From: Desulfatibacillum alkenivorans DSM 16219
GTDB lineage: Bacteria; Desulfobacterota; Desulfobacteria; Desulfobacterales; Desulfatibacillaceae
Assembly (NCBI RefSeq): GCF_900142135.1
Contig: NZ_FQZU01000025.1
Coordinates: 1 to 64,000 of the forward strand
Direction of reading: 5' to 3'
DNA length: 64,000 bases
The notes beneath the pieces are model-generated. The model was given only the letters and a program-made list of their open reading frames with translations, did not search any database and was not told the DNA's origin. Each line of letters opens with the position of its first letter. Position 1 is the first letter of the stretch. This document shows positions 1-64,000 of the stretch, piece after piece. The position numbers were made by a program, and so were the translations under genes.

Positions 1-186
1 AAACCGAGCGCCCGGCCGCCTGCCCCGGCAGGCGCGGCTCCGACGCAGGAAGGGCAAGCCCCATTCTCGCCGCGCCGCCGGGTCGGCGGCCCGAGGAGCT
101 CTATCGGTTTTTGGATCAAGGGCCGGGTTTTTTCCGTCCAGAACCCGATGGGTGACTGGTGCAGCAGCAAAACCGCTGACACATAA
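1..186 (+). CDS. 3' end of an unidentified protein (partial)
   Basis: An open frame runs from the first base to a TAA at 184-186 and gives about 61 residues. It starts with an Ala/Pro-rich, linker-like stretch and ends in a more ordered segment containing GFWIKGRVFSVQ and a final DWCSSKTADT. Third codon positions are mostly G or C, as in the real genes nearby, which favours coding. However, a second frame is also open as far as 301, so GC-rich chance cannot be excluded. No family was recognised. The gene body lies to the left of the window. Confidence 0.35.
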   Translation, partial: KPSARPPAPAGAAPTQEGQAPFSPRRRVGGPRSSIGFWIKGRVFSVQNPMGDWCSSKTADT

Positions 187-330
187 GAACGGATACATCC
201 CAGGCGAATCAAGAGTCCGGGCGGTTATGCAACTCCGGAGGGCAAGAAAACAGAGTTTCGTTGCCACAGGTAGAGTGTTTTTTCTTGACCTCCGCCTCTA
301 ATGGGTGACCCCATTTTTCTTTGACGCCGG

Positions 331-1329
331 TCAGGGAACCACACCCTGGATAATCCCGGAATCGGTGGGCCCCTTGAAATCCAGCCTTTTAATGTCTTTC
401 ATTCCCGCGTTTCGCATCATATCCATGAGCTGCCCCTGGGAGTACGCCCTGCCCTCTTCCGTGCCTAAAAGCATGTTGATGGAGAACAAGGTGGGGAACA
501 GGGGCCCGTCCATCGTATCGTCCAGGATGAATTCGTGAATCCACACCACGGCGCCCGAATTTGCGGCTTGGGCGGTTTTCGTCACGATATCCTGGCAGGC
601 CTCCGGTCCTTCTCCGTGAAGGATATGGGAAAGCCATGCCGCATCGAACCCCTGGGGGATGTCGTTTTCCAGGTAGCTGCCGGGAGCGAAGCCGATCCTG
701 CCGGTTAGGCCGAATCGCTCCACGGTCTGACGCAAAAAGGGCTCCGTGGCGGGCAGGTCGAAGACAATGCCTTTGAGCTCGGGATTTTCCTTGCAAAAAT
801 GAATGGCATAGGTTCCCGGGCCTCCGCCCAGGTCCAGGAGGAGCTTTCTCCCCTTAAGATCCAGAATTTTTGCGACATTGGGGGCGATGGCCATGGCGTT
901 GTTGAACATGCCCATGAGGAAGTTTTTGCGGGTTTCCTCGTCCTGTAATGAGGCCCGGCCGCGGACGGGCTTGCCGGATTTGACGGCCTCGGGAATCTTG
1001 TTGAAGGAGTCCACCAATTGCTGATGGTGCATGATCATAAAGCCGACATATTGAGGGGAGTCCTTGCACAGGAATTTTTTCGCCGCGTCCGTATTGGCGA
1101 AGTCCGCCCCGGTCTTTGTAAGCAGGTTAAGGCCCGCCAGGGCGTTCAAAAGCACTTCAAGGGCTCTGGGGTCCGCGTCCATTATGGAAGCAAGCTCGGG
1201 CGCGGACAGGAATTTATCTCCTAAAAAGGAAAACACCCCCAGCTTAACGCCGGCGTGCAAGGTGCAGGTTTTCCAATAATAGCCGGATAGTTGAAGCAGA
1301 CTGCCGGGATTCCATTGGGTCGATTCCAT
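331..1329 (-). CDS. SAM-dependent O-methyltransferase family protein
   Basis: This 332-residue protein has the two-part layout of the Methyltransf_2 (plant-type O-methyltransferase) family. An N-terminal winged-helix dimerisation region covers roughly residues 10-90, and a Rossmann methyltransferase domain follows. The glycine-rich SAM loop LLLDLGGGPGTYA lies near residues 163-175, and an LSHILHGEGPE stretch matches the usual catalytic-histidine region. The reading frame extends 27 codons further upstream. The start at 1329 is preferred because AGGAGG sits about 7 bases before it. The gene stands alone, divergent from the lipid kinase, so the substrate (O-, N- or C-methyl acceptor, or a small molecule) cannot be read from context. 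Confidence 0.8.
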   Translation of the reverse strand: MESTQWNPGSLLQLSGYYWKTCTLHAGVKLGVFSFLGDKFLSAPELASIMDADPRALEVLLNALAGLNLLTKTGADFANTDAAKKFLCKDSPQYVGFMIMHHQQLVDSFNKIPEAVKSGKPVRGRASLQDEETRKNFLMGMFNNAMAIAPNVAKILDLKGRKLLLDLGGGPGTYAIHFCKENPELKGIVFDLPATEPFLRQTVERFGLTGRIGFAPGSYLENDIPQGFDAAWLSHILHGEGPEACQDIVTKTAQAANSGAVVWIHEFILDDTMDGPLFPTLFSINMLLGTEEGRAYSQGQLMDMMRNAGMKDIKRLDFKGPTDSGIIQGVVP

Positions 1330-1526
1330 GCTTTGCGCCTCCTTTTTTTCTTTGTAGAATAACCTAACATAGCGTTTCCCGCAATGGGGGAGCAAAAAAT
1401 TATTACGCATGTTTTGAACGCTTGCAAACCGCTGACAATTCTGTTAGGAATTAGTAATCAACTATTTGAATTCATTCTTAACAGACTGCGATATTTCTAT
1501 CGGCTTTCTACCCGGTTCATCGGTAA

Positions 1527-2486
1527 ATGAAAAAGTTTCTGTTTTTAGTCAATCCGATATCAGGCAGCAGCCCGGGGACCATTGTGGCCTCCCGGATCGC
1601 CCATGCTTTAAAGGGCCGCGTCCCCTATTCCCAGTACGATATTGTTTTTACGGAAAAAGACATAGCAGGCCAGGCAAAGGCTTTGGCGCCCCATTACGAG
1701 GCCGTGATCGGCGCCGGCGGCGACGGCACCTTCGGCGCCCTGGTTCAGGCTGCGGCGCAAACGCCCAATCCGCCGAAGATAGGCGTCATCCCTTTTGGGG
1801 TGGGGAATGATTTCGCCAGGTCCCTGGGGGTGCTGGAAGTGCTTAAGCACTGGGGCGTTCCCGGCATGATCAACATGTTTTTGGCCGGAAACACCAAGAT
1901 GGTGGACGTGCTCCATGTGAACGGCGAGCACTTGTTTTCCAGCTATTTGGGAATCGGCAACGATGCGAAAATATCCAACACCTTCAATCACTTCCGCCCC
2001 AGGACTCCCAGGTCGGTAGCCGGGCTGCGCATCGGCATCAACAAGCTTTTGTATACGGGGTTCAGCCTGCGCAACCTGGCGTACACAATCCCGTTCGCCT
2101 TTGAAATCAGATACAGAAACTCCAGCGGCAGGGAGACCTGCGTGAACGCTCCCGTGGGCCTGCACGGGATTCTGGTGACCAATTCCGCCATTTACGCCGG
2201 CGGCGCCAAGGTGTCCTCCAGGGCGGATCTCTCGGACGGAAAGTTCGAGGTGACTGTCATCAAGGACATTCGCCATTGGTGGGCTATGCATTTAACGCGG
2301 TTTTTTAAAATGCCTCTGGACGAACTATCGCCCATGGTGTACCAAATATCCACCGACTGGCTGAAAATCAGCCTGAACGGAGAAACCTTCTTCCAGATCG
2401 ACGGGGAAGAGCCCGGGCCTGAAATAACCAAAGCAAAAAGCCTGGAAGTCAAGGTTTCGCATCAAATGGAAATGTTTAGGCCTTAG
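1527..2486 (+). CDS. YegS/DagK-type lipid kinase
   Basis: This 319-residue protein has the diacylglycerol kinase catalytic fold. It opens with KKFLFLVNPISGS, the usual first strand of the family, and carries the nucleotide-binding GGDGTFG at residues 64-70. The C-terminal half has the beta-sandwich seen in YegS and DgkB, including a late SLNGETFFQIDGEEPG segment typical of the family end. These cytoplasmic, membrane-associated enzymes phosphorylate diacylglycerol, sphingoid bases or related lipids with ATP, so recycling of phospholipid head-group intermediates is likely. The exact substrate is not visible. No strong Shine-Dalgarno sequence precedes the ATG, but the N-terminus fits the family well. 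Confidence 0.85.
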   Translation: MKKFLFLVNPISGSSPGTIVASRIAHALKGRVPYSQYDIVFTEKDIAGQAKALAPHYEAVIGAGGDGTFGALVQAAAQTPNPPKIGVIPFGVGNDFARSLGVLEVLKHWGVPGMINMFLAGNTKMVDVLHVNGEHLFSSYLGIGNDAKISNTFNHFRPRTPRSVAGLRIGINKLLYTGFSLRNLAYTIPFAFEIRYRNSSGRETCVNAPVGLHGILVTNSAIYAGGAKVSSRADLSDGKFEVTVIKDIRHWWAMHLTRFFKMPLDELSPMVYQISTDWLKISLNGETFFQIDGEEPGPEITKAKSLEVKVSHQMEMFRP

Positions 2487-2571
2487 GAAAGGAGAAGTTC
2501 AACCAGCACTTAAAATCAAGCCGCAAAAAATATCGCCAACCACAATAGACGCAAAACCAAGGGGGGGAATT

Positions 2572-3621
2572 ATGTTTAAAATGTGGAAGCGCATCTGTAT
2601 TGCTTTTCTTTGTCTAATCTTGCTTGCACCCGTTGCGGGCCTTGCCAAGGATTACGGCGACAAGGACTCCGCAAAAGTCATCTGGAAAACCGCCACCATG
2701 GCGCCCAAGGGAATCGGATATTCCCAACTGTTCGAAGAAATTCTGCTGCCTGAAATCGAAGCCCAGACCAAAGGCGACCTGTACCTGAAGATCTACTGGG
2801 GCGGGGTCATGGGAGACGATAAGCAGATCCTGAAAAAAATGCGCATCAATCAGTTGCAGGGCGCAGGGCTTTCAGGCCAGGGCACCTTTGAACTTTCCGA
2901 CGAAATCGCTGTTCTGGGCCTGCCCTTCATGTTCAACAACTACGAGGAAATCGATTACGTTAAAACGAAGATGATCGATACCTTTGATGCTGTCGTGCGG
3001 GAAGAGTCCGGATTTAAAGTGCTCCAATGGCTGGATCAGGACTTCGACCAGATTTATTCCAGCAAATATCCCATGGATCTTTGTGAGAACTTCAGCAAGG
3101 TCCGGTTCATCACCTGGTATGGCAACCTGGAAGGCAAGGTCCTGGAAAAACTGGGCGCCAGCCCCATCCCCATTGACGTGGCGGAAATACCCTCCACGGT
3201 CCGGTCCGGGGCGGGAGAAGCGCTCATTGCTCCTTCCATTTGGGTTGCCGCCACCCAGTTGTACAACTCGTTCGAATACGTCAACTCCGCAAAAATCCGT
3301 TACACTCCGGCCTTTGTGGTGGTGACCGAGGACGCCTGGGAACAGGTTCCTCAAGAGCACGTAAAAAAGGTGGCGGAAATGCGGGTTCCACTCTCCCAAA
3401 CCTTTTGCGAGCACTCCCGGAAGGAATCGGAACGATACCTGAAAGCCATCATGAGCCGGGGCATTAAGAACGCCCAGCCCTGCAAGGAAGAAATGGAACT
3501 CCTAAAGGAAAAAACCGTCCCCCTGTGGGACGAGCTTGCAGGCGAATTGTATTCCCAGGAGATTCTGGACGAACTGCTGGCCCATTTGCAGGAATTCCGC
3601 AACATGCAAAAAGGGGGATGA
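2572..3621 (+). CDS. TRAP transporter solute-binding protein (DctP family)
   Basis: This 349-residue secreted protein begins with a Sec signal peptide (basic MFKMWKR, hydrophobic core, cleavage near AGLAKD). The mature part starts with the DctP-type pattern WKTATMAPKGIGYSQLFEE, followed by GDLYLKIYWGGVMGDDKQ. Family members capture carboxylates and other organic acids in the periplasm and hand them to DctQM permeases. No dctQ or dctM gene lies in the window, so this is an orphan receptor that must use a distant permease or act as a sensor. A G-rich Shine-Dalgarno sequence sits about 5 bases before the ATG. A strong terminator follows at about 3695. Confidence 0.85.
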   Translation: MFKMWKRICIAFLCLILLAPVAGLAKDYGDKDSAKVIWKTATMAPKGIGYSQLFEEILLPEIEAQTKGDLYLKIYWGGVMGDDKQILKKMRINQLQGAGLSGQGTFELSDEIAVLGLPFMFNNYEEIDYVKTKMIDTFDAVVREESGFKVLQWLDQDFDQIYSSKYPMDLCENFSKVRFITWYGNLEGKVLEKLGASPIPIDVAEIPSTVRSGAGEALIAPSIWVAATQLYNSFEYVNSAKIRYTPAFVVVTEDAWEQVPQEHVKKVAEMRVPLSQTFCEHSRKESERYLKAIMSRGIKNAQPCKEEMELLKEKTVPLWDELAGELYSQEILDELLAHLQEFRNMQKGG

Positions 3622-3694
3622 TGAACGCGGGGTAAGTCCAATGACATACCGCCTTTGTTGAAAGATTGAGGTCGTACGATTGATCGTGATGTAT

Positions 3695-3735
3695 AGGCCT
3701 GCTTTGGGTGAATACGCCCAAGGCAGGCCTTTAAT
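3695..3735 (+). terminator. Rho-independent terminator after the TRAP binding protein
   Basis: The arm AGGCCTGCTTTGGGT pairs almost fully with CCCAAGGCAGGCCT after a short loop, and TTTAATCTT follows. It lies about 75 bases after the upstream stop codon. Confidence 0.7.
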
Positions 3736-3901
3736 CTTAAAAATAAAGTAAAAGCTGAAGTGTAAAACATTTGTCAGGATGGGCCTGGGGCTTTTCAGGA
3801 AAGATCTTGTTTGGTAAAGTATAATTTCGGCAAGGTTTTTGCTTATAGTGTTCTCAAACGGATCGGACTTTCGCACCCAACCAAAAGACGCGGACAAGGC
3901 C

Positions 3902-5449
3902 ATGCTATCTGAAATAAAACATCTTGAAGGGCGCTTTCCCGGCATGCACCGGGACAACCAGGGACGGCACGTTAAAACCGTGGATAAATACAAGATCTAC
4001 GGCGCTCCTTTGGATTTCAGGGAATTGTGCGGCCGTTTGGTCAGGCCCGAGACAAAATATCTTGTTTTGGACCTGGACGGCACCTTCCACAAAGGGCTCA
4101 ACCCCGGCGTCATGCTGGGATTTGAGTTATGCGCCTATCAGGCTTACGGCCTGGATTATATGGAATCCATGGACGATAAAAACCGTCTTGGCTCCATCGT
4201 CTTGAATTGGAAGGATCAGGCCGCCCAAAGCCGGTACGCCAAAAAAGGGGCCAAAAGATGGCTGTTGCCCGGAGTTTTGTATTATTCCCTGGCCCGGGTG
4301 GGATGGAAAGCCTCGCCGGTGAGGAAGACCATCCGCCAGACTCTGGGGCCCCACGCCATGGATCGGATGCTGGCCCTCATGCGCCTGAGCCTTATGCATC
4401 AAATGGCGGGCGTTCCGGCGGAGGACGTGCACAAGCTGGTCAGAAGCCTGTGGAAGCGGCATGCGGACCGTCAGGTCATAGAGCCGGAAGACATCCAATG
4501 GCTGAGGGATTCGTTTCCAAACTTAAAAATCATCGTAAGCAGCGCGTCCCCTCGTGCCTTGCTTCAGGTGGTGCAGGAGCAGTTTCCCGTGCACGACATC
4601 TTCGCCACGGAAGTGGAAACCATCAACGGCAAAACCAGTTCGCCCCACTGGATGCATCCGGTGTTCGGAAGCGGCCAGCCTAAACGGATCGCCCCGCCTG
4701 CTTCCCTGCGCCAGAACGCTTATTACAACAAGATCAAGTATTTATCATTGAAATATCCGGACTTTATGGACTCAGGCGTCCATACCGTGGGAATCACGGA
4801 CACCAAGCATGGGGAAGACTATCCCTGGTCAGAGTATTTTAAATGCGTGGCTGATATAAACAGCCCGGACCCGTTCTCGCCTTTGGTGTCCACGGCCTCG
4901 CCGCTCAAGGAAATCCACTCGGCCAAGATTAAAACCCGCCGGGACAAGGAAGAGGCCGAGTCGGAGGAAAACGCCCAGCCTTGGGACATGCCCTCCCCCA
5001 CGCCCTCTTCGGAGAATTTTGAATTTTCCAAGCAGGACCTGGAGGATATCCTGATCAACGAACTGGCCAAGGCCGAAGCCTTGGCCATCAAGTGCTATGA
5101 CGCCGTTCCACGCGTGGTGGAAGACCTGGGCGCCATGGCCGGAGAGTCCTTTGCAATAAACCAGGCTTTGGAAAACGTGATTATCGGCTATAACGCCAGC
5201 CTCGGCGCAGATCGGGATCTGTATTTCGAAAGGGTGCAGGAAGCCCTCAAGCAGACCTACCGGCTTAACCGGCAATTGAACTCCCGCATGAATCCCGTGT
5301 CCAAACGGTGGTCCGAGATCGAAAAAATCATGGAATCCGCCCGAAGCAAAATTCACAAGAAAGCCGGGCGCTCCCTGGAAGATCAGCCGCCTCCGCCCTA
5401 CCTGGAGGACCAGCTTATCTTTTCGGAAAAAACTCTGCCCGGAGGCTGA
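3902..5449 (+). CDS. HAD-fold hydrolase-like protein with long C-terminal extension
   Basis: The protein has about 515 residues. Haloacid dehalogenase signatures are visible: motif I LVLDLDGT (Asp57 and Asp59 from this start), motif II IIVSSASPRALL near residue 208, and a late acidic motif, GITDTKHGEDYP. A large helical insert lies between motifs I and II. After about residue 340 comes an acidic linker and then a roughly 150-residue helical domain with no family I recognise. HAD enzymes are mostly Mg-dependent phosphatases, and the phosphate donor here is unknown. The frame is open upstream to a TTG at 3839. The ATG at 3902 was chosen, but no start has a convincing ribosome site. A TATAAT at 3820-3825 may be the promoter -10. 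Confidence 0.6.
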   Translation: MLSEIKHLEGRFPGMHRDNQGRHVKTVDKYKIYGAPLDFRELCGRLVRPETKYLVLDLDGTFHKGLNPGVMLGFELCAYQAYGLDYMESMDDKNRLGSIVLNWKDQAAQSRYAKKGAKRWLLPGVLYYSLARVGWKASPVRKTIRQTLGPHAMDRMLALMRLSLMHQMAGVPAEDVHKLVRSLWKRHADRQVIEPEDIQWLRDSFPNLKIIVSSASPRALLQVVQEQFPVHDIFATEVETINGKTSSPHWMHPVFGSGQPKRIAPPASLRQNAYYNKIKYLSLKYPDFMDSGVHTVGITDTKHGEDYPWSEYFKCVADINSPDPFSPLVSTASPLKEIHSAKIKTRRDKEEAESEENAQPWDMPSPTPSSENFEFSKQDLEDILINELAKAEALAIKCYDAVPRVVEDLGAMAGESFAINQALENVIIGYNASLGADRDLYFERVQEALKQTYRLNRQLNSRMNPVSKRWSEIEKIMESARSKIHKKAGRSLEDQPPPPYLEDQLIFSEKTLPGG

Positions 5450-5498
5450 TGACAAGAGGCCGCCGCCATGTCCCGGCCTGGCATCTCATTCTCCTCCG

Positions 5499-6365
5499 TT
5501 ATTCCATGTTGGGCGGAGGGGGCGGCGGTCCGGAAGAAAGCGGCGGAGAAGCAGGGGGCAAAGGCGGCGGCGCCATACTCTCATAATACGCTTTTTTCCG
5601 TTTTTTCAATTTAAAGTAGGCGTAAACCGAATGGCCAAACAGCCCCAGAAAAAGCAGGGACAAGCATCCAGCAATAAGGGATGAATAGATGAAACGCGTC
5701 CTGGGGAGAGGCCAGGCCCCCTGATCGATGATCAAAACCGCACTTGGGTGGATGCTGTCAAAGTCCTCAAGCACAAGCTCCCTGGTATCCGGGTCCGAAA
5801 ACGAAAAAATCCCCTGCAGGCTGTCGTAAACGCCGTCGTCGGGTAAATCCTCCAGGCTCGTATAGATATCGGTTTTGCCAAAGATAAGACGGGCGCCGAT
5901 TTTTGGCGGCAGCGGCTCCCCCGTGGCCTCATCCAGCGCCAGCACTTGGTAGTAGATGCAGTCTACTTCAATTTCCCCGGTTTCCAGATCTTCATAATAA
6001 TCATAATAGCATTCCGAATAAAACCGGTAATGATCCGAAATTAATATGTTTCGGTTTAAAGGAAGATCACCCTGGGTAAGCCGGGCTACGGAAACCTCGG
6101 AAGGATCGGCCCGGCAATTGTCTGCGTCTTGATACCAAGCGACGGAAGCAATGCAAATTATGAGCGTAAAAACCATGGCCATAAAAAAGAAGGGTCGCTT
6201 CACCTTATCCCAATGCTCCATCAAGACATAAATGACGAAGATGGGAAAAAGCACGGTCAGCAGCCCGTGCATGGAATCGGCCATGAACACGCTGACAAGG
6301 AACCAAATGAGGGCGCCAAGCGCAACAACCATCCCCAGAAGCATAAAGAACATAGTCACGTCCAT
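5499..6365 (-). CDS. Membrane protein with proline-rich tail, last gene of the polyamine-linked operon
   Basis: This 288-residue protein has an N-terminal block of about three membrane spans (residues 5-95). An extracytoplasmic domain of about 130 residues follows, containing a Tyr/Cys-rich CYYDYYEDLE stretch. One more span lies near residues 228-250, and the short basic cytoplasmic tail ends in runs of Pro, Ser and Gly. It starts 9 bases after the spermidine synthase-like gene and is almost certainly cotranscribed with it. No family was recognised and no catalytic motif is visible. The Pro-rich tail may be a docking segment, which is inference only. Confidence 0.65.
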   Translation of the reverse strand: MDVTMFFMLLGMVVALGALIWFLVSVFMADSMHGLLTVLFPIFVIYVLMEHWDKVKRPFFFMAMVFTLIICIASVAWYQDADNCRADPSEVSVARLTQGDLPLNRNILISDHYRFYSECYYDYYEDLETGEIEVDCIYYQVLALDEATGEPLPPKIGARLIFGKTDIYTSLEDLPDDGVYDSLQGIFSFSDPDTRELVLEDFDSIHPSAVLIIDQGAWPLPRTRFIYSSLIAGCLSLLFLGLFGHSVYAYFKLKKRKKAYYESMAPPPLPPASPPLSSGPPPPPPNME

Positions 6366-6374
6366 GTGAACCTC

Positions 6375-8084
6375 CTATTCCGCCTTCCAGCTTTCGTCCA
6401 GGTAATAGGTTAGCAGCGCGGGCTCCATAAGGGTGTTAATTCTGGTTTCGCTGGTTGCAAGCGAGCCTTTGCCAAATGAAAGGGCCGCACGGAACGCGTC
6501 CGGGGTCAGATAAGCCGTATCCACCCCAAAGGTTTCAGTGGCGGCGATTCTCTTTCGGATTTCGCCCTCGTCCCTGTTTTTCCACGCCATGATCCATCCC
6601 CAATCTCCAAAGGACGGCACATTGTCATGATACGGAAGGGTTCTCCAGCCGGCGGATTCCAAAGTGCGGCGAATGCATAAATAGGATTCCCTGGCGTGAT
6701 ACGGGGACGTCGCCTGGACCACCACCATGGCGCCCGGCGCTGCGGCACTGGCCAATTTTCGGTAAAACTCCCGGGAATAAAGTTTGGCCAACTCCACGGA
6801 AGACGGATCGGGAAAGTCAATGATCACAATGTCCCATTGGCCGGGCGCCTGATCCAGAAACCGGTCCGCGTCCACGTTCATGATTTCCACCGAGGCGATC
6901 CTTTGAGTCTCCGGCTCTCCGCTGGGACGCACCTTGCCCGTATCCTGAAAGACGCGGGTCCAGCCGACTCCGGAAACCGCATCCGACGCCTTGGCGATAA
7001 CCTTGGCGCCCTCAAAGGCATGGTTGTTCAGCCGGGTCAGGATGGGATTGGTGGAGCACACCTTCACCATGTCCGGGTCCAGGTCCACCAGCAGAACATT
7101 TTGCACTTGGGGGTGTTTTAGGACTTCCCGCAAAGCCAGGCCGTCCCCTCCTCCCAGGATAAGCACCCGCTCCGGGTTTTGAACCAGGGCGAAGGCCGGA
7201 TGCACCAGGTGCTCGTGGTAAATGGCTTCATCCACGCTGGAAAACTGGAGGTTGCCGTTGATGAAAAACCGGTAGTCGTTCAAGGGGGCGTCGTAGGTCA
7301 ACACCAGTCTTTGGTACTTGGTGGTTTTGGAAAAAACGATTTTGCTGTCGTAGAGCTTTTGCTCCAGGTTCAGATTCCAATCCCGGTTATTATTGTATCC
7401 GAAAGCCAGAAGCGCGGCGGAGACCACAATCAAAATTACGCAAACAACCCGGTACTTTACCAATCCAAACTTCATAAAATACATGAAGGTGATCGCCGCG
7501 ATAAAAAAGTTGGTTCCGCCCACCAGAAAGCTGATTTCCGTCAAAGGAAAGGTTTTTAGCAGGAAAAAGGTCCAGACTATGGCGCCCGCAAAAGAGCCTA
7601 TGTAATCCGGCCCCACCACCCCGGCGATATTGGTCCCCAGCGTTTCGGAGTATTTTTCGTTTATCCGCAGGACCAGGGGGATTTCAAAGCCAATGAGAAA
7701 CCCGATGGCCATGACGAAAAAATAATTGATAACCATGAAGTGATCCGGGACGAATCCGAACGAGGCGTATATGGCGATGGGCGCGTAACCGCCCAATAAA
7801 GCCAGGAAGGTCTCCAGGAATATGAATTTTTCGATCAGATAGCGGTCGGACATGAATTTCTGGACGTAACCGGCCACGCCCATCATCAGGAGCATGAGGG
7901 CGATGGTGATGCTGAACTGCTCTATGGAGTTGCCCAGGATGTATGTGGAAACCGTGCTGAGGATGTACTCGAAAACGAGCCCGCACGCCCCGGTGGCGAA
8001 CATACTGAATCCAAGCAAAAAGGAGGCGAACCGGGGATGTTTTTTGCCCGCGGAATCGCCCCCTTTTGTATTTGATAGGCTCAT
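6375..8084 (-). CDS. Membrane-fused spermidine synthase-like aminopropyltransferase
   Basis: The protein has 569 residues. The N-terminal ~235 residues hold about seven membrane spans, and a cytosolic spermidine synthase domain follows. Family marks are visible: QFSSVDEAIYHEHLVHPA (substrate-binding YHE region), the decarboxylated-SAM loop LILGGGDGLALRE, an acidic LLVDLDPDMV strand end, and VIIDFPDP, which matches the DSxDP catalytic segment with both aspartates kept. The enzyme is therefore probably active, moving an aminopropyl group from decarboxylated SAM to a diamine or similar acceptor at the membrane. The frame extends 45 codons upstream, into the DUF350 gene. The ATG at 8084, 7 bases after that gene's stop, is the sensible start. 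No speD gene lies in the window. Confidence 0.85.
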   Translation of the reverse strand: MSLSNTKGGDSAGKKHPRFASFLLGFSMFATGACGLVFEYILSTVSTYILGNSIEQFSITIALMLLMMGVAGYVQKFMSDRYLIEKFIFLETFLALLGGYAPIAIYASFGFVPDHFMVINYFFVMAIGFLIGFEIPLVLRINEKYSETLGTNIAGVVGPDYIGSFAGAIVWTFFLLKTFPLTEISFLVGGTNFFIAAITFMYFMKFGLVKYRVVCVILIVVSAALLAFGYNNNRDWNLNLEQKLYDSKIVFSKTTKYQRLVLTYDAPLNDYRFFINGNLQFSSVDEAIYHEHLVHPAFALVQNPERVLILGGGDGLALREVLKHPQVQNVLLVDLDPDMVKVCSTNPILTRLNNHAFEGAKVIAKASDAVSGVGWTRVFQDTGKVRPSGEPETQRIASVEIMNVDADRFLDQAPGQWDIVIIDFPDPSSVELAKLYSREFYRKLASAAAPGAMVVVQATSPYHARESYLCIRRTLESAGWRTLPYHDNVPSFGDWGWIMAWKNRDEGEIRKRIAATETFGVDTAYLTPDAFRAALSFGKGSLATSETRINTLMEPALLTYYLDESWKAE

Positions 8085-8091
8085 GATGATT

Positions 8092-8934
8092 TTAAAGCAC
8101 GGCGGCGATGATGATGGCCACGGAAAGCAGCACCCCTTCCGTAAGGGCGATGGCCGCCATGTTTTGATCCCGTTTGATTTCCGTTTCGTAGTCCGTGTTG
8201 GGCAGCAGCAGCCAGTCAATCACCCACCGGAAGATAAAGAGCATAACAAGCCCTGCTCCGGCGCTGACTCCAAAGGCGGAAAGATCCCGGCTCCACCCCA
8301 TGGCCGGGCCTGCTATGCTGGAACGGAGTATGACTCCCAGGGCGACCATCATGCCGGCGGCGTTGAGCCCGGCGGCGGCGTTGCCGTTTTTTATTTCTTC
8401 CCGAATGTTGAAGGGCGTGGCTTTTTCATAGACGAAATACAGGATAAAAAGCACCAACTGCCCCAGGGCGAAAAAAACCAAAGCGCTTAATACCCCCCCG
8501 CCCTCCCCTGCAAAGGCGCCGGCGAGAACCAGCCCGGAAGCGACGTACACGCCCAGTTCGGCAAATCCCACGGCCGCGTTTCCGTTGGCCGCTTCGGCGT
8601 CGTTGTCTATGCCGCTTAAAATGACCCGGTCGCAAACCTCGCGGGCTATGAAAAGCAGGACCACAATCAGGGCGCCTTCCCAGGCCAGGGTTATCACGTC
8701 CTTGACGAACCCCATGGAGCCGCCCGTCAAAGCGCCGCTCATGCCCAGGGCGATGCCCAGATACAGCCCGGCCCGCTGCAAGCCCACGGCCGGGTTGCTT
8801 TTTTCTTCGATTTCATAGTCGTCGTCCATGTCTTTGGTGCGCCAATCCATGATTTTTTTGGCGATCACTACGTAGACCATAACAATTACGGCGTAAACAA
8901 ATCCATGCCCTGTCAATATAAGTTCCTGCATCAT
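8092..8934 (-). CDS. DUF350 membrane protein with two tandem DUF350 units
   Basis: This 280-residue protein is almost wholly membrane-embedded, with about eight hydrophobic spans. The DUF350 hallmark, an Asn-Ala-Ala/Val-Gly turn leading into a span, occurs repeatedly: SNPAVGLQRAG, GNAAVGFAELG, GNAAAGLNAAG and a weaker QNMAAIALTEG. This spacing implies two fused DUF350 units (each normally two such turns). The E. coli relative YjfL is encoded beside a PspA-family gene and a glutathionylspermidine synthase-like gene, so a link to envelope stress and polyamines is known by context. The biochemical role is unknown; a channel or transporter is possible. It sits between the lipoprotein and the aminopropyltransferase in the operon. 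Confidence 0.8.
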   Translation of the reverse strand: MMQELILTGHGFVYAVIVMVYVVIAKKIMDWRTKDMDDDYEIEEKSNPAVGLQRAGLYLGIALGMSGALTGGSMGFVKDVITLAWEGALIVVLLFIAREVCDRVILSGIDNDAEAANGNAAVGFAELGVYVASGLVLAGAFAGEGGGVLSALVFFALGQLVLFILYFVYEKATPFNIREEIKNGNAAAGLNAAGMMVALGVILRSSIAGPAMGWSRDLSAFGVSAGAGLVMLFIFRWVIDWLLLPNTDYETEIKRDQNMAAIALTEGVLLSVAIIIAAVL

Positions 8935-8989
8935 GCCGTTATGCCTCCTGATAAAACGTTGCGTTTAAAACAACGCCCGTGAACTGTCT

Positions 8990-10561
8990 TTATTTTCCCC
9001 TGGTTCCGGGGCCGCCGCCCCGTGAGGCCGGTCCGCTTCCCCTGACCGTGGGGGTGGACCTGGAAAAACCGCCGCTGCGTCCGTAATGGGAATTGGAGTA
9101 TGTTGTGCGCCCGTGGCTGGAGTATGTTCCCCAGGTGTCGGCTCCCCTGCCGTAATAGGGCCTTCTGCCGCGGTAATCCCTGTACCAGTGGTCATAGTCT
9201 CCGCGATAATAATACCTGTTCCCCATGAGCATCCTGAAAAAGGCGTACTGGCCGTACCAATGCCAAAAGGACCGGCCGCCGGAGTCCTGCCGCCATTCAC
9301 CGTATTTGGAATTGCCCACGTACTCCATGCCGGGCGGCATGGGTTCGGTCAGGGCTTCGTCCTCGTACATGCCGTAGGGCTTGGACATGATGGTCATGCC
9401 CAGGGCGTCCTCGTACTTGTCAAAGACGTCTTCGTCCACCTCAATCCAGTCGGTCTTTCTTTGATTGGCGCCTTCTATGATCAGATACTTATGATAGAAT
9501 TTGGCGTCCATGTCGCTAATCCAGAACTCGGCTTCATCGTCCCAGGCGGACATGTCCTGAGTGGGATTAAAATTCAGGGATTTCCAAACCCGGTTATCCA
9601 CGGAGGAATAGAAATTCCCCCGATACCTGGCCAGGACCGTGTTTTCCGGCAGACTCGCCAAAATTTCATAAGATTCCGCGTCCACTTGCTTGGAAGGATA
9701 GGTATAATCATTGTCCCGGTCGTACTCCGCGTTGTTGTCCCAGGATGTGCGGCCTATGGCGACAAAATAATCCACCCGCATGTCCTCCAACACTTTGGAG
9801 TAGCTTTTATAAAGCTCGGCGCTGCGTTTTTTCAGGGCCGCGCAGTCAGCCTTAACGGTTTCGTTATCCTTTTCAATCAGGGTGCACGAATCCCCCAGAA
9901 CGGCATAGTCAGCATTTTCCGAAGATTTGTGCATCTCCAATTGGGCGTGGGCTTTGTCCAAAGCCTGGGCGCTTTCCTGCTTAAGGTCAAGAACCGGGGC
10001 GAACTTGGCGTCTATGTCCTGGATTTTATCAGGATAATCGGCCTTGGCCTTTTCCAGAACCTGGGATGTAGCCTCCGTTTGCTTGGTCAAGGCGCTAAAA
10101 TCCTGCTCCGCCTTTTCCACCATGGGCTCAGGCTCGGACATGACGTCCCTTAAAAAGGCGATGCGTTTCTCCACTCTTTCGCTTGCCTGGTCGGTTTTGC
10201 GAAGCTGGCCGCGAACGTTCCCCAAAGCCCGTATCAAATCCGGCGCCTGATCCTTTTTATTCGCCTCCAACAAAGGCGTTACCTTCTGGTCATAGTCGGT
10301 CCTGCCCTTGTTCAGCATGTGCTGAGCTTCGTCCAACATGCCTTCCCAATTCTCCCGCTCCGCATACTTGGCGAATTTTTCGTATTCATCGGATTTGGCA
10401 AACCGCTCCAGACTGTTCCTTTTTTCCGTGATCTTCATGGCCAGATCGTTGATCCGTTGATCCTGGGCCCCCGCCTCTTGTTTCAAGTCCTTGGGCAGGC
10501 CGCAACCGGCCATGGACAAAGATAGCGCCAAAAGTATTATAAATAAGGCCTTCAATTTCAT
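8990..10561 (-). CDS. Lipoprotein with coiled-coil body and aromatic/Arg/Gly-rich tail
   Basis: The protein has 523 residues. A lipoprotein signal peptide ends in the lipobox LSMAGC, so the mature protein should be lipidated at Cys20. Residues 25-260 are highly charged and predicted to be largely coiled-coil. A mixed domain of about 180 residues follows. The last ~100 residues are unusual: WHWYGQYAFFRMLMGNRYYY, then repeated Tyr/Arg/Asp and a Ser/Gly/Arg run ending in RGGGPGTRGK. The ATG overlaps the preceding gene's stop by 4 bases (ATGA), showing tight coupling. Anchoring in the inner or outer membrane leaflet facing the periplasm is inferred. The Ser after the lipidated Gly would not be a retention signal, so outer-membrane placement is possible. 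Confidence 0.75.
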   Translation of the reverse strand: MKLKALFIILLALSLSMAGCGLPKDLKQEAGAQDQRINDLAMKITEKRNSLERFAKSDEYEKFAKYAERENWEGMLDEAQHMLNKGRTDYDQKVTPLLEANKKDQAPDLIRALGNVRGQLRKTDQASERVEKRIAFLRDVMSEPEPMVEKAEQDFSALTKQTEATSQVLEKAKADYPDKIQDIDAKFAPVLDLKQESAQALDKAHAQLEMHKSSENADYAVLGDSCTLIEKDNETVKADCAALKKRSAELYKSYSKVLEDMRVDYFVAIGRTSWDNNAEYDRDNDYTYPSKQVDAESYEILASLPENTVLARYRGNFYSSVDNRVWKSLNFNPTQDMSAWDDEAEFWISDMDAKFYHKYLIIEGANQRKTDWIEVDEDVFDKYEDALGMTIMSKPYGMYEDEALTEPMPPGMEYVGNSKYGEWRQDSGGRSFWHWYGQYAFFRMLMGNRYYYRGDYDHWYRDYRGRRPYYGRGADTWGTYSSHGRTTYSNSHYGRSGGFSRSTPTVRGSGPASRGGGPGTRGK

Positions 10562-11148
10562 GATTGGGGCGCCCTCCCGTCTAACTTGGTAATGATCCTG
10601 GTGCGCGTAATAACCAGGGCGTCTTCGTTGGGATAGGAATGGATGGTGGCCAGTTTCAGCAATCCTTTGTCCAGGCAGGCCCAGACAATGGTCTGGGGGG
10701 CGGGAAGTCCGTCTTGCGCCGGAAAATCATGGATCAGGCCCGTTTGCCGGTCCCTGTCCGCAGCCTGAAGCGCGGATTCCCGGATTTCCCGGGCATCCGG
10801 GTCCAAAGCCTTAAGGCTTGCGATCCTGTATTGAAAGGAGTACTCCATTTCATCCATCACAAGCGATTCCACGGGGCCGAACGGCGCTTTTAATGGGCCG
10901 TACTGGCCTAAAACCTTTCCGTTTGCGGCATCATGGCACGAAAACAACTCGTGCACGCAATTTTGGGGCGTACGAAAAGTAATCCAGTGGCTGGCGCCGA
11001 TGATTCGGGCCTCCAGCTCCAGGCCGTTGGCTTCAAGCCTTTCGGCCTCCAGCACGTGGAAGCAGGCGGGGTCCACGGGATCGGCCAGCAAGGTCAGCCG
11101 CAGGTCCGAGGCGGACATATCGACGTATGGGGATTGGTCCGTTTGCAT
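10558..11148 (-). CDS. DUF2617-like protein
   Basis: This 196-residue soluble protein lacks a signal peptide. From memory of the family it matches DUF2617 in order of landmarks: LELEARIIGASHWI near the N-terminus, a Cys-x-x-Glu (NCVHELFSC), a YSFQYRIASL strand, then GLIHDFP and the closing THSYPNEDALVITRTRI. DUF2617 is best known from actinobacteria, where it also occurs near DUF4178, DUF350 and aminopropyltransferase genes (recalled, not checked). Its start codon overlaps the DUF4178 stop by one base and its stop overlaps the lipoprotein start. Function is unknown; translational coupling suggests fixed stoichiometry with its partners. Confidence 0.65.
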   Translation of the reverse strand: MQTDQSPYVDMSASDLRLTLLADPVDPACFHVLEAERLEANGLELEARIIGASHWITFRTPQNCVHELFSCHDAANGKVLGQYGPLKAPFGPVESLVMDEMEYSFQYRIASLKALDPDAREIRESALQAADRDRQTGLIHDFPAQDGLPAPQTIVWACLDKGLLKLATIHSYPNEDALVITRTRIITKLDGRAPQS

Positions 11149-11774
11149 CAGGATTTAGCCACAAGCTCTATGGAATCGGGGTTGATCTCACGGCTGAGGA
11201 ACAGCTGGTACTCCTCCCGGCCGCCGCCCGATCCCCATTCCTCGATGGTGATCATTTTCTTATCCCGGGAGACAAAGTCGTAAAAATATACTTTTTCCGG
11301 GGATTTGCCTTCCCGTTCATACAAAGCGGCGTAATCGTCGTCGTACTCAAAGGGGGTCTTCCCGTAGAAAATTGTATCTTCCTCTTCGGCCAAGTCATCC
11401 AGGTCGTCTTCGTCCAAATCGTCGCCCCGGTCGTCCTTGATCTGGGTGAAGTCCAAAGTCTTTTCCGTGACAAAGGCTTCCACCTCGTCGTCCTTTTCCC
11501 ACTCAATATGGATGGACTCTCCGTCCTCAATGCAAAAGAGTTTGAGTTCGGTCCACAGGTCGCCGGTTTTCTTTTTAAAATCCTCGCCGGTCTCCTTGTA
11601 TACGCCGATCTCCTTGACCACATAGGTTTTGGAGTTCAGGCGGATGAAGTCCCCCAGGCCTACGTCTTCGATGGTGTATTTGTACCGTTCGTTAACGGGG
11701 ACGACCTTTTCGGGATTAAGAGACCGGGCTGCGGCAAATTGGGAGTCCAGCCTTCTTCTGACGGCGTTGTCCAT
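11148..11774 (-). CDS. DUF4178 domain protein
   Basis: The protein has 208 residues and no membrane segment or signal peptide. The DUF4178 pattern is visible: VGLGDFIRLNSKTYVVKEIG, then a WTELKLFCIEDGESIHIEWE strand pair, a long Asp/Glu-rich loop (DDRGDDLDEDDLDD) and a late region with KVYFYDFVSRDKKMITIEEW. The domain is a small beta-rich fold of unknown function that recurs beside PspA-like, DUF350 and spermidine synthase genes. The acidic loop could bind cations or polyamines, but this is speculation. It is the second gene of the operon, 50 bases after the first, and overlaps the next gene by one base. Confidence 0.7.
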   Translation of the reverse strand: MDNAVRRRLDSQFAAARSLNPEKVVPVNERYKYTIEDVGLGDFIRLNSKTYVVKEIGVYKETGEDFKKKTGDLWTELKLFCIEDGESIHIEWEKDDEVEAFVTEKTLDFTQIKDDRGDDLDEDDLDDLAEEEDTIFYGKTPFEYDDDYAALYEREGKSPEKVYFYDFVSRDKKMITIEEWGSGGGREEYQLFLSREINPDSIELVAKS

Positions 11775-11824
11775 GGTTCAACCTCTTGTTAAAAACTGTC
11801 GCTGTAAAAAACTGATTTTCCCTG

Positions 11825-12391
11825 TTATCTTGCAAAACGGGCGTTCAGAAACTTGGCCTTGACCGAGAACTCGCCCTGCTTGTGGTTCCGAACCACGTCC
11901 AGGACTTCATCCAAGGCGGTTTCCATGGCGCCCAGGCCTTGGAGAAACTCGTCCAGCTTGTCCCGGCGGTCTGCAGGATTCAGGGCCATGTAAGGTTTGA
12001 CGATGCGGAACAGGTAGTCCTCGGCGGAGCGGTTGACCTCCCAGGTCAGGTCGTTGCCTTTGTATTCCGAGTTCATTTGAGGCAGGAGGTCCCGGAGCTT
12101 GTCGATGATTCGCTCCACGGCTTCCAGAGCCTGGGAGGGAATCGCCTGCTCCCGGATATTGACGTTTAAAACCACCAGCCCATGCATCAGGGGGACGGTG
12201 GGGTCAACCGGCGCCTGGGGCTCCGGAGCGGGCTGGGGAGCATCCTTGTCCCGCAAAAACCATGCGACCACAGCGCCGGCCAAGCCGCCCGCAGCGCCTC
12301 CTACAAGGGCGATGACGATGGTTTTTCCCAAAACATAAGCCAGGACCAAGCCGGCGGCGAACAGGCCTCCTACTATCAACCAGGGTTTCAT
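11825..12391 (-). CDS. Small membrane-anchored helical protein, first gene of the operon
   Basis: The protein has 188 residues. Two hydrophobic helices (residues 4-21 and 25-45, rich in Gly and Ala) form a hairpin. A Pro-rich linker and a soluble, mostly helical domain of about 115 residues follow, with MHGLVVLNVNIREQ at its start and repeated amphipathic heptads after it. No known family was recognised. The layout (membrane hairpin plus cytosolic helical bundle) is compatible with a scaffold or sensor for the operon products. It is the first gene of the minus-strand series that continues to 5499; about 250 bases separate it from the next upstream gene. Confidence 0.65.
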   Translation of the reverse strand: MKPWLIVGGLFAAGLVLAYVLGKTIVIALVGGAAGGLAGAVVAWFLRDKDAPQPAPEPQAPVDPTVPLMHGLVVLNVNIREQAIPSQALEAVERIIDKLRDLLPQMNSEYKGNDLTWEVNRSAEDYLFRIVKPYMALNPADRRDKLDEFLQGLGAMETALDEVLDVVRNHKQGEFSVKAKFLNARFAR

Positions 12392-12643
12392 GCGCTATCC
12401 ATCATTTATTAAGCGGTTGCTTGTTTGAAGATCATGCAGGAAAGGAGACGGCCCCAAAGGCCCCGGCCTTCCCCGGCCATGGCCGATCACACGGCGCCCA
12501 TCCATAAAACCACATAATCCTGCCCTATTAACCATAAGTCGCCCCCATATTACATGGGCGGCCATTGGCGCGCAACCCTTTTCCGGGAATATGTAATACG
12601 CTTGATTAGGAGTGAATCCCCCTTTGAAAAAACCGGCAGGTCT

Positions 12644-14185
12644 CTATTCTCCGCGGATCATGGCGGCGATGGCGCCCCAGGCTGTGACGCCCGCGATCAT
12701 GGCGACGATCCAGGGCCAGTCTCCGGTCAGGCCCATAGCCTTGGCGCCCGCCTGGACCAGGGGCACAACGATGCCTCCCGCCGCCAGAAAGCCGATGACG
12801 CCGCCCATAATATGCCTGCAGCCGGGCTTTTCGGGTTTTATGTATTCGGGCTCTCCGCGCTTGTTCACGGTGACCGGCGAATCATGGGACTCCAACTTTC
12901 CTTCCACTTCCATTTCGTCATGAACGGCCCGGACCACGTCGCCGACCGTGGACATTCCCTCTTGGGCGTTATAGGGCAGGACAATGGAATATATGGATTC
13001 CAGGCCTTCCAGGACGCTTTCCAGCTGGGTTTTTGCAATCATGGGGTTGGCATGCAAGGGCAACGGCGCATCCATGGTAAGCGCGGACGCTTTCCCGCCC
13101 AATAGCTGGGACAGGTGCAGACGTATCTCATTGTATAAAGGATCTTCCTGAGGAGGCCGGGGCGCCGGGGGCGTCCGGACTTTTTGCGTCTCCCGAGGCT
13201 TGGATTGGGAAGACTTGTAAGATTCATGCCCTTGCGAGGAGCCTTTCCCGCCTGATTTGACAGGCTGGGCGGCGGCTGGAACTTCGGAAGCGGCGGGTGC
13301 GGCGGGTGCGGCGGGTGCGGCCGCCGCCAGGGTCAGAGCCTGTTCCTGAGCCGGCTTTTTTTTCTTTTTCGGCGCCAGAATCTTTCTGTATTCCTCCAGC
13401 CTGCTTCTAAAACGGGGATTTTCCTTTTCCAGGGCCTGGGCCGCCAGGCCGAACTGGTCCTTTATGGGCGAGTCGCCCACGTACTCCTTCCACCTTTCAA
13501 ACGCGGCCAGAACCAGAGCCTTGTCGTCCCATTGCTTCATGACAGGCTCCAGAATGCCGCGGACGAATTTGGCGCCGGCGGAATCGATGGCAAGCCCCAT
13601 GACGGCTAAAACAGCCAAAACCATCAGGAGCGCCCAATACCATTTCAAGGAAGTGAAATACCAGACCGCGACCACAAGCCCCAGAAACACAATGCCTATG
13701 CCCACATTGATGTTCGCGCTTCTTTCCGCATTGTCCTTTTTCAAGGCCCGGTCATAGGCTTCGTCAAACAGGATGTACAACTTTTTGGCCTTGGCGAGAA
13801 TTTCCTCTTTCTCCGGGGAGCTGTCCTCTTCTCCATCCTCGCTTTCCTGCACCTCCTCCGTTTTCCCAACCGCGGGCGCCGAAGAACTTGCCGCCGGTTC
13901 GGAGGGCTGCGGCGCCGCTTTAACCGGCGCCTGCGGTTTGGAGGCCTGCCCGGCCTCTGCGGCAAGACGGCAAATGGCGCCGGCTTTTTCAAAGGCCAAT
14001 TGATATTTCATGGCCTGCTCCGAAGTCAGGCCTTTCTTTATGATCACCGGCTTGCCTGTAAACATTTTTTCTATGCGATCCGGGGTTGCCTTGAACATTT
14101 TGGCGAGATTGGCTTTAACTTCCTGGGGCGCACGGCCAGCGGCGACCTGGCCGGAGAACAACAGAGTATAGCGGTCTTGCTCCAT
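12644..14185 (-). CDS. Multi-domain membrane protein of unknown function
   Basis: The protein has 513 residues. Residues 1-75 form a small domain (YTLLFSGQVAAGRAPQEV, then FKATPDRIEKMFTG, then KAGAICRL) that I know as an N-terminal module of assorted proteobacterial membrane proteins, without a clear name. After an Ala/Pro-rich acidic linker come two membrane spans near residues 160-205, then a helical region and a second Ala/Pro-rich linker. Two more spans close the protein (IMGGVIGFLAAGGIVVPL and WIVAMIAGVTAWGAIAAM). The ATG at 14185 was chosen; the frame extends 9 codons upstream, where the AAGGAGAAGG ribosome site would lie inside the coding sequence. It may act with the downstream operon, but a 250-base gap separates them. 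Confidence 0.65.
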   Translation of the reverse strand: MEQDRYTLLFSGQVAAGRAPQEVKANLAKMFKATPDRIEKMFTGKPVIIKKGLTSEQAMKYQLAFEKAGAICRLAAEAGQASKPQAPVKAAPQPSEPAASSSAPAVGKTEEVQESEDGEEDSSPEKEEILAKAKKLYILFDEAYDRALKKDNAERSANINVGIGIVFLGLVVAVWYFTSLKWYWALLMVLAVLAVMGLAIDSAGAKFVRGILEPVMKQWDDKALVLAAFERWKEYVGDSPIKDQFGLAAQALEKENPRFRSRLEEYRKILAPKKKKKPAQEQALTLAAAAPAAPAAPAASEVPAAAQPVKSGGKGSSQGHESYKSSQSKPRETQKVRTPPAPRPPQEDPLYNEIRLHLSQLLGGKASALTMDAPLPLHANPMIAKTQLESVLEGLESIYSIVLPYNAQEGMSTVGDVVRAVHDEMEVEGKLESHDSPVTVNKRGEPEYIKPEKPGCRHIMGGVIGFLAAGGIVVPLVQAGAKAMGLTGDWPWIVAMIAGVTAWGAIAAMIRGE

Positions 14186-14736
14186 GTGCGGAACCTTCTC
14201 CTTGCTATGCATTAACAGCGGGAACCAGCAGTTCGAACTCTCTTCCTATGGTCTAACTTTAACATTTTTTTAACATATAGCACGGAGTATCAAGAAACGG
14301 CAAGCCGTCCACTATACTTACAGTCAATAGAGCTGGTGAAAAGTTTGGGCTGCCGGATTTTTTCCCCATAGCCCGCCCTTTTTTGATGGATAACACGTCC
14401 AACCCATTGTCTTGACTGGAATTCCAGGCCCAATTGCTAAGGCTTATCAAAACACCACATATAGTAGAGTTAATATTTTCAAAATACCCTCTGTTGTGTT
14501 TTTTCCTTTACAAGGGGGCAAAGCTCTGATAAATAGGACATCATTTGCATAGTAAATGCGCCATAACGTCCCAAAAACAAAGGGGGCTCGGGAACGTCAG
14601 CCGGGAGCGTCCTTAAAATCCGTGCGTCATCCTAAAAAACTGCGGGGCCGAGCCCAAATAAAGGGGCAAGGCGGCCGCGGTTGCAATACATCGAAGAAAT
14701 TTCGGCAAGTTTCCATTCAAGGAGCGTGGAAATTCC
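14186..14736. other. Intergenic region upstream of smc
   Basis: No convincing gene was found in these 551 bases. The short open frames lack ribosome sites and family resemblance. The region must hold divergent promoters for the minus-strand membrane gene and for smc. An 8-bp inverted repeat (GGGCTCGG at 14584-14591 and CCGAGCCC at 14648-14655) could form a stem in the smc leader. The smc ribosome site AAGGAG is near 14719. Confidence 0.4.
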
Positions 14737-17700
14737 ATGAAACTCAAGCAGCTTGAACTTTGCGGTTTCAAGTCCTTTCCTGACAAGACGACCATTCCCT
14801 TTCCTGGGGGAGTGTCGGCGGTTGTGGGGCCCAACGGCTGCGGCAAGAGTAATATCGTGGACGCCATCCAGTGGGTCACCGGGGAGCAGCGGGCCAGGCA
14901 GCTTCGCGGGAAATCCATGGAGGATGTCATTTTTTCGGGTTCCAAAAGCCGCCCGCCGGTCAACATGGCCGAGGTTTCCATAACCTTCGCCAACGATAAC
15001 GGCAGTTGCCCGGAGGAGTATCGCGACTTTTCCGAAATCATGGTGACCCGCCGCTTGTACAGGTCTGGCGAGCGCGGGTATTTCATCAACAAGCAGCCCT
15101 GCCGCCTTAAGGACATTCAGAACCTGCTCATGGGCAGCGGGATCGGCGCAGGCACCTATGCGGTGATCCAGCAGGGCAACCTGGGCGCCATCACCGAAGC
15201 CGGACCGGACGAACGGCGGATTTTCATTGAAGAAGCCGCGGGCATCACCCGGTATAAGGCCCGAAAAAAGGAAGCCCAGTCCAAAATCAAGAGCACCCGC
15301 ACCAACCTGTTGCGCGTCATGGACATCATCACGGAAGTGGAGCGCAACATGGCCTCCCTGAGCCGTCAGGCCAAAAAGGCGGAACGGTACAAGGAATACA
15401 AAAAGCGCATTGAAAAAATAGACATCGCCCTGGCGGCGTTGGAATTCGACCGGTACACTCAACGCATTTCCGAAACCCACCGGCTGCTCCAGGAGTTGAA
15501 GGACCAGGAAATATCCCACGTCACCCAGTTGAGCAAGCTGGACGCAGCCATGGAGGAAATCCGCCAGGAACGCGCCTCCATGGCGGAGGATGTGAATAAG
15601 AAGGAAATCCGGTGCTTTGAGCTCCAGCGCCAGGTGGACCGGATGGAGAAGGATCTCCAATACGCCAAGACCGAGTCCTCCCGTTTGGCCCAGGAGGCCG
15701 GAGAACTGGAATCCCAACTGGCCGGGCTTCGCGAAAAGCAGGAGCGCATCGTCCAGGACAGGAACCAATGCCGCGAAGACATGGAAAAAGCGGCCAGGGA
15801 CCTGGAGCAGACAAAGGCCCTTTTGACGGACGATGAACAGGCTGTCACGAGCGTCAGGCAGAATCTGGCCCGGTACAAGGCGGCTTTGGAAGAGGAAAAA
15901 TCCCGTCTGACCCAGCTTCTGGGGAACGAGGCCAAGTACAGCAACATCTACCAGAACGCGGCCAACACCAAGCAGGATATCGCCCGCAGGCTCCGCCAGC
16001 TTTCTGAGGAAGTGGTCCGGGCCGGCCAGCGTGAGCAGGAAACCAAACGGGCTTTGGCCGACGCAGAAGAAAACCTGGAAGGCATCCTGGAGGAAGCCGA
16101 ATCCGTCAAGGGCGAACTGGTTTATATTGAACAGGCCCTGGAGGAAAAGCGCGCGGAACTGGGAGACCAGTTGAGAAAAGTCCAGACCCTGGACATGGAG
16201 CGCAGCAGGTCCAAGTCCCAGTTGAGCGCCCTCAAAAGGATGGAAGGCAACATGGAGTGGTTCCAGAAAGGCGTGCGCGAGGTCGTCGCCTGGGATCAGG
16301 AAAAGAATAAAGATGACTCCCGGATTCTGGGAGTGCTGGCCGACGTGGTCAAGCCGGAGCCCGGCTACGAAGAGGCCGTGGAAGCGGCTTTGGGCGAGGC
16401 TCTGCAATTCGTCATTGTCAAGGACAAGCAAACCGCCCTGGACGCCATGGAGCATCTGGCCGAGGTCAAAAAAGGCCGGGCCGGCTTTATGCCCGTCTCG
16501 TGGGTGGATTCGGGCTTCACCCCCGGCTCCTTGAATCATGCCTCTTCCCTGCTTCAGCATGTGGAGGCCGCCGACGGATGCGGTCATCTGATCAAATCGC
16601 TCTTATCCGACGTGCTGGTGGCCGAGGACGCCAAGGCCGCCGTGGAATTGAAAAACGGGTACAATGATCTGACCGTGGTCACCAAGGACGGCGTGGTGCT
16701 GGTTTCTCCCCGGGGAATCGTCGGGGGCGGCCAGGAGAACTCCGGGCCCGGCATCCTGGCCCAACGGCAGCAGTTGACCCAGTTGGAAGAGACCATCGCT
16801 TCTTTGGAGGAGGAACTGGAGACGGCCAAGGAGAGCCAGGAAGCCCTGGAGAAGGAAACCAGAGGGCTGGAAACGGATCTCCAGAGGATGGTGGAAGGCC
16901 TGCGGGATCTGGGCCGGGAGGAAATGGAGGCCCAAAAGGAAGTCTCGCGCCTTAAAGAAGACTCCAAGCTGGCCGCCAGGCATCATCAAATCGTCATTTC
17001 GGAGCAGGACCAGCTCATGGGCGAAGAAGACGACGCGGAAGAAGAGTTGTCCAAATATAAAGAGTTGGTGGACGAGGCTGTAAACGAGGTCCAGCAGGCT
17101 GAAGAAGCAGTCAAGCAGGCGGCCGTCCAGGTGGAGCAGGCCGAGGCCGAATTGGACGGTTTTTCGGAAAAAACCACGGATCTTCGGGTGGAAATAAGCG
17201 CCCTGTCCGCCCGGCTGGACAACCAAAAGGAAACTTACGTCCGGTTGGCCGAGTTTGAAGAGGAAAACCAAAAACGCCTGGAATATACGGAGCGCGAAGC
17301 GGCCAGACGGCGTTCCTCCTCGGGCCAGTCTTCGGATAAAATCGAAGAGCTGGAATCCCGGCTTACGGACGCTTATACGGAATTGACCCAGGCCAAGGAA
17401 GCCTTGGAAAAGGTGGAAATTTCCCGTCAGCAGATCGAGAATTCGCTGAAGGAAAGCGACGCCATGCAGGCCAGGATCAAGAACGAACGGGAAAGCCATC
17501 GCGAAAAGGTTCGGGACCTGGAGCTTTCCCAGTCCCAGCGCAAGGTGCGTCAGGAAGCCGTGGCCTCCCGCATTCTGGAGAAGTTGGGCCGTCCTCTGAC
17601 TCAGGCCAGGAACGACGAGGGCCTGCCCGACGTAAGCGATCCCAAACTGGCGGACGAAGCGGCCATGGAAATGGACGACCTGCGCCAGAAGATCGGCCGC

Positions 17701-18312
17701 ATGGGAGACGTGCATCTGGGCGCCATCAATGAGTACGAGGCCCTGCAGGAGCGTTACGAATTCCTGACTCAGCAGCGGGACGACCTCATGCACGCCATCG
17801 AGTCGCTGGAAAAGGTCATCCGCAAAATCAACCGCTTCACCCAGAAAAAATTCATGGAGACCTTCCAGAAGGTCAATGAGAAGCTGGCCCTGGTTTTTCC
17901 GCGTTTGTTCCATGGAGGCTCTGCGGAAATCAAGCTGTCCGAGCCGGACAAACCCCTGGAAACCGGCGTGGAATTCGAAATTCGGCCCCAGGGCAAAAAG
18001 ATCACCCGCATGAGCCTGCTTTCGGGCGGTGAAAAGGCCCTTTCGGCCATTGCCTTTGTATTCGCCATCTTTTTGATCAAGCCCGCCTCCTTCTGCCTTA
18101 TGGACGAGATTGACGCGCCTCTTGACGATGCCAACGTTTCGCGTTTTAATGAACTGTTGAAGCTGATCGGGGAAAAATCCCAGATCGTAATGGTAACCCA
18201 TAATAAGAAATCCATGGAATTCGCCGACATCCTATACGGAATCACCATGGAGAACAAAGGCGTCTCCAAAGTGGTGTCGGTCAACCTGGAAAAAGCTCAG
18301 GAAGCGGCATGA
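14737..18312 (+). CDS. smc: Chromosome segregation protein SMC
   Basis: This 1191-residue protein has the full SMC layout. The head starts MKLKQLELCGFKSF and carries Walker A GPNGCGKSN near residues 32-40. A coiled coil follows to about residue 510, then a hinge (about 515-680, including ILGVLADVV and GGGQENSGPG), then the return coil. The C-terminal head has the ABC signature LLSGGEKALSAIA and Walker B CLMDEIDAPLDD. It dimerises through the hinge and, with ScpA and ScpB, loops and organises the origin region; scpA and scpB are not in the window. The length is normal. Its stop overlaps the ftsY start by 4 bases, so the two are cotranscribed. Confidence 0.97.
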   Translation: MKLKQLELCGFKSFPDKTTIPFPGGVSAVVGPNGCGKSNIVDAIQWVTGEQRARQLRGKSMEDVIFSGSKSRPPVNMAEVSITFANDNGSCPEEYRDFSEIMVTRRLYRSGERGYFINKQPCRLKDIQNLLMGSGIGAGTYAVIQQGNLGAITEAGPDERRIFIEEAAGITRYKARKKEAQSKIKSTRTNLLRVMDIITEVERNMASLSRQAKKAERYKEYKKRIEKIDIALAALEFDRYTQRISETHRLLQELKDQEISHVTQLSKLDAAMEEIRQERASMAEDVNKKEIRCFELQRQVDRMEKDLQYAKTESSRLAQEAGELESQLAGLREKQERIVQDRNQCREDMEKAARDLEQTKALLTDDEQAVTSVRQNLARYKAALEEEKSRLTQLLGNEAKYSNIYQNAANTKQDIARRLRQLSEEVVRAGQREQETKRALADAEENLEGILEEAESVKGELVYIEQALEEKRAELGDQLRKVQTLDMERSRSKSQLSALKRMEGNMEWFQKGVREVVAWDQEKNKDDSRILGVLADVVKPEPGYEEAVEAALGEALQFVIVKDKQTALDAMEHLAEVKKGRAGFMPVSWVDSGFTPGSLNHASSLLQHVEAADGCGHLIKSLLSDVLVAEDAKAAVELKNGYNDLTVVTKDGVVLVSPRGIVGGGQENSGPGILAQRQQLTQLEETIASLEEELETAKESQEALEKETRGLETDLQRMVEGLRDLGREEMEAQKEVSRLKEDSKLAARHHQIVISEQDQLMGEEDDAEEELSKYKELVDEAVNEVQQAEEAVKQAAVQVEQAEAELDGFSEKTTDLRVEISALSARLDNQKETYVRLAEFEEENQKRLEYTEREAARRRSSSGQSSDKIEELESRLTDAYTELTQAKEALEKVEISRQQIENSLKESDAMQARIKNERESHREKVRDLELSQSQRKVRQEAVASRILEKLGRPLTQARNDEGLPDVSDPKLADEAAMEMDDLRQKIGRMGDVHLGAINEYEALQERYEFLTQQRDDLMHAIESLEKVIRKINRFTQKKFMETFQKVNEKLALVFPRLFHGGSAEIKLSEPDKPLETGVEFEIRPQGKKITRMSLLSGGEKALSAIAFVFAIFLIKPASFCLMDEIDAPLDDANVSRFNELLKLIGEKSQIVMVTHNKKSMEFADILYGITMENKGVSKVVSVNLEKAQEAA

Positions 18313-19385
18313 GTTGGTTTAAAAAAAAAGATAAGGCGGAAAAAGCCCAAAAGGCGAACGAAGATAAAAATCCGGAACAAGAAGCCCCCGAAGTCAAAGC
18401 GGAGGAGCCCGCAGCCCAGCCTGAAGAGGCCGCTCCGGCCGAGGAGGATGCGCCCCCCGCTTCTTCCAGGCAGGAGGCTGGCTTTGGGGCTAAGTTAAAG
18501 GACAAGCTGGCCAAGACCCGGGACGTCCTCAACACTCCCATCGAAGATTTTTTCATTACAAAAACCGAGTTGACCGAAGACTCCCTGGAGGAGTTGGAAG
18601 AAACCCTGATCACCGCAGACATGGGCGTGAATACGGTCATGGATCTGATGGAGCCCATCACCGAAAAGGTGAACAAAAAACAGATCACCAACTCCAAGGA
18701 GTTGCGGGCCGCCCTCACGGACGCCATGCTGGACCTGATCAAGCCCGTCCATGAAAACAAGGAGCTTCCCAATAAAAAGCCCCTGGTCATCATGGTGGTG
18801 GGCGTAAACGGCGTGGGCAAAACAACCACCATCGGCAAGCTGGCCGCCAATTTCAAAAAGCAGGGCAAAAAGGTCATGCTGGTGGCGGGAGATACTTTCA
18901 GGGCCGCGGCCGTGGAGCAGTTGGAAATCTGGGCCCAGCGCACAGGCGTACAGATAGTGCGTCACAGGGATAATTCCGATCCAGCGGCGGTGGCTTATGA
19001 CGGCGTGGCAGCCGCCGAAGCCCGGGGCATGGACGTGGTGATTATCGACACGGCGGGCAGGCTCCACACCCAAGTCAACTTAATGGAAGAGTTGAAGAAA
19101 ATCCGCCGGAGCTGCCACAAAAGCCTGCCGGGATCGCCTCATGAGACCTGGCTGGTCATTGACGCCAACACCGGGCAGAACGCCGTAAGCCAGGCCAAGT
19201 TGTTCCACGAAGCAATCGGCGTGACGGGCATGGTCCTGACCAAAGTGGACGGTACGGCCAAAGGCGGCATCGTGGTTTCCATATGCCACGACATGGACGT
19301 TCCCATTCGGTATATCGGATTGGGTGAAAAAGCCGAGGATTTAAGGGAATTTGAAGCCAGGGAGTTCATCAAAGCCCTGTTTTAA
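18309..19385 (+). CDS. ftsY: Signal recognition particle receptor FtsY
   Basis: The protein has 358 residues. An acidic Ala/Glu/Pro-rich N-terminal A region (residues 1-65) precedes the NG GTPase. The N domain helices lead to G1 VVGVNGVGKTTTIGKLA, then AGDTFRAAAVEQL (G2), DTAGRLHTQ (G3), TKVDGTAKGG (G4) and the closing GLGEKAEDLREF. FtsY docks the ribosome-SRP complex at the inner membrane and recycles SRP by paired GTP hydrolysis. Translation is probably coupled to smc through the ATGA overlap. A strong terminator follows immediately. Confidence 0.97.
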   Translation: MSWFKKKDKAEKAQKANEDKNPEQEAPEVKAEEPAAQPEEAAPAEEDAPPASSRQEAGFGAKLKDKLAKTRDVLNTPIEDFFITKTELTEDSLEELEETLITADMGVNTVMDLMEPITEKVNKKQITNSKELRAALTDAMLDLIKPVHENKELPNKKPLVIMVVGVNGVGKTTTIGKLAANFKKQGKKVMLVAGDTFRAAAVEQLEIWAQRTGVQIVRHRDNSDPAAVAYDGVAAAEARGMDVVIIDTAGRLHTQVNLMEELKKIRRSCHKSLPGSPHETWLVIDANTGQNAVSQAKLFHEAIGVTGMVLTKVDGTAKGGIVVSICHDMDVPIRYIGLGEKAEDLREFEAREFIKALF

Positions 19386-19408
19386 GGCTTTTAATAGGGT
19401 TCAAAATT

Positions 19409-19436
19409 CAAAAAAGCCCGAATTTCGGGCTTTTTC
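19409..19436 (+). terminator. Rho-independent terminator after ftsY
   Basis: The arm AAAAAGCCCGAA pairs perfectly with TTCGGGCTTTTT, ending in a T run, 24 bases after the ftsY stop. Confidence 0.9.
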
Positions 19437-19448
19437 GGCATTTTGGGA

Positions 19449-19477
19449 TTGACATTAGTTTTGAATGCGTTTAAAAT
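19449..19477 (+). promoter_or_regulatory. Sigma-70-type promoter for the HU gene
   Basis: A perfect -35 TTGACA (19449-19454) and a -10 TAAAAT (19472-19477) are separated by 17 bases. It lies just after the ftsY terminator and about 80 bases before the HU start codon. Confidence 0.75.
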
Positions 19478-19555
19478 TTGCTAAATTTCCACAAGAGGTA
19501 CAGTATTTCATTAGTTCCACTTCACGTTTTCTTACTACGAAAGGGGGGAAGAAAC

Positions 19556-19828
19556 ATGACGAAGCCCGAACTGATCGAAAAGATGGCCAAAGACGCCAAA
19601 ATCACGAAAGCCCAGGCGGCCCTGGCCCTCAAGTCCTTTACCGAAGGAGTCAAAATGGCTCTTAAGAAAAAGGACGGCAAACTGACTCTGGTTGGCTTTG
19701 GCACATTTTCCAAAGTGCGCAGAAAAGCTCGCAAGGGTCGTAACCCTCAAACCGGCGAACCCATCAAAATCAAAGCTTCCAACGCAGTTAAATTCAAACC
19801 CGGCAAGGCCTTGAAAGAATCCATCTAA
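19556..19828 (+). CDS. HU family DNA-binding protein
   Basis: This 90-residue protein has the full-length HU/IHF fold. It begins TKPELIEKMAKDA and continues with GKLTLVGFGTFSKVRRKAR. The DNA-clasping arm is RKGRNPQTGEPIKIKAS with the intercalating Pro, and the protein ends in VKFKPGKALKESI. As a homodimer it bends and compacts DNA. It is more like HU than IHF. The frame is open 26 codons upstream, but an AAAGGGGGG ribosome site points to the ATG at 19556. It has its own strong promoter and a stem-loop 70 bases downstream. Confidence 0.93.
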   Translation: MTKPELIEKMAKDAKITKAQAALALKSFTEGVKMALKKKDGKLTLVGFGTFSKVRRKARKGRNPQTGEPIKIKASNAVKFKPGKALKESI

Positions 19829-19898
19829 ACAGGATTCCGCAATTTAGGCATTGCCAACCCAGAGATGTTTGCAAAAACGGCAGTATCGGTATAATCAA

Positions 19899-19934
19899 GA
19901 CAGGTGAAATGCGCATAGACGCTTTTCACCTGTC
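19899..19934 (+). terminator. Stem-loop after the HU gene (possible terminator)
   Basis: GACAGGTGAAATGCG pairs with CGCTTTTCACCTGTC (one mismatch) around a 6-base loop. No good T run follows, so termination is uncertain. The right arm overlaps a possible -35 (TTCACC at 19925-19930) whose -10 would be TATAAT at 19949-19954, upstream of the ABC permease gene. The hairpin could therefore also be an operator. Confidence 0.45.
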
Positions 19935-19996
19935 TGCATTTGGGTCTATATAATAAAAAGGCTTTGAAATCAGAAAGATGGAACCAGGGGGACGGG

Positions 19997-20863
19997 GTGG
20001 AGAATCAAGCGGAAAAAATTACGGTTGTTACGGCCGAAAGTCGCGGCCCGGCCTCCCGCCTAAATCCCGCGGCGACGGCGAAAAGCCTTTGGAACTCCCG
20101 CTGGCTGCTGACGCCCCTGGTCAAACGTCAAATGGCGGCCCGCTACAAAGGTTCACACCTGGGATTTTTGTGGACCCTTTTAAATCCTCTGGCCTTGCTT
20201 GGCATTTACACCTTTGTGTTTTCCGTAATCCTGCAAACGCGCTGGCCCCAAGGCCAAGGCTCCCACAGCGAGTTCGCCCTGGCCCTTTTCGCGGGTCTCA
20301 TTCCGTTTAACTTTTTATCCGAAACCCTTCAAGCTGCGCCAAACGCCGTCTTTTCCTACCGCACCTACATCCGGAAGACGGCTTTTCCCCTGGAAATCCT
20401 GCCATTGGCCAATTTAGGCGCGGTACTGGTCCAGTCTCTTTGCAGCCTCTGCATCCTGCTTGCAGGAACCTGGCTGATACGAGGAAGCATTCCAGGGACC
20501 GTCCTGTTGTTAGCTCTTATTTATCCGCCGATTATCCTCATGTGCACCGGCCTGGCGTGGTTCATCGCCGCTCTGGGAGTCTATTTGCGGGACACCGCCC
20601 ACATAGTGAACATCGGGCTTTTGATGCTCTTTTTTCTGACTCCGATTTTCTACCCGGTCACGGCCGTTCCGGAACCATACCGTTTTATAGCCTGGCTGAA
20701 TCCATGGTGCTTCATTACGGAATCTTTTCGCAACGCCGCGGTATGGGGCCGCCCGCCCGGTATTGGGGCCCTGTTCCTGGCGTGGATAGGGGCCATGGTT
20801 GTCTGCCAGGCAGGCTACGCATTTTTTACGGCCCGGAAAAAAGACTTTCCGGACCTGGTTTAA
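19997..20863 (+). CDS. ABC-2 type permease (polysaccharide/lipid export type)
   Basis: This 288-residue inner-membrane protein has six hydrophobic spans. The conserved amphipathic entry MAARYKGSHLGFLWTLLNPL is typical of Wzm/TagG/KpsM-type permeases, which export O-antigen, teichoic acid or capsule precursors. LTPIFYPVTAVPEPYR and LNPWCFITESFRNA are further landmarks of this group. The frame opens at a TTG at 19940, but a GTG at 19997 with AGGGGG just before it is the better start. Normally a Wzt/TagH-type ATPase gene follows; here the next genes are on the opposite strand and unrelated, so the partner must be encoded elsewhere. Confidence 0.85.
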   Translation: MENQAEKITVVTAESRGPASRLNPAATAKSLWNSRWLLTPLVKRQMAARYKGSHLGFLWTLLNPLALLGIYTFVFSVILQTRWPQGQGSHSEFALALFAGLIPFNFLSETLQAAPNAVFSYRTYIRKTAFPLEILPLANLGAVLVQSLCSLCILLAGTWLIRGSIPGTVLLLALIYPPIILMCTGLAWFIAALGVYLRDTAHIVNIGLLMLFFLTPIFYPVTAVPEPYRFIAWLNPWCFITESFRNAAVWGRPPGIGALFLAWIGAMVVCQAGYAFFTARKKDFPDLV

Positions 20864-20873
20864 TAAACGGCTC

Positions 20874-21122
20874 TTATCGCCCGGCGATTTCTCCGGTCAG
20901 GAGCTTTTTCAAGCCCTCCAAGGTGCCTTTCCAGACGGCTTCCTTGCCCGTTTCGCCCGCCATAATGGCCACGGTGATTTTTTCCTCCACGCTCACCTCA
21001 ATGGCGATCTCCTCTTCGGCGATGGTAAACACCGCTTCGCCCCATCTTTCAGCGGGAAAGCCGGTAGCTTCACAGTCGTAATCGGTTCTCATTTCCACAG
21101 ACATTCTGATGTCATCGCTCAT
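20874..21122 (-). CDS. Small conserved-looking protein of unknown function
   Basis: This 82-residue acidic protein has no signal peptide or membrane segment. The middle is a beta-rich alternation (EAVFTIAEEEIAIEVSVEEKITVAIM) followed by a helix ending LEGLKKLLTG. A GAGGGG ribosome site precedes the ATG. It is separated from the upstream SlyD-like gene by a terminator, so it should have its own promoter. No family was recognised. Confidence 0.55.
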   Translation of the reverse strand: MSDDIRMSVEMRTDYDCEATGFPAERWGEAVFTIAEEEIAIEVSVEEKITVAIMAGETGKEAVWKGTLEGLKKLLTGEIAGR

Positions 21123-21146
21123 GGTTCACCCCTCTTCATTTGGATA

Positions 21147-21173
21147 CAAAAAAGGCGGGACGTTCGCCCCGCC
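21147..21173 (-). terminator. Rho-independent terminator after the SlyD-like gene
   Basis: Read on the minus strand, GGCGGG pairs with CCCGCC around GCGAACGT and is followed by seven T residues (A run at 21147-21153 on the plus strand). Confidence 0.85.
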
Positions 21174-21208
21174 GGTTTAATCTTAGCGTGCTGTGCGCCT
21201 TGGGCCGA

Positions 21209-21604
21209 TTATCCACCGCAGCCGCACCCGCAGCCGCAGGCTTCTCCGTGTCCGCCCGCCATGGCTATGGCTTTGACGATTTCGCGGTCTTGCGCTTTCT
21301 CCACTTTGTCCACGGTGGATTTGAGGAAAAACTCGCCCTCATCGATCTGACGAAACAACGGAACGTCAATGTGCCCGAAAGTATCTTCCAATTCGGATTG
21401 ACGCAAGGGTAAAACAACGGAAGCGCCAACTTCCTTGTCCAGCAATTGGTATTCGAACGGAGTCATGCCCTCCGCAGCCACGCCGAATATAAACTCAAAA
21501 TGGCACTTGCCCGGGGTGAGATCCATATTTTCCTCGCTGGTTCCCGCCTCAAGCAATAAGGTCACTTTGCTTAGGTTGCTCACCTTGTTGTTTTCCTGGG
21601 TCAT
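21209..21604 (-). CDS. FKBP/SlyD-like protein with Cys-Gly metal-binding-type tail
   Basis: The protein has 131 residues. The central segment FEFIFGVAAEGMTPFEYQLLDKEVGASVVLPL resembles the core of the FKBP/SlyD fold (a Gly-rich loop, a Pro, an alpha helix, then a Gly turn). It then diverges, with an FGHIDVPLF stretch. The last residues, HGEACGCGCGCGG, alternate Cys and Gly after a His, like the nickel-binding tail of SlyD. A peptidyl-prolyl isomerase, chaperone or metal-handling role is plausible, but catalytic residues cannot be confirmed. A GAGGTGAGGA ribosome site supports the ATG at 21604, and a terminator follows the stop. Confidence 0.55.
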   Translation of the reverse strand: MTQENNKVSNLSKVTLLLEAGTSEENMDLTPGKCHFEFIFGVAAEGMTPFEYQLLDKEVGASVVLPLRQSELEDTFGHIDVPLFRQIDEGEFFLKSTVDKVEKAQDREIVKAIAMAGGHGEACGCGCGCGG

Positions 21605-21761
21605 GTCCTCACCTCTTGGCTACAGGTTTTTGTATTTCATAAAAATAGGACATGATAAAGGATTTGGCAATTCTTTCCTTATTCTTTCCTTATTTGTTTT
21701 AAGTAGGTCTTTAATTTGTCCGCTAAGTTGCTTACACATAAGTAATCGCGTCAAAAAGAAG

Positions 21762-21900
21762 GCTTCAAAAGAAGCTATATCCCGCAGAGACGATCAAAGC
21801 CGCAGCCGGCAACCCGGGGCGGCCCAGGCAAAAAAACATGCCTGAGCCGTCCTGCCATCATCGCTCTCCGTCATACCCGTACAGGGAGGCTGCGGGATAT
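21762..21900. other. Structured intergenic element with nested inverted repeats
   Basis: This lies in the 355-base gap between the chemoreceptor stop and the SlyD-like start. ATATCCCGCAG (21777-21787) is matched exactly by CTGCGGGATAT (21890-21900). Inside, AGAGaCGAT can pair with ATCGCTCT, and a strong hairpin joins CGGCCCAGGC (21820-21829) to GCCTGAGCCG (21840-21849) over an A-rich loop. A separate perfect hairpin, GCTTC-AAAA-GAAGC, sits at 21762-21775. The nested layout looks like a multi-branched RNA. It does not match the riboswitch classes I know (cobalamin, SAM-I, GEMM, glycine). Strand unknown: a 5' leader of the SlyD-like gene, a 3' end of the chemoreceptor mRNA, or a small RNA are all possible. 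Confidence 0.5.
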
Positions 21901-21959
21901 GAAATAAGGCCGGATAGGCGCGGCAACTTGCAGCGCCAAGCCGGGGCATGCGAACACCT

Positions 21960-24152
21960 TTATCCCCAGGCGTCGTCAGGCGCGTCCAGCATGGGAACTT
22001 CCGGCATGCTGCGGCTATCGTCTGCGGAAATGCGCGCTCTATCGCCCGAACGGCGTTGCGAATTTGTTTTAAAACGCCCGATCAGGGATTTTAAGGTGGA
22101 GGCCTGGGCCGACAGTTCCTGGGCGGAAGATGCGGTTTCCTCGGCATTTGCAGTGTTGAGCTGGGTTACCGAATCAATCTGCCCCAGAGCCTGATTGATC
22201 TGGGCCGCGCCCTGAGCCTGATCATTGGAGGCCTCGGCGATTTCCCCCGCCAGGCTGGTCACCTTTTGTATTTCGGCCAACACGACTTTCAGGATTTGCT
22301 CCGTCTCGGAGGCCACCCGGGAGCCGTCAGTCACCCGCCTGATGGAGTCTTCAATCAGTTCGGAAGTCTCGGCCGCAGCTTTGGCGCTGCGGGAAGCCAA
22401 GTTACGCACTTCCTGGGCCACTACGGCGAATCCCTTGCCGTGCTTTCCCGCCCTGGCGGCTTCCACGGCGGCGTTCAGGGCGAGCAGGTTTGTCTGAAAG
22501 GCGATGTCGTCAATGACCTTGATGATTTTTGAAATTTCGTTGCTTGCCTGTTCAATTCCGGCCATGGAAGCAACCATTTCCTCCATTTGGGAGGCGCCTT
22601 TATCCCCGGATTCACCCACGGAATGCGCGATGTTGTTAGCTTCCCGGGCGTTTTCCGCATTTTCTTTGGCCTGCTTGGCGATTTCCGACATGGAAGCCGT
22701 AATTTCCTGCAGAGAAGCCGCCTGCTCCGTCGCCCCTTGAGACAGGGATTGACTGGCCGAAGAAATCTGCCCGGCGCCCGCATGCACCTGCCCGGACGCA
22801 TTATTCACTTCGCTGGCCAGGGAATGTAACGAATCCACCATTTTCTGAGCCACAGGGCTGATGTCGTCGTGTTCATCCCGTTTCGGGAAGGAAACCGTCA
22901 AATCGCCGTTGGCCACTTCCTCCAATAGTCCCAGGAAGGCGCGCATACCGTCCACAAATCGGTTTACTGCGTTTCCCATGGCCGCCACTTCATCATGCCC
23001 CTGAATGTCAGATTTGGAACTGAGATCGCCCACTGATATCCGATCAATCAAAGCAGACGCCTTCTTGATGGGGCCTGCAATGCGGCCTGACACCCACCAC
23101 ATGACGGCCAGGGCCGCAAGCGCCAATCCCAGGCTAATTCCTGCTGCTTTATAGATGGTGTGCTTGTCCATAACCATCTTTGCGTCCGCCTGGGCGGTCA
23201 CAACGTTTTCGGGCACATTGACGTTCACGCACCAAGGAGTTTCCGTGCGCCCGATTTGAATGGGAATAAAACCGGCTATGTTTCCTTCATCTATCTCGAT
23301 ATTGCGGATTCCGTCTTTGACGTATTTGATCTCCTGTTCCCAATCTTCATGGATAGCGGCAATCTGCTTGCCAAGCAGATTCGGCTTGGCAGTCACTCCG
23401 GCAAGGGTTCCTTGGTTGCTGATTAAGGCCACCCATCCGGCGCCATTGTATAGCTGCTCCACATCATCAACAATTGCCTGAAATGCATCCAGCTTCATAT
23501 CCACGCCTGCGATGCCGTAAAACACATCATTGACGATGATTGGCACGACCATGGAAGTGAGGAGAACCGGCTTGCCGCCGATTTCGTACAGATAAGGCTC
23601 CAAAATGCATTCCCTGCCGAGTTTCTTGGGCAACTGGTAATAATCCCCAACTCCTTCCTTGTCATAATCCACCAAGGGCTCCAAGGCGATGTCTCCAGAC
23701 TCCGTCCTGTGCCAGTAGGGAATGAATCTTCCCGTGGAGTCATGTCCTTCCGTGCCGGCGTACAGATCATCCAGGCCGTCCATGGCGTCCGGCTCCCAGG
23801 CCGTGTATACCCCTAGCAGCTGGGAATTGTTGACCAAGGTTGTTTTGATAATATTGTTGATTTCATCCCTATAGATTTTTAACGGCGTTTCAGGGTCTTT
23901 GACGCCGGAAAGGATTTGCGCCAATGAACGGGCCAGGGCAAGAGATTGACTCAACTGCCCCTCTACCGTGTCAGCGAACTTATCCCCTGTGATCCCAACA
24001 TCCTTAGCGCCCCGTTGAACGGCTGCCTCACGGTCCTTGACGGCGTTTACTTGCATGTTGTAACTGAAGTAGCCCACAATAATCCCTACAAGAAACAGGA
24101 TGCACAGGCCGCTTGACAACGCGATTTTCAGTTGGATGCTTTTGATTTTCAT
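21960..24152 (-). CDS. Methyl-accepting chemotaxis protein with double-Cache-type sensor
   Basis: The protein has 730 residues. A membrane span lies at residues 9-29, then a periplasmic sensor of about 290 residues that reads like dCache_1 (YTAWEPDAMDGLDDLY, RFIPYWHR, VLLTSMVVPIIVNDVFYGIAGVDM). A second span is near residues 332-352, followed by HAMP (SGRIAGPIKKASALID) and a long signalling coiled coil. The receptor tip contains IIKVIDDIAFQTNLLALNAAVEAARAG and VAQEVRNLASRSA. The C-terminus has no NWETF-like CheR/CheB tether. The gene lies 91 bases after a periplasmic binding protein gene on the same strand, so the two may sense a common ligand. No che genes are nearby. Confidence 0.93.
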   Translation of the reverse strand: MKIKSIQLKIALSSGLCILFLVGIIVGYFSYNMQVNAVKDREAAVQRGAKDVGITGDKFADTVEGQLSQSLALARSLAQILSGVKDPETPLKIYRDEINNIIKTTLVNNSQLLGVYTAWEPDAMDGLDDLYAGTEGHDSTGRFIPYWHRTESGDIALEPLVDYDKEGVGDYYQLPKKLGRECILEPYLYEIGGKPVLLTSMVVPIIVNDVFYGIAGVDMKLDAFQAIVDDVEQLYNGAGWVALISNQGTLAGVTAKPNLLGKQIAAIHEDWEQEIKYVKDGIRNIEIDEGNIAGFIPIQIGRTETPWCVNVNVPENVVTAQADAKMVMDKHTIYKAAGISLGLALAALAVMWWVSGRIAGPIKKASALIDRISVGDLSSKSDIQGHDEVAAMGNAVNRFVDGMRAFLGLLEEVANGDLTVSFPKRDEHDDISPVAQKMVDSLHSLASEVNNASGQVHAGAGQISSASQSLSQGATEQAASLQEITASMSEIAKQAKENAENAREANNIAHSVGESGDKGASQMEEMVASMAGIEQASNEISKIIKVIDDIAFQTNLLALNAAVEAARAGKHGKGFAVVAQEVRNLASRSAKAAAETSELIEDSIRRVTDGSRVASETEQILKVVLAEIQKVTSLAGEIAEASNDQAQGAAQINQALGQIDSVTQLNTANAEETASSAQELSAQASTLKSLIGRFKTNSQRRSGDRARISADDSRSMPEVPMLDAPDDAWG

Positions 24153-24243
24153 CCTCTCTCCTCACGATTAAGCTGCGATTCCACACAGCCGGAATACGAC
24201 TTACGAATTATCAGAAACCGTGCTTTATGGAAAAACACACAAA

Positions 24244-25026
24244 TCATTCAACGCCAACCTTGCCTTCCAGACCGTGCTTCTTAAGAATGGCGTCCATTTT
24301 TCCGCTCGCCGCCAGAGAAGCGAGTCCCTTGTTGAAATCATCTTTGACGCCGGGCATATTCGGGCTGCTTTTGGAAAACGCCACATACAAGGGTTTGACT
24401 TCCAAAACCGGGGCGAGGATTTCCACCTTACCCGCAAACTTGGAAAACAATCCCTCGCTAAGCAGCATGTCGGCCACAAGCTGGTCTATGACAATCACAT
24501 CAACCTTTTTTGAAAAAAGGTTTTTCAGGTTTACCGAGTCGCTTTCCGCTTCCACCTTGGTAAGGTAATCTGCGGAATCAATTTCTTCCGTATTGATGTA
24601 ACCGGCCACCACGCCCAGTTTGAAGGGCTTCAATTCCTCCACCTTGCCTGTATATGCAAGGGAGACTTCTTTCAGTTTGGCGAGGACCAGGGCGCCTCCC
24701 GGCATGGCGTCGCTGAATTCAAAATCCTTTTCCAGGGTAGCGGAATAATACTCGGGAAAGTATCCGTCCGCTTTACCAACCTGAGCCAAACGAACCGTTT
24801 CAGTCCACTCTAAAAATACAAAGGAGGCGTCGCTGTATCCCGCCTCTTTGAAAGCCCCTTTCACCACTTCCGCAACATATCCCTGCCCGTCAATGTTTTG
24901 ACTTATGTAGGGCGGCCATTCCAGGGTGGTCAGCCGCGTTTTGAGATCCCCGGCCAATCCAATGCCCATGAGGGTTAAAAGAATTACAACAGCCAATAGC
25001 AATCGTTTAATCATATTTCCGTTCAT
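24244..25026 (-). CDS. Periplasmic amino-acid-type binding protein (SBP_bac_3 family)
   Basis: This 260-residue protein has a Sec signal peptide cleaved near GIGLAG-DL. The mature domain starts with the family pattern LTTLEWPPYISQNIDGQGYVAEVVKGAFKEAG and keeps LAQVGKADGYFPEYYS and VDVIVIDQLVADMLL. It is full length for a bilobed type II receptor. No ABC permease or ATPase is encoded beside it; the neighbour is a chemoreceptor, so a sensing role or a distant transporter is likely. AAAGGAGG about 7 bases upstream fixes the start. Confidence 0.85.
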   Translation of the reverse strand: MNGNMIKRLLLAVVILLTLMGIGLAGDLKTRLTTLEWPPYISQNIDGQGYVAEVVKGAFKEAGYSDASFVFLEWTETVRLAQVGKADGYFPEYYSATLEKDFEFSDAMPGGALVLAKLKEVSLAYTGKVEELKPFKLGVVAGYINTEEIDSADYLTKVEAESDSVNLKNLFSKKVDVIVIDQLVADMLLSEGLFSKFAGKVEILAPVLEVKPLYVAFSKSSPNMPGVKDDFNKGLASLAASGKMDAILKKHGLEGKVGVE

Positions 25027-25356
25027 GTTTCGCCTCCTTTAGGTTGTGCAAACGGACGAAGCAATCATTTGCAAACCTTGTGCCTATTTGAACAGTCTGG
25101 GCAAGGGATGCGCGACCGGTTTTCGAAGAAAAACGCACAGAGAAACAACGCTTGGACAAAACAGGATTCCGGCTTTGGAAAAAAAAGAAACATTTATTGG
25201 GCTGGTAGGCGCCTGGTCTGAATGGTAGAGGGAGAGGCGGACTGAAAAAGCAAAAAGACTTTGGCTGGAAAAATACTAATAAAAATCAAACAAAAAAACA
25301 GGCGCGGGAGTCAAATCCCTGCGCCTGTTTGTCATGGCTTCCAATTGGCGGCGGTA
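25027..25356. other. Intergenic region between binding protein and crotonase genes
   Basis: Besides the terminator at 25292-25328 and the promoter area of the binding-protein gene, I see nothing clear. A 60-codon open frame on the plus strand (25046-25228) has no ribosome site and no family resemblance. Confidence 0.4.
25292..25328 (-). terminator. Rho-independent terminator after the crotonase gene
   Basis: On the minus strand ACAGGCGCAGGGA pairs with TCCCGCGCCTGT and is followed by a run of seven T residues, 29 bases after the stop codon. Confidence 0.9.
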
Positions 25357-26163
25357 CTATTTGCCCTTGAAGTCGGGCTTGCGCTTTTCCATAAAAGCGG
25401 CGACTGCTTCCAGTACGTCCTCAGAGGGAAGCTGGGCCGCGTTTTTCTGGGCCACATAGGTCAGGCCTTGATATACGCCGTTGTCCCGGCCATGTAAAAT
25501 GACGTCCTTGACCCCTTGCACAGTCAGCGGCGCCAGACCTGCGATGTCTTCGGCAAGCTCCCTGGCTTTGGCGATCAAAGCGTCCTGATCCTCGCAAACA
25601 TGGGTGACGAATCCCATGTCCAGGGCTTCCTGAGCGCCGAAATCCCGGCCGGTAAGCGCCAGTTCACGGAATCTTCCGTGGCCGATCAAGGTGGGCATGC
25701 GCTGGAGCGTGCCCAGGTCGGCGATAATGGCGATCCGGGTTTCCCGGATGCTGAAGGTCACGTCCTTGGTGCAGATGCGTATGTCGCAAGCGCTGAGCAT
25801 ATCGATTCCGCCGCCTATGCAGTGGCTGTGAGCGGCTGCAATGACCGGCTTGCGGCATTTTTCTATAACGTTCATGCTTTCCTGCAACTCCAGCACATGG
25901 GCGCGGAGATTCTCCCGGTCGTCGGCCCCGGATCCTCCCAGCAGGGACTGGCCCGCTTCCACAAGATCCAGGCCCGCGGTAAAGGATTTGCCTTCGGCCC
26001 GAATGACGACCACGCGGACGTCCGGGTCTGCGTCCAGTTCCTTGAATATGTCGATCAGGCCGTAAAAAAAGGCATGGGTCATGGTGTTGCGCTTTTGTGG
26101 GTTATTGAGCACCAGCCAGGCGATATGCCCCTCTTTTTCAACCTTTAATATATCGTCGCTCAT
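25357..26163 (-). CDS. Enoyl-CoA hydratase/isomerase family, dienoyl-CoA isomerase-like
   Basis: This 268-residue crotonase has the oxyanion-hole segments KSFTAGLDL (near 59-67) and HSHCIGGGIDM (112-122). The next block, ACDIRICTKDVTFSIRETRI then ADLGTLQRMP, keeps the three acids of mitochondrial ECH1: Asp127, Glu141 and Asp149. That points to delta3,5-delta2,4-dienoyl-CoA isomerase activity, used to oxidise odd-positioned double bonds, rather than plain hydration. The gene follows an FMN oxidoreductase gene by 43 bases and shares its likely promoter and the palindromic operator at about 27222. A strong terminator follows, so the two form a short fatty-acid or acyl-CoA operon. Confidence 0.85.
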   Translation of the reverse strand: MSDDILKVEKEGHIAWLVLNNPQKRNTMTHAFFYGLIDIFKELDADPDVRVVVIRAEGKSFTAGLDLVEAGQSLLGGSGADDRENLRAHVLELQESMNVIEKCRKPVIAAAHSHCIGGGIDMLSACDIRICTKDVTFSIRETRIAIIADLGTLQRMPTLIGHGRFRELALTGRDFGAQEALDMGFVTHVCEDQDALIAKARELAEDIAGLAPLTVQGVKDVILHGRDNGVYQGLTYVAQKNAAQLPSEDVLEAVAAFMEKRKPDFKGK

Positions 26164-26206
26164 GCATTTCTCCTGTTTTCGCCGGCATAGCAGGCGGTTG
26201 AGCCGA

Positions 26207-27178
26207 TTACTTAATCTGGCCGTTTAACTTTACGAGCCTTTCTTCGGCTTCCTTCATGATCCGCTCGAACAGTTCGGCCACCGTGGGAACGTCGTGGGTC
26301 ATGCCCACGCCCTGGCCCAAGGAGACGATTCCTGCGCCCAATTCGCCTTCATCATACATCTTTTTGGCGTTATCGCCCTTGATGACTTCGTACAACTCTT
26401 CGAAGGAGGCTTGATTTTCTTCCAGTTCATGGCATTTTTTGGCTGCGTCATTAATCCAGACGCGGTGCGTGGCGTTGATGCTCCGCATGACCAGCATGGT
26501 GTCCAACTCGGAGGCGCCGACAAAGGCTTGCTTGAGATTGTCGTGGATGGGGCATTCTTTGGTGGCCATGATGCGGGTGCCCATGATCACGCCTTCGGCG
26601 CCCAGGGAAAGGATGGCTGCAACGCCCCGGCCGTCGGAAATGCCGCCGCCGCCGATCACAGGCAGGTTTACGGCGTCCACAACCGTGGGAACCAGAACCA
26701 TGGTGCCGATATCCAGCCTGCCCGTGGCGCCGCCGTTTTCGTAACCCACCACCGTGACCACGTCCGCGCCCATGCCCTGCACCTTTAGAGCGTACTTGAC
26801 GCCCACGCATTTATGAATCCAGGTCATGCCGGCGTCCTTGAAGCGTTTGCAAAGTTCTTCGGGAGCCGAGTGGCCGGAGGTTTCCACAATTTTGACGCCC
26901 TTGTCGATCATGACGTCCACGTACTCGTTATTGTCAATGGCGCGCATGGCCGGAAACAAGTTGATGTTCACGGCAAAGGGTTTGTCCGTTTTCTTCTGAA
27001 TAGCGTCTACGGCCACTTCAAACTCTTCCTTGGATTGGTAAACCGCGGAAGCCAAAACGCCCAGACCTCCTGCGTTGGAAATGGCGGCCACAAAGTCGGC
27101 CGTTGTGATCCACATCATGGTTCCGCCCACGAGGGGGTATTTGATGCCCAGCAGCTTGGTGAGTTTGGTTTCGATCAT
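26207..27178 (-). CDS. Nitronate monooxygenase/FabK-like FMN oxidoreductase
   Basis: The protein has 323 residues and a TIM-barrel FMN fold. The family start LLGIKYPLVGGTMMWITTADFVAAISNAGGLGVLAS is clear, as are GADVVTVVGYENGG, LPVIGGGGISDGRGVAAILSLGAEGVIMGTR and a C-terminal GQGVGM. FabK and nitronate monooxygenase normally read E-x-GGH at the active site; here the run is E147-N-G-G-A151, so the usual His is missing and classical chemistry is doubtful. Acyl-CoA or enoyl-CoA reduction in lipid metabolism fits the neighbouring isomerase. A GGGAGG ribosome site supports the start. It is the first gene of a two-gene operon behind a palindromic operator. Confidence 0.8.
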   Translation of the reverse strand: MIETKLTKLLGIKYPLVGGTMMWITTADFVAAISNAGGLGVLASAVYQSKEEFEVAVDAIQKKTDKPFAVNINLFPAMRAIDNNEYVDVMIDKGVKIVETSGHSAPEELCKRFKDAGMTWIHKCVGVKYALKVQGMGADVVTVVGYENGGATGRLDIGTMVLVPTVVDAVNLPVIGGGGISDGRGVAAILSLGAEGVIMGTRIMATKECPIHDNLKQAFVGASELDTMLVMRSINATHRVWINDAAKKCHELEENQASFEELYEVIKGDNAKKMYDEGELGAGIVSLGQGVGMTHDVPTVAELFERIMKEAEERLVKLNGQIK

Positions 27179-27221
27179 TACTTCCTCCCTTAGTGATGTA
27201 ACGGGTTAACAATAATCCGGC

Positions 27222-27246
27222 AAAATTTATCGATCGGATAAATTTT
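27222..27246. promoter_or_regulatory. Perfect 25-bp palindrome, likely operator of the acyl-CoA operon
   Basis: AAAATTTATC, spacer GATCG, then GATAAATTTT: ten-base arms with no mismatch. It lies 44-68 bases upstream of the FMN oxidoreductase start. The size and symmetry suit a dimeric TetR- or GntR-type regulator. No such regulator gene is adjacent. The rest of the gap to 27581 shows nothing else clear. Confidence 0.6.
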
Positions 27247-27580
27247 AATTGGCTGGCAACGCTTTACGCAACAAGGCCCGAGAGATTTGCGCAGGAAGGA
27301 TTGCCTCAAAGGGTTTCAAGGCCTGTATAGCCTTCGTGATTGTTCGCTATCGTATAAAATCGCCTTTTTGACGGCCGCTGTCAAGTCTAAGCATGCTGCA
27401 AACGCGAAATCCCTTGGCGATCTTTGGGCTTTTTGGTATTTTATATCCGTTTCTATGCGTTTCCTTTAGTTTTTTCCGCCGGATCCTAATGCGGAAGCTC
27501 TCGCCCAACAGTTTTGGGATGTTTTTTGCATGCTGTATCCGCAGTATTCCCAAACTGATTCTCTTACGGAGGTTGTGTAC

Positions 27581-29155
27581 ATGGCCGGCGCTTTTAAAAC
27601 GGCTTCTGATACGCCAAGTCAATTGCTTAAAGTCAGCATTCTCGCCAAAAATCCCGAAACAGGCGAATCCATGGAGCGCATTCTGGAAGGGGCGGAAGCC
27701 ATCCAATGTTCCGGAATAGTTCGTAATACGGACGAGTTGCAATCGCTTGCCGCCCAGGACGGCGTTCATGCGGTTTTGCTGGATCACTCCCCTACCCCTC
27801 AGGAAAAAATCCTGGCCCAGTCCCTGGGCCTGCCATTGATGCTACTGGACGACGAGGAAACCCAAAATGAGCCGATCCCTTCCGTTTGCGGCCGGTTGCA
27901 AAAAGACGCCGCCGACGCAGCGTCCCTGGAGATGGTCCTGAACCATGGCCTGGAAACCCATGCTTTGATCCAGGATCTGAATAAGGCCTGTTCCCGCATG
28001 AACTACCTGCGGGAAAATCGGGAGACGGCCGAACGCCTGGGAAATATCATCAGCATGATCGGGGTGGCGGCCCACGAGGTTAACCAGCCCCTTACCAGCC
28101 TTTTGGGCCACCTGGAACTGATGAGCATGAACAAGGACGACGCGGAAAAGGTGTTGAAATACCTGGGCCGGGTGGATGAGTCGGGCGAAAAAATCGCGCA
28201 CATCGTAAAGCAGATTCAGGACTTGCGGCATGAACACTGGGCGAATGACGGGGCTTTTGAAGGGGACGGACGGAGCCTCTATATCTTATTCGCAGGCGCC
28301 AATGGCGACATATTCGAGCATATCTCCACAGTCATGGAGGGGTATCCCGCAATTCATTGCACCAGGGCTGTTGACGGTCGAATTCCCGTGGAGACGGACG
28401 TTGTGGTTGCGGAATACTCCGCCAGGCATGATTGGCAATCATGGATCCAGGCGGCCAAAGAGGCGGATAAAAGCATTGTCTTGACAGCGGAATGCAGGGA
28501 TATGCCCGGAGCCTGTTCAATGATTGACGGGGGCGAGGCGGACGGTGTTCTGGCCGCCTGGGCGCCCGAATCCGAATGCTTACGAATTTTGACCCAGGTC
28601 TGCGAAGTCGGCTATTTTAATAAAAAAGCAAACAACGCCCGGCTGAGGCTGCGCAATACAGCCCTTAAGGACGACCTGACCGGCCTTGTAACGGACGCCA
28701 TCATGAAAAGAGCCGTGAGCAAGGAAATCTCCAGGTCGGAGACCATGAACCGGACTTCTTCGCTGCTGGCCATTCACATAGAAGACCTGGAAAACATTCA
28801 GGAAAAAATCGGCCCAAAAGGCTTGAATCAGGCCGTCTTATTCATTGGCAAGCATTTGCGGAGAAACTCCCACAGAGAGGACCTGCCGTCCAGGCTGTTC
28901 GGCGACCGATTTCTCGTTCTCCTGCCGGGCAGGGACAAAAAAGAAGCCCGGGAATGGTGTCAATGCCTCGTGAAGGCCATCGAACAGACGCCCTTTGACT
29001 GGTTTGGAAAAATCATGGAAATCGGCATTACGGCAGGAATCGTAGAGCATGCAGGAGGGCAGCCTGAAACCATGGAACGATGGATGGATAACGCTGAGCA
29101 AGCCCTTGTTCAAGCCAGGGAGCAAGGGCCGGGAACCATTTTTGCGCTGGAATAA
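27581..29155 (+). CDS. Degenerate signalling protein: pseudo-receiver, HisKA-like, GGDEF-like
   Basis: The protein has 524 residues from this start (GGAGG about 9 bases upstream; the frame extends 17 codons further back). Residues ~12-100 resemble a receiver with VHAVLLDH in place of the phospho-Asp strand. Residues ~165-215 hold an H-box like a HisKA dimerisation helix (GVAAHEVNQPLTSLLGHLELM), but no ATP-binding N, G1 or G2 boxes follow. Another receiver-like block covers residues 230-345. The C-terminal domain starts DDLTGLVTDAIMKRAV as in GGDEF proteins, but the active-site loop reads FGDRF instead of GGDEF, so cyclase activity is unlikely. It may be a phosphotransfer or scaffold protein. 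Confidence 0.65.
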   Translation: MAGAFKTASDTPSQLLKVSILAKNPETGESMERILEGAEAIQCSGIVRNTDELQSLAAQDGVHAVLLDHSPTPQEKILAQSLGLPLMLLDDEETQNEPIPSVCGRLQKDAADAASLEMVLNHGLETHALIQDLNKACSRMNYLRENRETAERLGNIISMIGVAAHEVNQPLTSLLGHLELMSMNKDDAEKVLKYLGRVDESGEKIAHIVKQIQDLRHEHWANDGAFEGDGRSLYILFAGANGDIFEHISTVMEGYPAIHCTRAVDGRIPVETDVVVAEYSARHDWQSWIQAAKEADKSIVLTAECRDMPGACSMIDGGEADGVLAAWAPESECLRILTQVCEVGYFNKKANNARLRLRNTALKDDLTGLVTDAIMKRAVSKEISRSETMNRTSSLLAIHIEDLENIQEKIGPKGLNQAVLFIGKHLRRNSHREDLPSRLFGDRFLVLLPGRDKKEAREWCQCLVKAIEQTPFDWFGKIMEIGITAGIVEHAGGQPETMERWMDNAEQALVQAREQGPGTIFALE

Positions 29156-29162
29156 CAGCCCT

Positions 29163-29981
29163 TTATTCCTCGGACATCTTTAGTTTCAGCAAATCGGGAA
29201 AATGATTGACCGGACCGTGTCCTCCGCCTAAAGGCAGGCCGTGTTTAACGGCCCTTGCCGTAAACTCCTTGGCGCGAAAAACCGCTTCCCGCACTTTCAT
29301 GCCTTTAGCCAACCCGACGGCGACGGCCGAGGCGAATGTGCAGCCCGTGCCGTGGGAATGGGGCGTGTCGATTCGCTTGCCCGGATACTCGAAAAATTCG
29401 CTTCCGTTATACAACAAGTCGTTGGGCTGGCCTTGGCTGTGCCCGCCCTTGATCACCACCGCAGCGGGGCCCATGGCCTGAATGGCTTTGGCCGCCTCTT
29501 TGATCTGTGACAAATCTTTGACGTCATACCCCGCCAGTTCTGACGCTTCGTCCAGATTGGGCGTCACAACCCGAGCCAGGGGGAACAACTCCTTCACCAT
29601 AACCTCATAGGCTTCCTGCAGCAAAAGATCTTTGCCGCCTTTAGCTTTCATCACCGGATCCACCACCAGATTCTCAAGTCCCAGATCCCGAATTTCCCGA
29701 GCCACTGTCCGAACCGTTTCAGGCCCGCCCAGCATGCCGGTTTTTACGGCTTTCGGATGCATGTCCGAAGCCACGGCGCGAATTTGGGCGGCGATCAAAT
29801 CAGGCGAAACCTCTTGCCAGTCTTGCACCCCAAGGGTGTTTTGGGCCGTAATGGCCGTAATGGCGGTCGTTCCATATACTCCGAGCGCTGCAAAGGTTTT
29901 CAGGTCCGCCTGAATTCCGGCTCCCGCTCCGGAGTCGGATCCGGCAATGCTCAGAACGACAGGAATGGTTGAATCTGACAT
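29163..29981 (-). CDS. thiD: Hydroxymethylpyrimidine/phosphomethylpyrimidine kinase ThiD
   Basis: This 272-residue ribokinase-fold enzyme starts VVLSIAGSDSGAGAGIQADLKTF, the ThiD signature. It keeps TAITAQNTLGV, VVDPVMKAKGG, VTPNLDEASELAG, VVIKGGHS and the catalytic TPHSHGTGCTFASA. It phosphorylates HMP and HMP-P to HMP-PP for thiamine synthesis. The frame extends 29 codons upstream; the ATG at 29981 gives the normal N-terminus. No other thiamine genes or TPP riboswitch lie near. It converges with the signalling gene, 7 bases apart. Confidence 0.95.
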   Translation of the reverse strand: MSDSTIPVVLSIAGSDSGAGAGIQADLKTFAALGVYGTTAITAITAQNTLGVQDWQEVSPDLIAAQIRAVASDMHPKAVKTGMLGGPETVRTVAREIRDLGLENLVVDPVMKAKGGKDLLLQEAYEVMVKELFPLARVVTPNLDEASELAGYDVKDLSQIKEAAKAIQAMGPAAVVIKGGHSQGQPNDLLYNGSEFFEYPGKRIDTPHSHGTGCTFASAVAVGLAKGMKVREAVFRAKEFTARAVKHGLPLGGGHGPVNHFPDLLKLKMSEE

Positions 29982-30292
29982 GTTTATGGCCTTTCGCGAT
30001 GCAAGCGGCGTCCCTATGTCATTTTGTCTCGCACCCATGCTGCGCGTGGGATTGCATACCGAAAACAATTACGCTCAGGTTTAATTGTGTTGGGTGAATC
30101 TGCAAAACGCTTCTGGAATTCACAGGTTCACAATCAATTCGCAACCCACTGATTTCAAATGCCATTATTACAGCAGACCCCCCCCCAACCTACAGCTTAC
30201 CATGGAATGACGCAGATTAGGTAGGGCTTGCGAAACCCAACGAAATCAAACTGTTGATAAAAAACGCTTACTCCAATATAGATTCAATCGCT
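29982..30292. repeat. Intergenic region with a dispersed palindromic repeat copy
   Basis: No gene was found. Bases 30027-30060 (containing CACCCATGCTGCGCGTGGG and ending TTGCATACC) closely resemble the hairpin at 40804-40834. A second stretch at about 30218-30240 (GTAGGGCTTGCGAAACCCAAC) resembles the hairpin at 40641-40670. A run of nine C residues lies at about 30180. Confidence 0.6.
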
Positions 30293-32104
30293 TTAGGCGT
30301 CCAGGGCCTCCAGAATCTCCTGGGCGCGTTTTACGCTGATGCCCGGAACCTGGGCGATGTCCTCGGGGCTCGCCTCTTTCAGGCGCTTGATGCTGCCGAA
30401 ATGCCGCAAAAGGGCTTTTTTCCGCTTCTCCCCTATTCCGGGCACGCTGTCCAGGGCGGATTTCCGAATGGTCTTTGCCCGCCTTTTTCGGTGCGTTGTA
30501 ATGGCGAAGCGATGGGCTTCGTCCCGAACCCGTTGGAGGAACAAAAGCACGTCTCCGTCCCGGCCGAAAACCACGGGGTTGGCCTGCCCAGGGCGGTAGA
30601 TTTTGTCCATGGTTTCCTTTTTGGCTTCGTCCTTTTTAGCGATGCTGATCACCTCAAAGGCGCCCATAACCCCCAAGCCGTCCAAAACGGAGGCTGTAAT
30701 GGAAAGCTGGCCTTTGCCTCCGTCGATCAACAGGACGTCGGGCGCGGACCAATCCTTGTCCGGCGCAAACCGCCGGGCCATGACTTCGTGCATGGCCGCA
30801 TAATCGTCCGGGTGGTCCAGGCTGTCGATATTGAAGGTGCGATATTCAGACTTGGCTTCCTTGCCGTCCTCAAAGACGATCATGGAAGCGACGGTCTGGT
30901 TGCCGCCGGTGTGGGAAATGTCAAAGCACTCGATGCGCCGGGGCGGCCGGTCCATACGCAGGCGTTTTTGCAGCCTTTCCAGCAGGCTTTTAAAAACGTT
31001 TTCCGACGAAATGCGGTCCTTAAGGGCTTCGTGGGCGTTTTCGTTGGCCATTTCAATCAGGCGGGTTTTTTCGCCCCGTTGCGGCCAATGAAGAACCACC
31101 CGCTTTTCCGCGGTTTCCGTAAGCCACTGCTCCATCAACTCCATGTTTTCCAATTGGCAGGGAACGAACACCTCGTCTGGGATGAACCGGTCCTTATCAT
31201 AATATTGTCGTAAAAAAGCCTGAATGCTTTCCGAGTCCGTGCCCAGGACTTCGTCAAAGTTGTAGTTCCGGGATCCCAGCAAAAAGCCCCCCCGGACATA
31301 AAGCACGGAGATGGCCGAGCCCTCCGGCTCCCTATCGATGCCGATCACGTCCCGGTCCACAAAATCCGTGGTCACGGCCGCTTGTTTTTCCACCGTGGCC
31401 TGAATGGCGAACATGCGGTCCCGCAGGCGGGCGGCCAGTTCGTACTCCTGCTTTTCAGAAGCGGCGGCCATCTGCTCCCGGATTTTTTGGACCAAATCAT
31501 TTGTGCGGCCTTTTAAAAACAGGATCACCTCGTTCACCATGTCCAGATACTCGTCCCGGTCCACAGGAAGGCAGCAAGGACCCAGGCATTGACCCATCTG
31601 ATAGTTCAGGCACGGCCGGTTGCGTTTGGGCGGCTCCTTTTGCTTGCATTTGCGGAGTTGAAAGGTCTTGTTGATGATTTTCAATGTGCTGCGGAGTTTG
31701 CCCGCCGACGAAAACGGCCCGAAATAAATAGCGCCGTCCTTCTTGACCTTTCTAACCACTTCCAGGCGCGGATAGGACGTTCGCACGTCGATCCGCAGGG
31801 AGGGAAAGCGTTTTCCGTCTTTTAACAGGATATTGTAGCGGGGCTTGTGCTTGCGGATGAGGTTGGCTTCCAGGATCAGGGCTTCCTTTTCCGTGGTTAC
31901 CAGGATAGCGTCAAAGGAGGCGATCTTCTTGACCAGGATGCCGGTTTTCAAGTCCCGGTTGGCCTTCTCCAGAAAATAGGAAGACACCCGTTTTTTCAGG
32001 CTTCTGGCCTTGCCCACATAGATGATCTCCCCGGACTCGTCCTTCATCAGGTACACCCCGGGTCCGTTGGATAATGTGGCCAGTTTTTTTTCTATTTCAG
32101 ACAA
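30293..32104 (-). CDS. uvrC: Excinuclease ABC subunit C
   Basis: This 603-residue protein is full length. The N-terminal GIY-YIG nuclease reads GVYLMKDESGEIIYVGKA and performs the 3' incision. A UVR helix pair (about 200-235) binds UvrB. The RNase H-like 5' nuclease centres on IECFDISHTGGNQTVASM and LLIDGGKGQLS. The C-terminal helix-hairpin-helix pair reads LDSVPGIGEKRKKALLRHFG and IAQVPGISVKRAQEIL. It acts with UvrA and UvrB in nucleotide excision repair; uvrB lies about 6 kb away on the same strand, with sbcDC and a crotonase gene between. Confidence 0.97.
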   Translation of the reverse strand: MSEIEKKLATLSNGPGVYLMKDESGEIIYVGKARSLKKRVSSYFLEKANRDLKTGILVKKIASFDAILVTTEKEALILEANLIRKHKPRYNILLKDGKRFPSLRIDVRTSYPRLEVVRKVKKDGAIYFGPFSSAGKLRSTLKIINKTFQLRKCKQKEPPKRNRPCLNYQMGQCLGPCCLPVDRDEYLDMVNEVILFLKGRTNDLVQKIREQMAAASEKQEYELAARLRDRMFAIQATVEKQAAVTTDFVDRDVIGIDREPEGSAISVLYVRGGFLLGSRNYNFDEVLGTDSESIQAFLRQYYDKDRFIPDEVFVPCQLENMELMEQWLTETAEKRVVLHWPQRGEKTRLIEMANENAHEALKDRISSENVFKSLLERLQKRLRMDRPPRRIECFDISHTGGNQTVASMIVFEDGKEAKSEYRTFNIDSLDHPDDYAAMHEVMARRFAPDKDWSAPDVLLIDGGKGQLSITASVLDGLGVMGAFEVISIAKKDEAKKETMDKIYRPGQANPVVFGRDGDVLLFLQRVRDEAHRFAITTHRKRRAKTIRKSALDSVPGIGEKRKKALLRHFGSIKRLKEASPEDIAQVPGISVKRAQEILEALDA

Positions 32105-32328
32105 AAGTCCGCCGCCTCCATCATGGGGAAATCAGACGCAATTCCGCTCGCGCATCCATGCTCAAATACTAACACGCGCCGGCCTTTCCCGCAAGATTTG
32201 ACGCTTTTCAATCCGCTTCCTTTGGTATATAAAAATCCGCATCAATATACGCAGATCCCCTGTTTATAACCCCAACCGGCAATCAAAGTGCGTAAAGGAC
32301 TTTGTTGCTCAGCAAGGTTTAGGCGGTA

Positions 32329-33558
32329 ATGAAACTAATCCACACCTCCGACTGGCACCTGGGCCGCTCTCTTTACGGAAGAAAGCGGTTCGACGAATTC
32401 GAACAATTTCTGGACTGGCTTCTGGAAGTCATCCGCGAAAGCCAGGCCCAAGCCTTGCTGGTTTCCGGGGACGTTTTCGACACGGGAACGCCCAGCAACC
32501 GGGCCCAGGAGTTATATTACCGGTTCCTGGGACAGGCGTCCCGTACGGGCTGCCGCCACGTGGTCATAACCGCAGGCAACCACGACTCCCCGACTTTTCT
32601 GGACGCCCCTAAAACCATGCTCCGCTATCAAAACGTCTATGTTGTGGGGAGAATCGATGAAGATCCCTCAAACGAGGCGCTGGTCCTGAAAGATGATAAA
32701 GGCCGGCCTGAATTGATCGTCTGCGCCGTCCCCTACCTTAGGGATCGGGACGTCCGTTTGGCGGAAGCCGGAGAATCCATGGACGACAAAGCCCAAAAAA
32801 TGCTTGCCGGAATCGAGGAGCACTACAAACGGGTGTGCGGCGCGGCCAAAGCGGTCCGGGACGGACTGGACCAACCCGTCCCCATTGTCGCCATGGGGCA
32901 TCTATTCACGGCGGGAGGCCGCACGGATAAGGAGGACGGTGTCAGGGAACTGTACGTGGGCGGCCTGGGCCAGGTCCGCCCGGAGATTTTTCCGGAGGAA
33001 ATCGATTATCTGGCCCTGGGCCACTTGCACATTCCCCAAAAAGTCAGGGGCCGGGATCATTTCCGGTATCCAGGCTCGCCCCTGCCCATGAGCTTTAAGG
33101 AGTCCGAACAGAATAAAATGGTCCTGGAGGTGGAGTTTGCGGGAACCCAACCCCAAGTCCGGGAACTGAGGACGCCCTGCTTTAGGGAGTTGAGGCGAAT
33201 CCGCGGGGGGCATGATGAGTTGGTGCAGGCTGTCACGAACCTCAAGGATCAAGGCAGCCAAGCCTGGCTGGAACTGGAATACACCGGCGAAACCGGCGCC
33301 GGAATTCTGCTGGACAAAGTCAAATCCCTCATCGAGGGAACAGGCATGGAAGTTGTTCGCACGAATGATCTGACGACGGCTTTGAGGATTTTAAACCGGG
33401 AAACGCCCCTGGAAACCCTGAACGAACTTTCCGAGGAAGAGGTTTTTACCCGGCGCCTGGAAGCCGGGGACGTTCCGGACTCACAACGTAAAGAACTGAT
33501 GGACGCCTTTAAGGAAATTCTTGCTGACCTTCATGAACGGGACGCACGGGCTGAATAG
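32329..33558 (+). CDS. sbcD: Exonuclease subunit SbcD (Mre11-like)
   Basis: This 409-residue metallophosphoesterase carries the Mn-binding motifs in order: HTSDWHLGR, SGDVFDTG, TAGNHDSP, MGHLF and ALGHLHIPQ. A C-terminal capping domain and a region that binds the SbcC coiled coil follow. With SbcC it forms the nuclease that opens hairpins and trims protein-blocked DNA ends. The gene is 9 bases upstream of sbcC and clearly in an operon with it. The ATG is preceded only by a weak AAGG. Confidence 0.95.
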   Translation: MKLIHTSDWHLGRSLYGRKRFDEFEQFLDWLLEVIRESQAQALLVSGDVFDTGTPSNRAQELYYRFLGQASRTGCRHVVITAGNHDSPTFLDAPKTMLRYQNVYVVGRIDEDPSNEALVLKDDKGRPELIVCAVPYLRDRDVRLAEAGESMDDKAQKMLAGIEEHYKRVCGAAKAVRDGLDQPVPIVAMGHLFTAGGRTDKEDGVRELYVGGLGQVRPEIFPEEIDYLALGHLHIPQKVRGRDHFRYPGSPLPMSFKESEQNKMVLEVEFAGTQPQVRELRTPCFRELRRIRGGHDELVQAVTNLKDQGSQAWLELEYTGETGAGILLDKVKSLIEGTGMEVVRTNDLTTALRILNRETPLETLNELSEEEVFTRRLEAGDVPDSQRKELMDAFKEILADLHERDARAE

Positions 33559-33567
33559 GAGAGTGGG

Positions 33568-36500
33568 ATGCGGATTTTACGGTTGCGTTTTAAAAATTTA
33601 AACTCCCTTCCGGGTGAGTGGGAAATAGACTTCAATTCCGTTGATTACACGTCATCAGGCATCTTCACCATCTCCGGCCCGACAGGTTCGGGAAAAACCA
33701 CCGTCCTGGATGCTATCTGCCTGGCCCTGTACGGCCAGACGCCCCGGCTGCCTTCCATCACAGGTTCTTCCAACGAAATCATGACCCGCCATACCGGGGA
33801 ATGCTTTTCCGAAGTGGAGTTCACAACCAATTCAGGCCGTTACATCTGCCATTGGAGCCAGCGCCGGGCCCGGAATAAACCTGACGGCAATCTGCAAGGC
33901 TACAAACACGAACTGGCGAATGCAGACTCGGGCGAGATCATCGAATCCAAACCCAGCAAGACCGCCTCCTGCGTGGAAGAAGCCGCCGGCATGGACTTTA
34001 AGCGCTTCACCCGGTCCGTGCTGCTGGCCCAGGGCAATTTCGCCGCATTTCTAAAGGAAAAATCAGACGAACGGTCCGGGCTGCTGGAACAGATTACCGG
34101 CACGGATATTTACACCAATATATCCATTGCGGTGCATGAACGGAAAAAGGCGGAGAACGAAACCAAAGACCGGCTGGAAGAACGGCTGGGGGAAATCCGC
34201 CTGCTTTCCCCGGAGGAAATTCAGGAGCTAAAAAATAGCCGCCTCATCTTTAAAAAGGAAGCGGAAGCCGTTTCAGCCCAAGCCAAGGAAGTGCAGGAGA
34301 AAATCTCCTGGTTGGAAAGCCTGGACAAACTATCCAAGGGATTGGACGATCTGAAACAAAATCAAGCGGCCTTTGATGAGAAGCAAGCCCAGGCCAGGCC
34401 GGATCTGGATAGGCTGGACACCGGCCGGCGGGCCCGGGATCTGGAGCCTGAATATGACAAGCTCCAGGATTTGAGAAAGCGCCAAAAGGAAGGGAGCGAA
34501 GCCAAAGCAGCGCTTGAAGAAAAACTCGAACATAACCGCCATGCCTTGAAGGATGGAAACGCCGCCAAGAACGCGGCTGCAGAGGCCCTTAAATCAGCGC
34601 AAGAAAACCAGGAAAAGAAATCCGGGATTATCAAGCATGTTCGGATTCTGGACTCCCGCCTAGAAAGCGCCGGAAAAGACCTGGAGCAAGCGGAAAAAAA
34701 GGTAAAGGCGCGCCAAGACTCTGTTCGCAGGCAGGAAAAGGAAATTGCGGCGACTCGTGAAAAACTCCAGGCGGCTAAAGAACAAATCAGCAAAAAGGAA
34801 GCCTATATCCAAGAAAACAAGGACTGCGAGGCCCTGGGGAAAAACCTGACCGGCGTTGAACAGCTGGTCGGGCGATTTCAAGAGGCGGGCAACGACCACG
34901 CCGACAAAAAGAAAAGCCTGACGCAAGCCAAGGCGGCGGCCTCCAAGGCCAAAACCAAACACGAAAAACTGCAAAAGCAATACGAATCCGAAAAGCAGCG
35001 TTTGGAAAAGGCGAAAAACAGCCTGAAAGCCCGCAAAGAGGAGTTGGAAAAAATCCTTCAGGGTAAATCCTGGGAAGCCTGGAACGAAGAAAAAACCCGC
35101 CTGGACATCCGCCTTGGAAAACTGGCCGTGCTTGCCGACGCCTGCAACCGGGCCGGAGGGATTGAAGAAAAAATTCGCTCCGGCGAACAATCCCTGCAGG
35201 AATGTCACAACAAACTCCCGGAACTGGAACAGGCTCTGGAAGCTCTGGAGAAGGAAAAGGCCCAACAGGAACTCCTGGTAAGTCATCTGGATGAAAAACA
35301 CGCCCTGGCTTGCCGGGTGCAAAGCCTGGAAAAGGAACGAAAGAATCTGTCCGACGGCGCCCCCTGCCCTCTTTGCGGCGCGTTGGAGCATCCCTACGCA
35401 AAGGGAAACATCCCCCAATCCACCCAAACCGGCCGTGACTTGAAAGAAGGCAAAAAGAAGCTCAAGGAAATCGAAAAGGAATGGGCTGCCCGCAACAAGG
35501 AGCATACCGTCCTGGAATCCGAGATCAAACAACTGCAATCCACCCTCAAAGAAAACAAGCAGGAACTGGAAAAGGAAAAGAACGGCGTCCTGGAAGGCCT
35601 GCAAAAATTGCAATTGCCACAGGAAATTGACGACGCCGCTAAAAACGTCAAGGAGGAACAGGAAGACTGCAGCCGTAACAACGAAAATTGCATCAGCGTC
35701 TTAAAGCAGGCCAGGCACAAAAAAGACGCCGTGGAGGAGCTGGATAATCAATTCCATCAGGCGGAAAAAAAGCTCCCGGACTTCCGCCAAAAAGCCGAAT
35801 CCGCCCTGCACGCATTGGAAAGCGCTTTGGAAAACCAAAAGCGTTCGGAAGAGGACTTGGCCCGACTTGAACTTCGTCTGGATAAATCCCAAGCCGAACT
35901 GCAACAGGCTATAGCGCCCTACGGATCGTTCGAGATTTCCGCAAAATCCGTAAAAACCGTCCTGGATAGTCTGAAAAGCCGGTTAAAGGAATATGACAAG
36001 CGCCTGAAGGAGAAAGATGAGCTTTCCAAGGAATTAAGCGGCCTGGAGGCCGATCTAAAAACCTCCGTCCAAATGCTGGAAGCCGGTCAAAAGGAGATGG
36101 AAGCCGCCTTGAAAGAAAAAACGGAGCGGAAAGCCGGATTTGAGGCGCTCAGCAAGGAACGCCGGTCCCTGTTCGGAGACAAAGACCCGGATCAGGAGGA
36201 AAAGGCTCTGGCGCAAGCCGTCAAGGAAGCAGCCTGGAAGCTGGAAGCCGCCCAAAAAAAATGCGCTGAGTTGGAATCCGAAAAACAATCCCTGCAGGAC
36301 CGTCTGAAGGAGCTTGCCAAAAGCCTGGAAGACGGCGCTGTAAAGCTGGAAAAGGATGGGGCCGCATTCCAAGGTAAATTGGCGGCGTCGGGATTTGACG
36401 ACGAAAAGGCCTATACAGCCGCCCTTTTATCAAAAGAGGAGTTCAAAAGCCTGGAGGATTTGAAGAAAGGCCTGAACCAAGAGAAAATCCGCCTGGCGAC

Positions 36501-37239
36501 CCTCGTGGAGCAGCAAACAAAAGCCCTGCAGGAAGAAAAAAGCCTGAATAAAACGAATCGGGACATGGAAAGCCTTAAAGGTGAAAATGCGGAATTGTCC
36601 GACAAGGCCAAGGCCGCCCAGGAGAAAATCGGCGCCATTACCCAGGAACTCTCCGCCCACGACAAACTGGCGGAGAAGCAAAAGGACCTTCTTAAAGAGA
36701 TTGAAGCGCAGAAAAGGGAATGCGACAAATGGGGCAGGCTCCACGATCTTATCGGCTCCAGCGATGGAAAAAAATTCCGTAATTTCGCCCAGGGCCTGAC
36801 CTTTGAAATCATGGTCTCCCACGCCAACAGGCATTTGCAAACCATGAGCGATCGCTATTTGTTGATCCGGGATCCCAACGAGCCCCTGGATTTGAACGTC
36901 ATCGATAATTATCAGGCGGGGGAGGTGCGGTCCACGCAAAACCTGTCCGGCGGCGAGAGCTTTATCGTCAGCCTGGCTTTGGCCTTGGGCCTGTCCGGCA
37001 TGGCCAGCCAAAACATCCGGGTGGATTCTTTATTTCTGGACGAAGGCTTTGGAACCCTGGACGACGAAACCCTGGATACCGCCCTATCCGCCCTGAGCAA
37101 TTTAAAACAGGACGGCAAACTCATCGGCGTCATATCCCACGTTCAGGCCTTGAAAGACTGCATCCCCTGCCAAATCCAGGTGGAGCCTGACAATTCAGGC
37201 CGAAGCGTCCTGTCAGGCCCGGGCTGTCGGCGTTTATAA
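33568..37239 (+). CDS. sbcC: Exonuclease ATPase subunit SbcC (Rad50-like)
   Basis: The protein has 1223 residues. The ABC head has Walker A GPTGSGKTTVLDA near residue 35 and the Q-loop LLAQGNFAAFL. Two very long Lys/Glu/Ala-rich coiled coils fold back at a zinc hook, GAPCPLCGA, with Cys600 and Cys603. The C-terminal head has the signature QNLSGGESFIVSLALALGLS, Walker B SLFLDEGFGTLDD and the His switch ISHVQAL. It drives the ATP-dependent conformational cycle of SbcD. AGGAG sits about 8 bases before the start. Length and motifs are normal. Confidence 0.96.
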   Translation: MRILRLRFKNLNSLPGEWEIDFNSVDYTSSGIFTISGPTGSGKTTVLDAICLALYGQTPRLPSITGSSNEIMTRHTGECFSEVEFTTNSGRYICHWSQRRARNKPDGNLQGYKHELANADSGEIIESKPSKTASCVEEAAGMDFKRFTRSVLLAQGNFAAFLKEKSDERSGLLEQITGTDIYTNISIAVHERKKAENETKDRLEERLGEIRLLSPEEIQELKNSRLIFKKEAEAVSAQAKEVQEKISWLESLDKLSKGLDDLKQNQAAFDEKQAQARPDLDRLDTGRRARDLEPEYDKLQDLRKRQKEGSEAKAALEEKLEHNRHALKDGNAAKNAAAEALKSAQENQEKKSGIIKHVRILDSRLESAGKDLEQAEKKVKARQDSVRRQEKEIAATREKLQAAKEQISKKEAYIQENKDCEALGKNLTGVEQLVGRFQEAGNDHADKKKSLTQAKAAASKAKTKHEKLQKQYESEKQRLEKAKNSLKARKEELEKILQGKSWEAWNEEKTRLDIRLGKLAVLADACNRAGGIEEKIRSGEQSLQECHNKLPELEQALEALEKEKAQQELLVSHLDEKHALACRVQSLEKERKNLSDGAPCPLCGALEHPYAKGNIPQSTQTGRDLKEGKKKLKEIEKEWAARNKEHTVLESEIKQLQSTLKENKQELEKEKNGVLEGLQKLQLPQEIDDAAKNVKEEQEDCSRNNENCISVLKQARHKKDAVEELDNQFHQAEKKLPDFRQKAESALHALESALENQKRSEEDLARLELRLDKSQAELQQAIAPYGSFEISAKSVKTVLDSLKSRLKEYDKRLKEKDELSKELSGLEADLKTSVQMLEAGQKEMEAALKEKTERKAGFEALSKERRSLFGDKDPDQEEKALAQAVKEAAWKLEAAQKKCAELESEKQSLQDRLKELAKSLEDGAVKLEKDGAAFQGKLAASGFDDEKAYTAALLSKEEFKSLEDLKKGLNQEKIRLATLVEQQTKALQEEKSLNKTNRDMESLKGENAELSDKAKAAQEKIGAITQELSAHDKLAEKQKDLLKEIEAQKRECDKWGRLHDLIGSSDGKKFRNFAQGLTFEIMVSHANRHLQTMSDRYLLIRDPNEPLDLNVIDNYQAGEVRSTQNLSGGESFIVSLALALGLSGMASQNIRVDSLFLDEGFGTLDDETLDTALSALSNLKQDGKLIGVISHVQALKDCIPCQIQVEPDNSGRSVLSGPGCRRL

Positions 37240-37262
37240 CATTTTGTATTTCCCAATCAGAC

Positions 37263-38045
37263 CTATTTGCCAAACTTTGGCTTGCGCTTTTCCACAAAGG
37301 CGGACAGGCCTTCCCTGCCGTCGGGATGGTCGCCGCAGGCGCCAAGGCCCTGGCGCTCCAGTTCCAACTGGTATTCCAGGGTGTTGTTAAAGGAATCCAT
37401 CAACAGCCTTTTGGACCAGCCAATGGAATGCATGGATTTTTTGGACAAAACCTCCAGCATGGCGCGCGCCTCCTGCAGCACGGATTCATCCTCCACAACT
37501 TTTGTGGCCAAGCCCCATTCCAGGGCTTTTTCGGCAGTAATGGCCTCGTCAAAAACCGCGATTTCCAATGCCCGAGCCATGCCCACCAACCGGGGCAAGG
37601 TGTATGTTCCGCCTCCGTCTATGCACAACCCGTTGGAGGTGTACGCCTGCTTTAGCACGGCGGATTTTCCCATAACGCGGAAGTCGCAGGCCAAGGCGAG
37701 GGAGAATCCGCCGCCGGCTGCAACTCCGTTGACGGCCGCGACCACGGGCTTTTCCATGCGTCTGATTTCCACAATGCCGTTATGAAACTGGGCGGCCAGG
37801 GTGTGAAAAGAGGCCCCGGGCTTTGCGGCGAATTCCGTGACCCATTTGAGGTCGCCTCCAGCGCAAAAAGCCTTGCCTTCGCCGGTTATCAAAACGCCCC
37901 GGACCGAATCGTCCACGGCCAGCCGGGTAAGCTCCCGGGTCAGTTCCGTGATCATCTCCAGATGAAAGGAATTGAAAGCCTTGGGCCGGTTCAGGACGAC
38001 TTCTGCGAAACTTCCGTTTTGTTCCGTCTTGATATACGTGCTCAT
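37263..38045 (-). CDS. Enoyl-CoA hydratase/isomerase family protein (PaaG-like)
   Basis: This 260-residue crotonase has GKAFCAGGDLKWV and AAVNGVAAGGGFSLALACDF as its oxyanion-hole loops. The position of the first hydratase Glu is Ser/Leu, and the next block reads QAYTSNGLCIDGGGTYTLPR. The Asp in that last block is the catalytic acid of PaaG-type isomerases (where one reads P-D-S-G-G). Isomerisation or ring-epoxide chemistry is thus likelier than hydration; the substrate is unknown. GAAGGAGGGAGT upstream fixes the start. It converges on sbcC with only 23 bases between and has no metabolic neighbours. Confidence 0.8.
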   Translation of the reverse strand: MSTYIKTEQNGSFAEVVLNRPKAFNSFHLEMITELTRELTRLAVDDSVRGVLITGEGKAFCAGGDLKWVTEFAAKPGASFHTLAAQFHNGIVEIRRMEKPVVAAVNGVAAGGGFSLALACDFRVMGKSAVLKQAYTSNGLCIDGGGTYTLPRLVGMARALEIAVFDEAITAEKALEWGLATKVVEDESVLQEARAMLEVLSKKSMHSIGWSKRLLMDSFNNTLEYQLELERQGLGACGDHPDGREGLSAFVEKRKPKFGK

Positions 38046-38369
38046 ACTCCCTCCTTCATGGTAATTATTTGATGGAGATTTTAAAAAATTTTCATGGGAT
38101 TATACAAAGAAGAGATTAAGTTTGGAAGCAGGAATTGAATTGGGATTTGATTGAGAGGATAATGGCGTCACTCTATCCAGGTTTCACGCAATAAAAGGCA
38201 GGTTTTTAACTAAGTTTGTAGGCCCGCCGACCGTTACCAATTCCTGTAATCTTTTCGGGTCGCACCTTGTGTGCTATCGCCCCCTCGGCATTGCATGCCG
38301 AGGCTGGACGGTGAATCGTCGTCTTACCGGTATACGAAACATGATGCTTATTGCACGGAATCCGAACGC
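38046..38369. repeat. Intergenic region with a palindrome after uvrB
   Basis: No gene was found. CCTCGGCA (38283-38290) and TGCCGAGG (38296-38303) form a perfect hairpin over TTGCA, a layout like the dispersed repeats at 30027 and 40804. No T run follows on either strand, so it is probably not a simple terminator. A TATAAT on the minus strand near 38102-38107 could be the -10 for the crotonase gene. Confidence 0.45.
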
Positions 38370-40409
38370 CTAAATCCCCAGATCCTGGCGTTTGAGATCC
38401 TTGATCTGGTCGCGGAGTTCGGCGGCGCGCTCAAAGGCGAGTTCCTTGGCGGCCTGTTGCATTTCCTTTTCCAGCATGGCGATGAGCCGGTCCAGATCCT
38501 TGCTTTCGATGGCTTCCTGGGCTTCCTTTTTATCCGCTTCCACGGTGACGTAATCGGCCTCGTACACGGAGTCAAAAATGGACCCGATCTCCTTTTTTAT
38601 GCTCTCGGGCGTGATGCCGTTGGCCTCATTATAGGCGGCCTGGAGATCCCGCCGGCGCTTGCTTTCGTCCATGGCCAATTTCATAGATCGGGTGATAGCG
38701 TCGGCGTACAGGATGACCTTGCCGTTTACGTTACGGGCGGCGCGGCCTACCGTCTGGATGAGGGAGCGTTCGGACCGGAGAAAGCCCTCCTTGTCTGCGT
38801 CCAGAATGGCCACCAGAGAGACCTCGGGGATGTCCAGGCCCTCGCGCAAAAGGTTGATGCCCACCAGTACGTCAAACTCGCCCAGGCGAAGATCCCGGAT
38901 GATTTCCATGCGCTCCATGGTTTTAATGTCGGAATGAAGATACCGCACGGCCACGCCCAGGCCTTCGTAGTAGTCGCACAGGTCTTCGGCCATGCGTTTG
39001 GTGAGGGTGGTTATCAGCACCCTTTCGTTGTTTTCCACTCGGACGCGGATTTCCTCCAAAAGGTCGTCCACCTGATTGGTTGCGGGCCGGACAATTATTT
39101 CCGGATCCATGAGGCCCGTGGGCCGTACGATCTGCTCGGCGATGGCGCCGTCGGCGACCTCCAGTTCATAGTCGGCCGGAGTGGCGGAGACGTAGACCAC
39201 CTGATTCACCTTTTCGGAGAACTCCTCGAACATGAGCGGGCGGTTATCCAAGGCGGAAGGCAGCCGGAACCCGAACTGCACCAGGGTTTCCTTACGTGAC
39301 CTGTCCCCCCGGAACATGCCGCGCACCTGGGGCACGGCCATGTGGCTTTCGTCAATGAACATAAGAAAGTCTTCGGGAAAAAAGTCGATGAGCGTGGGCG
39401 GCGGCTCGCCTTCATTGCGGCCGGTCAAATGACGGGCGTAATTTTCAATGCCCGTGCAATAACCCAACTCGTGCATCATCTCCAGGTCGTAGTCTGTGCG
39501 CTCCTGGATGCGTTGGGCTTCGATCAACTGGTTTGTGTCCCGAAAATGGGCCACGCGCTCTTTCAACTCTTCCGTGATGGCGCCCATGGCGCGCTTTAAG
39601 GTTTCCTTGGACGTAACGTAATGGCTGGCCGGGTAGACCATAGTGCGCTGCAACTTTTTCATCACAACGCCCCGAAGCGGGTCGATCTCCGATATGGAAT
39701 CTATCTCGTCCCCGAAAAACTCGATGCGGATGGCTTGATCGTCCCAGTATGCCGGGTAGATTTCCACCCGATCCCCGCGCACCCTGAAAACGCCCCGGTG
39801 GAAATCCATGTCGTTGCGTTCATAGAGCATGGCCACCAGATCCTTGAGCAGCTTTTCCCGGGAAAGCTCCATGCCCACGGTGAGCTCCAGGCGCATGGCG
39901 ATGTAATCTTCGGGCGCGCCCAAACCGTAGATGCACGACACGCTGGCCACGATGATCACGTCCCGCCGGGTGAGCACGGCCACGGTGGCGGCGTGGCGTA
40001 GCTTATCAATCATTTCGTTGATCTTGGAGTCTTTTTCTATATAGGTGTCGCTGTTGGGCAGATAGGCTTCAGGCTGGTAATAGTCGTAATACGAGACGAA
40101 ATACTCCACCGCGTTTTTTGGAAATAACTGCTTGAATTCATTATATAACTGAGCTGCGAGGGTTTTGTTGGGCGCCAAAACCAGGACGGGCTTGCCGCAC
40201 CTGGCGGCCACGTGGGCCATGGTGAAAGTCTTGCCTGAACCGGTGACGCCCAAAAGCACCTGGTGCTTTTTGCCTTCGTTAACCCCTTTGGCCAGATATT
40301 CTATGGCTGCGGGCTGATCCCCTTTGGGTTCGAAAGGAGAGACCACCTGAAATTCAGTAAAATCCTCCAGATTGGACGGGGCGGACGCCGCCTCCTTTTT
40401 GCCGGACAT
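38370..40409 (-). CDS. uvrB: Excinuclease ABC subunit B
   Basis: This 679-residue helicase-like protein is full length. It has [17 protein letters not shown], Walker [15 protein letters not shown], the beta-hairpin [20 protein letters not shown] that clamps damaged DNA, the DEAD-like FIDESH, motif [17 protein letters not shown] and motif [13 protein letters not shown]-terminal UVR motif ([28 protein letters not shown]) contacts UvrC. It verifies lesions in nucleotide excision repair. It stands in a single-gene unit; the gap to cysS upstream is full of repeats and must contain its promoter. Confidence 0.97.
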
Positions 40410-40510
40410 ATTTGGAACAAACTCGACTTTCGGGATTGATTCTAAAATCCCAATTAAAACAGCAAAAGCAATACGGGCTGAAAATTTCAGCCCGGGGAAA
40501 ACGCTAAAAG

Positions 40511-40838
40511 CCCCTGGATTCCTGCTTTTGCAGGAATGACAGAAAATTTTTTGTCGGGTTTGAAGTCCGCCAGCGTTTACGCCTATGAAAAGCGCAAAGC
40601 CGGACTTCGTAACCCGATCTACGGCTTTGCTTGGAGCGACGTAGGTTGGGTTGAGTTTACGAAACTCAACAAATTCAGCCTATTAAACAGGAAAAAACCC
40701 TCCGACAGCACTCGGGCGGGGAAATCCTGCCCCTACTAAAAACTTGGGCTGGGCGACCCAGCCCCTACGATGAAACCGGGCGCGGCAAGCAGCGCCATCT
40801 GCCTCGTTCCCATGCTTCGCGTGGGAATGCATACGGAA
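40511..40838. repeat. Cluster of several dispersed hairpin repeats between cysS and uvrB
   Basis: Consecutive palindromes are visible: ATTCCTGC-TTTT-GCAGGAAT at 40518-40537; CGGGTTTGAAGTCCG (40555-40569) with CGGACTTCGTAACCCG (40601-40616); GTTGAGTTT-ACG-AAACTCAAC at 40650-40670; GGGCTGGG-CGA-CCCAGCCC at about 40746-40764; ATGAAACCGGGCGCGGCAAG at 40770-40789; and TTCCCATGC with GCGTGGGAA at 40807-40827. Related copies occur at about 30027, 30218 and 47514. These look like short non-autonomous repeats collected in one gap. No gene was found here; the short open frame at 40536-40739 is built from the repeats. Confidence 0.75.
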
Positions 40839-40869
40839 GTTGTTTGCATTCGTTAATATATACAAGCGG

Positions 40870-42294
40870 TTAAGCCATTTTCCAGATAGTCCCGTCGGGA
40901 GTGTCCTCGATGGCCACGCCCATTTCGGTCAACTGATCGCGGATGGCGTCAGCCGTCCCCCAATCCTTGTCCTTACGGGCCTGGGAGCGTTTGGCGACCA
41001 GATCGTCCACCATGGCCGGATCAAACCCGCCGTCCTGGGCCGCCTGTTCCTTTTTGCCTTCAAAATAGGCATCGGGATCTTCCTGGAACATGCCCAAGAC
41101 GCCGCCCATCTTTACGATGGCTGCGCCCGCTTCCGTGGCCCGGACCTGATCGTCGCCCGTGAGATCTCCGTCCAGCAGCCGGTTCACGTCGCGCACGGCC
41201 TCGAACAGGATGCCCAGGGCGCCGGCGGTGTTAAAATCGTCATCCATGCAGGCGCAAAAACGGGACCAGTGGCCGCTGATCTGGAAGTCGTCGTCCAGAC
41301 CGCCTACGGTTTCCAGGATTCGTTGCAGGCAGGAGTAGACGCGATCCAGGCCGGAAGCCGCTTCTTTCATGGCCTGCTCGGTAAAATCCACGGGACTGCG
41401 GTAATGTTTGGACAGGAGGAACAGGCGCACGGCTTCTGGATGGAACTGGTCCAGGATTTCCTTGACCGTGAGAAAGTTGTTCAGGGACTTGGACATTTTT
41501 TCCGAGTCAATGTTCACAAATCCGTTGTGCATCCAATATCTTACGAATTGCTGGCCGAAGGCCGCTTCGGACTGCGCCACTTCGTTTTCGTGATGGGGAA
41601 AGATGAGATCCTGGCCGCCGCCGTGGATGTCAAAGGTCTCTCCCAAACGGGACCAGCTCATGGCCGAACATTCGATATGCCAGCCGGGCCGGCCTTCTCC
41701 CCAAGGGCTTTCCCAGGCGGGCTCGCCGGGCTTTTTGGCTTTCCACAGAGCAAAGTCAAAGGGATCTTTCTTGCGGCTGTCCACTTTAACCCGGGCGCCG
41801 GCTTCCATGTCTTCCAGCTTGCGGCCGGAGAGCTTGCCGTAGGATGCAAAGGAGCGGACGTCAAAATACACATCGCCGTCCACCACATAGGCGTGGCCTT
41901 TTTCCACAAGTTTGGCGGTCACCTCGATGATTTCCTTTATGAATTCCGTGGCCCGGGGCTCCAGGGTGGGCCTGAGCACAGCCAGAGCATCCATGTCGCG
42001 ATGGAACTCGTCGATGTAGATTTCGGAAAGGGCCTGGCAGTCCATGTCCCTTTCATTGGCCCGGTTGATGATCTTATCGTCCACGTCCGTAAAGTTCCTG
42101 ACATAGGTCACCTTGTATCCGGCTTCCTGCAGATACCTGAAAACAATATCGAAAACCACGGCTGACCTGGCGTGTCCGATATGGCTGGAGTCGTAAACCG
42201 TGGGGCCGCAGACGTACATGCTGACATGCCCGGGTTTAAGGGGTTTAAAGGTTTCTTTTTGCCGGGTCAGGGTGTTGTACAGGGTGAGTGCCAT
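40870..42294 (-). CDS. cysS: Cysteine-tRNA ligase
   Basis: This 474-residue class I synthetase has zinc-binding Cys29 in MYVCGPTVYD, the HIGH box at residues 38-41, RPGWHIECSAM and HGGGQDLIFPHHENE (further zinc ligands), and the KMSKS loop SEKMSKSLNNF. A DALR-type anticodon-binding region and the CysS C-terminal domain complete it. It charges tRNA-Cys with cysteine. It lies 24 bases after ispF on the same strand; ispF-cysS is a common bacterial pairing. Confidence 0.97.
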   Translation of the reverse strand: MALTLYNTLTRQKETFKPLKPGHVSMYVCGPTVYDSSHIGHARSAVVFDIVFRYLQEAGYKVTYVRNFTDVDDKIINRANERDMDCQALSEIYIDEFHRDMDALAVLRPTLEPRATEFIKEIIEVTAKLVEKGHAYVVDGDVYFDVRSFASYGKLSGRKLEDMEAGARVKVDSRKKDPFDFALWKAKKPGEPAWESPWGEGRPGWHIECSAMSWSRLGETFDIHGGGQDLIFPHHENEVAQSEAAFGQQFVRYWMHNGFVNIDSEKMSKSLNNFLTVKEILDQFHPEAVRLFLLSKHYRSPVDFTEQAMKEAASGLDRVYSCLQRILETVGGLDDDFQISGHWSRFCACMDDDFNTAGALGILFEAVRDVNRLLDGDLTGDDQVRATEAGAAIVKMGGVLGMFQEDPDAYFEGKKEQAAQDGGFDPAMVDDLVAKRSQARKDKDWGTADAIRDQLTEMGVAIEDTPDGTIWKMA

Positions 42295-42318
42295 TATGTT
42301 TTTTCTCCTTTGGATCCG

Positions 42319-42786
42319 CTATTCCAGGCAGGCGACGCAAGTTGCCGCCATGCCCTCCCCTCTGCCTGTTATTCCCAGGCCTTCGGTGGTGGTGGCCTTG
42401 ACGTTAACCTGCCGGTTTTCCAGGCCAAGGCATTTGGCTATCACGGAAACCATTTCCTGTCTATAAGGGCCGATTTTCGGCGCCTCCGCCACCAGCGTGG
42501 CGTCTATATTAACGATCTTATATCCATCGTGCGCAATTTTTCGGCCCGTCTCCTCCAACAGGCGCGTGCTTGCAATGTTTTTATACTTTGGGTCCTTATC
42601 CGGAAAATGCATGCCGATGTCCCCTAGGCCGGCGGCGCCCAACAGGGCGTCGCACACGGCGTGGAGCAATACGTCGGCGTCGGAATGCCCCTTGAGGCCT
42701 TTATCAAAGGGGATGGTCACCCCTCCCAGAACCAGGGGCCTGCCATCCACCAGACGGTGCACATCGTATCCGTATCCCACGCGCAT
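42319..42786 (-). CDS. ispF: 2-C-methyl-D-erythritol 2,4-cyclodiphosphate synthase
   Basis: This 155-residue protein starts VGYGYDVHRL with metal ligands Asp8 and His10. It keeps LKGHSDADVLLHAVCDALLGA (third metal ligand His and catalytic residues), GDIGMHFPD, and the closing VNVKATTTEGLGITGRGEGMAA. As a trimer it cyclises CDP-ME 2-phosphate in the non-mevalonate isoprenoid pathway. ispD, sometimes fused to it, is not here. It follows the Hsp70 operon by 27 bases and may be read through from it. Confidence 0.96.
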   Translation of the reverse strand: MRVGYGYDVHRLVDGRPLVLGGVTIPFDKGLKGHSDADVLLHAVCDALLGAAGLGDIGMHFPDKDPKYKNIASTRLLEETGRKIAHDGYKIVNIDATLVAEAPKIGPYRQEMVSVIAKCLGLENRQVNVKATTTEGLGITGRGEGMAATCVACLE

Positions 42787-42813
42787 GGTTTTCTCCGGTT
42801 TCGGATTAAATCA

Positions 42814-45585
42814 TCAATCCCGCAGAACGATTCCAGCGGGCAGAGCCTCGCCGAACATGGAATCCTCCTCCTGACGATCCATGGCCACCACCTGGGCGAC
42901 CATTTTGGTCAGGGATTTGGCGGCGCCCTTGTTCTTCATCCATTCCAGGACCTTGGCCCGATCCGCCTCCTCAATATCCCTCTTGATATCGCCTGTCATC
43001 CTGGCAAGATGGGCCAAAGCCTGACACACCGGCTTGGGATTTTTCCACTCGGTTTCCAGGATTGTGTTGATCCAGGCGGCTGCGTCCTTGGAGTATACTA
43101 CGCGATCCAGGGGGCCGTACAGCAATTCCCGCGAGCCGAGCCTGGAAAGGGCCCACCATTGCTGAGGCTTGGCCTTTTTGGGATGCAATTCCTCCATGAG
43201 CAGCTTGGCGCATTCCAGCTTATCCTTGATGTGCAGGCGTTCCAGGTTGGCCAGGAGCATCCACATTTCCAATTTCTGCTGGGGCGGAATTTTTAGTTTT
43301 CCGGCCTTGGCGTTTTTCATCTGGGGCATGAGATCCTGGAACACCTGGCGTTGCTGTCCGGCTGTAAGACCGCCGGCCGCCCTGCGCCACAAGACCCACC
43401 ATTCCAGCATAACCTGGGGATTCTTGGGATGCACCGGGCCTTTTTTGTAAAAACTCCACAAGGTGCGCATACGGTGCTCATCCAGGGCGTCGCCAAAGCC
43501 GGGTCGCAGGCAAAACCCCATGAGATTCAGCCAGCGGGCTTCGTAATCCGCGCCGTGAGCCCGGCCGGTCTGCTGCTTCTTCAAAAGATCGTCAGCAATG
43601 CGCCGCACCAGGGACAAAGGCCATTTTTCCCGGGGGAGTTCCACGATTTCAGCGATTACGTTGGGCAAGCGTTCGGGCGGCAATTCCCCTTTTTTCCCGC
43701 CGAAAACCTCATCTATCCGGGCAAAAACCTCGTTGACTATCGATTCTTCAAAGACCTGGCCGTCCTCCACCTGGGGAGCGGCTTCCTGCTTGCGAATCTG
43801 GAACTGCAGCCGCCATTTATGGTCCGTGTTCACGGACTTGCACCACAGACTCAGGGTTCCCACTTCCGTGTAATGGGCTTCAATTTCAACGGGAATCTGA
43901 GTTTGCACGCCTTTTTTGCCGAACTGAATGACTGTGTTGATGGGCGGCAAAAGGGTCAGGGTGTCGTCGATATCTATGATGTCCCCGGCTTTGTCTCCGC
44001 TGCGATAGCTGGAGCTGTACACCTGAAAGCTGACGGGTTGGTTGGCCAACACCTGGAACTGACGTTGGGACAGGTTGATGCGCGTGCCTTCTTCCACGCC
44101 GCGCTCCAAGAGGCATAAGGCCTTGCCCTTGCCGTTTTGTCCTTCGACGCCGGAAACCTGCAAATAATAGCCCCTGGCGCTGCCGCTGCCGACCTTGACG
44201 CCCATGCCGGATTTTACGAGGCCGTAATAAGCGGCGCCCCGGGCCACGGCCAGGTCCAGGTCGGGGTTTTCCAGGACTCCGGGCAGGCGGTCGGACTTAA
44301 ACCAATGCTTTATGCCTTCACGGATACGCGTCTGAATTACTTCGGGTTTCAAGCTGCCGCCGTTAAAGAGCAAAAGGTCGGGGAACGGAACTTCCTTGCC
44401 CAGCATGTCCTTGACGCTTTGGGCGTGGCGCTCCAGAAATTTGCACATATGACGGGTGACCGCCGGATCCTGCTCATAGGGCAGGCCGAACTCGGTAATG
44501 CCGCCTTTGCGGGCCGCGGGCGCCTGAGAATCGGAATCCACAACGGGGAAAAACCCGTCCAGGATGGTTTCCTCCACCTGATCGCGGGTGAGCGTGGCGG
44601 ACAGGGTGTTGGCGATGAGGCCGCGGCCTTCGCCCATGAGAGTGACGGTCTTTTTGTCCACCTCGCCGCCCAGGATGGCTTCCTTGGCCTGCCTGCACTG
44701 GTGGCACAAGGCCTGCCAGCGGTTGGCGTTCAAAGACTGGGAGGGGGCTTTCTTAAAACCGGCTTCGGTCTTGCGGGCCAGGGCCAGGTCCATGTTATCG
44801 CCGCCCAGAATAAGATGGTCGCCTACGGCGATGCGCTCAAACCGAGGGCTGCCGTCCACCTCGCGCAAGGTGATGAGCGTGAAGTCCGTGGTGCCGCCGC
44901 CCACGTCAACCGCCAGAATCAGCTCTCCGGGTTTGACGTAGTTTTCCCAATCGTTTTCGTGAAACACGAGCCAGGAGTAAAAGGCCGCCAGGGGCTCTTC
45001 CAGCAAGGTGACTTCGCCGATGCCTGCGGTGCGGGCCGCCTCCATAGTGAAATCCCTGGCCACTTCGTCGAATGACGCAGGGACGGTAATGATGACGAAC
45101 TGGTTTTCCAGGAATTTTTCGTCCACGCCCTTGGCCTGATGATTCCAGGCGATGCGTAAATGCTTGAGATAGGACCCGCTGGCGAAAACCGGAGAGACCT
45201 TCTGCACTTCCTTATCTGCGTTCCAGGGGAGAATGGGGGCGGTGCGATCCACCTTGGAGTGACACAGCCAGCTCTTGGCGGAGGATACCAGCCGGCCCGG
45301 CACTTTGGAGCCCTGCTCACGGGCGAAGGTTCCCACAATGCCGATTTCCTCGTCCTTCCAGGGCAGCTTCAAGTTTTCCCGGTCCACGTCATACTGGCCG
45401 GGCAGATACAAAAAGGAAGGCAGCACGGGCAGGCGCGCCAACTCCCCGGGCGCAAACACCTGGGGCGTGTGGAACATCTTGATTTTGGAGGCCGTGTTCT
45501 TCCCGCTTAAATCCACATAGGACAAAGCGGAGTTAGTGGTTCCCAGGTCAATGCCTACTATGATCTGGTCTTCGTTTATATCCAA
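42814..45585 (-). CDS. Hsp70 family protein, long form
   Basis: This 923-residue Hsp70-superfamily protein has IIVGIDLGTTNSALSYV (phosphate 1), ILAVDVGGGTTDFTLI (phosphate 2) and LLLFNGGSLKPEVI (adenosine loop). Unlike DnaK, it has large inserts in the ATPase domain (for example PWNADKEVQKVSPVFASGSYL), no DnaK-like substrate cleft, and a C-terminal helical region of about 300 residues (WWVLWRRAAGGLTAGQQRQVF and similar) with repeat-like helical pairs. It is cotranscribed with a shorter Hsp70 paralogue 36 bases upstream and with DUF2760. Client and co-chaperone are unknown; ATP-dependent remodelling is inferred. Confidence 0.88.
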   Translation of the reverse strand: MDINEDQIIVGIDLGTTNSALSYVDLSGKNTASKIKMFHTPQVFAPGELARLPVLPSFLYLPGQYDVDRENLKLPWKDEEIGIVGTFAREQGSKVPGRLVSSAKSWLCHSKVDRTAPILPWNADKEVQKVSPVFASGSYLKHLRIAWNHQAKGVDEKFLENQFVIITVPASFDEVARDFTMEAARTAGIGEVTLLEEPLAAFYSWLVFHENDWENYVKPGELILAVDVGGGTTDFTLITLREVDGSPRFERIAVGDHLILGGDNMDLALARKTEAGFKKAPSQSLNANRWQALCHQCRQAKEAILGGEVDKKTVTLMGEGRGLIANTLSATLTRDQVEETILDGFFPVVDSDSQAPAARKGGITEFGLPYEQDPAVTRHMCKFLERHAQSVKDMLGKEVPFPDLLLFNGGSLKPEVIQTRIREGIKHWFKSDRLPGVLENPDLDLAVARGAAYYGLVKSGMGVKVGSGSARGYYLQVSGVEGQNGKGKALCLLERGVEEGTRINLSQRQFQVLANQPVSFQVYSSSYRSGDKAGDIIDIDDTLTLLPPINTVIQFGKKGVQTQIPVEIEAHYTEVGTLSLWCKSVNTDHKWRLQFQIRKQEAAPQVEDGQVFEESIVNEVFARIDEVFGGKKGELPPERLPNVIAEIVELPREKWPLSLVRRIADDLLKKQQTGRAHGADYEARWLNLMGFCLRPGFGDALDEHRMRTLWSFYKKGPVHPKNPQVMLEWWVLWRRAAGGLTAGQQRQVFQDLMPQMKNAKAGKLKIPPQQKLEMWMLLANLERLHIKDKLECAKLLMEELHPKKAKPQQWWALSRLGSRELLYGPLDRVVYSKDAAAWINTILETEWKNPKPVCQALAHLARMTGDIKRDIEEADRAKVLEWMKNKGAAKSLTKMVAQVVAMDRQEEDSMFGEALPAGIVLRD

Positions 45586-45621
45586 AGCTATTCGTCTCCC
45601 CGGCCAAACCCGTTACAGGCT

Positions 45622-47421
45622 TTAAGCCTCAAAGTCTTCCTTTTCGCGTACGTCGAATTCCAGCTTCCACCGGCGGTCGTCCAATGTGGAAACGCACCAA
45701 AGTTCGAGGGTCCCGACTTCCGTGACGTTCACATGAATGCGAACGGGCAGGACCGCGCCTTTGTCGTCGTCTTCCAGGACGGTTTCCACCAGGGTGATGG
45801 GCTCGATATCCTGCTCCCAGTCGTCCACTACGGTCCCCACATTGTCGTTATGGCGCACGGAGGAGCCCAGGAACTCAAACCGGACGGATTCGCCCACGAT
45901 CAAACCGAATTCCTCTTCGGTTAAATCGGCCTCGGTTCCTTCTTCCATGCCGAAAGGCGCCACGCACAGGGCTTTCATGGGGATGGGCATACCGGGCACG
46001 GCGGGCATGGCCGCTTCTACGCCGATGTAATAGGATTTTCCCAAGCCGCCCCGGATGCGTACGGCGCCGCCTTTGCGCGCCAAGCCGTAATAAGCGGCGC
46101 CTCTGGCCACGGCCAGGTCGAAGTTGGCGCCTGCCAACTCGCGCACGCCGCTTCCCTCGCCGCCGGACCAGGAGTTCAACAGATCCAGAACGCGGGAGCG
46201 GAAATGGGTGGATTTCATGACCCCGCCGTTGAACAACACGGCGGTGGGCATTTTTTCGCCGGAGCGGGAAAGAAAGCCGGCCAGATGCTTGCTGATAGCC
46301 GGGTCTGAAGCGTAAACCAAGCCGCCTTCCCGCATGCCCGCCCTGCCCTGGGTTGCAGGCACGGCGTCCTTGGGAACCACGGGAAAAAAGCCGTTGGTCA
46401 AAATTTCCCGGACTTCCTGGTTGATCAACTCGGACCGGATGGTCCCGGCGATGAGGCCGCTGCCCCGCCCTAGGATGCTGATGGGAACGGATTCCGGCCC
46501 CTGGCCGGAAAGCAGGCCTTCCTTGGCGCTGCGGCAGGTCTGCCACAAACCGCGCATTTGCCAGGCGTCCAGCTTTTTACCGGACTTGCCGACTTTGCCG
46601 GCCACCACGTGGGCCAGGGTGAGGTCCATGTTATCGCCGCCCACCAGAAGATGGTCCCCCACGGCAACCCGCTCCAGGACGAGATCGCCCTCTTCCTCTT
46701 TGACATGAATAAGGCTGAAGTCCGTGGTGCCGCCGCCAAGGTCGCAAACCAGCACCAAGTCGCCCACGTTCACCTGATCGCGCCATTTGCCGGAGCTCGC
46801 CCAAATCCAGGAATAAAACGCGGCCTGGGGCTCTTCCAGCAAGGTGGCTTCCAGGCCGGCGATTTTGGCAGCCTGGACCGTCAACTCCCGAGCCACGGCG
46901 TCAAAGGACGCAGGCACGGTAAGGAATATCTCCTGATTCTCCAGCTTCAGGGAATAATCGTCCTTGGCCATCACATGGTTCCAGGCGTCCCGAATATGAG
47001 ATAGGATGGCCGCGCTGGCCTGCACCGGAGACATCTTTTCCAAGTCCTGATCCTTGGATCCCCAGGGCAGGATGGGATTGTTCCGCCCCACCCCGGTCTG
47101 ACACAACCAGCTTTTGGACGAGGATATGAGACGATGGGGAATTTCAGCGCCCCTATCCCGGGCGAAGGCGCCCACAGCGCGATTGGAGTTTTCGTTCCAC
47201 GGCAGTTTGAGGCCGTCCGCTGGCACGTCATGGGCTCCCGGTAAAAGAACGAATGACGGCAGGGTTTCCCTCTCCTCCATGGCGCCTGGCGCCGTCAATT
47301 GGGGAACCTTGAACAAGCGGATGTCCGGATGCTTTCCCTCTTCCGTATTGACAGGGACGTAGGATACCACGCTGTTGGTGGTTCCCAGGTCGATTCCGAT
47401 AATATATGTCGGGTCTGGCAC
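45622..47421 (-). CDS. Hsp70 family protein, short form
   Basis: This 599-residue protein has YIIGIDLGTTNSVVSYV, VLVCDLGGGTTDFSLIHV and AVLFNGGVMKSTHF as nucleotide-binding loops. It shares long stretches of organisation with the 923-residue paralogue downstream (SSSKSWLCQTGV versus SSAKSWLCHSKV; FDLAVARGAAYYGLA versus LDLAVARGAAYYGLV), so the pair arose by duplication. It ends in a short beta-type domain after the ATPase and lacks the long helical C-terminus. It sits between DUF2760 and the long Hsp70 in one operon. The paralogues may form a heteromer, which is inference. Confidence 0.88.
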   Translation of the reverse strand: MPDPTYIIGIDLGTTNSVVSYVPVNTEEGKHPDIRLFKVPQLTAPGAMEERETLPSFVLLPGAHDVPADGLKLPWNENSNRAVGAFARDRGAEIPHRLISSSKSWLCQTGVGRNNPILPWGSKDQDLEKMSPVQASAAILSHIRDAWNHVMAKDDYSLKLENQEIFLTVPASFDAVARELTVQAAKIAGLEATLLEEPQAAFYSWIWASSGKWRDQVNVGDLVLVCDLGGGTTDFSLIHVKEEEGDLVLERVAVGDHLLVGGDNMDLTLAHVVAGKVGKSGKKLDAWQMRGLWQTCRSAKEGLLSGQGPESVPISILGRGSGLIAGTIRSELINQEVREILTNGFFPVVPKDAVPATQGRAGMREGGLVYASDPAISKHLAGFLSRSGEKMPTAVLFNGGVMKSTHFRSRVLDLLNSWSGGEGSGVRELAGANFDLAVARGAAYYGLARKGGAVRIRGGLGKSYYIGVEAAMPAVPGMPIPMKALCVAPFGMEEGTEADLTEEEFGLIVGESVRFEFLGSSVRHNDNVGTVVDDWEQDIEPITLVETVLEDDDKGAVLPVRIHVNVTEVGTLELWCVSTLDDRRWKLEFDVREKEDFEA

Positions 47422-47513
47422 TTTCGGCTTTTTCCCCTCTGTTTAATTCATCAATTCAAATTGTTTAGCGTTGAGCCGGTTATTGTGCTCATTTGGGCAA
47501 GGAGACCCCGCCC

Positions 47514-47550
47514 ATACAATGAAACCGGGCGCGGCAAGCGGCGGCCCTAC
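47514..47550. repeat. Dispersed repeat copy upstream of the short Hsp70 gene
   Basis: The segment ATGAAACCGGGCGCGGCAAG here is identical to that at 40770-40789, with a similar flanking ATAC/CTAC. It fills the short gap between DUF2760 and the Hsp70 genes and touches the DUF2760 stop codon region. Confidence 0.7.
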
Positions 47551-48302
47551 TCCAGTTCCACTTCGGCCGGGGCGATCAAACGGGGGTCGCCCTGGGCGAT
47601 AAGCGTGGGCATTTCAAAGCGGCCCGCCCGCCATCCCCGGTGCCTTAAAACCCCCCTAAAAGGCGGTTTGCCGGAGACTGCGCCGATGAGCTTGATAGCC
47701 GCCGGGTCGAAGTCCTCCTCAATGGTGATGGCTTCGCCCTCTTCGTGATCCAGAACCGGCTGGGGGTTGAAATGCTTTTCAATGAGCTTTTTGCAGCTTT
47801 CCTGCACGCCCCTGGCTGCGGCGCCGATCTGATCGTCTTCGTACAAGCTAAGATCTTCCGCAAAAAAGTCCATAAGCCGGCCTTCTCGCTGCAGCATGGA
47901 AAAAAGAAGTAAGGCCCTGCGCTGATCGTCCATTTGCTTTTGGCGGGCGCTTTTTTCGTCCACTTGGGGTTTGGGTTTTTCTTCTTTTTCGGGAGGAGCG
48001 GCGAGAGCGGCGGCTTTTTTGGCGCTGCCCCTGACGCAAAGCCACAGAATCAGGGAAAAAAGAAAGAAAACAGCGTAGATAACGCCCACGGCGTAAAGCC
48101 GGAAGCCTCCCAGAAACCCCATGAGTTCAGTGATTCGGACGGAGACGTTGGCTTCGGGCTGCAGGGCTGCGGCCTCTTTGCCCAAGCTCAAAAGCACATC
48201 CAGGCCGAACCATGCGGGGACGGCCACGGCGGCGCACAAGAGGGTGTTCCAAAACAAGATCCACAAAAAGGAACGGCGAGAAAACCGCTTTATCCAATCC
48301 AT
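47547..48302 (-). CDS. DUF2760 membrane protein
   Basis: The protein has 251 residues. Two N-terminal membrane helices (FLWILFWNTLLCAAVAVPAW and YAVGVIYAVFFLFSLILWL) are followed by a charged Lys/Glu linker and a cytosolic domain. That domain contains MLQREGRLMDFFAEDLSLYED and ends in RGWRAGRFEMPTL, both DUF2760 landmarks. DUF2760 genes commonly precede a pair of Hsp70-like genes, as here, so it may anchor that chaperone pair to the membrane (inference). The frame extends 28 codons upstream; the ATG at 48302 with GGAG before it is preferred. Confidence 0.8.
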   Translation of the reverse strand: MDWIKRFSRRSFLWILFWNTLLCAAVAVPAWFGLDVLLSLGKEAAALQPEANVSVRITELMGFLGGFRLYAVGVIYAVFFLFSLILWLCVRGSAKKAAALAAPPEKEEKPKPQVDEKSARQKQMDDQRRALLLFSMLQREGRLMDFFAEDLSLYEDDQIGAAARGVQESCKKLIEKHFNPQPVLDHEEGEAITIEEDFDPAAIKLIGAVSGKPPFRGVLRHRGWRAGRFEMPTLIAQGDPRLIAPAEVELE

Positions 48303-48443
48303 TTTTTCTGACTCCTTGATTATAACCGTTAGTTCAGGGCTTTGCACAGAGCCCTTGTGGCAAAAGGATATATGTAAATCCAACAAGGCAGGGTGTCAAT
48401 AGCAGGGCTGGTCCTAATTGCTTCTTTATGGGGATAATAGCGG

Positions 48444-48489
48444 AAAAAGCCCCCTTTGCCGGACGCATAAAGCTCCTGCAAAGGGGGCT
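48444..48489 (-). terminator. Rho-independent terminator after the secreted propeller-like protein
   Basis: On the minus strand AGCCCCCTTTGC pairs with GCAAAGGGGGCT (12 bp), followed by five T residues, 10 bases after the stop codon. Confidence 0.85.
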
Positions 48490-48498
48490 GCCTGACTT

Positions 48499-50940
48499 TT
48501 ATGCGGAAATTTTTCTGCGGATGGCGCGGGCGCCCAAAAACGCCGCCGCCCAAAAGGCCAAAACGGCGAGGGGTGCGGGGTTTATCCGGGAATGGGCGCC
48601 TTTAATAAAGCAATCGTCGGTGAAGTCGCCCCAGGTCTTATTAGCGCTGTCACTAGCCGGGATGCCCGGGCCTCCCGGGTCCACAACGTATCCATTTCGG
48701 ATTCCGTCGGCGTCCCCTTCCCCTCCGTCGATAAGCACAATTTCCATGCTCATGCCGTCGTCGGCCATGGTGCAATTATCGTATTTATACCACCCTTTGG
48801 CCTCGTCGTACTTCCACCAGAACGTGCTCCCCGGCATTTCCTTGGAAAAATAGACGGTCACCGTTCCGGTGATGATGTCGTCGTCATAGGCCAGACGGAA
48901 ATCCACGGCGCCCAGAGGCAGGTTGGGCCTGGACGGCAGGCTGTCCAGATAATCGTCATCCAGGGCCTTTAAATACTGCACAGTAACGTCGGTGCCGCCT
49001 CTTATGCCTATACTGGCTTCGCCGTCATCAGTCAGCACGGTAAAATCGGCCTTGGAGGAAGTGGTTTCATTCAGGCATTCCTCATCAGCCAGGACGCCGA
49101 ATTGGGGCTGCTCCCAAACCCTATACAAGCCGAGCCCATCGTAATCCTTGCCAAAGCCGCCTTTCATCATGATCAAAGAATAGCCGTCATAACAGAGACC
49201 TGAAGCCGAGCCGTTCAATGCCGTCGCCACGGAAATCGCCTGGCTGGCCTTGATTTCATAAAGCCCGCCGTTGTCTCCATCTGTCATGAAGATGGAATTA
49301 TAGGGACCGTAAGACATGGAACGGACCGGATAATCCCAAACCATGACGTCCTGGTCCACGGTTCCCTTTTCCGTATCGATTTCATGGAAATAGGCTTTTT
49401 CTCCCGTGTTCTCAACATAAAGAACGGTCTGGCTTCCGGAAAAAATCGCAGGGCCGTTATTTCCGCCGTGGAACCTGTCAAAATCAGCAACGACGGTTCT
49501 TGTTATGACGCTGCCGTCGAGTTCGATATGGTTTAAGTACATGCCGTCACCGCCGTCCTCATAAGAAGCGACGTACAGGTCTCCGGTTTCCGGATGTTCG
49601 ACCAATACGGCGGGAATGCCGGTGCAGCCGGTAATCACGGTAGAAATGTTGTCTTCGTTGTCCTCAAACGCGTACTCATAAATGGAAGACCTGGGAGCTT
49701 CGTTATAATCCAGAAAGTATAGCTTGTCATTTTGAGTAGCCAGCAGTTGGTAAGGGAACACGCCGTCCAGATCCTGCTTTTCCGAGTCCTTTATGGTCAG
49801 CGCCGTCTCGTCGGAGTTATCCAGATCAAATTCATAGACTTTATGGGAACTGGGATAATACATCTTTCGGCCCAGCACCGTGAATTGATTAAAACTGGGA
49901 TTGTTTTTCGGGCAGCCCATGTAGTATGTTTCGTAATATCCCTGCAATTCCAGCCCTTCGGAAACGTAATCGTCCACCAGAGAACTGTAGCAGAGGTCTC
50001 CGGCGACTTTTCTGCTGGATTCCGCCTCAAACTGGCTTGCAAAAAGTTCGTCGCCGTAAAAAAACAGCCCGCCCAACGGGCGGTCGGAGCTTGCAATCTC
50101 GTCATAGTTAGATTGGTCGTCTCCATTGAATGGCATTTTGATTAAATACACGGTTTGGCCGTCGCCTGATGCGGCGTATACAAAATTGTACCAAGCCCGG
50201 GCCGCCCCGGAGAGGCCTCCGGGAAATTCCAGAAAATTCGCTTCAATCTCTCTTTCGTTTTCCTTGGTTCCGGGATAGGCCGGGTCCAATAAATGAAAAT
50301 ACCCCGTATCGCCAACCTGCTCGCCGGAAAGCAAAGAACGCGGACCCTGCCAGGCTATAGGCCCCTGGTCACCGTCATTAGGCAAATCATAAACCATATG
50401 CTTTTTAGCGGAAGACTTATCCGAATACAGCTCGTAAAAATACGTGTGAACTATAGTGGTGGAAATGTACCATACCGCACCCGTCCAGGGATTTTGAGCG
50501 AAGCCATATAGCTGGCCGGTGCTGCTCGTGCCATATTGCCTTTTTATGGCAGGCCACTCACCGGCCAGGTTGGCGTAGTAAATGGTCTTTTGGCTGTCAT
50601 GGAAGAACAAGAAGCCTTCCTTGGAGACAAACAGCCCGCCTACGGCATGGGTTTCGTCCGCCACGATGGCGGAACTGCAGACCTTGAGAACGTTGCCGTT
50701 TTCCAGGTTGTATCCATAGATGTCGTTGTCATAGGCCAGATAAATCAAATAATCCTGATAAACGGCGAAAGAGCCCTCGTCTTGTTTGGGCGCCGGATCA
50801 AGCGACGGAATGCCGTTGTAGGCGGTATACTGGTCATAAGCGGGCGTGAGGGCCGAAAACGCCGGCGTGGCGCCGAACAGGAGCAAGACCAAAGCAAGGC
50901 CGATCCCCATCATGCGAATATTCCTCTTGCGCATACCCAT
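48499..50940 (-). CDS. Secreted beta-propeller-like protein with choice-of-anchor U-like C-terminus
   Basis: The protein has 813 residues from this start (GGAGG just upstream; the frame continues 42 codons further). A signal peptide (IGLALVLLLFGATPAFSA) is followed by about 600 residues of repeating beta-strand blocks. Many blocks contain paired Tyr/Asp motifs (YQDYLIYLAYDNDIYGYNLE, TGDLYVASYEDGGDGMYLNH), like a propeller or WD/NHL-type domain. The last ~130 residues match choice-of-anchor U: GTVTVYFSKEMP, WWKYDEAKGWYKY and LIDGGEGDADGIRNGYVVDPGGPG. A DDCFIKGA box, a hydrophobic helix and RRK close the protein, like a sorting signal. It should be processed and displayed at the cell surface. 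A paralogue lies across bioB. Confidence 0.7.
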   Translation of the reverse strand: MGMRKRNIRMMGIGLALVLLLFGATPAFSALTPAYDQYTAYNGIPSLDPAPKQDEGSFAVYQDYLIYLAYDNDIYGYNLENGNVLKVCSSAIVADETHAVGGLFVSKEGFLFFHDSQKTIYYANLAGEWPAIKRQYGTSSTGQLYGFAQNPWTGAVWYISTTIVHTYFYELYSDKSSAKKHMVYDLPNDGDQGPIAWQGPRSLLSGEQVGDTGYFHLLDPAYPGTKENEREIEANFLEFPGGLSGAARAWYNFVYAASGDGQTVYLIKMPFNGDDQSNYDEIASSDRPLGGLFFYGDELFASQFEAESSRKVAGDLCYSSLVDDYVSEGLELQGYYETYYMGCPKNNPSFNQFTVLGRKMYYPSSHKVYEFDLDNSDETALTIKDSEKQDLDGVFPYQLLATQNDKLYFLDYNEAPRSSIYEYAFEDNEDNISTVITGCTGIPAVLVEHPETGDLYVASYEDGGDGMYLNHIELDGSVITRTVVADFDRFHGGNNGPAIFSGSQTVLYVENTGEKAYFHEIDTEKGTVDQDVMVWDYPVRSMSYGPYNSIFMTDGDNGGLYEIKASQAISVATALNGSASGLCYDGYSLIMMKGGFGKDYDGLGLYRVWEQPQFGVLADEECLNETTSSKADFTVLTDDGEASIGIRGGTDVTVQYLKALDDDYLDSLPSRPNLPLGAVDFRLAYDDDIITGTVTVYFSKEMPGSTFWWKYDEAKGWYKYDNCTMADDGMSMEIVLIDGGEGDADGIRNGYVVDPGGPGIPASDSANKTWGDFTDDCFIKGAHSRINPAPLAVLAFWAAAFLGARAIRRKISA

Positions 50941-51142
50941 TCCCCCTCCTTTTATGCTTGTTGGAGCTTGTCTTAGGATTGTCGATTTTATTTTGAATTG
51001 CGATTGAATGTTTTTGCGCCGCATTGGATTGCGGCGCCCCGCCCTCTGGAAATAATTCCTTAACACACAATCTTTTCAGGGGCAAATGATAGAATTTAGA
51101 CCGGAAAAAAACACGGTGCATTTTAGTGAGAATAACAGCCTT

Positions 51143-52135
51143 CTATTCGGCTTTGCCTTCCCATAAAGCGGTAAGGCCCAGGCGGCGGATCATGGCATGG
51201 TCCTTTTGCGGATTGCGTCCCGGCGCCGTGAGATAGTCTCCCGTCATAATTCCGGACGCCCCGGCGTAAAAGACCAGCGGATGCAGCTCCTCCAGGTTGG
51301 TTTCCCTGCCTCCGCAAATGACTATTTCCTTGCCTCCCAAAGCGAAACGCAGCAGGGAAATAATCTTAAGGCAGCGCAAAGGCGACAAAGCAGAGCTTTT
51401 TTCCAACCGGGTTCCTTTAATAGGGAGGAGGAAGTTAACAGGGACGGAGTCCACATCCAAGTCCCTGAGGGCCAGCCCAAGCTCCAGGACCTGCAAGTCG
51501 GTCTCCCCTATTCCAAACAAGCCGCCGGCGCAAACGCTCATGCCCGCCTTTTTGGCTTCCCGGATGGTTTGAACTCTGTCTCCATAAGAATGGGTCGTGC
51601 ATATTTCCTTAAAATGGCTTTCCGCCGTTTCCAGGTTGTGATGATACCGGTCCACGCCCGCGTCCCTTAACAACGCGAAATCCTCGGCGTCCAGGATTCC
51701 CAGGGAAGCGCAATAATGCACCCCTTCGCCGCCCATGCGCGAAAAAGCCTCGGCGACCATCCGCACTTCGGCTTTGGGAAGCCGCCCTCCGCTGGCCGCC
51801 ACGGAGTATCTGTGCACGCCGTTCTCCCGGGCGTAAGAGGCGCCCTGAAAAATTTTGCCGGAATCAATAAGCGGATAAACAGGCGCGCTGGTTTTGGCAT
51901 GGGCGGACTGGGCGCAAAAAGCGCAGTCTTCGCTGCACTTGCCGGATTTGCCGTTCACGATGCAGCATAAATGAACCTGATCCCCGAAAAAACGCCTCCT
52001 GACCGCATTTGCCGCGGGCAGCAAGTCCAAAACCTGCTGCTCGGACAGACAGGCCAACTCCTCCAGGTCGGATATTTCGGGCAACTGGCCGGCTTTCGCC
52101 GCTTCGGCCATTTCAAGGCGCTTTTTTAAATCCAT
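51143..52135 (-). CDS. bioB: Biotin synthase
   Basis: This 330-residue radical SAM enzyme has the cluster motif Cys67-x3-Cys71-x2-Cys74 (KCSEDCAFCAQSAH). It keeps RYSVAASGGRLPKAE, YHHNLETAESHF, MSVCAGGLFGIGET (second-cluster ligands) and VNFLLPIKGTRLE. It inserts sulfur into dethiobiotin. It is a single gene without bioA, bioD or bioF in the window. A BirA-type operator about 70 bases upstream suggests repression by biotin status. It is flanked by two secreted paralogues, which is unusual. Confidence 0.96.
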   Translation of the reverse strand: MDLKKRLEMAEAAKAGQLPEISDLEELACLSEQQVLDLLPAANAVRRRFFGDQVHLCCIVNGKSGKCSEDCAFCAQSAHAKTSAPVYPLIDSGKIFQGASYARENGVHRYSVAASGGRLPKAEVRMVAEAFSRMGGEGVHYCASLGILDAEDFALLRDAGVDRYHHNLETAESHFKEICTTHSYGDRVQTIREAKKAGMSVCAGGLFGIGETDLQVLELGLALRDLDVDSVPVNFLLPIKGTRLEKSSALSPLRCLKIISLLRFALGGKEIVICGGRETNLEELHPLVFYAGASGIMTGDYLTAPGRNPQKDHAMIRRLGLTALWEGKAE

Positions 52136-52202
52136 ATAGACGGTCTTTCTTTCAAACCAAGGGGGGCTTTAATGTAGTTGTATAACACCGCCTCGGGGCT
52201 AA

Positions 52203-52232
52203 CGTTAACCATTACTGGTTGTATAGTTAACG
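52203..52232. promoter_or_regulatory. Probable BirA (biotin repressor) operator
   Basis: CGTTAAC (52203-52209), 16 bases, then GTTAACG (52226-52232). This fits the BirA consensus, GTTAAC half-sites with about 16 bases between. It lies 68-97 bases upstream of bioB and overlaps a possible minus-strand promoter (-35 TTAACG within the left half, -10 near 52178-52184). Confidence 0.65.
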
Positions 52233-52287
52233 ATTTTACAAAAAAGCGTCAAGGCTGTTGGTTGATTTTTCAAGGGCGGAAAAGCAG

Positions 52288-52373
52288 CCGGGGGAGGAAT
52301 CTCTTTATATTCCTCCCCCGGAGTTTGGCTTGCTTTTAAGCGGCCGGCCAGGCCGGGTTAAGGGCCTGGCCGG
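52288..52373 (-). terminator. Two tandem hairpins after the second secreted paralogue
   Basis: Reading the minus strand from the stop, the first hairpin pairs CCGGCCAGGCC with GGCCTGGCCGG (52344-52373) and runs into TTAAAAGC. The second, CCGGGGGAGGAAT with ATTCCTCCCCCGG (52288-52321), is a perfect 13-bp stem followed shortly by TTTT. Together they probably end transcription and shield the bioB operator. Confidence 0.65.
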
Positions 52374-52385
52374 AGCGTGTTTAGT

Positions 52386-54788
52386 TTAGGAACGGGCTGC
52401 AAAGCGTTTCTTCAGCAAAGCCGCCATGCCTGCGCCCAGCAGGAGAACCAGCCCCATGGCGCCGGTATGGGCCTGGGATGCGGTTTGCACAAAGCAGTCG
52501 CTGGTATCGTCAATGACAGTATCGTTGTCCGTGTCCGGGCTGGGGTAGCCGGGTCCTGCGGGATCGACCACGTAGCCGTTGGCCACGCCGTCGGCGTCGC
52601 CTTCGCCTCCGTCCACAATGGTGAGCTTGACGGCATCGCCGGCTTGCATAAATTCGGCGTTTTCAGGCTGATACCATCCTCTCAACGCGTCCAGCTTCCA
52701 CCATTGACGATTCGCCTCCAAGTTTTCGCCGAAACGAATCCAGATGATTGCGGTTCCGCCCACTTCATCCACCTTGGCGCGGAAATCCAAGAGGCCGTAC
52801 CGCAGGTTATAAGGGCCGCCGGCGGGGAGATCCATGTCCGTGGGATCCAGGAACTTAAAATATTCGATGGTGGTTCCGGTTCCGCCCTGGATGCCCACTC
52901 TGTCTGTCGAGTCAGTGCCGGTCTGTACGGTGAAATCGGTTTGATCCAGGTCGTTGGTAGGCGCCTGGTCGTCCGGGATGCCGGTGGTCCAGGGTTTCCA
53001 GATTGTTTGCAGGCCGGTTGCATAGGTGGCAGGATCGGTTGCAGCGACAATGAGGGACGTTCCGTCATTGGCCAGATCGCCTATGGAGCCGGCGGTTTCG
53101 GCAATTAACTCGCTGGAGTCGTCCAACGTGTTGATTTTGTAGATGGATTTACCTTCGCTGGTGCTGACGTAAACGCCCTGGCCAGGCCCGTATATGGCGG
53201 AGTTCAATCCTCCGGCCAGGGTGAAGATGTCTTTGTACACCCTTCCGGTGTCCACGTTGATTTTATGGATATATCCATTCACGCCCCAAACGGACTCGCC
53301 GTAATAGCAGTATCTTTCACTGCCGAAAATAATGGGGCCGCTGGCGCCGCCGTCCGCTGCGTGAGGAATGGCGAAGGAGATGCCGTTTCCTTCAATGCCG
53401 GAGAAATCCTGGCTTATTTCATACAGATAGAAGACATCAGCATCCAGGTCGGCGGTGGAGATCCACAGGGACTCGCTCCAGGGGTTCCAGGTCATATCCC
53501 AAATGGAGCCTTCAATGGTTCCGGACAGGGATAAGGTCTCGCTGATGGAGGGATCGGAAAGTTTGTTCCGATACAGGAACTGGGTGGGATTGCCGTTGTC
53601 ATGATAATAAAGGTATCCGTCGCCGCCAGAGGTCAGGCCGGCCGGGCCGTAAGCCCAATCGCTGCCTTCGGAAAAATCCACATCGGCCCACATTGCACTG
53701 GTTCCGGAGATGGGGTCATACGCGTAAATATCGACATTCCCGCCGTTGTCGCCGGCGTACAGAATCGTATCGCCGTAATAGGCCAGGGTATTATTCCATG
53801 CCTGGAGTCCTACGGCTGGAAGATCCATGGGGGCGTAGCGGTAACCTTCGGCGGGGGAGACCAGGTTCACGTTTTCCGTGTCGCTCAGGACGCCAATGCT
53901 AACTGTACCGGAAGTCACGTGAGTGGTTCCAATATAGAACTGGCTGCCGTCAAAGGCCAGGCCGCCGACGGTTTCGGTATGGGTCAAGACCTGCTCAACC
54001 ATGCCGTTGTCCAAATAGCTGACGGTTTGGCCGGTGCTCGTAGCCACGAAGGGTCTGTTGCTGTATCCCAGGACGGCGTCGGAAAGGCCTCCGGGAAAGG
54101 TTGCGTATTGATCGTCAATAACCAGATCGCCTTCAGGGTACACCCACTGAAAGGAGCCCTCGGTCGCATAGGCGGACTCGCCCACCAGGACTGTGTTCGG
54201 GCCTTTAAAGACGATGGGGCCGACCCCGCCGTAGTCCTGGACGTTGTCCAGTTCCATTTTAAGCTCGACCGCCCTTTTGGAGCCTGTACCGGTATATTCG
54301 TACAGGTACATTTTCTGGGTGTCGTAATCCCCGGTGACGAACCACAGCCTGTCGGTCCAGGGATTGATGGCTAATTCGTAGATGGAGCCTTCGCAGCCCG
54401 TGTTGAATCGGGAGCCAGTGTTGCTGGAGGCGCCAAAACTATACTGATATATATACCTTGAGGGGGCGCCGTTGTCGTGAAAATACAAGGTGGCGCCGTC
54501 GTAAGTAAGAACCATTCCCGCCGGGCCTGAGGCGTAGGTTGACAATAGAACAGGTTCCACGACCACTTGAGTCTCCCCGGTTTCCGGGTCCCAGCCATAC
54601 ACGTCGCCGCCTGAGGAGTACAGCAGCAGGGTGTTTGTGAGCACGTCGTTCTGCACAAAAACCATGGACGGGTTCCAGGCGTCCGGCGCCGGGTCGAACG
54701 CCGGAAGATCTTCGTAATTCCAGGCGGCCAGGGCGTTCCCCGCCCCGACGAAGGCAAGCAGTACAGTTACAATCAAGAGCCTCTTCAT
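52386..54788 (-). CDS. Secreted beta-propeller-like protein with choice-of-anchor U-like C-terminus (paralogue)
   Basis: The protein has 800 residues. A signal peptide (LLIVTVLLAFVGAGNALAA) is followed by about 600 residues of repeated beta blocks such as YLYYHDNGNPTQFLYRN and LYFHDNGAPSRYIYQY, again suggesting a propeller. The end matches choice-of-anchor U: LTIVDGGEGDADGVANGYVVDPAGPG. A SDCFVQTA box, a hydrophobic helix and KKRFAARS follow. The last ~130 residues align by eye with the 48499 protein, while the propeller parts differ more. A GGAGGAG ribosome site precedes the ATG. Role unknown; a surface or matrix protein is likely. Confidence 0.7.
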   Translation of the reverse strand: MKRLLIVTVLLAFVGAGNALAAWNYEDLPAFDPAPDAWNPSMVFVQNDVLTNTLLLYSSGGDVYGWDPETGETQVVVEPVLLSTYASGPAGMVLTYDGATLYFHDNGAPSRYIYQYSFGASSNTGSRFNTGCEGSIYELAINPWTDRLWFVTGDYDTQKMYLYEYTGTGSKRAVELKMELDNVQDYGGVGPIVFKGPNTVLVGESAYATEGSFQWVYPEGDLVIDDQYATFPGGLSDAVLGYSNRPFVATSTGQTVSYLDNGMVEQVLTHTETVGGLAFDGSQFYIGTTHVTSGTVSIGVLSDTENVNLVSPAEGYRYAPMDLPAVGLQAWNNTLAYYGDTILYAGDNGGNVDIYAYDPISGTSAMWADVDFSEGSDWAYGPAGLTSGGDGYLYYHDNGNPTQFLYRNKLSDPSISETLSLSGTIEGSIWDMTWNPWSESLWISTADLDADVFYLYEISQDFSGIEGNGISFAIPHAADGGASGPIIFGSERYCYYGESVWGVNGYIHKINVDTGRVYKDIFTLAGGLNSAIYGPGQGVYVSTSEGKSIYKINTLDDSSELIAETAGSIGDLANDGTSLIVAATDPATYATGLQTIWKPWTTGIPDDQAPTNDLDQTDFTVQTGTDSTDRVGIQGGTGTTIEYFKFLDPTDMDLPAGGPYNLRYGLLDFRAKVDEVGGTAIIWIRFGENLEANRQWWKLDALRGWYQPENAEFMQAGDAVKLTIVDGGEGDADGVANGYVVDPAGPGYPSPDTDNDTVIDDTSDCFVQTASQAHTGAMGLVLLLGAGMAALLKKRFAARS

Positions 54789-54885
54789 GTTTTCATCTCC
54801 TCCTCAGTGTGCACAAACACTCGAAAAGTAAAGCGCAGCAATATTCCTCCCGCTGCTTGGTTAAAAATGCCGCTCCAGTACGTTT

Positions 54886-55896
54886 TTATTTTTTCACCAA
54901 TAATATTCTCAAAAAAACCGGTCCGCCGATAATGGCGGTTATAATCCCCACGGGCATTTCCGTGGGATGCACCGCAGTCCTGGCCACCAGATCGCACAAG
55001 GTCAACACGCCGCCTCCCAATAAAAACGACGCGGGCAGCACCACCCTGTGATCATAGCCGGAAAGGCGGCGGACAGCATGGGGGATCACCAGGCCCACAA
55101 ATCCAATGGGGCCGGCCAGGGACACGGCTGCGGCCGTCGCCAGGCCTGCGCCCAGGAAAACCATTCTTTGGACGCGTTGTACATCAACGCCTCTTCCATG
55201 GGCCATATCCTCGCCAAAAGCAAGCTGATTTAACGCATTGGCCTGCATAAAAACCATGAGCAGGCCGGGAATGAGAAAAGGCGTGAGAGAAACCAGATCC
55301 TGGTAGCCCACCACGTCCAATCCTCCCATCATCCACCGGTCCATAGCCACCAATTGGTGAGGATTCACCAGGTAGCGTATCAACAAAATGGCTGCACCGC
55401 AAAGAATATTAAAGGTTACTCCCGCTAACAGGATGGTGTTCATGGAAATTCCCGTGGGCCTTTGGGCCAGCCAGTACAACCCGGCGATGCAGAACATGCA
55501 TCCCGCCAGGCTTAAAAACTGGGTGGATGTGAACGGCCCGAATTGAAAAAACATGCCCGGGATGGATATGGCGGCCACGGCGCCCACGGCGCCTCCTCCC
55601 GCGATTCCCAGGATGTACGGCTCGGCCAGCACGTTTTTCAGCACCACCTGGAGTGCGGCGCCCACAACGCCCAGAGCTCCTCCCACGATAAAGGCCAAGA
55701 GCACCCTGGGCAGGCGATGATAGAGAAAAATGTCTGCGTCCACATTGGGGGAGTTGTGAAAAAGGCCGTTCATGACCTGGGTCATGTTCAGGGTTTCGCC
55801 GCCCAAAAAGGGCGAGACAAAAAAGACGGCTCCCGCCCCAATGGCGTAGATTGCGATAATGCCGTAAAACTGCCGGGAGGTAAGAATCCTGGTCAT
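54886..55896 (-). CDS. btuC: Vitamin B12-type ABC importer permease (FecCD family)
   Basis: This 336-residue permease has about ten membrane spans. FecCD/BtuC landmarks are LYHRLPRVLLAFIVGGALGVVGAALQ, NVLAEPYILGIAGGGAVGAV, LAGVTFNILCGA and AGPIGFVGLVIPHAVRRLSGYDHR. The dimer forms the transport path for cobalamin or siderophores; the riboswitch upstream argues for cobalamin. Its ATG overlaps the ATPase stop by 4 bases. It is the last gene of the btuF-btuD-btuC operon. Confidence 0.88.
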   Translation of the reverse strand: MTRILTSRQFYGIIAIYAIGAGAVFFVSPFLGGETLNMTQVMNGLFHNSPNVDADIFLYHRLPRVLLAFIVGGALGVVGAALQVVLKNVLAEPYILGIAGGGAVGAVAAISIPGMFFQFGPFTSTQFLSLAGCMFCIAGLYWLAQRPTGISMNTILLAGVTFNILCGAAILLIRYLVNPHQLVAMDRWMMGGLDVVGYQDLVSLTPFLIPGLLMVFMQANALNQLAFGEDMAHGRGVDVQRVQRMVFLGAGLATAAAVSLAGPIGFVGLVIPHAVRRLSGYDHRVVLPASFLLGGGVLTLCDLVARTAVHPTEMPVGIITAIIGGPVFLRILLVKK

Positions 55897-56705
55897 GCGC
55901 CCTCCCCTTTCCCGCCGGCAAGTCCGGGCGCGGGAAAAACCACCGGGACGTCCAGCGTCGGATGCTGCATGACTTCAATGCCCGGGCCGTAGGCCTCGCC
56001 CAGAACCTCGGGGGTGATGATTTGCCGGGGGCTTCCCTCCTGCACAATCGCCCCGTCGCGCATGAGCGTGAGAGTATGGGCGAAGACCGAGGCGATATTC
56101 AGGTCATGGGTGACGACGCCCACGGCCATGCCGCCTTTGACCAGTTGATCCAAAAGTTGAAAAAAACTGACTTCGTGGTGCATGTCCATGGCGCTGGTGG
56201 GCTCGTCCAAAAGAAGCACCCGGGGCTCCTGGGCCAACACGGAGGCAAGGACGACCCTTTGGCGCTCTCCGCCGGAAAGGTTGGTGAAGGAACGATCCTT
56301 CAGGTGGGTGGTGCGGGTTTGCTCCAGGCAATTTTCCACAATAGCCAGGTCGTTGGAATCCAGAAAACCGGCGCCGCGAAGCCTGGCGAATCGTCCCATG
56401 GAAACCACTTCGCCCACCGTGTAATCCAGATGGGTCTGGACGTGCTGAGGCAAGTAGCCAAGCACCTTGGCGCGCTCCCGGTTGGATATGCTTTTCATCT
56501 CCCGGCCGTCCAGGACGACCTTGCCGGAGCCCGGCTTGATGACATGGGCGGCCAGCTTCAAGAGCGTGCTTTTTCCCGATCCATTAGGGCCTATCACGGC
56601 TTTGACTTCCCCGGATTTAAACGCAAGGGAGCAGGGTTCCAGACGCCACGGGTTGTCCGGATACTGGTAAGTTGCGTTATCCAAGGTCAGAAGTTCCTGG
56701 GTCAT
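55893..56705 (-). CDS. btuD: Vitamin B12-type ABC importer ATPase
   Basis: This 270-residue ATPase has Walker A GPNGSGKST at residues 39-47, the Q-loop LGYLPQH, signature NLSGGERQRV, Walker B VLLLDEPTSAMD and the switch His in VTHDLN. It belongs to the FecE/BtuD group. The frame is open far upstream (to 57095), overlapping the binding-protein gene; the ATG at 56705, 5 bases after that gene's stop, is the real start. About 20 C-terminal residues form a Gly/Pro-rich tail. Confidence 0.9.
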   Translation of the reverse strand: MTQELLTLDNATYQYPDNPWRLEPCSLAFKSGEVKAVIGPNGSGKSTLLKLAAHVIKPGSGKVVLDGREMKSISNRERAKVLGYLPQHVQTHLDYTVGEVVSMGRFARLRGAGFLDSNDLAIVENCLEQTRTTHLKDRSFTNLSGGERQRVVLASVLAQEPRVLLLDEPTSAMDMHHEVSFFQLLDQLVKGGMAVGVVTHDLNIASVFAHTLTLMRDGAIVQEGSPRQIITPEVLGEAYGPGIEVMQHPTLDVPVVFPAPGLAGGKGEGA

Positions 56706-56710
56706 GGCCG

Positions 56711-57604
56711 TTATTTTTCTCCGCCCGCCGGATTGGAATGAATGACGTCTGCAATGGCGCGGGCCGCCCGCCCCACCCTGGGTCCGGGAACCAAAAGATA
56801 ATCCTGGGTCATGATATGAATGCGTCCGTTCCTGACGGCGGGCAGGGTTCTTAAAACAGCCCATTCTTCTTTCATGCGATCCATTTGCTCTTTCGTGAAG
56901 GTCTCGGAGGGGCGCATTTCCAGGATAATGTCCGGCGCCTGTCGAATCAGGCTTTCCTTGGAGACTTCCGGGTAGGCTGTTGGAATGTCGGAAAAAACAT
57001 TTTCGCCTCCGGCGATCTTCAGCACCTGGCTGACAAAACTGGTTTTGGAGCAGGTGTAAATGCTGGACAGGCCACCCGGCGTTCTTCCCACGCACAAAAA
57101 AACCTTGGGTTTGGACAATCCTTCGACCTCCCGCTTGACTTCATCCAGTTCCTTGTGGATGTTCGCGATGACTTCCCCGGCCTTTTCCTCCTTACCTAAC
57201 TTCTCACCCAAAATGTTTATGGTGTCGGAAATGCCTGCAATGGAGTCCATTTCCGTTTCCATGACGTCGATATTCCGGGAAAGGCAGTAATCCTTTACCT
57301 TGTCCAACTTGCCGCGAAAGATGACCAAGTCCGGCCGCAGGGCGGCGTAACGCTCCAAATTGGGGTTCAGTATTCCTCCCACCCTGGGCTTTTCCACGGC
57401 TTCCGGGGGGTAAATGCAATAGTCGGACACCCCAACAATAAGGTCTCCGCAATCAAGGGCGTATAGGCTTTCGGTAACGCTTGGGCCCAAGGATATGATG
57501 CGGGAATACCCGCCCGCGCCGGACTGCTCTGCATGGGCGGAGAAAAACAGGGGGAGCAGAAAGAACAGGCATGCCGGAATAAGCCGTTTTTTAGAAAAAA
57601 TCAC
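56711..57604 (-). CDS. btuF: Vitamin B12-type periplasmic binding protein
   Basis: This 297-residue protein has a signal peptide (LIPACLFFLLPLFFSAHA) and the two-lobed BtuF/FepB-like fold: RIISLGPSVTESLYALDCGDLIVGVSDYC, GGILNPNLERYAALRPDLVI, a long linking helix with LGEKLGKEEKAGEVI, then VFLCVGRTPGG and GENVFSD. It captures cobalamin or a precursor in the periplasm for the BtuCD permease. It is first in the operon, behind an intrinsic terminator and a cobalamin riboswitch, which fixes the likely ligand. Confidence 0.88.
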   Translation of the reverse strand: MIFSKKRLIPACLFFLLPLFFSAHAEQSGAGGYSRIISLGPSVTESLYALDCGDLIVGVSDYCIYPPEAVEKPRVGGILNPNLERYAALRPDLVIFRGKLDKVKDYCLSRNIDVMETEMDSIAGISDTINILGEKLGKEEKAGEVIANIHKELDEVKREVEGLSKPKVFLCVGRTPGGLSSIYTCSKTSFVSQVLKIAGGENVFSDIPTAYPEVSKESLIRQAPDIILEMRPSETFTKEQMDRMKEEWAVLRTLPAVRNGRIHIMTQDYLLVPGPRVGRAARAIADVIHSNPAGGEK

Positions 57605-57618
57605 GCAAACGCTCCAAT

Positions 57619-57658
57619 AAAAAAATCCTTAAGCCTAAAACAATAAGGCTTAAGGATT
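57619..57658 (-). terminator. Intrinsic terminator between cobalamin riboswitch and btuF
   Basis: On the minus strand AATCCTTAAGCCT pairs perfectly with AGGCTTAAGGATT (13 bp) over a 9-base loop, and seven or more T residues follow just before the btuF start. It is placed to end transcription early when B12 is bound. Confidence 0.85.
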
Positions 57659-57749
57659 GCACCCAGCTTCTTCATCCTTAAAATGCGACGCGGAAAAAAA
57701 GCGTCCTTCTCAGGTCCGTTGCCTCGCAAACCTCAGAAATATATGTCCG

Positions 57750-57912
57750 GTCGGGTCTTCTGGCTTATGGATCAATCTACCGGCCGCGCCTTCCCGCCGG
57801 ACTTGAGTTCGGCAGTGGCTTTTTGCGGCTTTCGTCCCCACTTACAGCGGCGGGACCACGACGGTTTTTCACCGTCTTCCCCGGCGCCCTATTGGGCTTC
57901 CGGACACCTGTA
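57750..57912 (-). promoter_or_regulatory. Cobalamin (B12) riboswitch
   Basis: The minus strand shows the conserved order of the class: ACAGGTGTCCGGAAG, GGGGAAGACGGTGAAAAACC, CCGCCGCTGTAAGTGGGGACG, the B12-box-associated GCCACTG (complement of 57813-57819), GGGAAGG and ATAAGCCAGAAGACC (to about 57754). The upstream gap to 58186 otherwise holds only the promoter regions of this operon and the kinase gene. Confidence 0.93.
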
Positions 57913-58186
57913 TTTATGAGGAGTTATTATAATAATTCCCATCCATGTCAAGGAGAAATGCATTTTTGTCCGGTTGCCGGCCTATCATGCAGCAATTTCG
58001 TGCATTTTATAAGGATTCGCCCTTTTTTCCTGGTCCTGGCGCCTGCGCTGGTGGTAAAATATTAAATCAACAGACCTGAAGCCCCGATTACGTACACAAC
58101 CTGCCAAGTATAAAGTTCGTCTCACATGTTGTGTATTTAGCCTTGATTAACGTCAAACGCTCCTTCAGCAGAAAAGTTAAAACATA

Positions 58187-60766
58187 ATGCAGCCATTAGT
58201 TCTGGACCTTAGGACTATATTCATTGTTTTGGGAACGGTTATCCTGACCCTGGGCTTGTGCATGTTGGCCTATAATGCCATGCGGCGCACATATCCCGGT
58301 TTCAGGGAATGGACCCTGACGACCCTTTTTATGGGCTTGGGAGTCTTTATGGAGGGTTTAAGGGCTGAAGCGGTCATATACAGTTCCATGGTCATAGCCA
58401 ATGGATTAATATGCTCCGCAATGGCCCTTTTTTACGAAGGCCAAAAAAAATACATGGGGGAATCCTCCCACACTTATGTCCATGCCGCCGTTGTCTTCGC
58501 CCTGGTGGGAATCAACGAATTTGTCTTTTCCGCCATATACCCCAACAGGCACGTCCGGGTCGTGATTATATCCCTTATTTGCGCAGCTTATTTTCTCATG
58601 AGCCTGTTTAAGACGGTGCAGGCTTACAAAAGCCGGCCGGAAAAGACTTACGCGCTTTTAATAGGCTTGGAGGTGACGGCCGTAATCCTGCTTATGATCC
58701 GAGGACTGGTGTTCATAACCCATCTCAACGCAACCGAACCCATTGTTTTTGAGGATCAGATCAATGCATTGGTGATGTTCTCCCTCATTGGATTCAGCAT
58801 CTTTTTCATTTTCGCCCTGATCCAACTGAATTCCACAAAACTGGAAAACGATCTGGTGGAAATCCAGAAGCTCACCAAGGAAAGCGAAGAGGAATTCAGA
58901 CTGCTTTCCGAGCAGGCCATCATGAGCATCATTGTTTTGCAGGACGGCGCATACAAATATGTAAACGATGCGGCTATCAGGCTGTCCGGGTACGAACGGG
59001 AGGAATTCCTGCGGATGAACTACCAGGACATGGCCATGCTGATTCATCCGGATTTTCGAGAGTTCGTGATAGAACAGGGCCTGAAAAAAATGGCCGGGGA
59101 AAAAAACGGCGTCGTCCATCATTACATGTACAAATTGCTGACCAAACAGGGAGAGGAGCGCTGGGTCGAGCAATATTCCAAATCCGTAATCTGGAAGGGG
59201 AAGTCCGCGGACTTTCTAACCCTGATTGACATCACCCCGCAAAAAAAGGCCGAAGAGGAGCTTAAAAAACGCGAGGAGCAGTATCGGGCTTTGGTGGAAA
59301 ACGCCATGGACGTCATCTTCATTGCTCAGGACGAATATATCAAGTTCAGCAATTCGGCCATTGAGCAGGTGACGGGATATTCCATGGATGAAATTTGCGC
59401 CGTCCCCATTGTGGATCTTTTACACGCCGACGAAAAAGACATGGTCATAGACAGGCATATTCGCAGATCCCGCGGGGAAAGCCTTCCCAGCACCTATTCA
59501 CACAGGTTCATTACCAAGGACGGTCAGGTCAAGTGGGGACAGTTGTCCAGCGTACGCGTGGAATGGGAAGGCCGAAACGCCACCTTGAACTTCCTCCGGG
59601 ACATCACCCATCAGAAGGAACTGGAACAACAGGTTCAGCAGGCCCACAAGCTGGAGGCCATAGGCACCCTATCCGGCGGCGTGGCCCATGAGTTCAATAA
59701 TCTGCTTTCCATTATTCTGGGCAATGTGGAAATGGCCATGGACGACGTTCCGGCGGAGGACGAAGCCATGGAGTTCTTGGAGGAAATCAAGATCGCCTCC
59801 AAACGGGGGGAGGAAATCGTCAGGCAGCTGCTTAGCTTCAGCAGGCCGGCTGCGCCGGAAAGAAAACTGGTGGACGTACCTTCTTCCATCCGGGAAACCA
59901 TGGCGCTTTTGCGGGCGTCCATCCCTTCGTACATCGCCTTTCACGTGGACATTTCGCCCGAATGCCACAAGGTCTTGGGCGATCCCACTCAAATCCGCCA
60001 GGTGATCATCAATCTGGTCAATAACGCGGCCCACGCCATGGAAGGCGCTTCCGGCGGACTGGCCATCCGGGCCAGAAATGTTTTCTCCCGCACCGAGGAG
60101 ATTTTTTTCGACCAGGTTTTGCTGCCGGGCGACTACGTGTCTTTGGAGGTTAAAGACAGCGGGCACGGAATCGCCAAAGAGGATCTGGGCCGGATTTTCG
60201 ATCCCTTTTACACCACCAAGGACGTGGGCAAAGGGTCGGGCATGGGGTTGTCCGTGGTGCAGGGAATTATGAAAGCCCATGGGGGCGGCATTCGCATTTC
60301 CAGCGCTCCCGGAAAAGGCGCCCTGGTGGAGTGCTATTTTCCGTCCGCGGGAAAAGGCGCTCCCGCCGAGCCGCAAAAGCAACAGGAAACCCCTACAGGT
60401 ACGGAAAAAATCCTGTTCGTGGATGATGAACCCCCCATCGTGGACATGATCAAAGGACGGCTGAAAAGACTGGGCTACAAGGTGACAGCCGTGGAATCCC
60501 CCTTGGAAGCCCTGGAAATGTACACGCAAAATCCCGCAGGCTTTGACCTGATCATCACGGACCTGACCATGCCGGACATGACCGGCGACGTTCTGATCAA
60601 CCGCCTGATGAACGTAAACCCGGACGTCAAGACCATCATCTGCACGGGCTTTAATGAAAAAATCGACGCGCTCAAAGCCAGGGAAATGGGCGCCAAAGCC
60701 TTTTTAAGCAAGCCCGTGGACCGTCACATCATGGCCGTGACCATTCGCCAGGTTCTGAAATCATAG
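58187..60766 (+). CDS. Hybrid sensor histidine kinase with seven-span sensor and two PAS domains
   Basis: The protein has 859 residues. About seven membrane spans (residues 8-225) form the sensor. PAS 1 covers ~245-355 and PAS 2 ~362-480, each ending in a DIT-type motif (LIDITPQKKAEEEL, LRDITHQKELEQQV). The HisKA helix has GVAHEFNNLLSII with phospho-acceptor His501, then an HATPase with NLVNNAAHAM, DSGHGIAKEDL and GSGMGLSVV. A C-terminal receiver carries IITDLTMPDMTG with acceptor Asp792 and the Lys in LSKPVD. The signal is unknown. No response regulator gene is adjacent, so phosphotransfer must go to a distant partner. Confidence 0.92.
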   Translation: MQPLVLDLRTIFIVLGTVILTLGLCMLAYNAMRRTYPGFREWTLTTLFMGLGVFMEGLRAEAVIYSSMVIANGLICSAMALFYEGQKKYMGESSHTYVHAAVVFALVGINEFVFSAIYPNRHVRVVIISLICAAYFLMSLFKTVQAYKSRPEKTYALLIGLEVTAVILLMIRGLVFITHLNATEPIVFEDQINALVMFSLIGFSIFFIFALIQLNSTKLENDLVEIQKLTKESEEEFRLLSEQAIMSIIVLQDGAYKYVNDAAIRLSGYEREEFLRMNYQDMAMLIHPDFREFVIEQGLKKMAGEKNGVVHHYMYKLLTKQGEERWVEQYSKSVIWKGKSADFLTLIDITPQKKAEEELKKREEQYRALVENAMDVIFIAQDEYIKFSNSAIEQVTGYSMDEICAVPIVDLLHADEKDMVIDRHIRRSRGESLPSTYSHRFITKDGQVKWGQLSSVRVEWEGRNATLNFLRDITHQKELEQQVQQAHKLEAIGTLSGGVAHEFNNLLSIILGNVEMAMDDVPAEDEAMEFLEEIKIASKRGEEIVRQLLSFSRPAAPERKLVDVPSSIRETMALLRASIPSYIAFHVDISPECHKVLGDPTQIRQVIINLVNNAAHAMEGASGGLAIRARNVFSRTEEIFFDQVLLPGDYVSLEVKDSGHGIAKEDLGRIFDPFYTTKDVGKGSGMGLSVVQGIMKAHGGGIRISSAPGKGALVECYFPSAGKGAPAEPQKQQETPTGTEKILFVDDEPPIVDMIKGRLKRLGYKVTAVESPLEALEMYTQNPAGFDLIITDLTMPDMTGDVLINRLMNVNPDVKTIICTGFNEKIDALKAREMGAKAFLSKPVDRHIMAVTIRQVLKS

Positions 60767-60767
60767 T

Positions 60768-60791
60768 ATAAAAGCGCGTTTCAGCTTTTAT
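60768..60791. terminator. Possible bidirectional terminator between kinase and TetR genes
   Basis: ATAAAAGC (60768-60775) pairs with GCTTTTAT (60784-60791) in the gap between convergent genes. The stem is AT-rich and contains the TetR stop codon, so support is modest. Confidence 0.35.
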
Positions 60792-61422
60792 CCATACCGG
60801 CGTCAAAAATATACCGGCACAGCATGTCCGATGTCTCCTCCAAAAACTCCTCTTGGTCCAGCCGGTCCGCCGAATCCATAACCTGGCGGTGAGTCAGGGA
60901 TTCCAGCACCCGAATGATCATCCTGGCGGCCGCCCCGCCCTTTGTTTTTCTGGCGTGCGGCGTCTTGTCCAAAAGAATCCGGAGGCGGTCCACCATGATT
61001 CTTTCCATGTTCATGAACGCCTCCCACCATATTTTTCCGGTGATGGGGATGTCCTGCACAATGGCCCGGTGCACCCCCGGCTCCCGCTTATGAAGCTCCA
61101 TGGCCAGGTGGACGAATTCCCTCACATCGTCCGGAGTGATGCATCCCCTCGCCTCCACCAGGGACATGAGCGCGTCCGTCCCGGAGGCGGCTTCCGCCAT
61201 GTGGGCCTCCATGAGGCTCAACACGATGCTCTCTTTGTTGGGAAAATATTGATACAGGGAGCCGATGGAAACTCCGGCCCGGTCAGCAATGTGATTGGTC
61301 GTCGTTCCGGCGTATCCCCTGGCCTCCAAAACCTGAGCCGCCGCCTCCAGGATGGCGCTCACCGTTTCCCTGGATCGGGCCTGCATGGGCTTTTTGCGTA
61401 CCTTTGAGGCATTTTCAAACAT
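60781..61422 (-). CDS. TetR/AcrR family regulator
   Basis: This 213-residue protein has a TetR helix-turn-helix: RSRETVSAILEAAAQVLEARG, TTTNHIADRAGVSIGSLYQYFPNKESIV (residues ~12-62). A helical ligand domain follows. The frame continues 36 codons upstream, but the ATG at 61422 with GAGG before it gives the usual N-terminus. It is divergent from the alpha/beta hydrolase gene across 106 bases, so control of that gene and of itself is likely. The ligand is unknown; such regulators often sense acyl-CoA or small hydrophobic compounds. Confidence 0.88.
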   Translation of the reverse strand: MFENASKVRKKPMQARSRETVSAILEAAAQVLEARGYAGTTTNHIADRAGVSIGSLYQYFPNKESIVLSLMEAHMAEAASGTDALMSLVEARGCITPDDVREFVHLAMELHKREPGVHRAIVQDIPITGKIWWEAFMNMERIMVDRLRILLDKTPHARKTKGGAAARMIIRVLESLTHRQVMDSADRLDQEEFLEETSDMLCRYIFDAGMDKS

Positions 61423-61528
61423 GCCGAGCCTCCCCTCATTCAATGCGAGTTGAGAATATGAGCAATTACTTATATTATTCGTGCGGGTTGTCAAGATGAA
61501 TGGCGCGAAGCAATTTAAGGAGGATCGC

Positions 61529-62707
61529 ATGGAGCATTCTTTTCACGTGGGAACCTATGATTTTCATCCCGAATCCAACATCAACTTCCAGCTTAACCGG
61601 CAGATTTCCCTGGGCGGCGGCCGCATGGAGGATATTCGGGCGGTCTCTCCCAAAATAAAAAACCTGGACGACTGGAAGCGGGAGTTTTTGGCCCTGGCCC
61701 GTCTGGCGGAGCAGGAGGAGCGTTGGAAACATGCCGCCTCCTATTATCGGGGGGCGGAGTTTTTCATGACGCCGGGCGATCCCGACAAGGAATGGGCTTA
61801 CGACCAGGCCGCAGCGCTGTTTGAAAAAATCGTGGGGGCTGATTTGGACTCAGGAGCCTTGGTTGTGGAAGCGGCGCCATATGAAAAAAGCCGGCTGCCT
61901 GTTTTCAGGCTTCCGGCGCCGGAAAGGATGCAGTCCAAAGGGACGATCTTGCTTCATGGGGGATACGATTCCAGCAAGGAGGAGCTGTATCCCAGCGCGG
62001 ACTTCGTCCGCAAGCAGGGGTATGACGTTTACTTGTTCGAGGGTCCGGGCCAGGGAGAGGCTTTGGTGAAAAACGGGCTGAATATGACTCATGAATGGGA
62101 AAAGCCGGTGGGCGCCGTTTTGGATCATTACGGCCTGGAAGGCGTCGCCCTGGTGGGTGCGTCCTTGGGGGGATGCCTGGCGCCCCGTGCGGCTGCGTTT
62201 GAGCCGCGCATCAAACGGGTCGTCGCCTGGGGCGTGATGTACGATTTTTTCGAGGTGCTGACCTCGGTGCGCGGCAAGGCCATGGAAATCGGGATGAAAA
62301 GCCTCATTGCCTTGCGGGCGAAAAAGGCTTTGAACCGCATGGCGGCCCTGCGCATGGAGCGGGATCCCTTCGCCAAATGGGGCATTAATCACGGCATGTT
62401 CGTCATGGGCAAGCCCACGCCTTATGATTTTCTGCAATACGCCAGGAATTTCTCCATGAAAGGCGTTTCCGGCAAGGTTAAACAGGATTTCCTGCTTTTG
62501 GCCGGAACCAGGGATCATTTCATTCCTCTCGACCATTACCACCGGCAGGCCCGGGAGTTGACCAACGTGCGTTCTTTCACGGGCAGAATTTTCACCGAGG
62601 CCGAGCAGGCGGAAAACCATTGCCAGTGCGGAAACATTCCTTTGGTGTTCAATGTGATCAACGAATGGATGAACGGTTTGGATCAAAGGGATGGAGATTT
62701 TTTTTGA
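61529..62707 (+). CDS. Alpha/beta hydrolase (FrsA/DUF1100-like group)
   Basis: The protein has 392 residues. A helical N-terminal region of about 140 residues precedes the hydrolase fold, as in FrsA and in 2,6-dihydroxypseudooxynicotine hydrolase-type enzymes. Catalytic marks are TILLHGGYDSSKEE (oxyanion strand), nucleophile elbow VGASLGG, Asp in LLAGTRDHFIPL and His in AENHCQCGN. The substrate (C-C bond or ester) is unknown. AAGGAGG 7 bases before the ATG fixes the start; the frame extends 16 codons upstream. TetR lies divergently upstream, and the DUF2284 gene converges with no gap between stops. Confidence 0.82.
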   Translation: MEHSFHVGTYDFHPESNINFQLNRQISLGGGRMEDIRAVSPKIKNLDDWKREFLALARLAEQEERWKHAASYYRGAEFFMTPGDPDKEWAYDQAAALFEKIVGADLDSGALVVEAAPYEKSRLPVFRLPAPERMQSKGTILLHGGYDSSKEELYPSADFVRKQGYDVYLFEGPGQGEALVKNGLNMTHEWEKPVGAVLDHYGLEGVALVGASLGGCLAPRAAAFEPRIKRVVAWGVMYDFFEVLTSVRGKAMEIGMKSLIALRAKKALNRMAALRMERDPFAKWGINHGMFVMGKPTPYDFLQYARNFSMKGVSGKVKQDFLLLAGTRDHFIPLDHYHRQARELTNVRSFTGRIFTEAEQAENHCQCGNIPLVFNVINEWMNGLDQRDGDFF

Positions 62708-63343
62708 TCACCCAACCATCACCAGGCCGTAGAGGTTGACCCGGTCGGGGACCAGGGGGACGTCCAGATTGCGGGCCATGGCCTTGGCGTCGATGCCCAC
62801 GGCGGCCAGAGTGGGCCTGGCCTTATAAGGGTGGATGCACCCTTTGGCCCGCACAAGGGCCTGGCAGCGGCTTTCCTTGTGGCACAACACGGACCGGCAG
62901 TTTCCCGCTCCAAAACCCGAGGCCATGTGGTATCCCCTGTTGAAGGCGTCCGACTCCAGGGCCGTAATGATGGACGCCGCCTGCAGGCACGCCTGCCTGT
63001 AATAAACGTCTTCGATCCACCCCTGCCCCTGGTCCGGCATCCCCAAGGGGGCCAGGCAGCAAAAAAACACGCCGTATCTGAAAGAGCGCAACGAGTCCCA
63101 CAGGGAGTCCAGAGGCATTCTCACAGGCCAGTGTTCCGTCAGGTTGTCGGGATCTTCCAAGGCCTTGTCGACCCGCGCCAGGCTTTCGTCAAAAACCACG
63201 GCCCCGCCGGAGGTCAGGCGCGCCTCCCGGGCGCCGCGGTCCAGGGCCAGCTTCAACAGTTCTTCCATGTCCTGGGCTATTAAAGCCGGATCTTTGTGTT
63301 TGGGAGCCATGGAATAGTGGTGCGGATCGGTATTCGGGGGCAT
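62708..63343 (-). CDS. DUF2284 putative metal-binding protein
   Basis: The protein has 211 residues. The C-terminal half has the DUF2284 cysteine pattern: FGAGNCRSVLCHKESRCQAL, then AKGCIHPYKARPTLAAVGIDA, four conserved Cys able to hold an iron-sulfur cluster or zinc. The N-terminal half is helical, with LALDRGAREARL. Such proteins are common in anaerobes and archaea; biochemical function is unknown. A GAGG site supports the ATG at 63343. Its stop abuts the hydrolase stop on the other strand. Confidence 0.78.
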   Translation of the reverse strand: MPPNTDPHHYSMAPKHKDPALIAQDMEELLKLALDRGAREARLTSGGAVVFDESLARVDKALEDPDNLTEHWPVRMPLDSLWDSLRSFRYGVFFCCLAPLGMPDQGQGWIEDVYYRQACLQAASIITALESDAFNRGYHMASGFGAGNCRSVLCHKESRCQALVRAKGCIHPYKARPTLAAVGIDAKAMARNLDVPLVPDRVNLYGLVMVG

Positions 63344-63557
63344 GTGCGCCTCAACTTGTTAAGGTTTGGATACGCTTGCGGCGGGAGCGCCGCCTATGAG
63401 ACCGAAAAAACACCGCTGTTACGAAAGGTGGATGCTAATATACCACAGGGCTCCTGTTATTTGCAAATCAAATAGGAGCCGGGGGAAGGATAGAGGGGCG
63501 AAATTTTATCGGGCGTACAAATTTTTTCCTTGACTCAGGGTCCCTTTCCCTGTACAT

Positions 63558-63573
63558 GTGAATATAAATTCAC
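63558..63573. promoter_or_regulatory. Palindromic operator in front of the right-edge TetR gene
   Basis: GTGAATATAAATTCAC: arms GTGAAT and ATTCAC around ATAA, a classic TetR-type operator. It lies 17 bases before the ATG. A -35 TTGACT at 63530-63535 precedes it, with a weak -10 near 63553, so binding would block the gene's own transcription. Confidence 0.65.
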
Positions 63574-63589
63574 TAAATGGAGCCCAAGC

Positions 63590-64000
63590 ATGGCCACCCC
63601 CCGCCTAAAAACCGAAGAACGAAAAAAACAAATCGTCCAGGCCGCCCTCACCCTGGTCTCCACCCGCGGCGTGGCGGCCATGACCATGGAGCGCACCGCC
63701 CGGCTGGTGGGAGTCTCCCCGTCGGCCCTGTACCGGCACTTTAAAAACAAGGCGGAAATGCTGGATGCGGTCCTGGATCTTCTGGACATCCAGTTCGCCA
63801 ATGAAATCCAGGAGGCCCTGGACAACGGCGGGGACGCCCTGGACGCCCTCCGGTACTTCCTCATGCAGCGGGTGCGGTTCATCATGGAGCACCGCAGCAT
63901 CCCCAGGCTTTTGTATTCCGAGGAGATCCTCTACAAATACCCGGAGCTGCAAAAAAAGGTCAACGGCATATTCAAAAACCACATTCTGAGGCTCCAGGAC
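63590..64000 (+). CDS. TetR/AcrR family regulator (partial, cut by window end)
   Basis: 137 codons are open to the last base. The helix-turn-helix is clear: EERKKQIVQAALTLVSTRG, then AAMTMERTARLVGVSPSALYRHFKNKAEML. The ligand domain begins with FANEIQEALDNGGDALDALRYFL. A palindromic operator overlaps its promoter, so self-repression is likely. The controlled genes probably lie to the right of the window. Confidence 0.88.
   Translation, partial: MATPRLKTEERKKQIVQAALTLVSTRGVAAMTMERTARLVGVSPSALYRHFKNKAEMLDAVLDLLDIQFANEIQEALDNGGDALDALRYFLMQRVRFIMEHRSIPRLLYSEEILYKYPELQKKVNGIFKNHILRLQD

Follow-up and report, generated by a model that had tools for sequence, protein, structure and literature searches.

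One operon of the window analysed here, a stretch of 64,000 nucleotides from a sulfate reducer, belongs to the TelA-type cassettes but lacks TelA and has a DUF2617 gene. Judged by its motifs and profile similarity, the DUF2617 protein is probably a divergent relative of SpeD, the AdoMet decarboxylase, that replaces SpeD, and this assignment is new here. The explanation toward which we lean, if only slightly, is that DUF2617 is a diverged AdoMet decarboxylase that stands in for SpeD and feeds the membrane SpeE for a membrane-proximal acceptor.

The proposed sequence of events is as follows. The operon would be a TelA-type representative of the DUF4178/lipoprotein/DUF350/membrane-aminopropyltransferase cassettes, which are widespread; TelA was presumably lost, and DUF2617 is carried. 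DUF2617 would have two modules, of which the first retains the Ser-His pair and the Cys of the site where the pyruvoyl group forms, and the second the histidine motif TxHxYP. As the substitute for SpeD, the protein would most likely act in the cytosol and decarboxylate AdoMet or a close analogue. Its product would pass to the SpeE fusion, whose N-terminal transmembrane (TM) domain would anchor the enzyme at the inner membrane and whose aminopropyltransferase domain would use the product. The fusion may then aminopropylate a membrane-proximal acceptor and not the bulk putrescine pool, and DUF350, the lipoprotein, DUF4178, and g1 would act in the membrane and periplasm to sense, move, or use what it makes. 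An envelope role of the operon is putative, and the lipid modification, transport, and envelope protection raised in the preliminary description are conjectural.

The preliminary description had claimed seven co-directional genes with overlaps of 1 and 4 bases and other gaps of 7–55 bases, and the ORF list of the window bears this out. All seven ORFs lie on the minus strand at 5499–12391, and in transcription order from g1 to g7 their junctions measure +50, −1, −4, +55, +7, and +9 bases. The features are:

12547..12575, minus strand: possible operon promoter, TTGCGC-17-TAATAT, conserved in the same-genus genome G001 (alignment)
11825..12391, minus strand: g1, 188 aa, helical, one N-terminal TM segment; family adjoining TelA in TelA-type cassettes
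11148..11774, minus strand: g2, DUF4178 protein, 208 aa, no TM segment; PF13785, 71 bits (cut-off 25)
10558..11148, minus strand: g3, DUF2617 protein, 196 aa; PF10936, 129.1 bits (cut-off 22.3); proposed divergent AdoMet decarboxylase
8990..10561, minus strand: g4, 523-aa lipoprotein of the cassette family; lipobox-like MAGC
8092..8934, minus strand: g5, DUF350 membrane protein, 280 aa, 7 TM-like segments; PF03994, 168.2 bits (cut-off 26)
6375..8084, minus strand: g6, SpeE with a fused N-terminal TM domain, 569 aa, all motifs kept; NCBIfam PRK03612, 643.4 bits (cut-off 472)
5499..6365, minus strand: g7, 288-aa membrane protein, 4 TM-like segments; co-directional, not conserved in G001

The statement that five products are membrane proteins or lipoproteins holds, since hydropathy gives TM-like segments in g1 (one), g5 (seven), g6 (six, all before residue 232), and g7 (four), and g4 has an N-terminal hydrophobic stretch with the lipobox-like MAGC. 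The single enzyme does keep its aminopropyltransferase motifs: g6, which also matches Pfam Spermine_synth over the cut-off (106.4 bits), aligns with solved aminopropyltransferases with its catalytic motifs intact, DEAIYHE, GGGDG, and DFPDP among them. The lipoprotein g4 scores 226.7 bits against the cassette lipoprotein profile and is 27% identical to the Alteromonas cassette lipoprotein. The g1 protein matches no Pfam family over the cut-off and scores 214 bits with its family profile; an alignment of the family has 12 sequences. An identity with PspM was rejected, the score of 26.1 bits being far short of the required 80, and one with XpaC is far from firm, as one of the 12 relatives matches Halogen_Hydrol at 0.0028.

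Seven genes are present, as had been proposed, but the conserved unit is six, with g7 outside it, as judged from 100 loci and G001. G001 has g1–g6 in identical order, and the gene after its SpeE is in the opposite orientation; phmmer found no relatives of g7 in the ORFs of the 100 loci. The same neighbourhood survey shows that the DUF4178, DUF350, and SpeE-fusion genes travel together and that the partner genes of the SpeE fusion recur across phyla.

Operons of this kind, the DUF2617 variant included, are already in print. In the parts that concern these operons, Ravi et al. 2024 (PMC11237479) describe DUF4178/lipoprotein/DUF350/membrane-SpeE operons, whose lipoprotein has a Ctha_1186 domain, and a PspA-less variant in which DUF4247 and DUF2617 occupy the place that CesT/Tir-PspA has in other operons. 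The suggestion that DUF350, DUF4178, and spermidine synthase genes co-occur with PspA-type genes elsewhere agrees with these parts of the paper. The window operon shares with the published cassette DUF4178, DUF350, a lipoprotein, and a SpeE with an N-terminal TM domain; it differs from the main form in having neither a PspA nor a CesT/Tir gene (PspA alone was searched by profile, with no match in the window), as the published variants likewise are without the CesT/Tir-PspA dyad. It is, as had been supposed, a PspA-less form of these operons. The operon itself lacks PspA and speD, as stated beforehand; elsewhere the genome has two PspA-family genes (130.3 and 47.5 bits, contigs C32 and C11) and one AdoMet_dc homolog.

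Compared with the DUF4247-DUF2617 variant, the window operon has DUF2617 and no DUF4247 (no Pfam match at E ≤ 1 among the seven products), g4 being a lipoprotein of another family. In a Spirillospora locus of that variant, where DUF4247 scores 55.3 bits, the order DUF4178-DUF2617-(lipoprotein/DUF4247)-DUF350-SpeE matches the window. In contrast to the operons of Ravi et al., as far as described there, the window has g1, a gene characteristic of TelA-type cassettes that lies, as in them, upstream of DUF4178.

The nearest SpeE relatives outside the genus are in TelA-type cassettes of Desulfobacter (L070), Kangiella (L073), and Alteromonas (L051), which have in common with the window a g1-like gene, DUF4178, a long lipoprotein, DUF350, and SpeE, although the gene order differs in Alteromonas. 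These three keep TelA, which in such cassettes stands between g1 and DUF4178, whereas the window has no TelA profile match and has DUF2617; the one TelA of the genome is distant (contig C76, 141.1 bits against 442–629 in 10 TelA loci). SpeD is in cis in the Kangiella and Alteromonas cassettes and elsewhere in the genome for Desulfobacter. In the SpeE tree, the window, G001, and L063, all with DUF2617, form one five-row set (support 98) with Kangiella and Alteromonas, which have TelA and SpeD in cis. A Desulfococcaceae MAG has a cassette with both TelA and DUF2617. SpeD-linked clusters were reportedly described by Li et al. in 2019 (BCJ).

The likeness of DUF2617 to SpeD was seen first in motifs, an idea that predates the model and fold results. 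The window protein has GASH at residues 51–54, C71, and TIHSYPN at 168–174; in the family, G[EASNT]SH...C and T[IYW]HxYP[ENQ] resemble the ESH...C and HTWPE of SpeD. At the level of sequence, the Ser-His pair and the downstream Cys are present in 10/10 DUF2617 sequences and TxHxYP in 9/9 full-length ones. Two archaeal members have GESH and five have HTYPE. The residue before Ser is variable, and bacterial members have Asn or Gln where SpeD has Glu after HxYP/HTWP. An hhalign comparison of 10 DUF2617 with 42 SpeD sequences gives a score of 29.5 (32.5 for the C-terminal half), which none of 200 column-shuffled controls reaches (maximum 15.8; C-half 16.4), and reversed SpeD gives 11.3 (C-half 11.7). 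Among 25 real families, SpeD is first with 28.1, and the best of the other 24 has 15.4. The hhalign probability is only 34.8 (C-half 66.6) and depends on the number of sequences, being 0.7 with 5, 9.7 with 9, and 34.8 with 10, and the N-terminal half alone stays inside the control range (probability 0.6, score 13.4). Pfam AdoMet_dc has no match in the window DUF2617, and a PDB sequence search returned none at E ≤ 10.

In the sample, DUF2617 and SpeD exclude each other. The SpeE fusion occurs in 71 genomes; SpeD is present in 56 of them, DUF2617 in 4 (two of these of one genus), both in none, and neither in 11. At 94 SpeE loci, SpeD is in cis in 39, DUF2617 in 5, and both in none. The genome count of DUF2617 is too low, because the joined profile missed the truncated gene of locus L090. 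DUF2617 also occurs in two of 14 control genomes, those of C. glutamicum and H. volcanii; each encodes a SpeE homolog and no recognisable SpeD, which leaves the source of its aminopropyl donor unexplained. In L. lactis, another of the control genomes, a SpeE homolog occurs with neither of the two genes. This genome and the 11 without either gene (among them G022, 97% complete, with 57% SpeE identity) therefore point to incomplete assemblies or another donor source. A membrane SpeE gene is found next to DUF2617, or close by, in Desulfobacterota, in an actinomycete, in a MAG of Bacteroidales, and on haloarchaeal plasmids. The plasmid genes were found through their SpeE neighbours, so the tblastn search of plasmids, which gave no match for the window or the actinobacterial DUF2617, nor for g1, misses distant members. 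No DUF2617 was found in viral contigs, and the window protein as a single query found none in genome contigs.

A structure model hints at a possible AdoMetDC fold for DUF2617. It was built from 3 sequences, one of five models being confident (74.4; the rest 59.8, 56.4, 55.9, and 32.7), and a replicate from an actinobacterial DUF2617 was not usable (pLDDT 45.6). In the VIA comparison, the human AdoMetDC proenzyme is first with Z 8.2 over 152 residues, a value close to the 7–8 typical of this tool for models without a clear match; the next has Z 5.7, and AdoMetDC entries 2iii and 3ep9 are in lower rows. Foldseek gave nothing at E ≤ 1e-3, with EagT6/SciW-like rows at the top (best E 1.6e-3). DUF2617 could accordingly be read as a non-enzymatic chaperone or binding domain of the Eag/DcrB/PsbP kind, which replaces the PspA-type CesT/Tir chaperone and helps to assemble a membrane complex. 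EagT6, SciW, and PA94 are among the first Foldseek rows with probabilities of 0.80–1.00, DcrB and PsbP appear in VIA at Z 4.3–5.5, and the replacement of CesT/Tir-PspA by DUF4247 and DUF2617 in the operons covered by Ravi et al. (PMC11237479) would fit. We nevertheless consider it quite unlikely: the EagT6, SciW, and PA94 rows have TM-scores of 0.23–0.38 and rmsd of 8–13, AdoMetDC stands above DcrB by 2.7 Z units, and the reading explains neither the two motifs (SH...C and TxHxYP) nor the profile score against SpeD nor the exclusion with SpeD.

An unlikely alternative of another sort keeps the SpeD fold but has an amino acid such as ornithine or arginine as substrate, in the manner of SpeDC/SpeDA; DUF2617 would then supply the acceptor instead of the donor. 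In a further version it would be a dead regulator. Decarboxylases of ornithine or arginine have repeatedly arisen from SpeD homologs, according to the relevant part of PMC10407285, where the second domain of a Desulfotignum SpeD-SpeDC fusion is an ornithine decarboxylase. The AdoMet_dc homolog of this genome, outside the operon (84.7 bits), has the motif IETSLISAHF, similar to that in the second domain of the SpeD-SpeDC fusions that related sulfate reducers carry; by this motif it appears SpeDC-like and not degenerate. That the genome keeps such a gene lends the alternative some support, but with PLP-type decarboxylase homologs also present the genome already has candidates for that role, and the exclusion is with SpeD, the donor maker. 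The operon SpeE might also simply make bulk spermidine among incidental neighbours, as its intact catalytic motifs and the PRK03612 name, polyamine aminopropyltransferase, would allow. This is improbable. The preliminary description had named bulk spermidine as what would refute it, yet this is a weak reading because a carboxy(nor)spermidine dehydrogenase and NspC pair lies elsewhere in the genome as a separate route (NspC 505.6 bits, the dehydrogenase neighbouring), so that bulk triamine need not come from the operon, and the recurrence of the partner genes across phyla also speaks against it.

The preferred reading, DUF2617 as a diverged AdoMet decarboxylase, can be set beside known enzymes. 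With class 1b (bacterial) and class 2 (eukaryotic) AdoMet decarboxylases, DUF2617 shares Ser-His...Cys, TxHxYP, profile similarity, and the top structural row; it differs in the missing Pfam match, the variable residue before Ser, and a first module that alone is unmatched by profile. Spermine synthase, too, has an AdoMetDC-like N-terminal domain. A broader proposal, held tentatively and with a little less than even expectation, is that DUF2617 is an unrecognised compact two-module class of pyruvoyl-dependent AdoMet decarboxylase, built like class 2 with a cleavable first and a histidine-bearing second module, that supplies membrane aminopropyltransferases with decarboxylated AdoMet in place of SpeD in actinomycetes, haloarchaea, some Bacteroidales, and this sulfate-reducer genus. 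Class 2 has been described as two class 1b proteins fused together, the C-terminal half uncleaved (PMC10407285, in the part on these enzymes). If DUF2617 does replace SpeD, the class 2 enzyme would have a structural cousin among prokaryotes, an activity open to testing could be given to a domain whose function is unknown, and membrane cassettes would be seen to need a donor supply whichever partner they have (PspA, TelA, or band-7). DUF2617 as a SpeD relative could explain the donor feed in some bacteria and archaea without the usual SpeD, and one gene would close the gap in C. glutamicum and H. volcanii. DUF2617 is named in PMC11237479, PMC13118837, and PMC9505326, and in the portions of the literature covered by a limited search no link to AdoMetDC was found.

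A few observations concern the operon as a whole. PADLOC matched SpeE to mad2 (E 2.9e-17) over residues 301–506 only, with other rows at 0.0016 or worse, and a defence system was rejected. The possible promoter is absent from the list of the automated promoter scan. Upstream of the operon no riboswitch was found, the sole Rfam row at E ≤ 0.5 being a lncRNA (24.8 against a gathering score of 60). The start of g6 is likely the ATG at 8084, which gives the 569-aa product, and not the automated TTG call at 8219.

12391-5499, minus strand: operon of seven ORFs (ORF calls)
12575-12547, minus strand: TTGCGC-17-TAATAT element upstream of g1, the first operon gene; kept in the same-genus genome G001 by alignment, absent from the list of the mechanical scan

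The element is a possible operon promoter. As the preliminary description claimed, the seven genes run in one direction with the junctions it gave, which the ORF coordinates place, in transcription order, at +50, -1, -4, +55, +7, and +9. Pfam matches to DUF4178 (71 bits), DUF2617 (129.1), DUF350 (168.2), and Spermine_synth (106.4) all exceed their cut-offs. The SpeE fusion matches PRK03612 at 643.4 bits and, by sequence comparison, has intact catalytic motifs. TM-like segments are present in g1, DUF350, SpeE, and g7, and none was found in the DUF2617 or DUF4178 products; g4 has a hydrophobic N-terminal stretch and a lipobox-like MAGC, which agrees with the earlier count of five membrane-spanning or lipoprotein products. 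The order g1-DUF4178-DUF2617-lipoprotein-DUF350-SpeE is identical in G001. However, a phmmer search of the ORFs at 100 loci (20 in addition to the best 80 of 569 confirmed SpeE relatives) gave no relative of g7, and in G001 SpeE is followed by a gene that points in the opposite direction. Therefore g7 is lineage-specific or annexed, and the proposed seven-gene unit stands for its first six genes. Upstream, a 522-aa gene (12644-14212, minus strand) matches part of a 685-aa protein (phmmer E 1.6e-9; L034 11876-13933) whose gene lies at a distance of about 4 kb from the main PspA gene of the genome. A convergent 536-aa gene (3839-5449, plus strand) has a HAD-like stretch at 24.6 bits, just below the Pfam cut-off of 27.

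Operons of six to seven genes with PspA-CesT/Tir, SpeE fused to 7TM, DUF350, lipoprotein, and DUF4178 are described (Ravi et al., mSystems 2024, PMC11237479), as are dyad-less variants, one carrying DUF4247 and DUF2617. Because of these variants, the PspA-less form recognized earlier belongs to a kind already in print. The terms TelA and XpaC are absent from the main text of that paper.

To assemble the 100 loci, genome_contigs was scanned with seven SpeE fusions; of 569 confirmed relatives the best 80 were taken, and 20 other loci were added, comprising the window, G001, plasmid records, and relatives from the phylum. Genes at these loci were assigned by profiles built up from seed proteins. 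In this set (best 80 of 569 plus 20), SpeE is present at 94 loci, DUF350 at 80, SpeD at 42, lipoprotein at 40, polyamine-oxidase-like genes at 27, PspA at 23, g1-like genes at 11, TelA at 10, and band-7 at 8; DUF4178 was detected by three profiles, at 52, 40, and 43 loci. Nine of the 11 g1-like genes lie directly before TelA; the remaining two belong to G001 and the window. At L102 TelA occurs without a g1-like gene, and at a locus outside the set (L164, genome G025) a g1-like gene adjoins TelA. Since g1-like genes stand beside TelA, the presence of g1 assigns the window's operon to the TelA-type cassettes. The only TelA homolog in the window's genome (L161 6029-7231, contig C76) is distant from the operon and, at 141.1 bits, only distantly like cassette TelA.

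A Desulfococcaceae MAG locus (L063) has the order g1-TelA-DUF4178-DUF2617-lipoprotein-DUF350-SpeE and is an intermediate with both TelA and DUF2617; the TelA-type cassettes of Kangiella (L073) and Alteromonas (L051) have TelA with SpeD in cis. These three loci, the window, and G001 form one five-row set (support 98) in the SpeE tree of 93 rows. On this tree the label DUF2617, carried by five rows, must have changed two times or more, and the rows of Spirillospora (L122) and a Bacteroidales MAG (L090) stand apart from the Desulfobacterota rows; L122 and L051 have long branches and unsure positions. We infer that DUF2617 reached the genus of the window through gene transfer. Within the phylum, DUF2617 occurs in 2/395 genomes, both of this genus, and DUF4178 in 14/345.

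AdoMet_dc has a single match in the window's genome (contig C28, 84.7 bits), which scores 30 bits against SAM_DCase_Bsu (cut-off 75.65). Its motif IETSLISAHF resembles the one in the second half of the SpeD-SpeDC fusions of related sulfate-reducing bacteria, and G001 carries the same kind of SpeDC-like gene. In Desulfotignum that second half is an ornithine decarboxylase, as reported from S79A and S229A mutants (PMC10407285). A canonical AdoMet decarboxylase thus appears to be lacking in the window's genome and in G001. PF02675 gave a strong SpeD match in the genomes of eight SpeE-bearing relatives (G025, G046, G447-G449, G451-G453) and none in G022, G446, or G450, the last being that of L063.

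A joined DUF2617 and SpeD profile was searched against 71 genomes observed to carry a SpeE-fusion gene: 64 had been chosen for matching SpeE or for belonging to the genus of the window, and the other 7 for matching DUF4178, with the fusion present in the stretch retrieved. With SpeD called by profile without a motif check, 56 have SpeD (two weakly, at 3.1e-5 and 8.2e-4), four DUF2617 (the window's genome, G001, and those of L063 and L122), none both, and 11 neither; the 11 include the L090 genome, whose truncated DUF2617 the profile missed. The chance that all four fall among the 15 SpeD-less genomes is 0.0014, or 0.0066 at one per genus, with no further kinship correction. In cis, SpeD is found at 39/94 SpeE loci of the 100-locus set (best 80 of 569 plus 20), DUF2617 at 5/94, and both at none; no locus gains both when a more sensitive profile of 10 DUF2617 members is used. 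Among 14 control genomes, 11 match Spermine_synth and 8 of these have SpeD; the other three are C. glutamicum and H. volcanii, with DUF2617, and L. lactis, with neither.

Because a canonical SpeD appears to be missing from G000 (the window's genome) and G001, the motifs of DUF2617, G-x-S-H with E-x-x-[STA]-C after it, and T-[IW]-H-x-Y-P, were compared with SpeD, ahead of the structure model and fold results. Five haloarchaeal plasmid members (L054, L217, L218, L220, and, by our reading, L219) each directly follow a membrane spermidine-synthase-like gene; L218 and L220 are annotated as DUF2617, L054 scores 24.4 bits (cut-off 22.3), and L217 and L219 were assigned through alignment and motif only. 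At L054, L218, and L220 the pair is followed by a hypothetical gene of about 315 aa and a pentapeptide-repeat gene. Two archaeal members have GESH, as in SpeD, and in all five the second motif is [YF]ETYHTYPE. The Ser-His and downstream Cys are kept in 10/10 DUF2617 sequences and TxHxYP in 9/9 full-length ones.

The probability of the DUF2617-SpeD profile comparison climbs with diversity, from 0.7 (5 sequences) through 9.7 (9) to 34.8 (10 against 42 SpeD), where the C-half reaches 66.6 and the N-half alone 0.6. The score is 29.5 overall and 32.5 for the C-half. In 200 column shuffles the highest scores were 15.8 and 16.4, respectively; reversed SpeD gave 11.3 and 11.7, and none of nine named cassette families exceeded 15.1. 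A second run gave SpeD 28.1 and 28.4 versus 15.4 for the best of 24 other families. The N-half score (13.4) lies inside the control range, and therefore equivalence of the first modules rests on the motif.

The AlphaFold2 model of the window DUF2617 (3 sequences) has pLDDT 74.4 and pTM 0.77; four other models are below 60, and an intended replicate from L122 was unsuccessful (pLDDT 45.6). In the window model the order of elements in the second half is strand, helix, four strands, as in an AdoMetDC module. Foldseek against the PDB returned nothing at E <= 1e-3, the top rows being EagT6 and SciW-like. In a second look with VIA the top row was 1msv, the human AdoMetDC proenzyme (Z 8.2, 152 residues aligned at rmsd 4.8, model residues 9-196 on chain residues 6-296), and the next row had Z 5.7. 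Lower rows include A. aeolicus AdoMetDC 2iii (Z 4.3), human AdoMetDC 3ep9 (Z 4.2), and residues 4-118 of human spermine synthase 3c6k and 3c6m (Z 4.8 and 4.5), presumably its AdoMetDC-like domain. Since unrelated models can reach a Z of 8, structure alone does not prove the fold.

On the best reading, DUF2617 would process itself at the GxSH serine to become a pyruvoyl enzyme, and the decarboxylated AdoMet it makes would be the donor for the membrane-held SpeE. Lipoprotein, DUF350, DUF4178, and g1 would form the membrane part, and they may be tied to envelope stress, given the published linkage to PspA.

Elsewhere in the genome, contig C8 encodes NspC (505.6 bits, above cut-off), preceded by a carboxynorspermidine-synthase-like dehydrogenase (430.6 bits, below the cut-off of 800). 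The C28 AdoMet_dc homolog neighbours ORFs that we assign as PLP-decarboxylase, ATP-grasp, and acetyltransferase-like; together they (L033, about 2901-7085) are perhaps a small amine-conjugate pathway.
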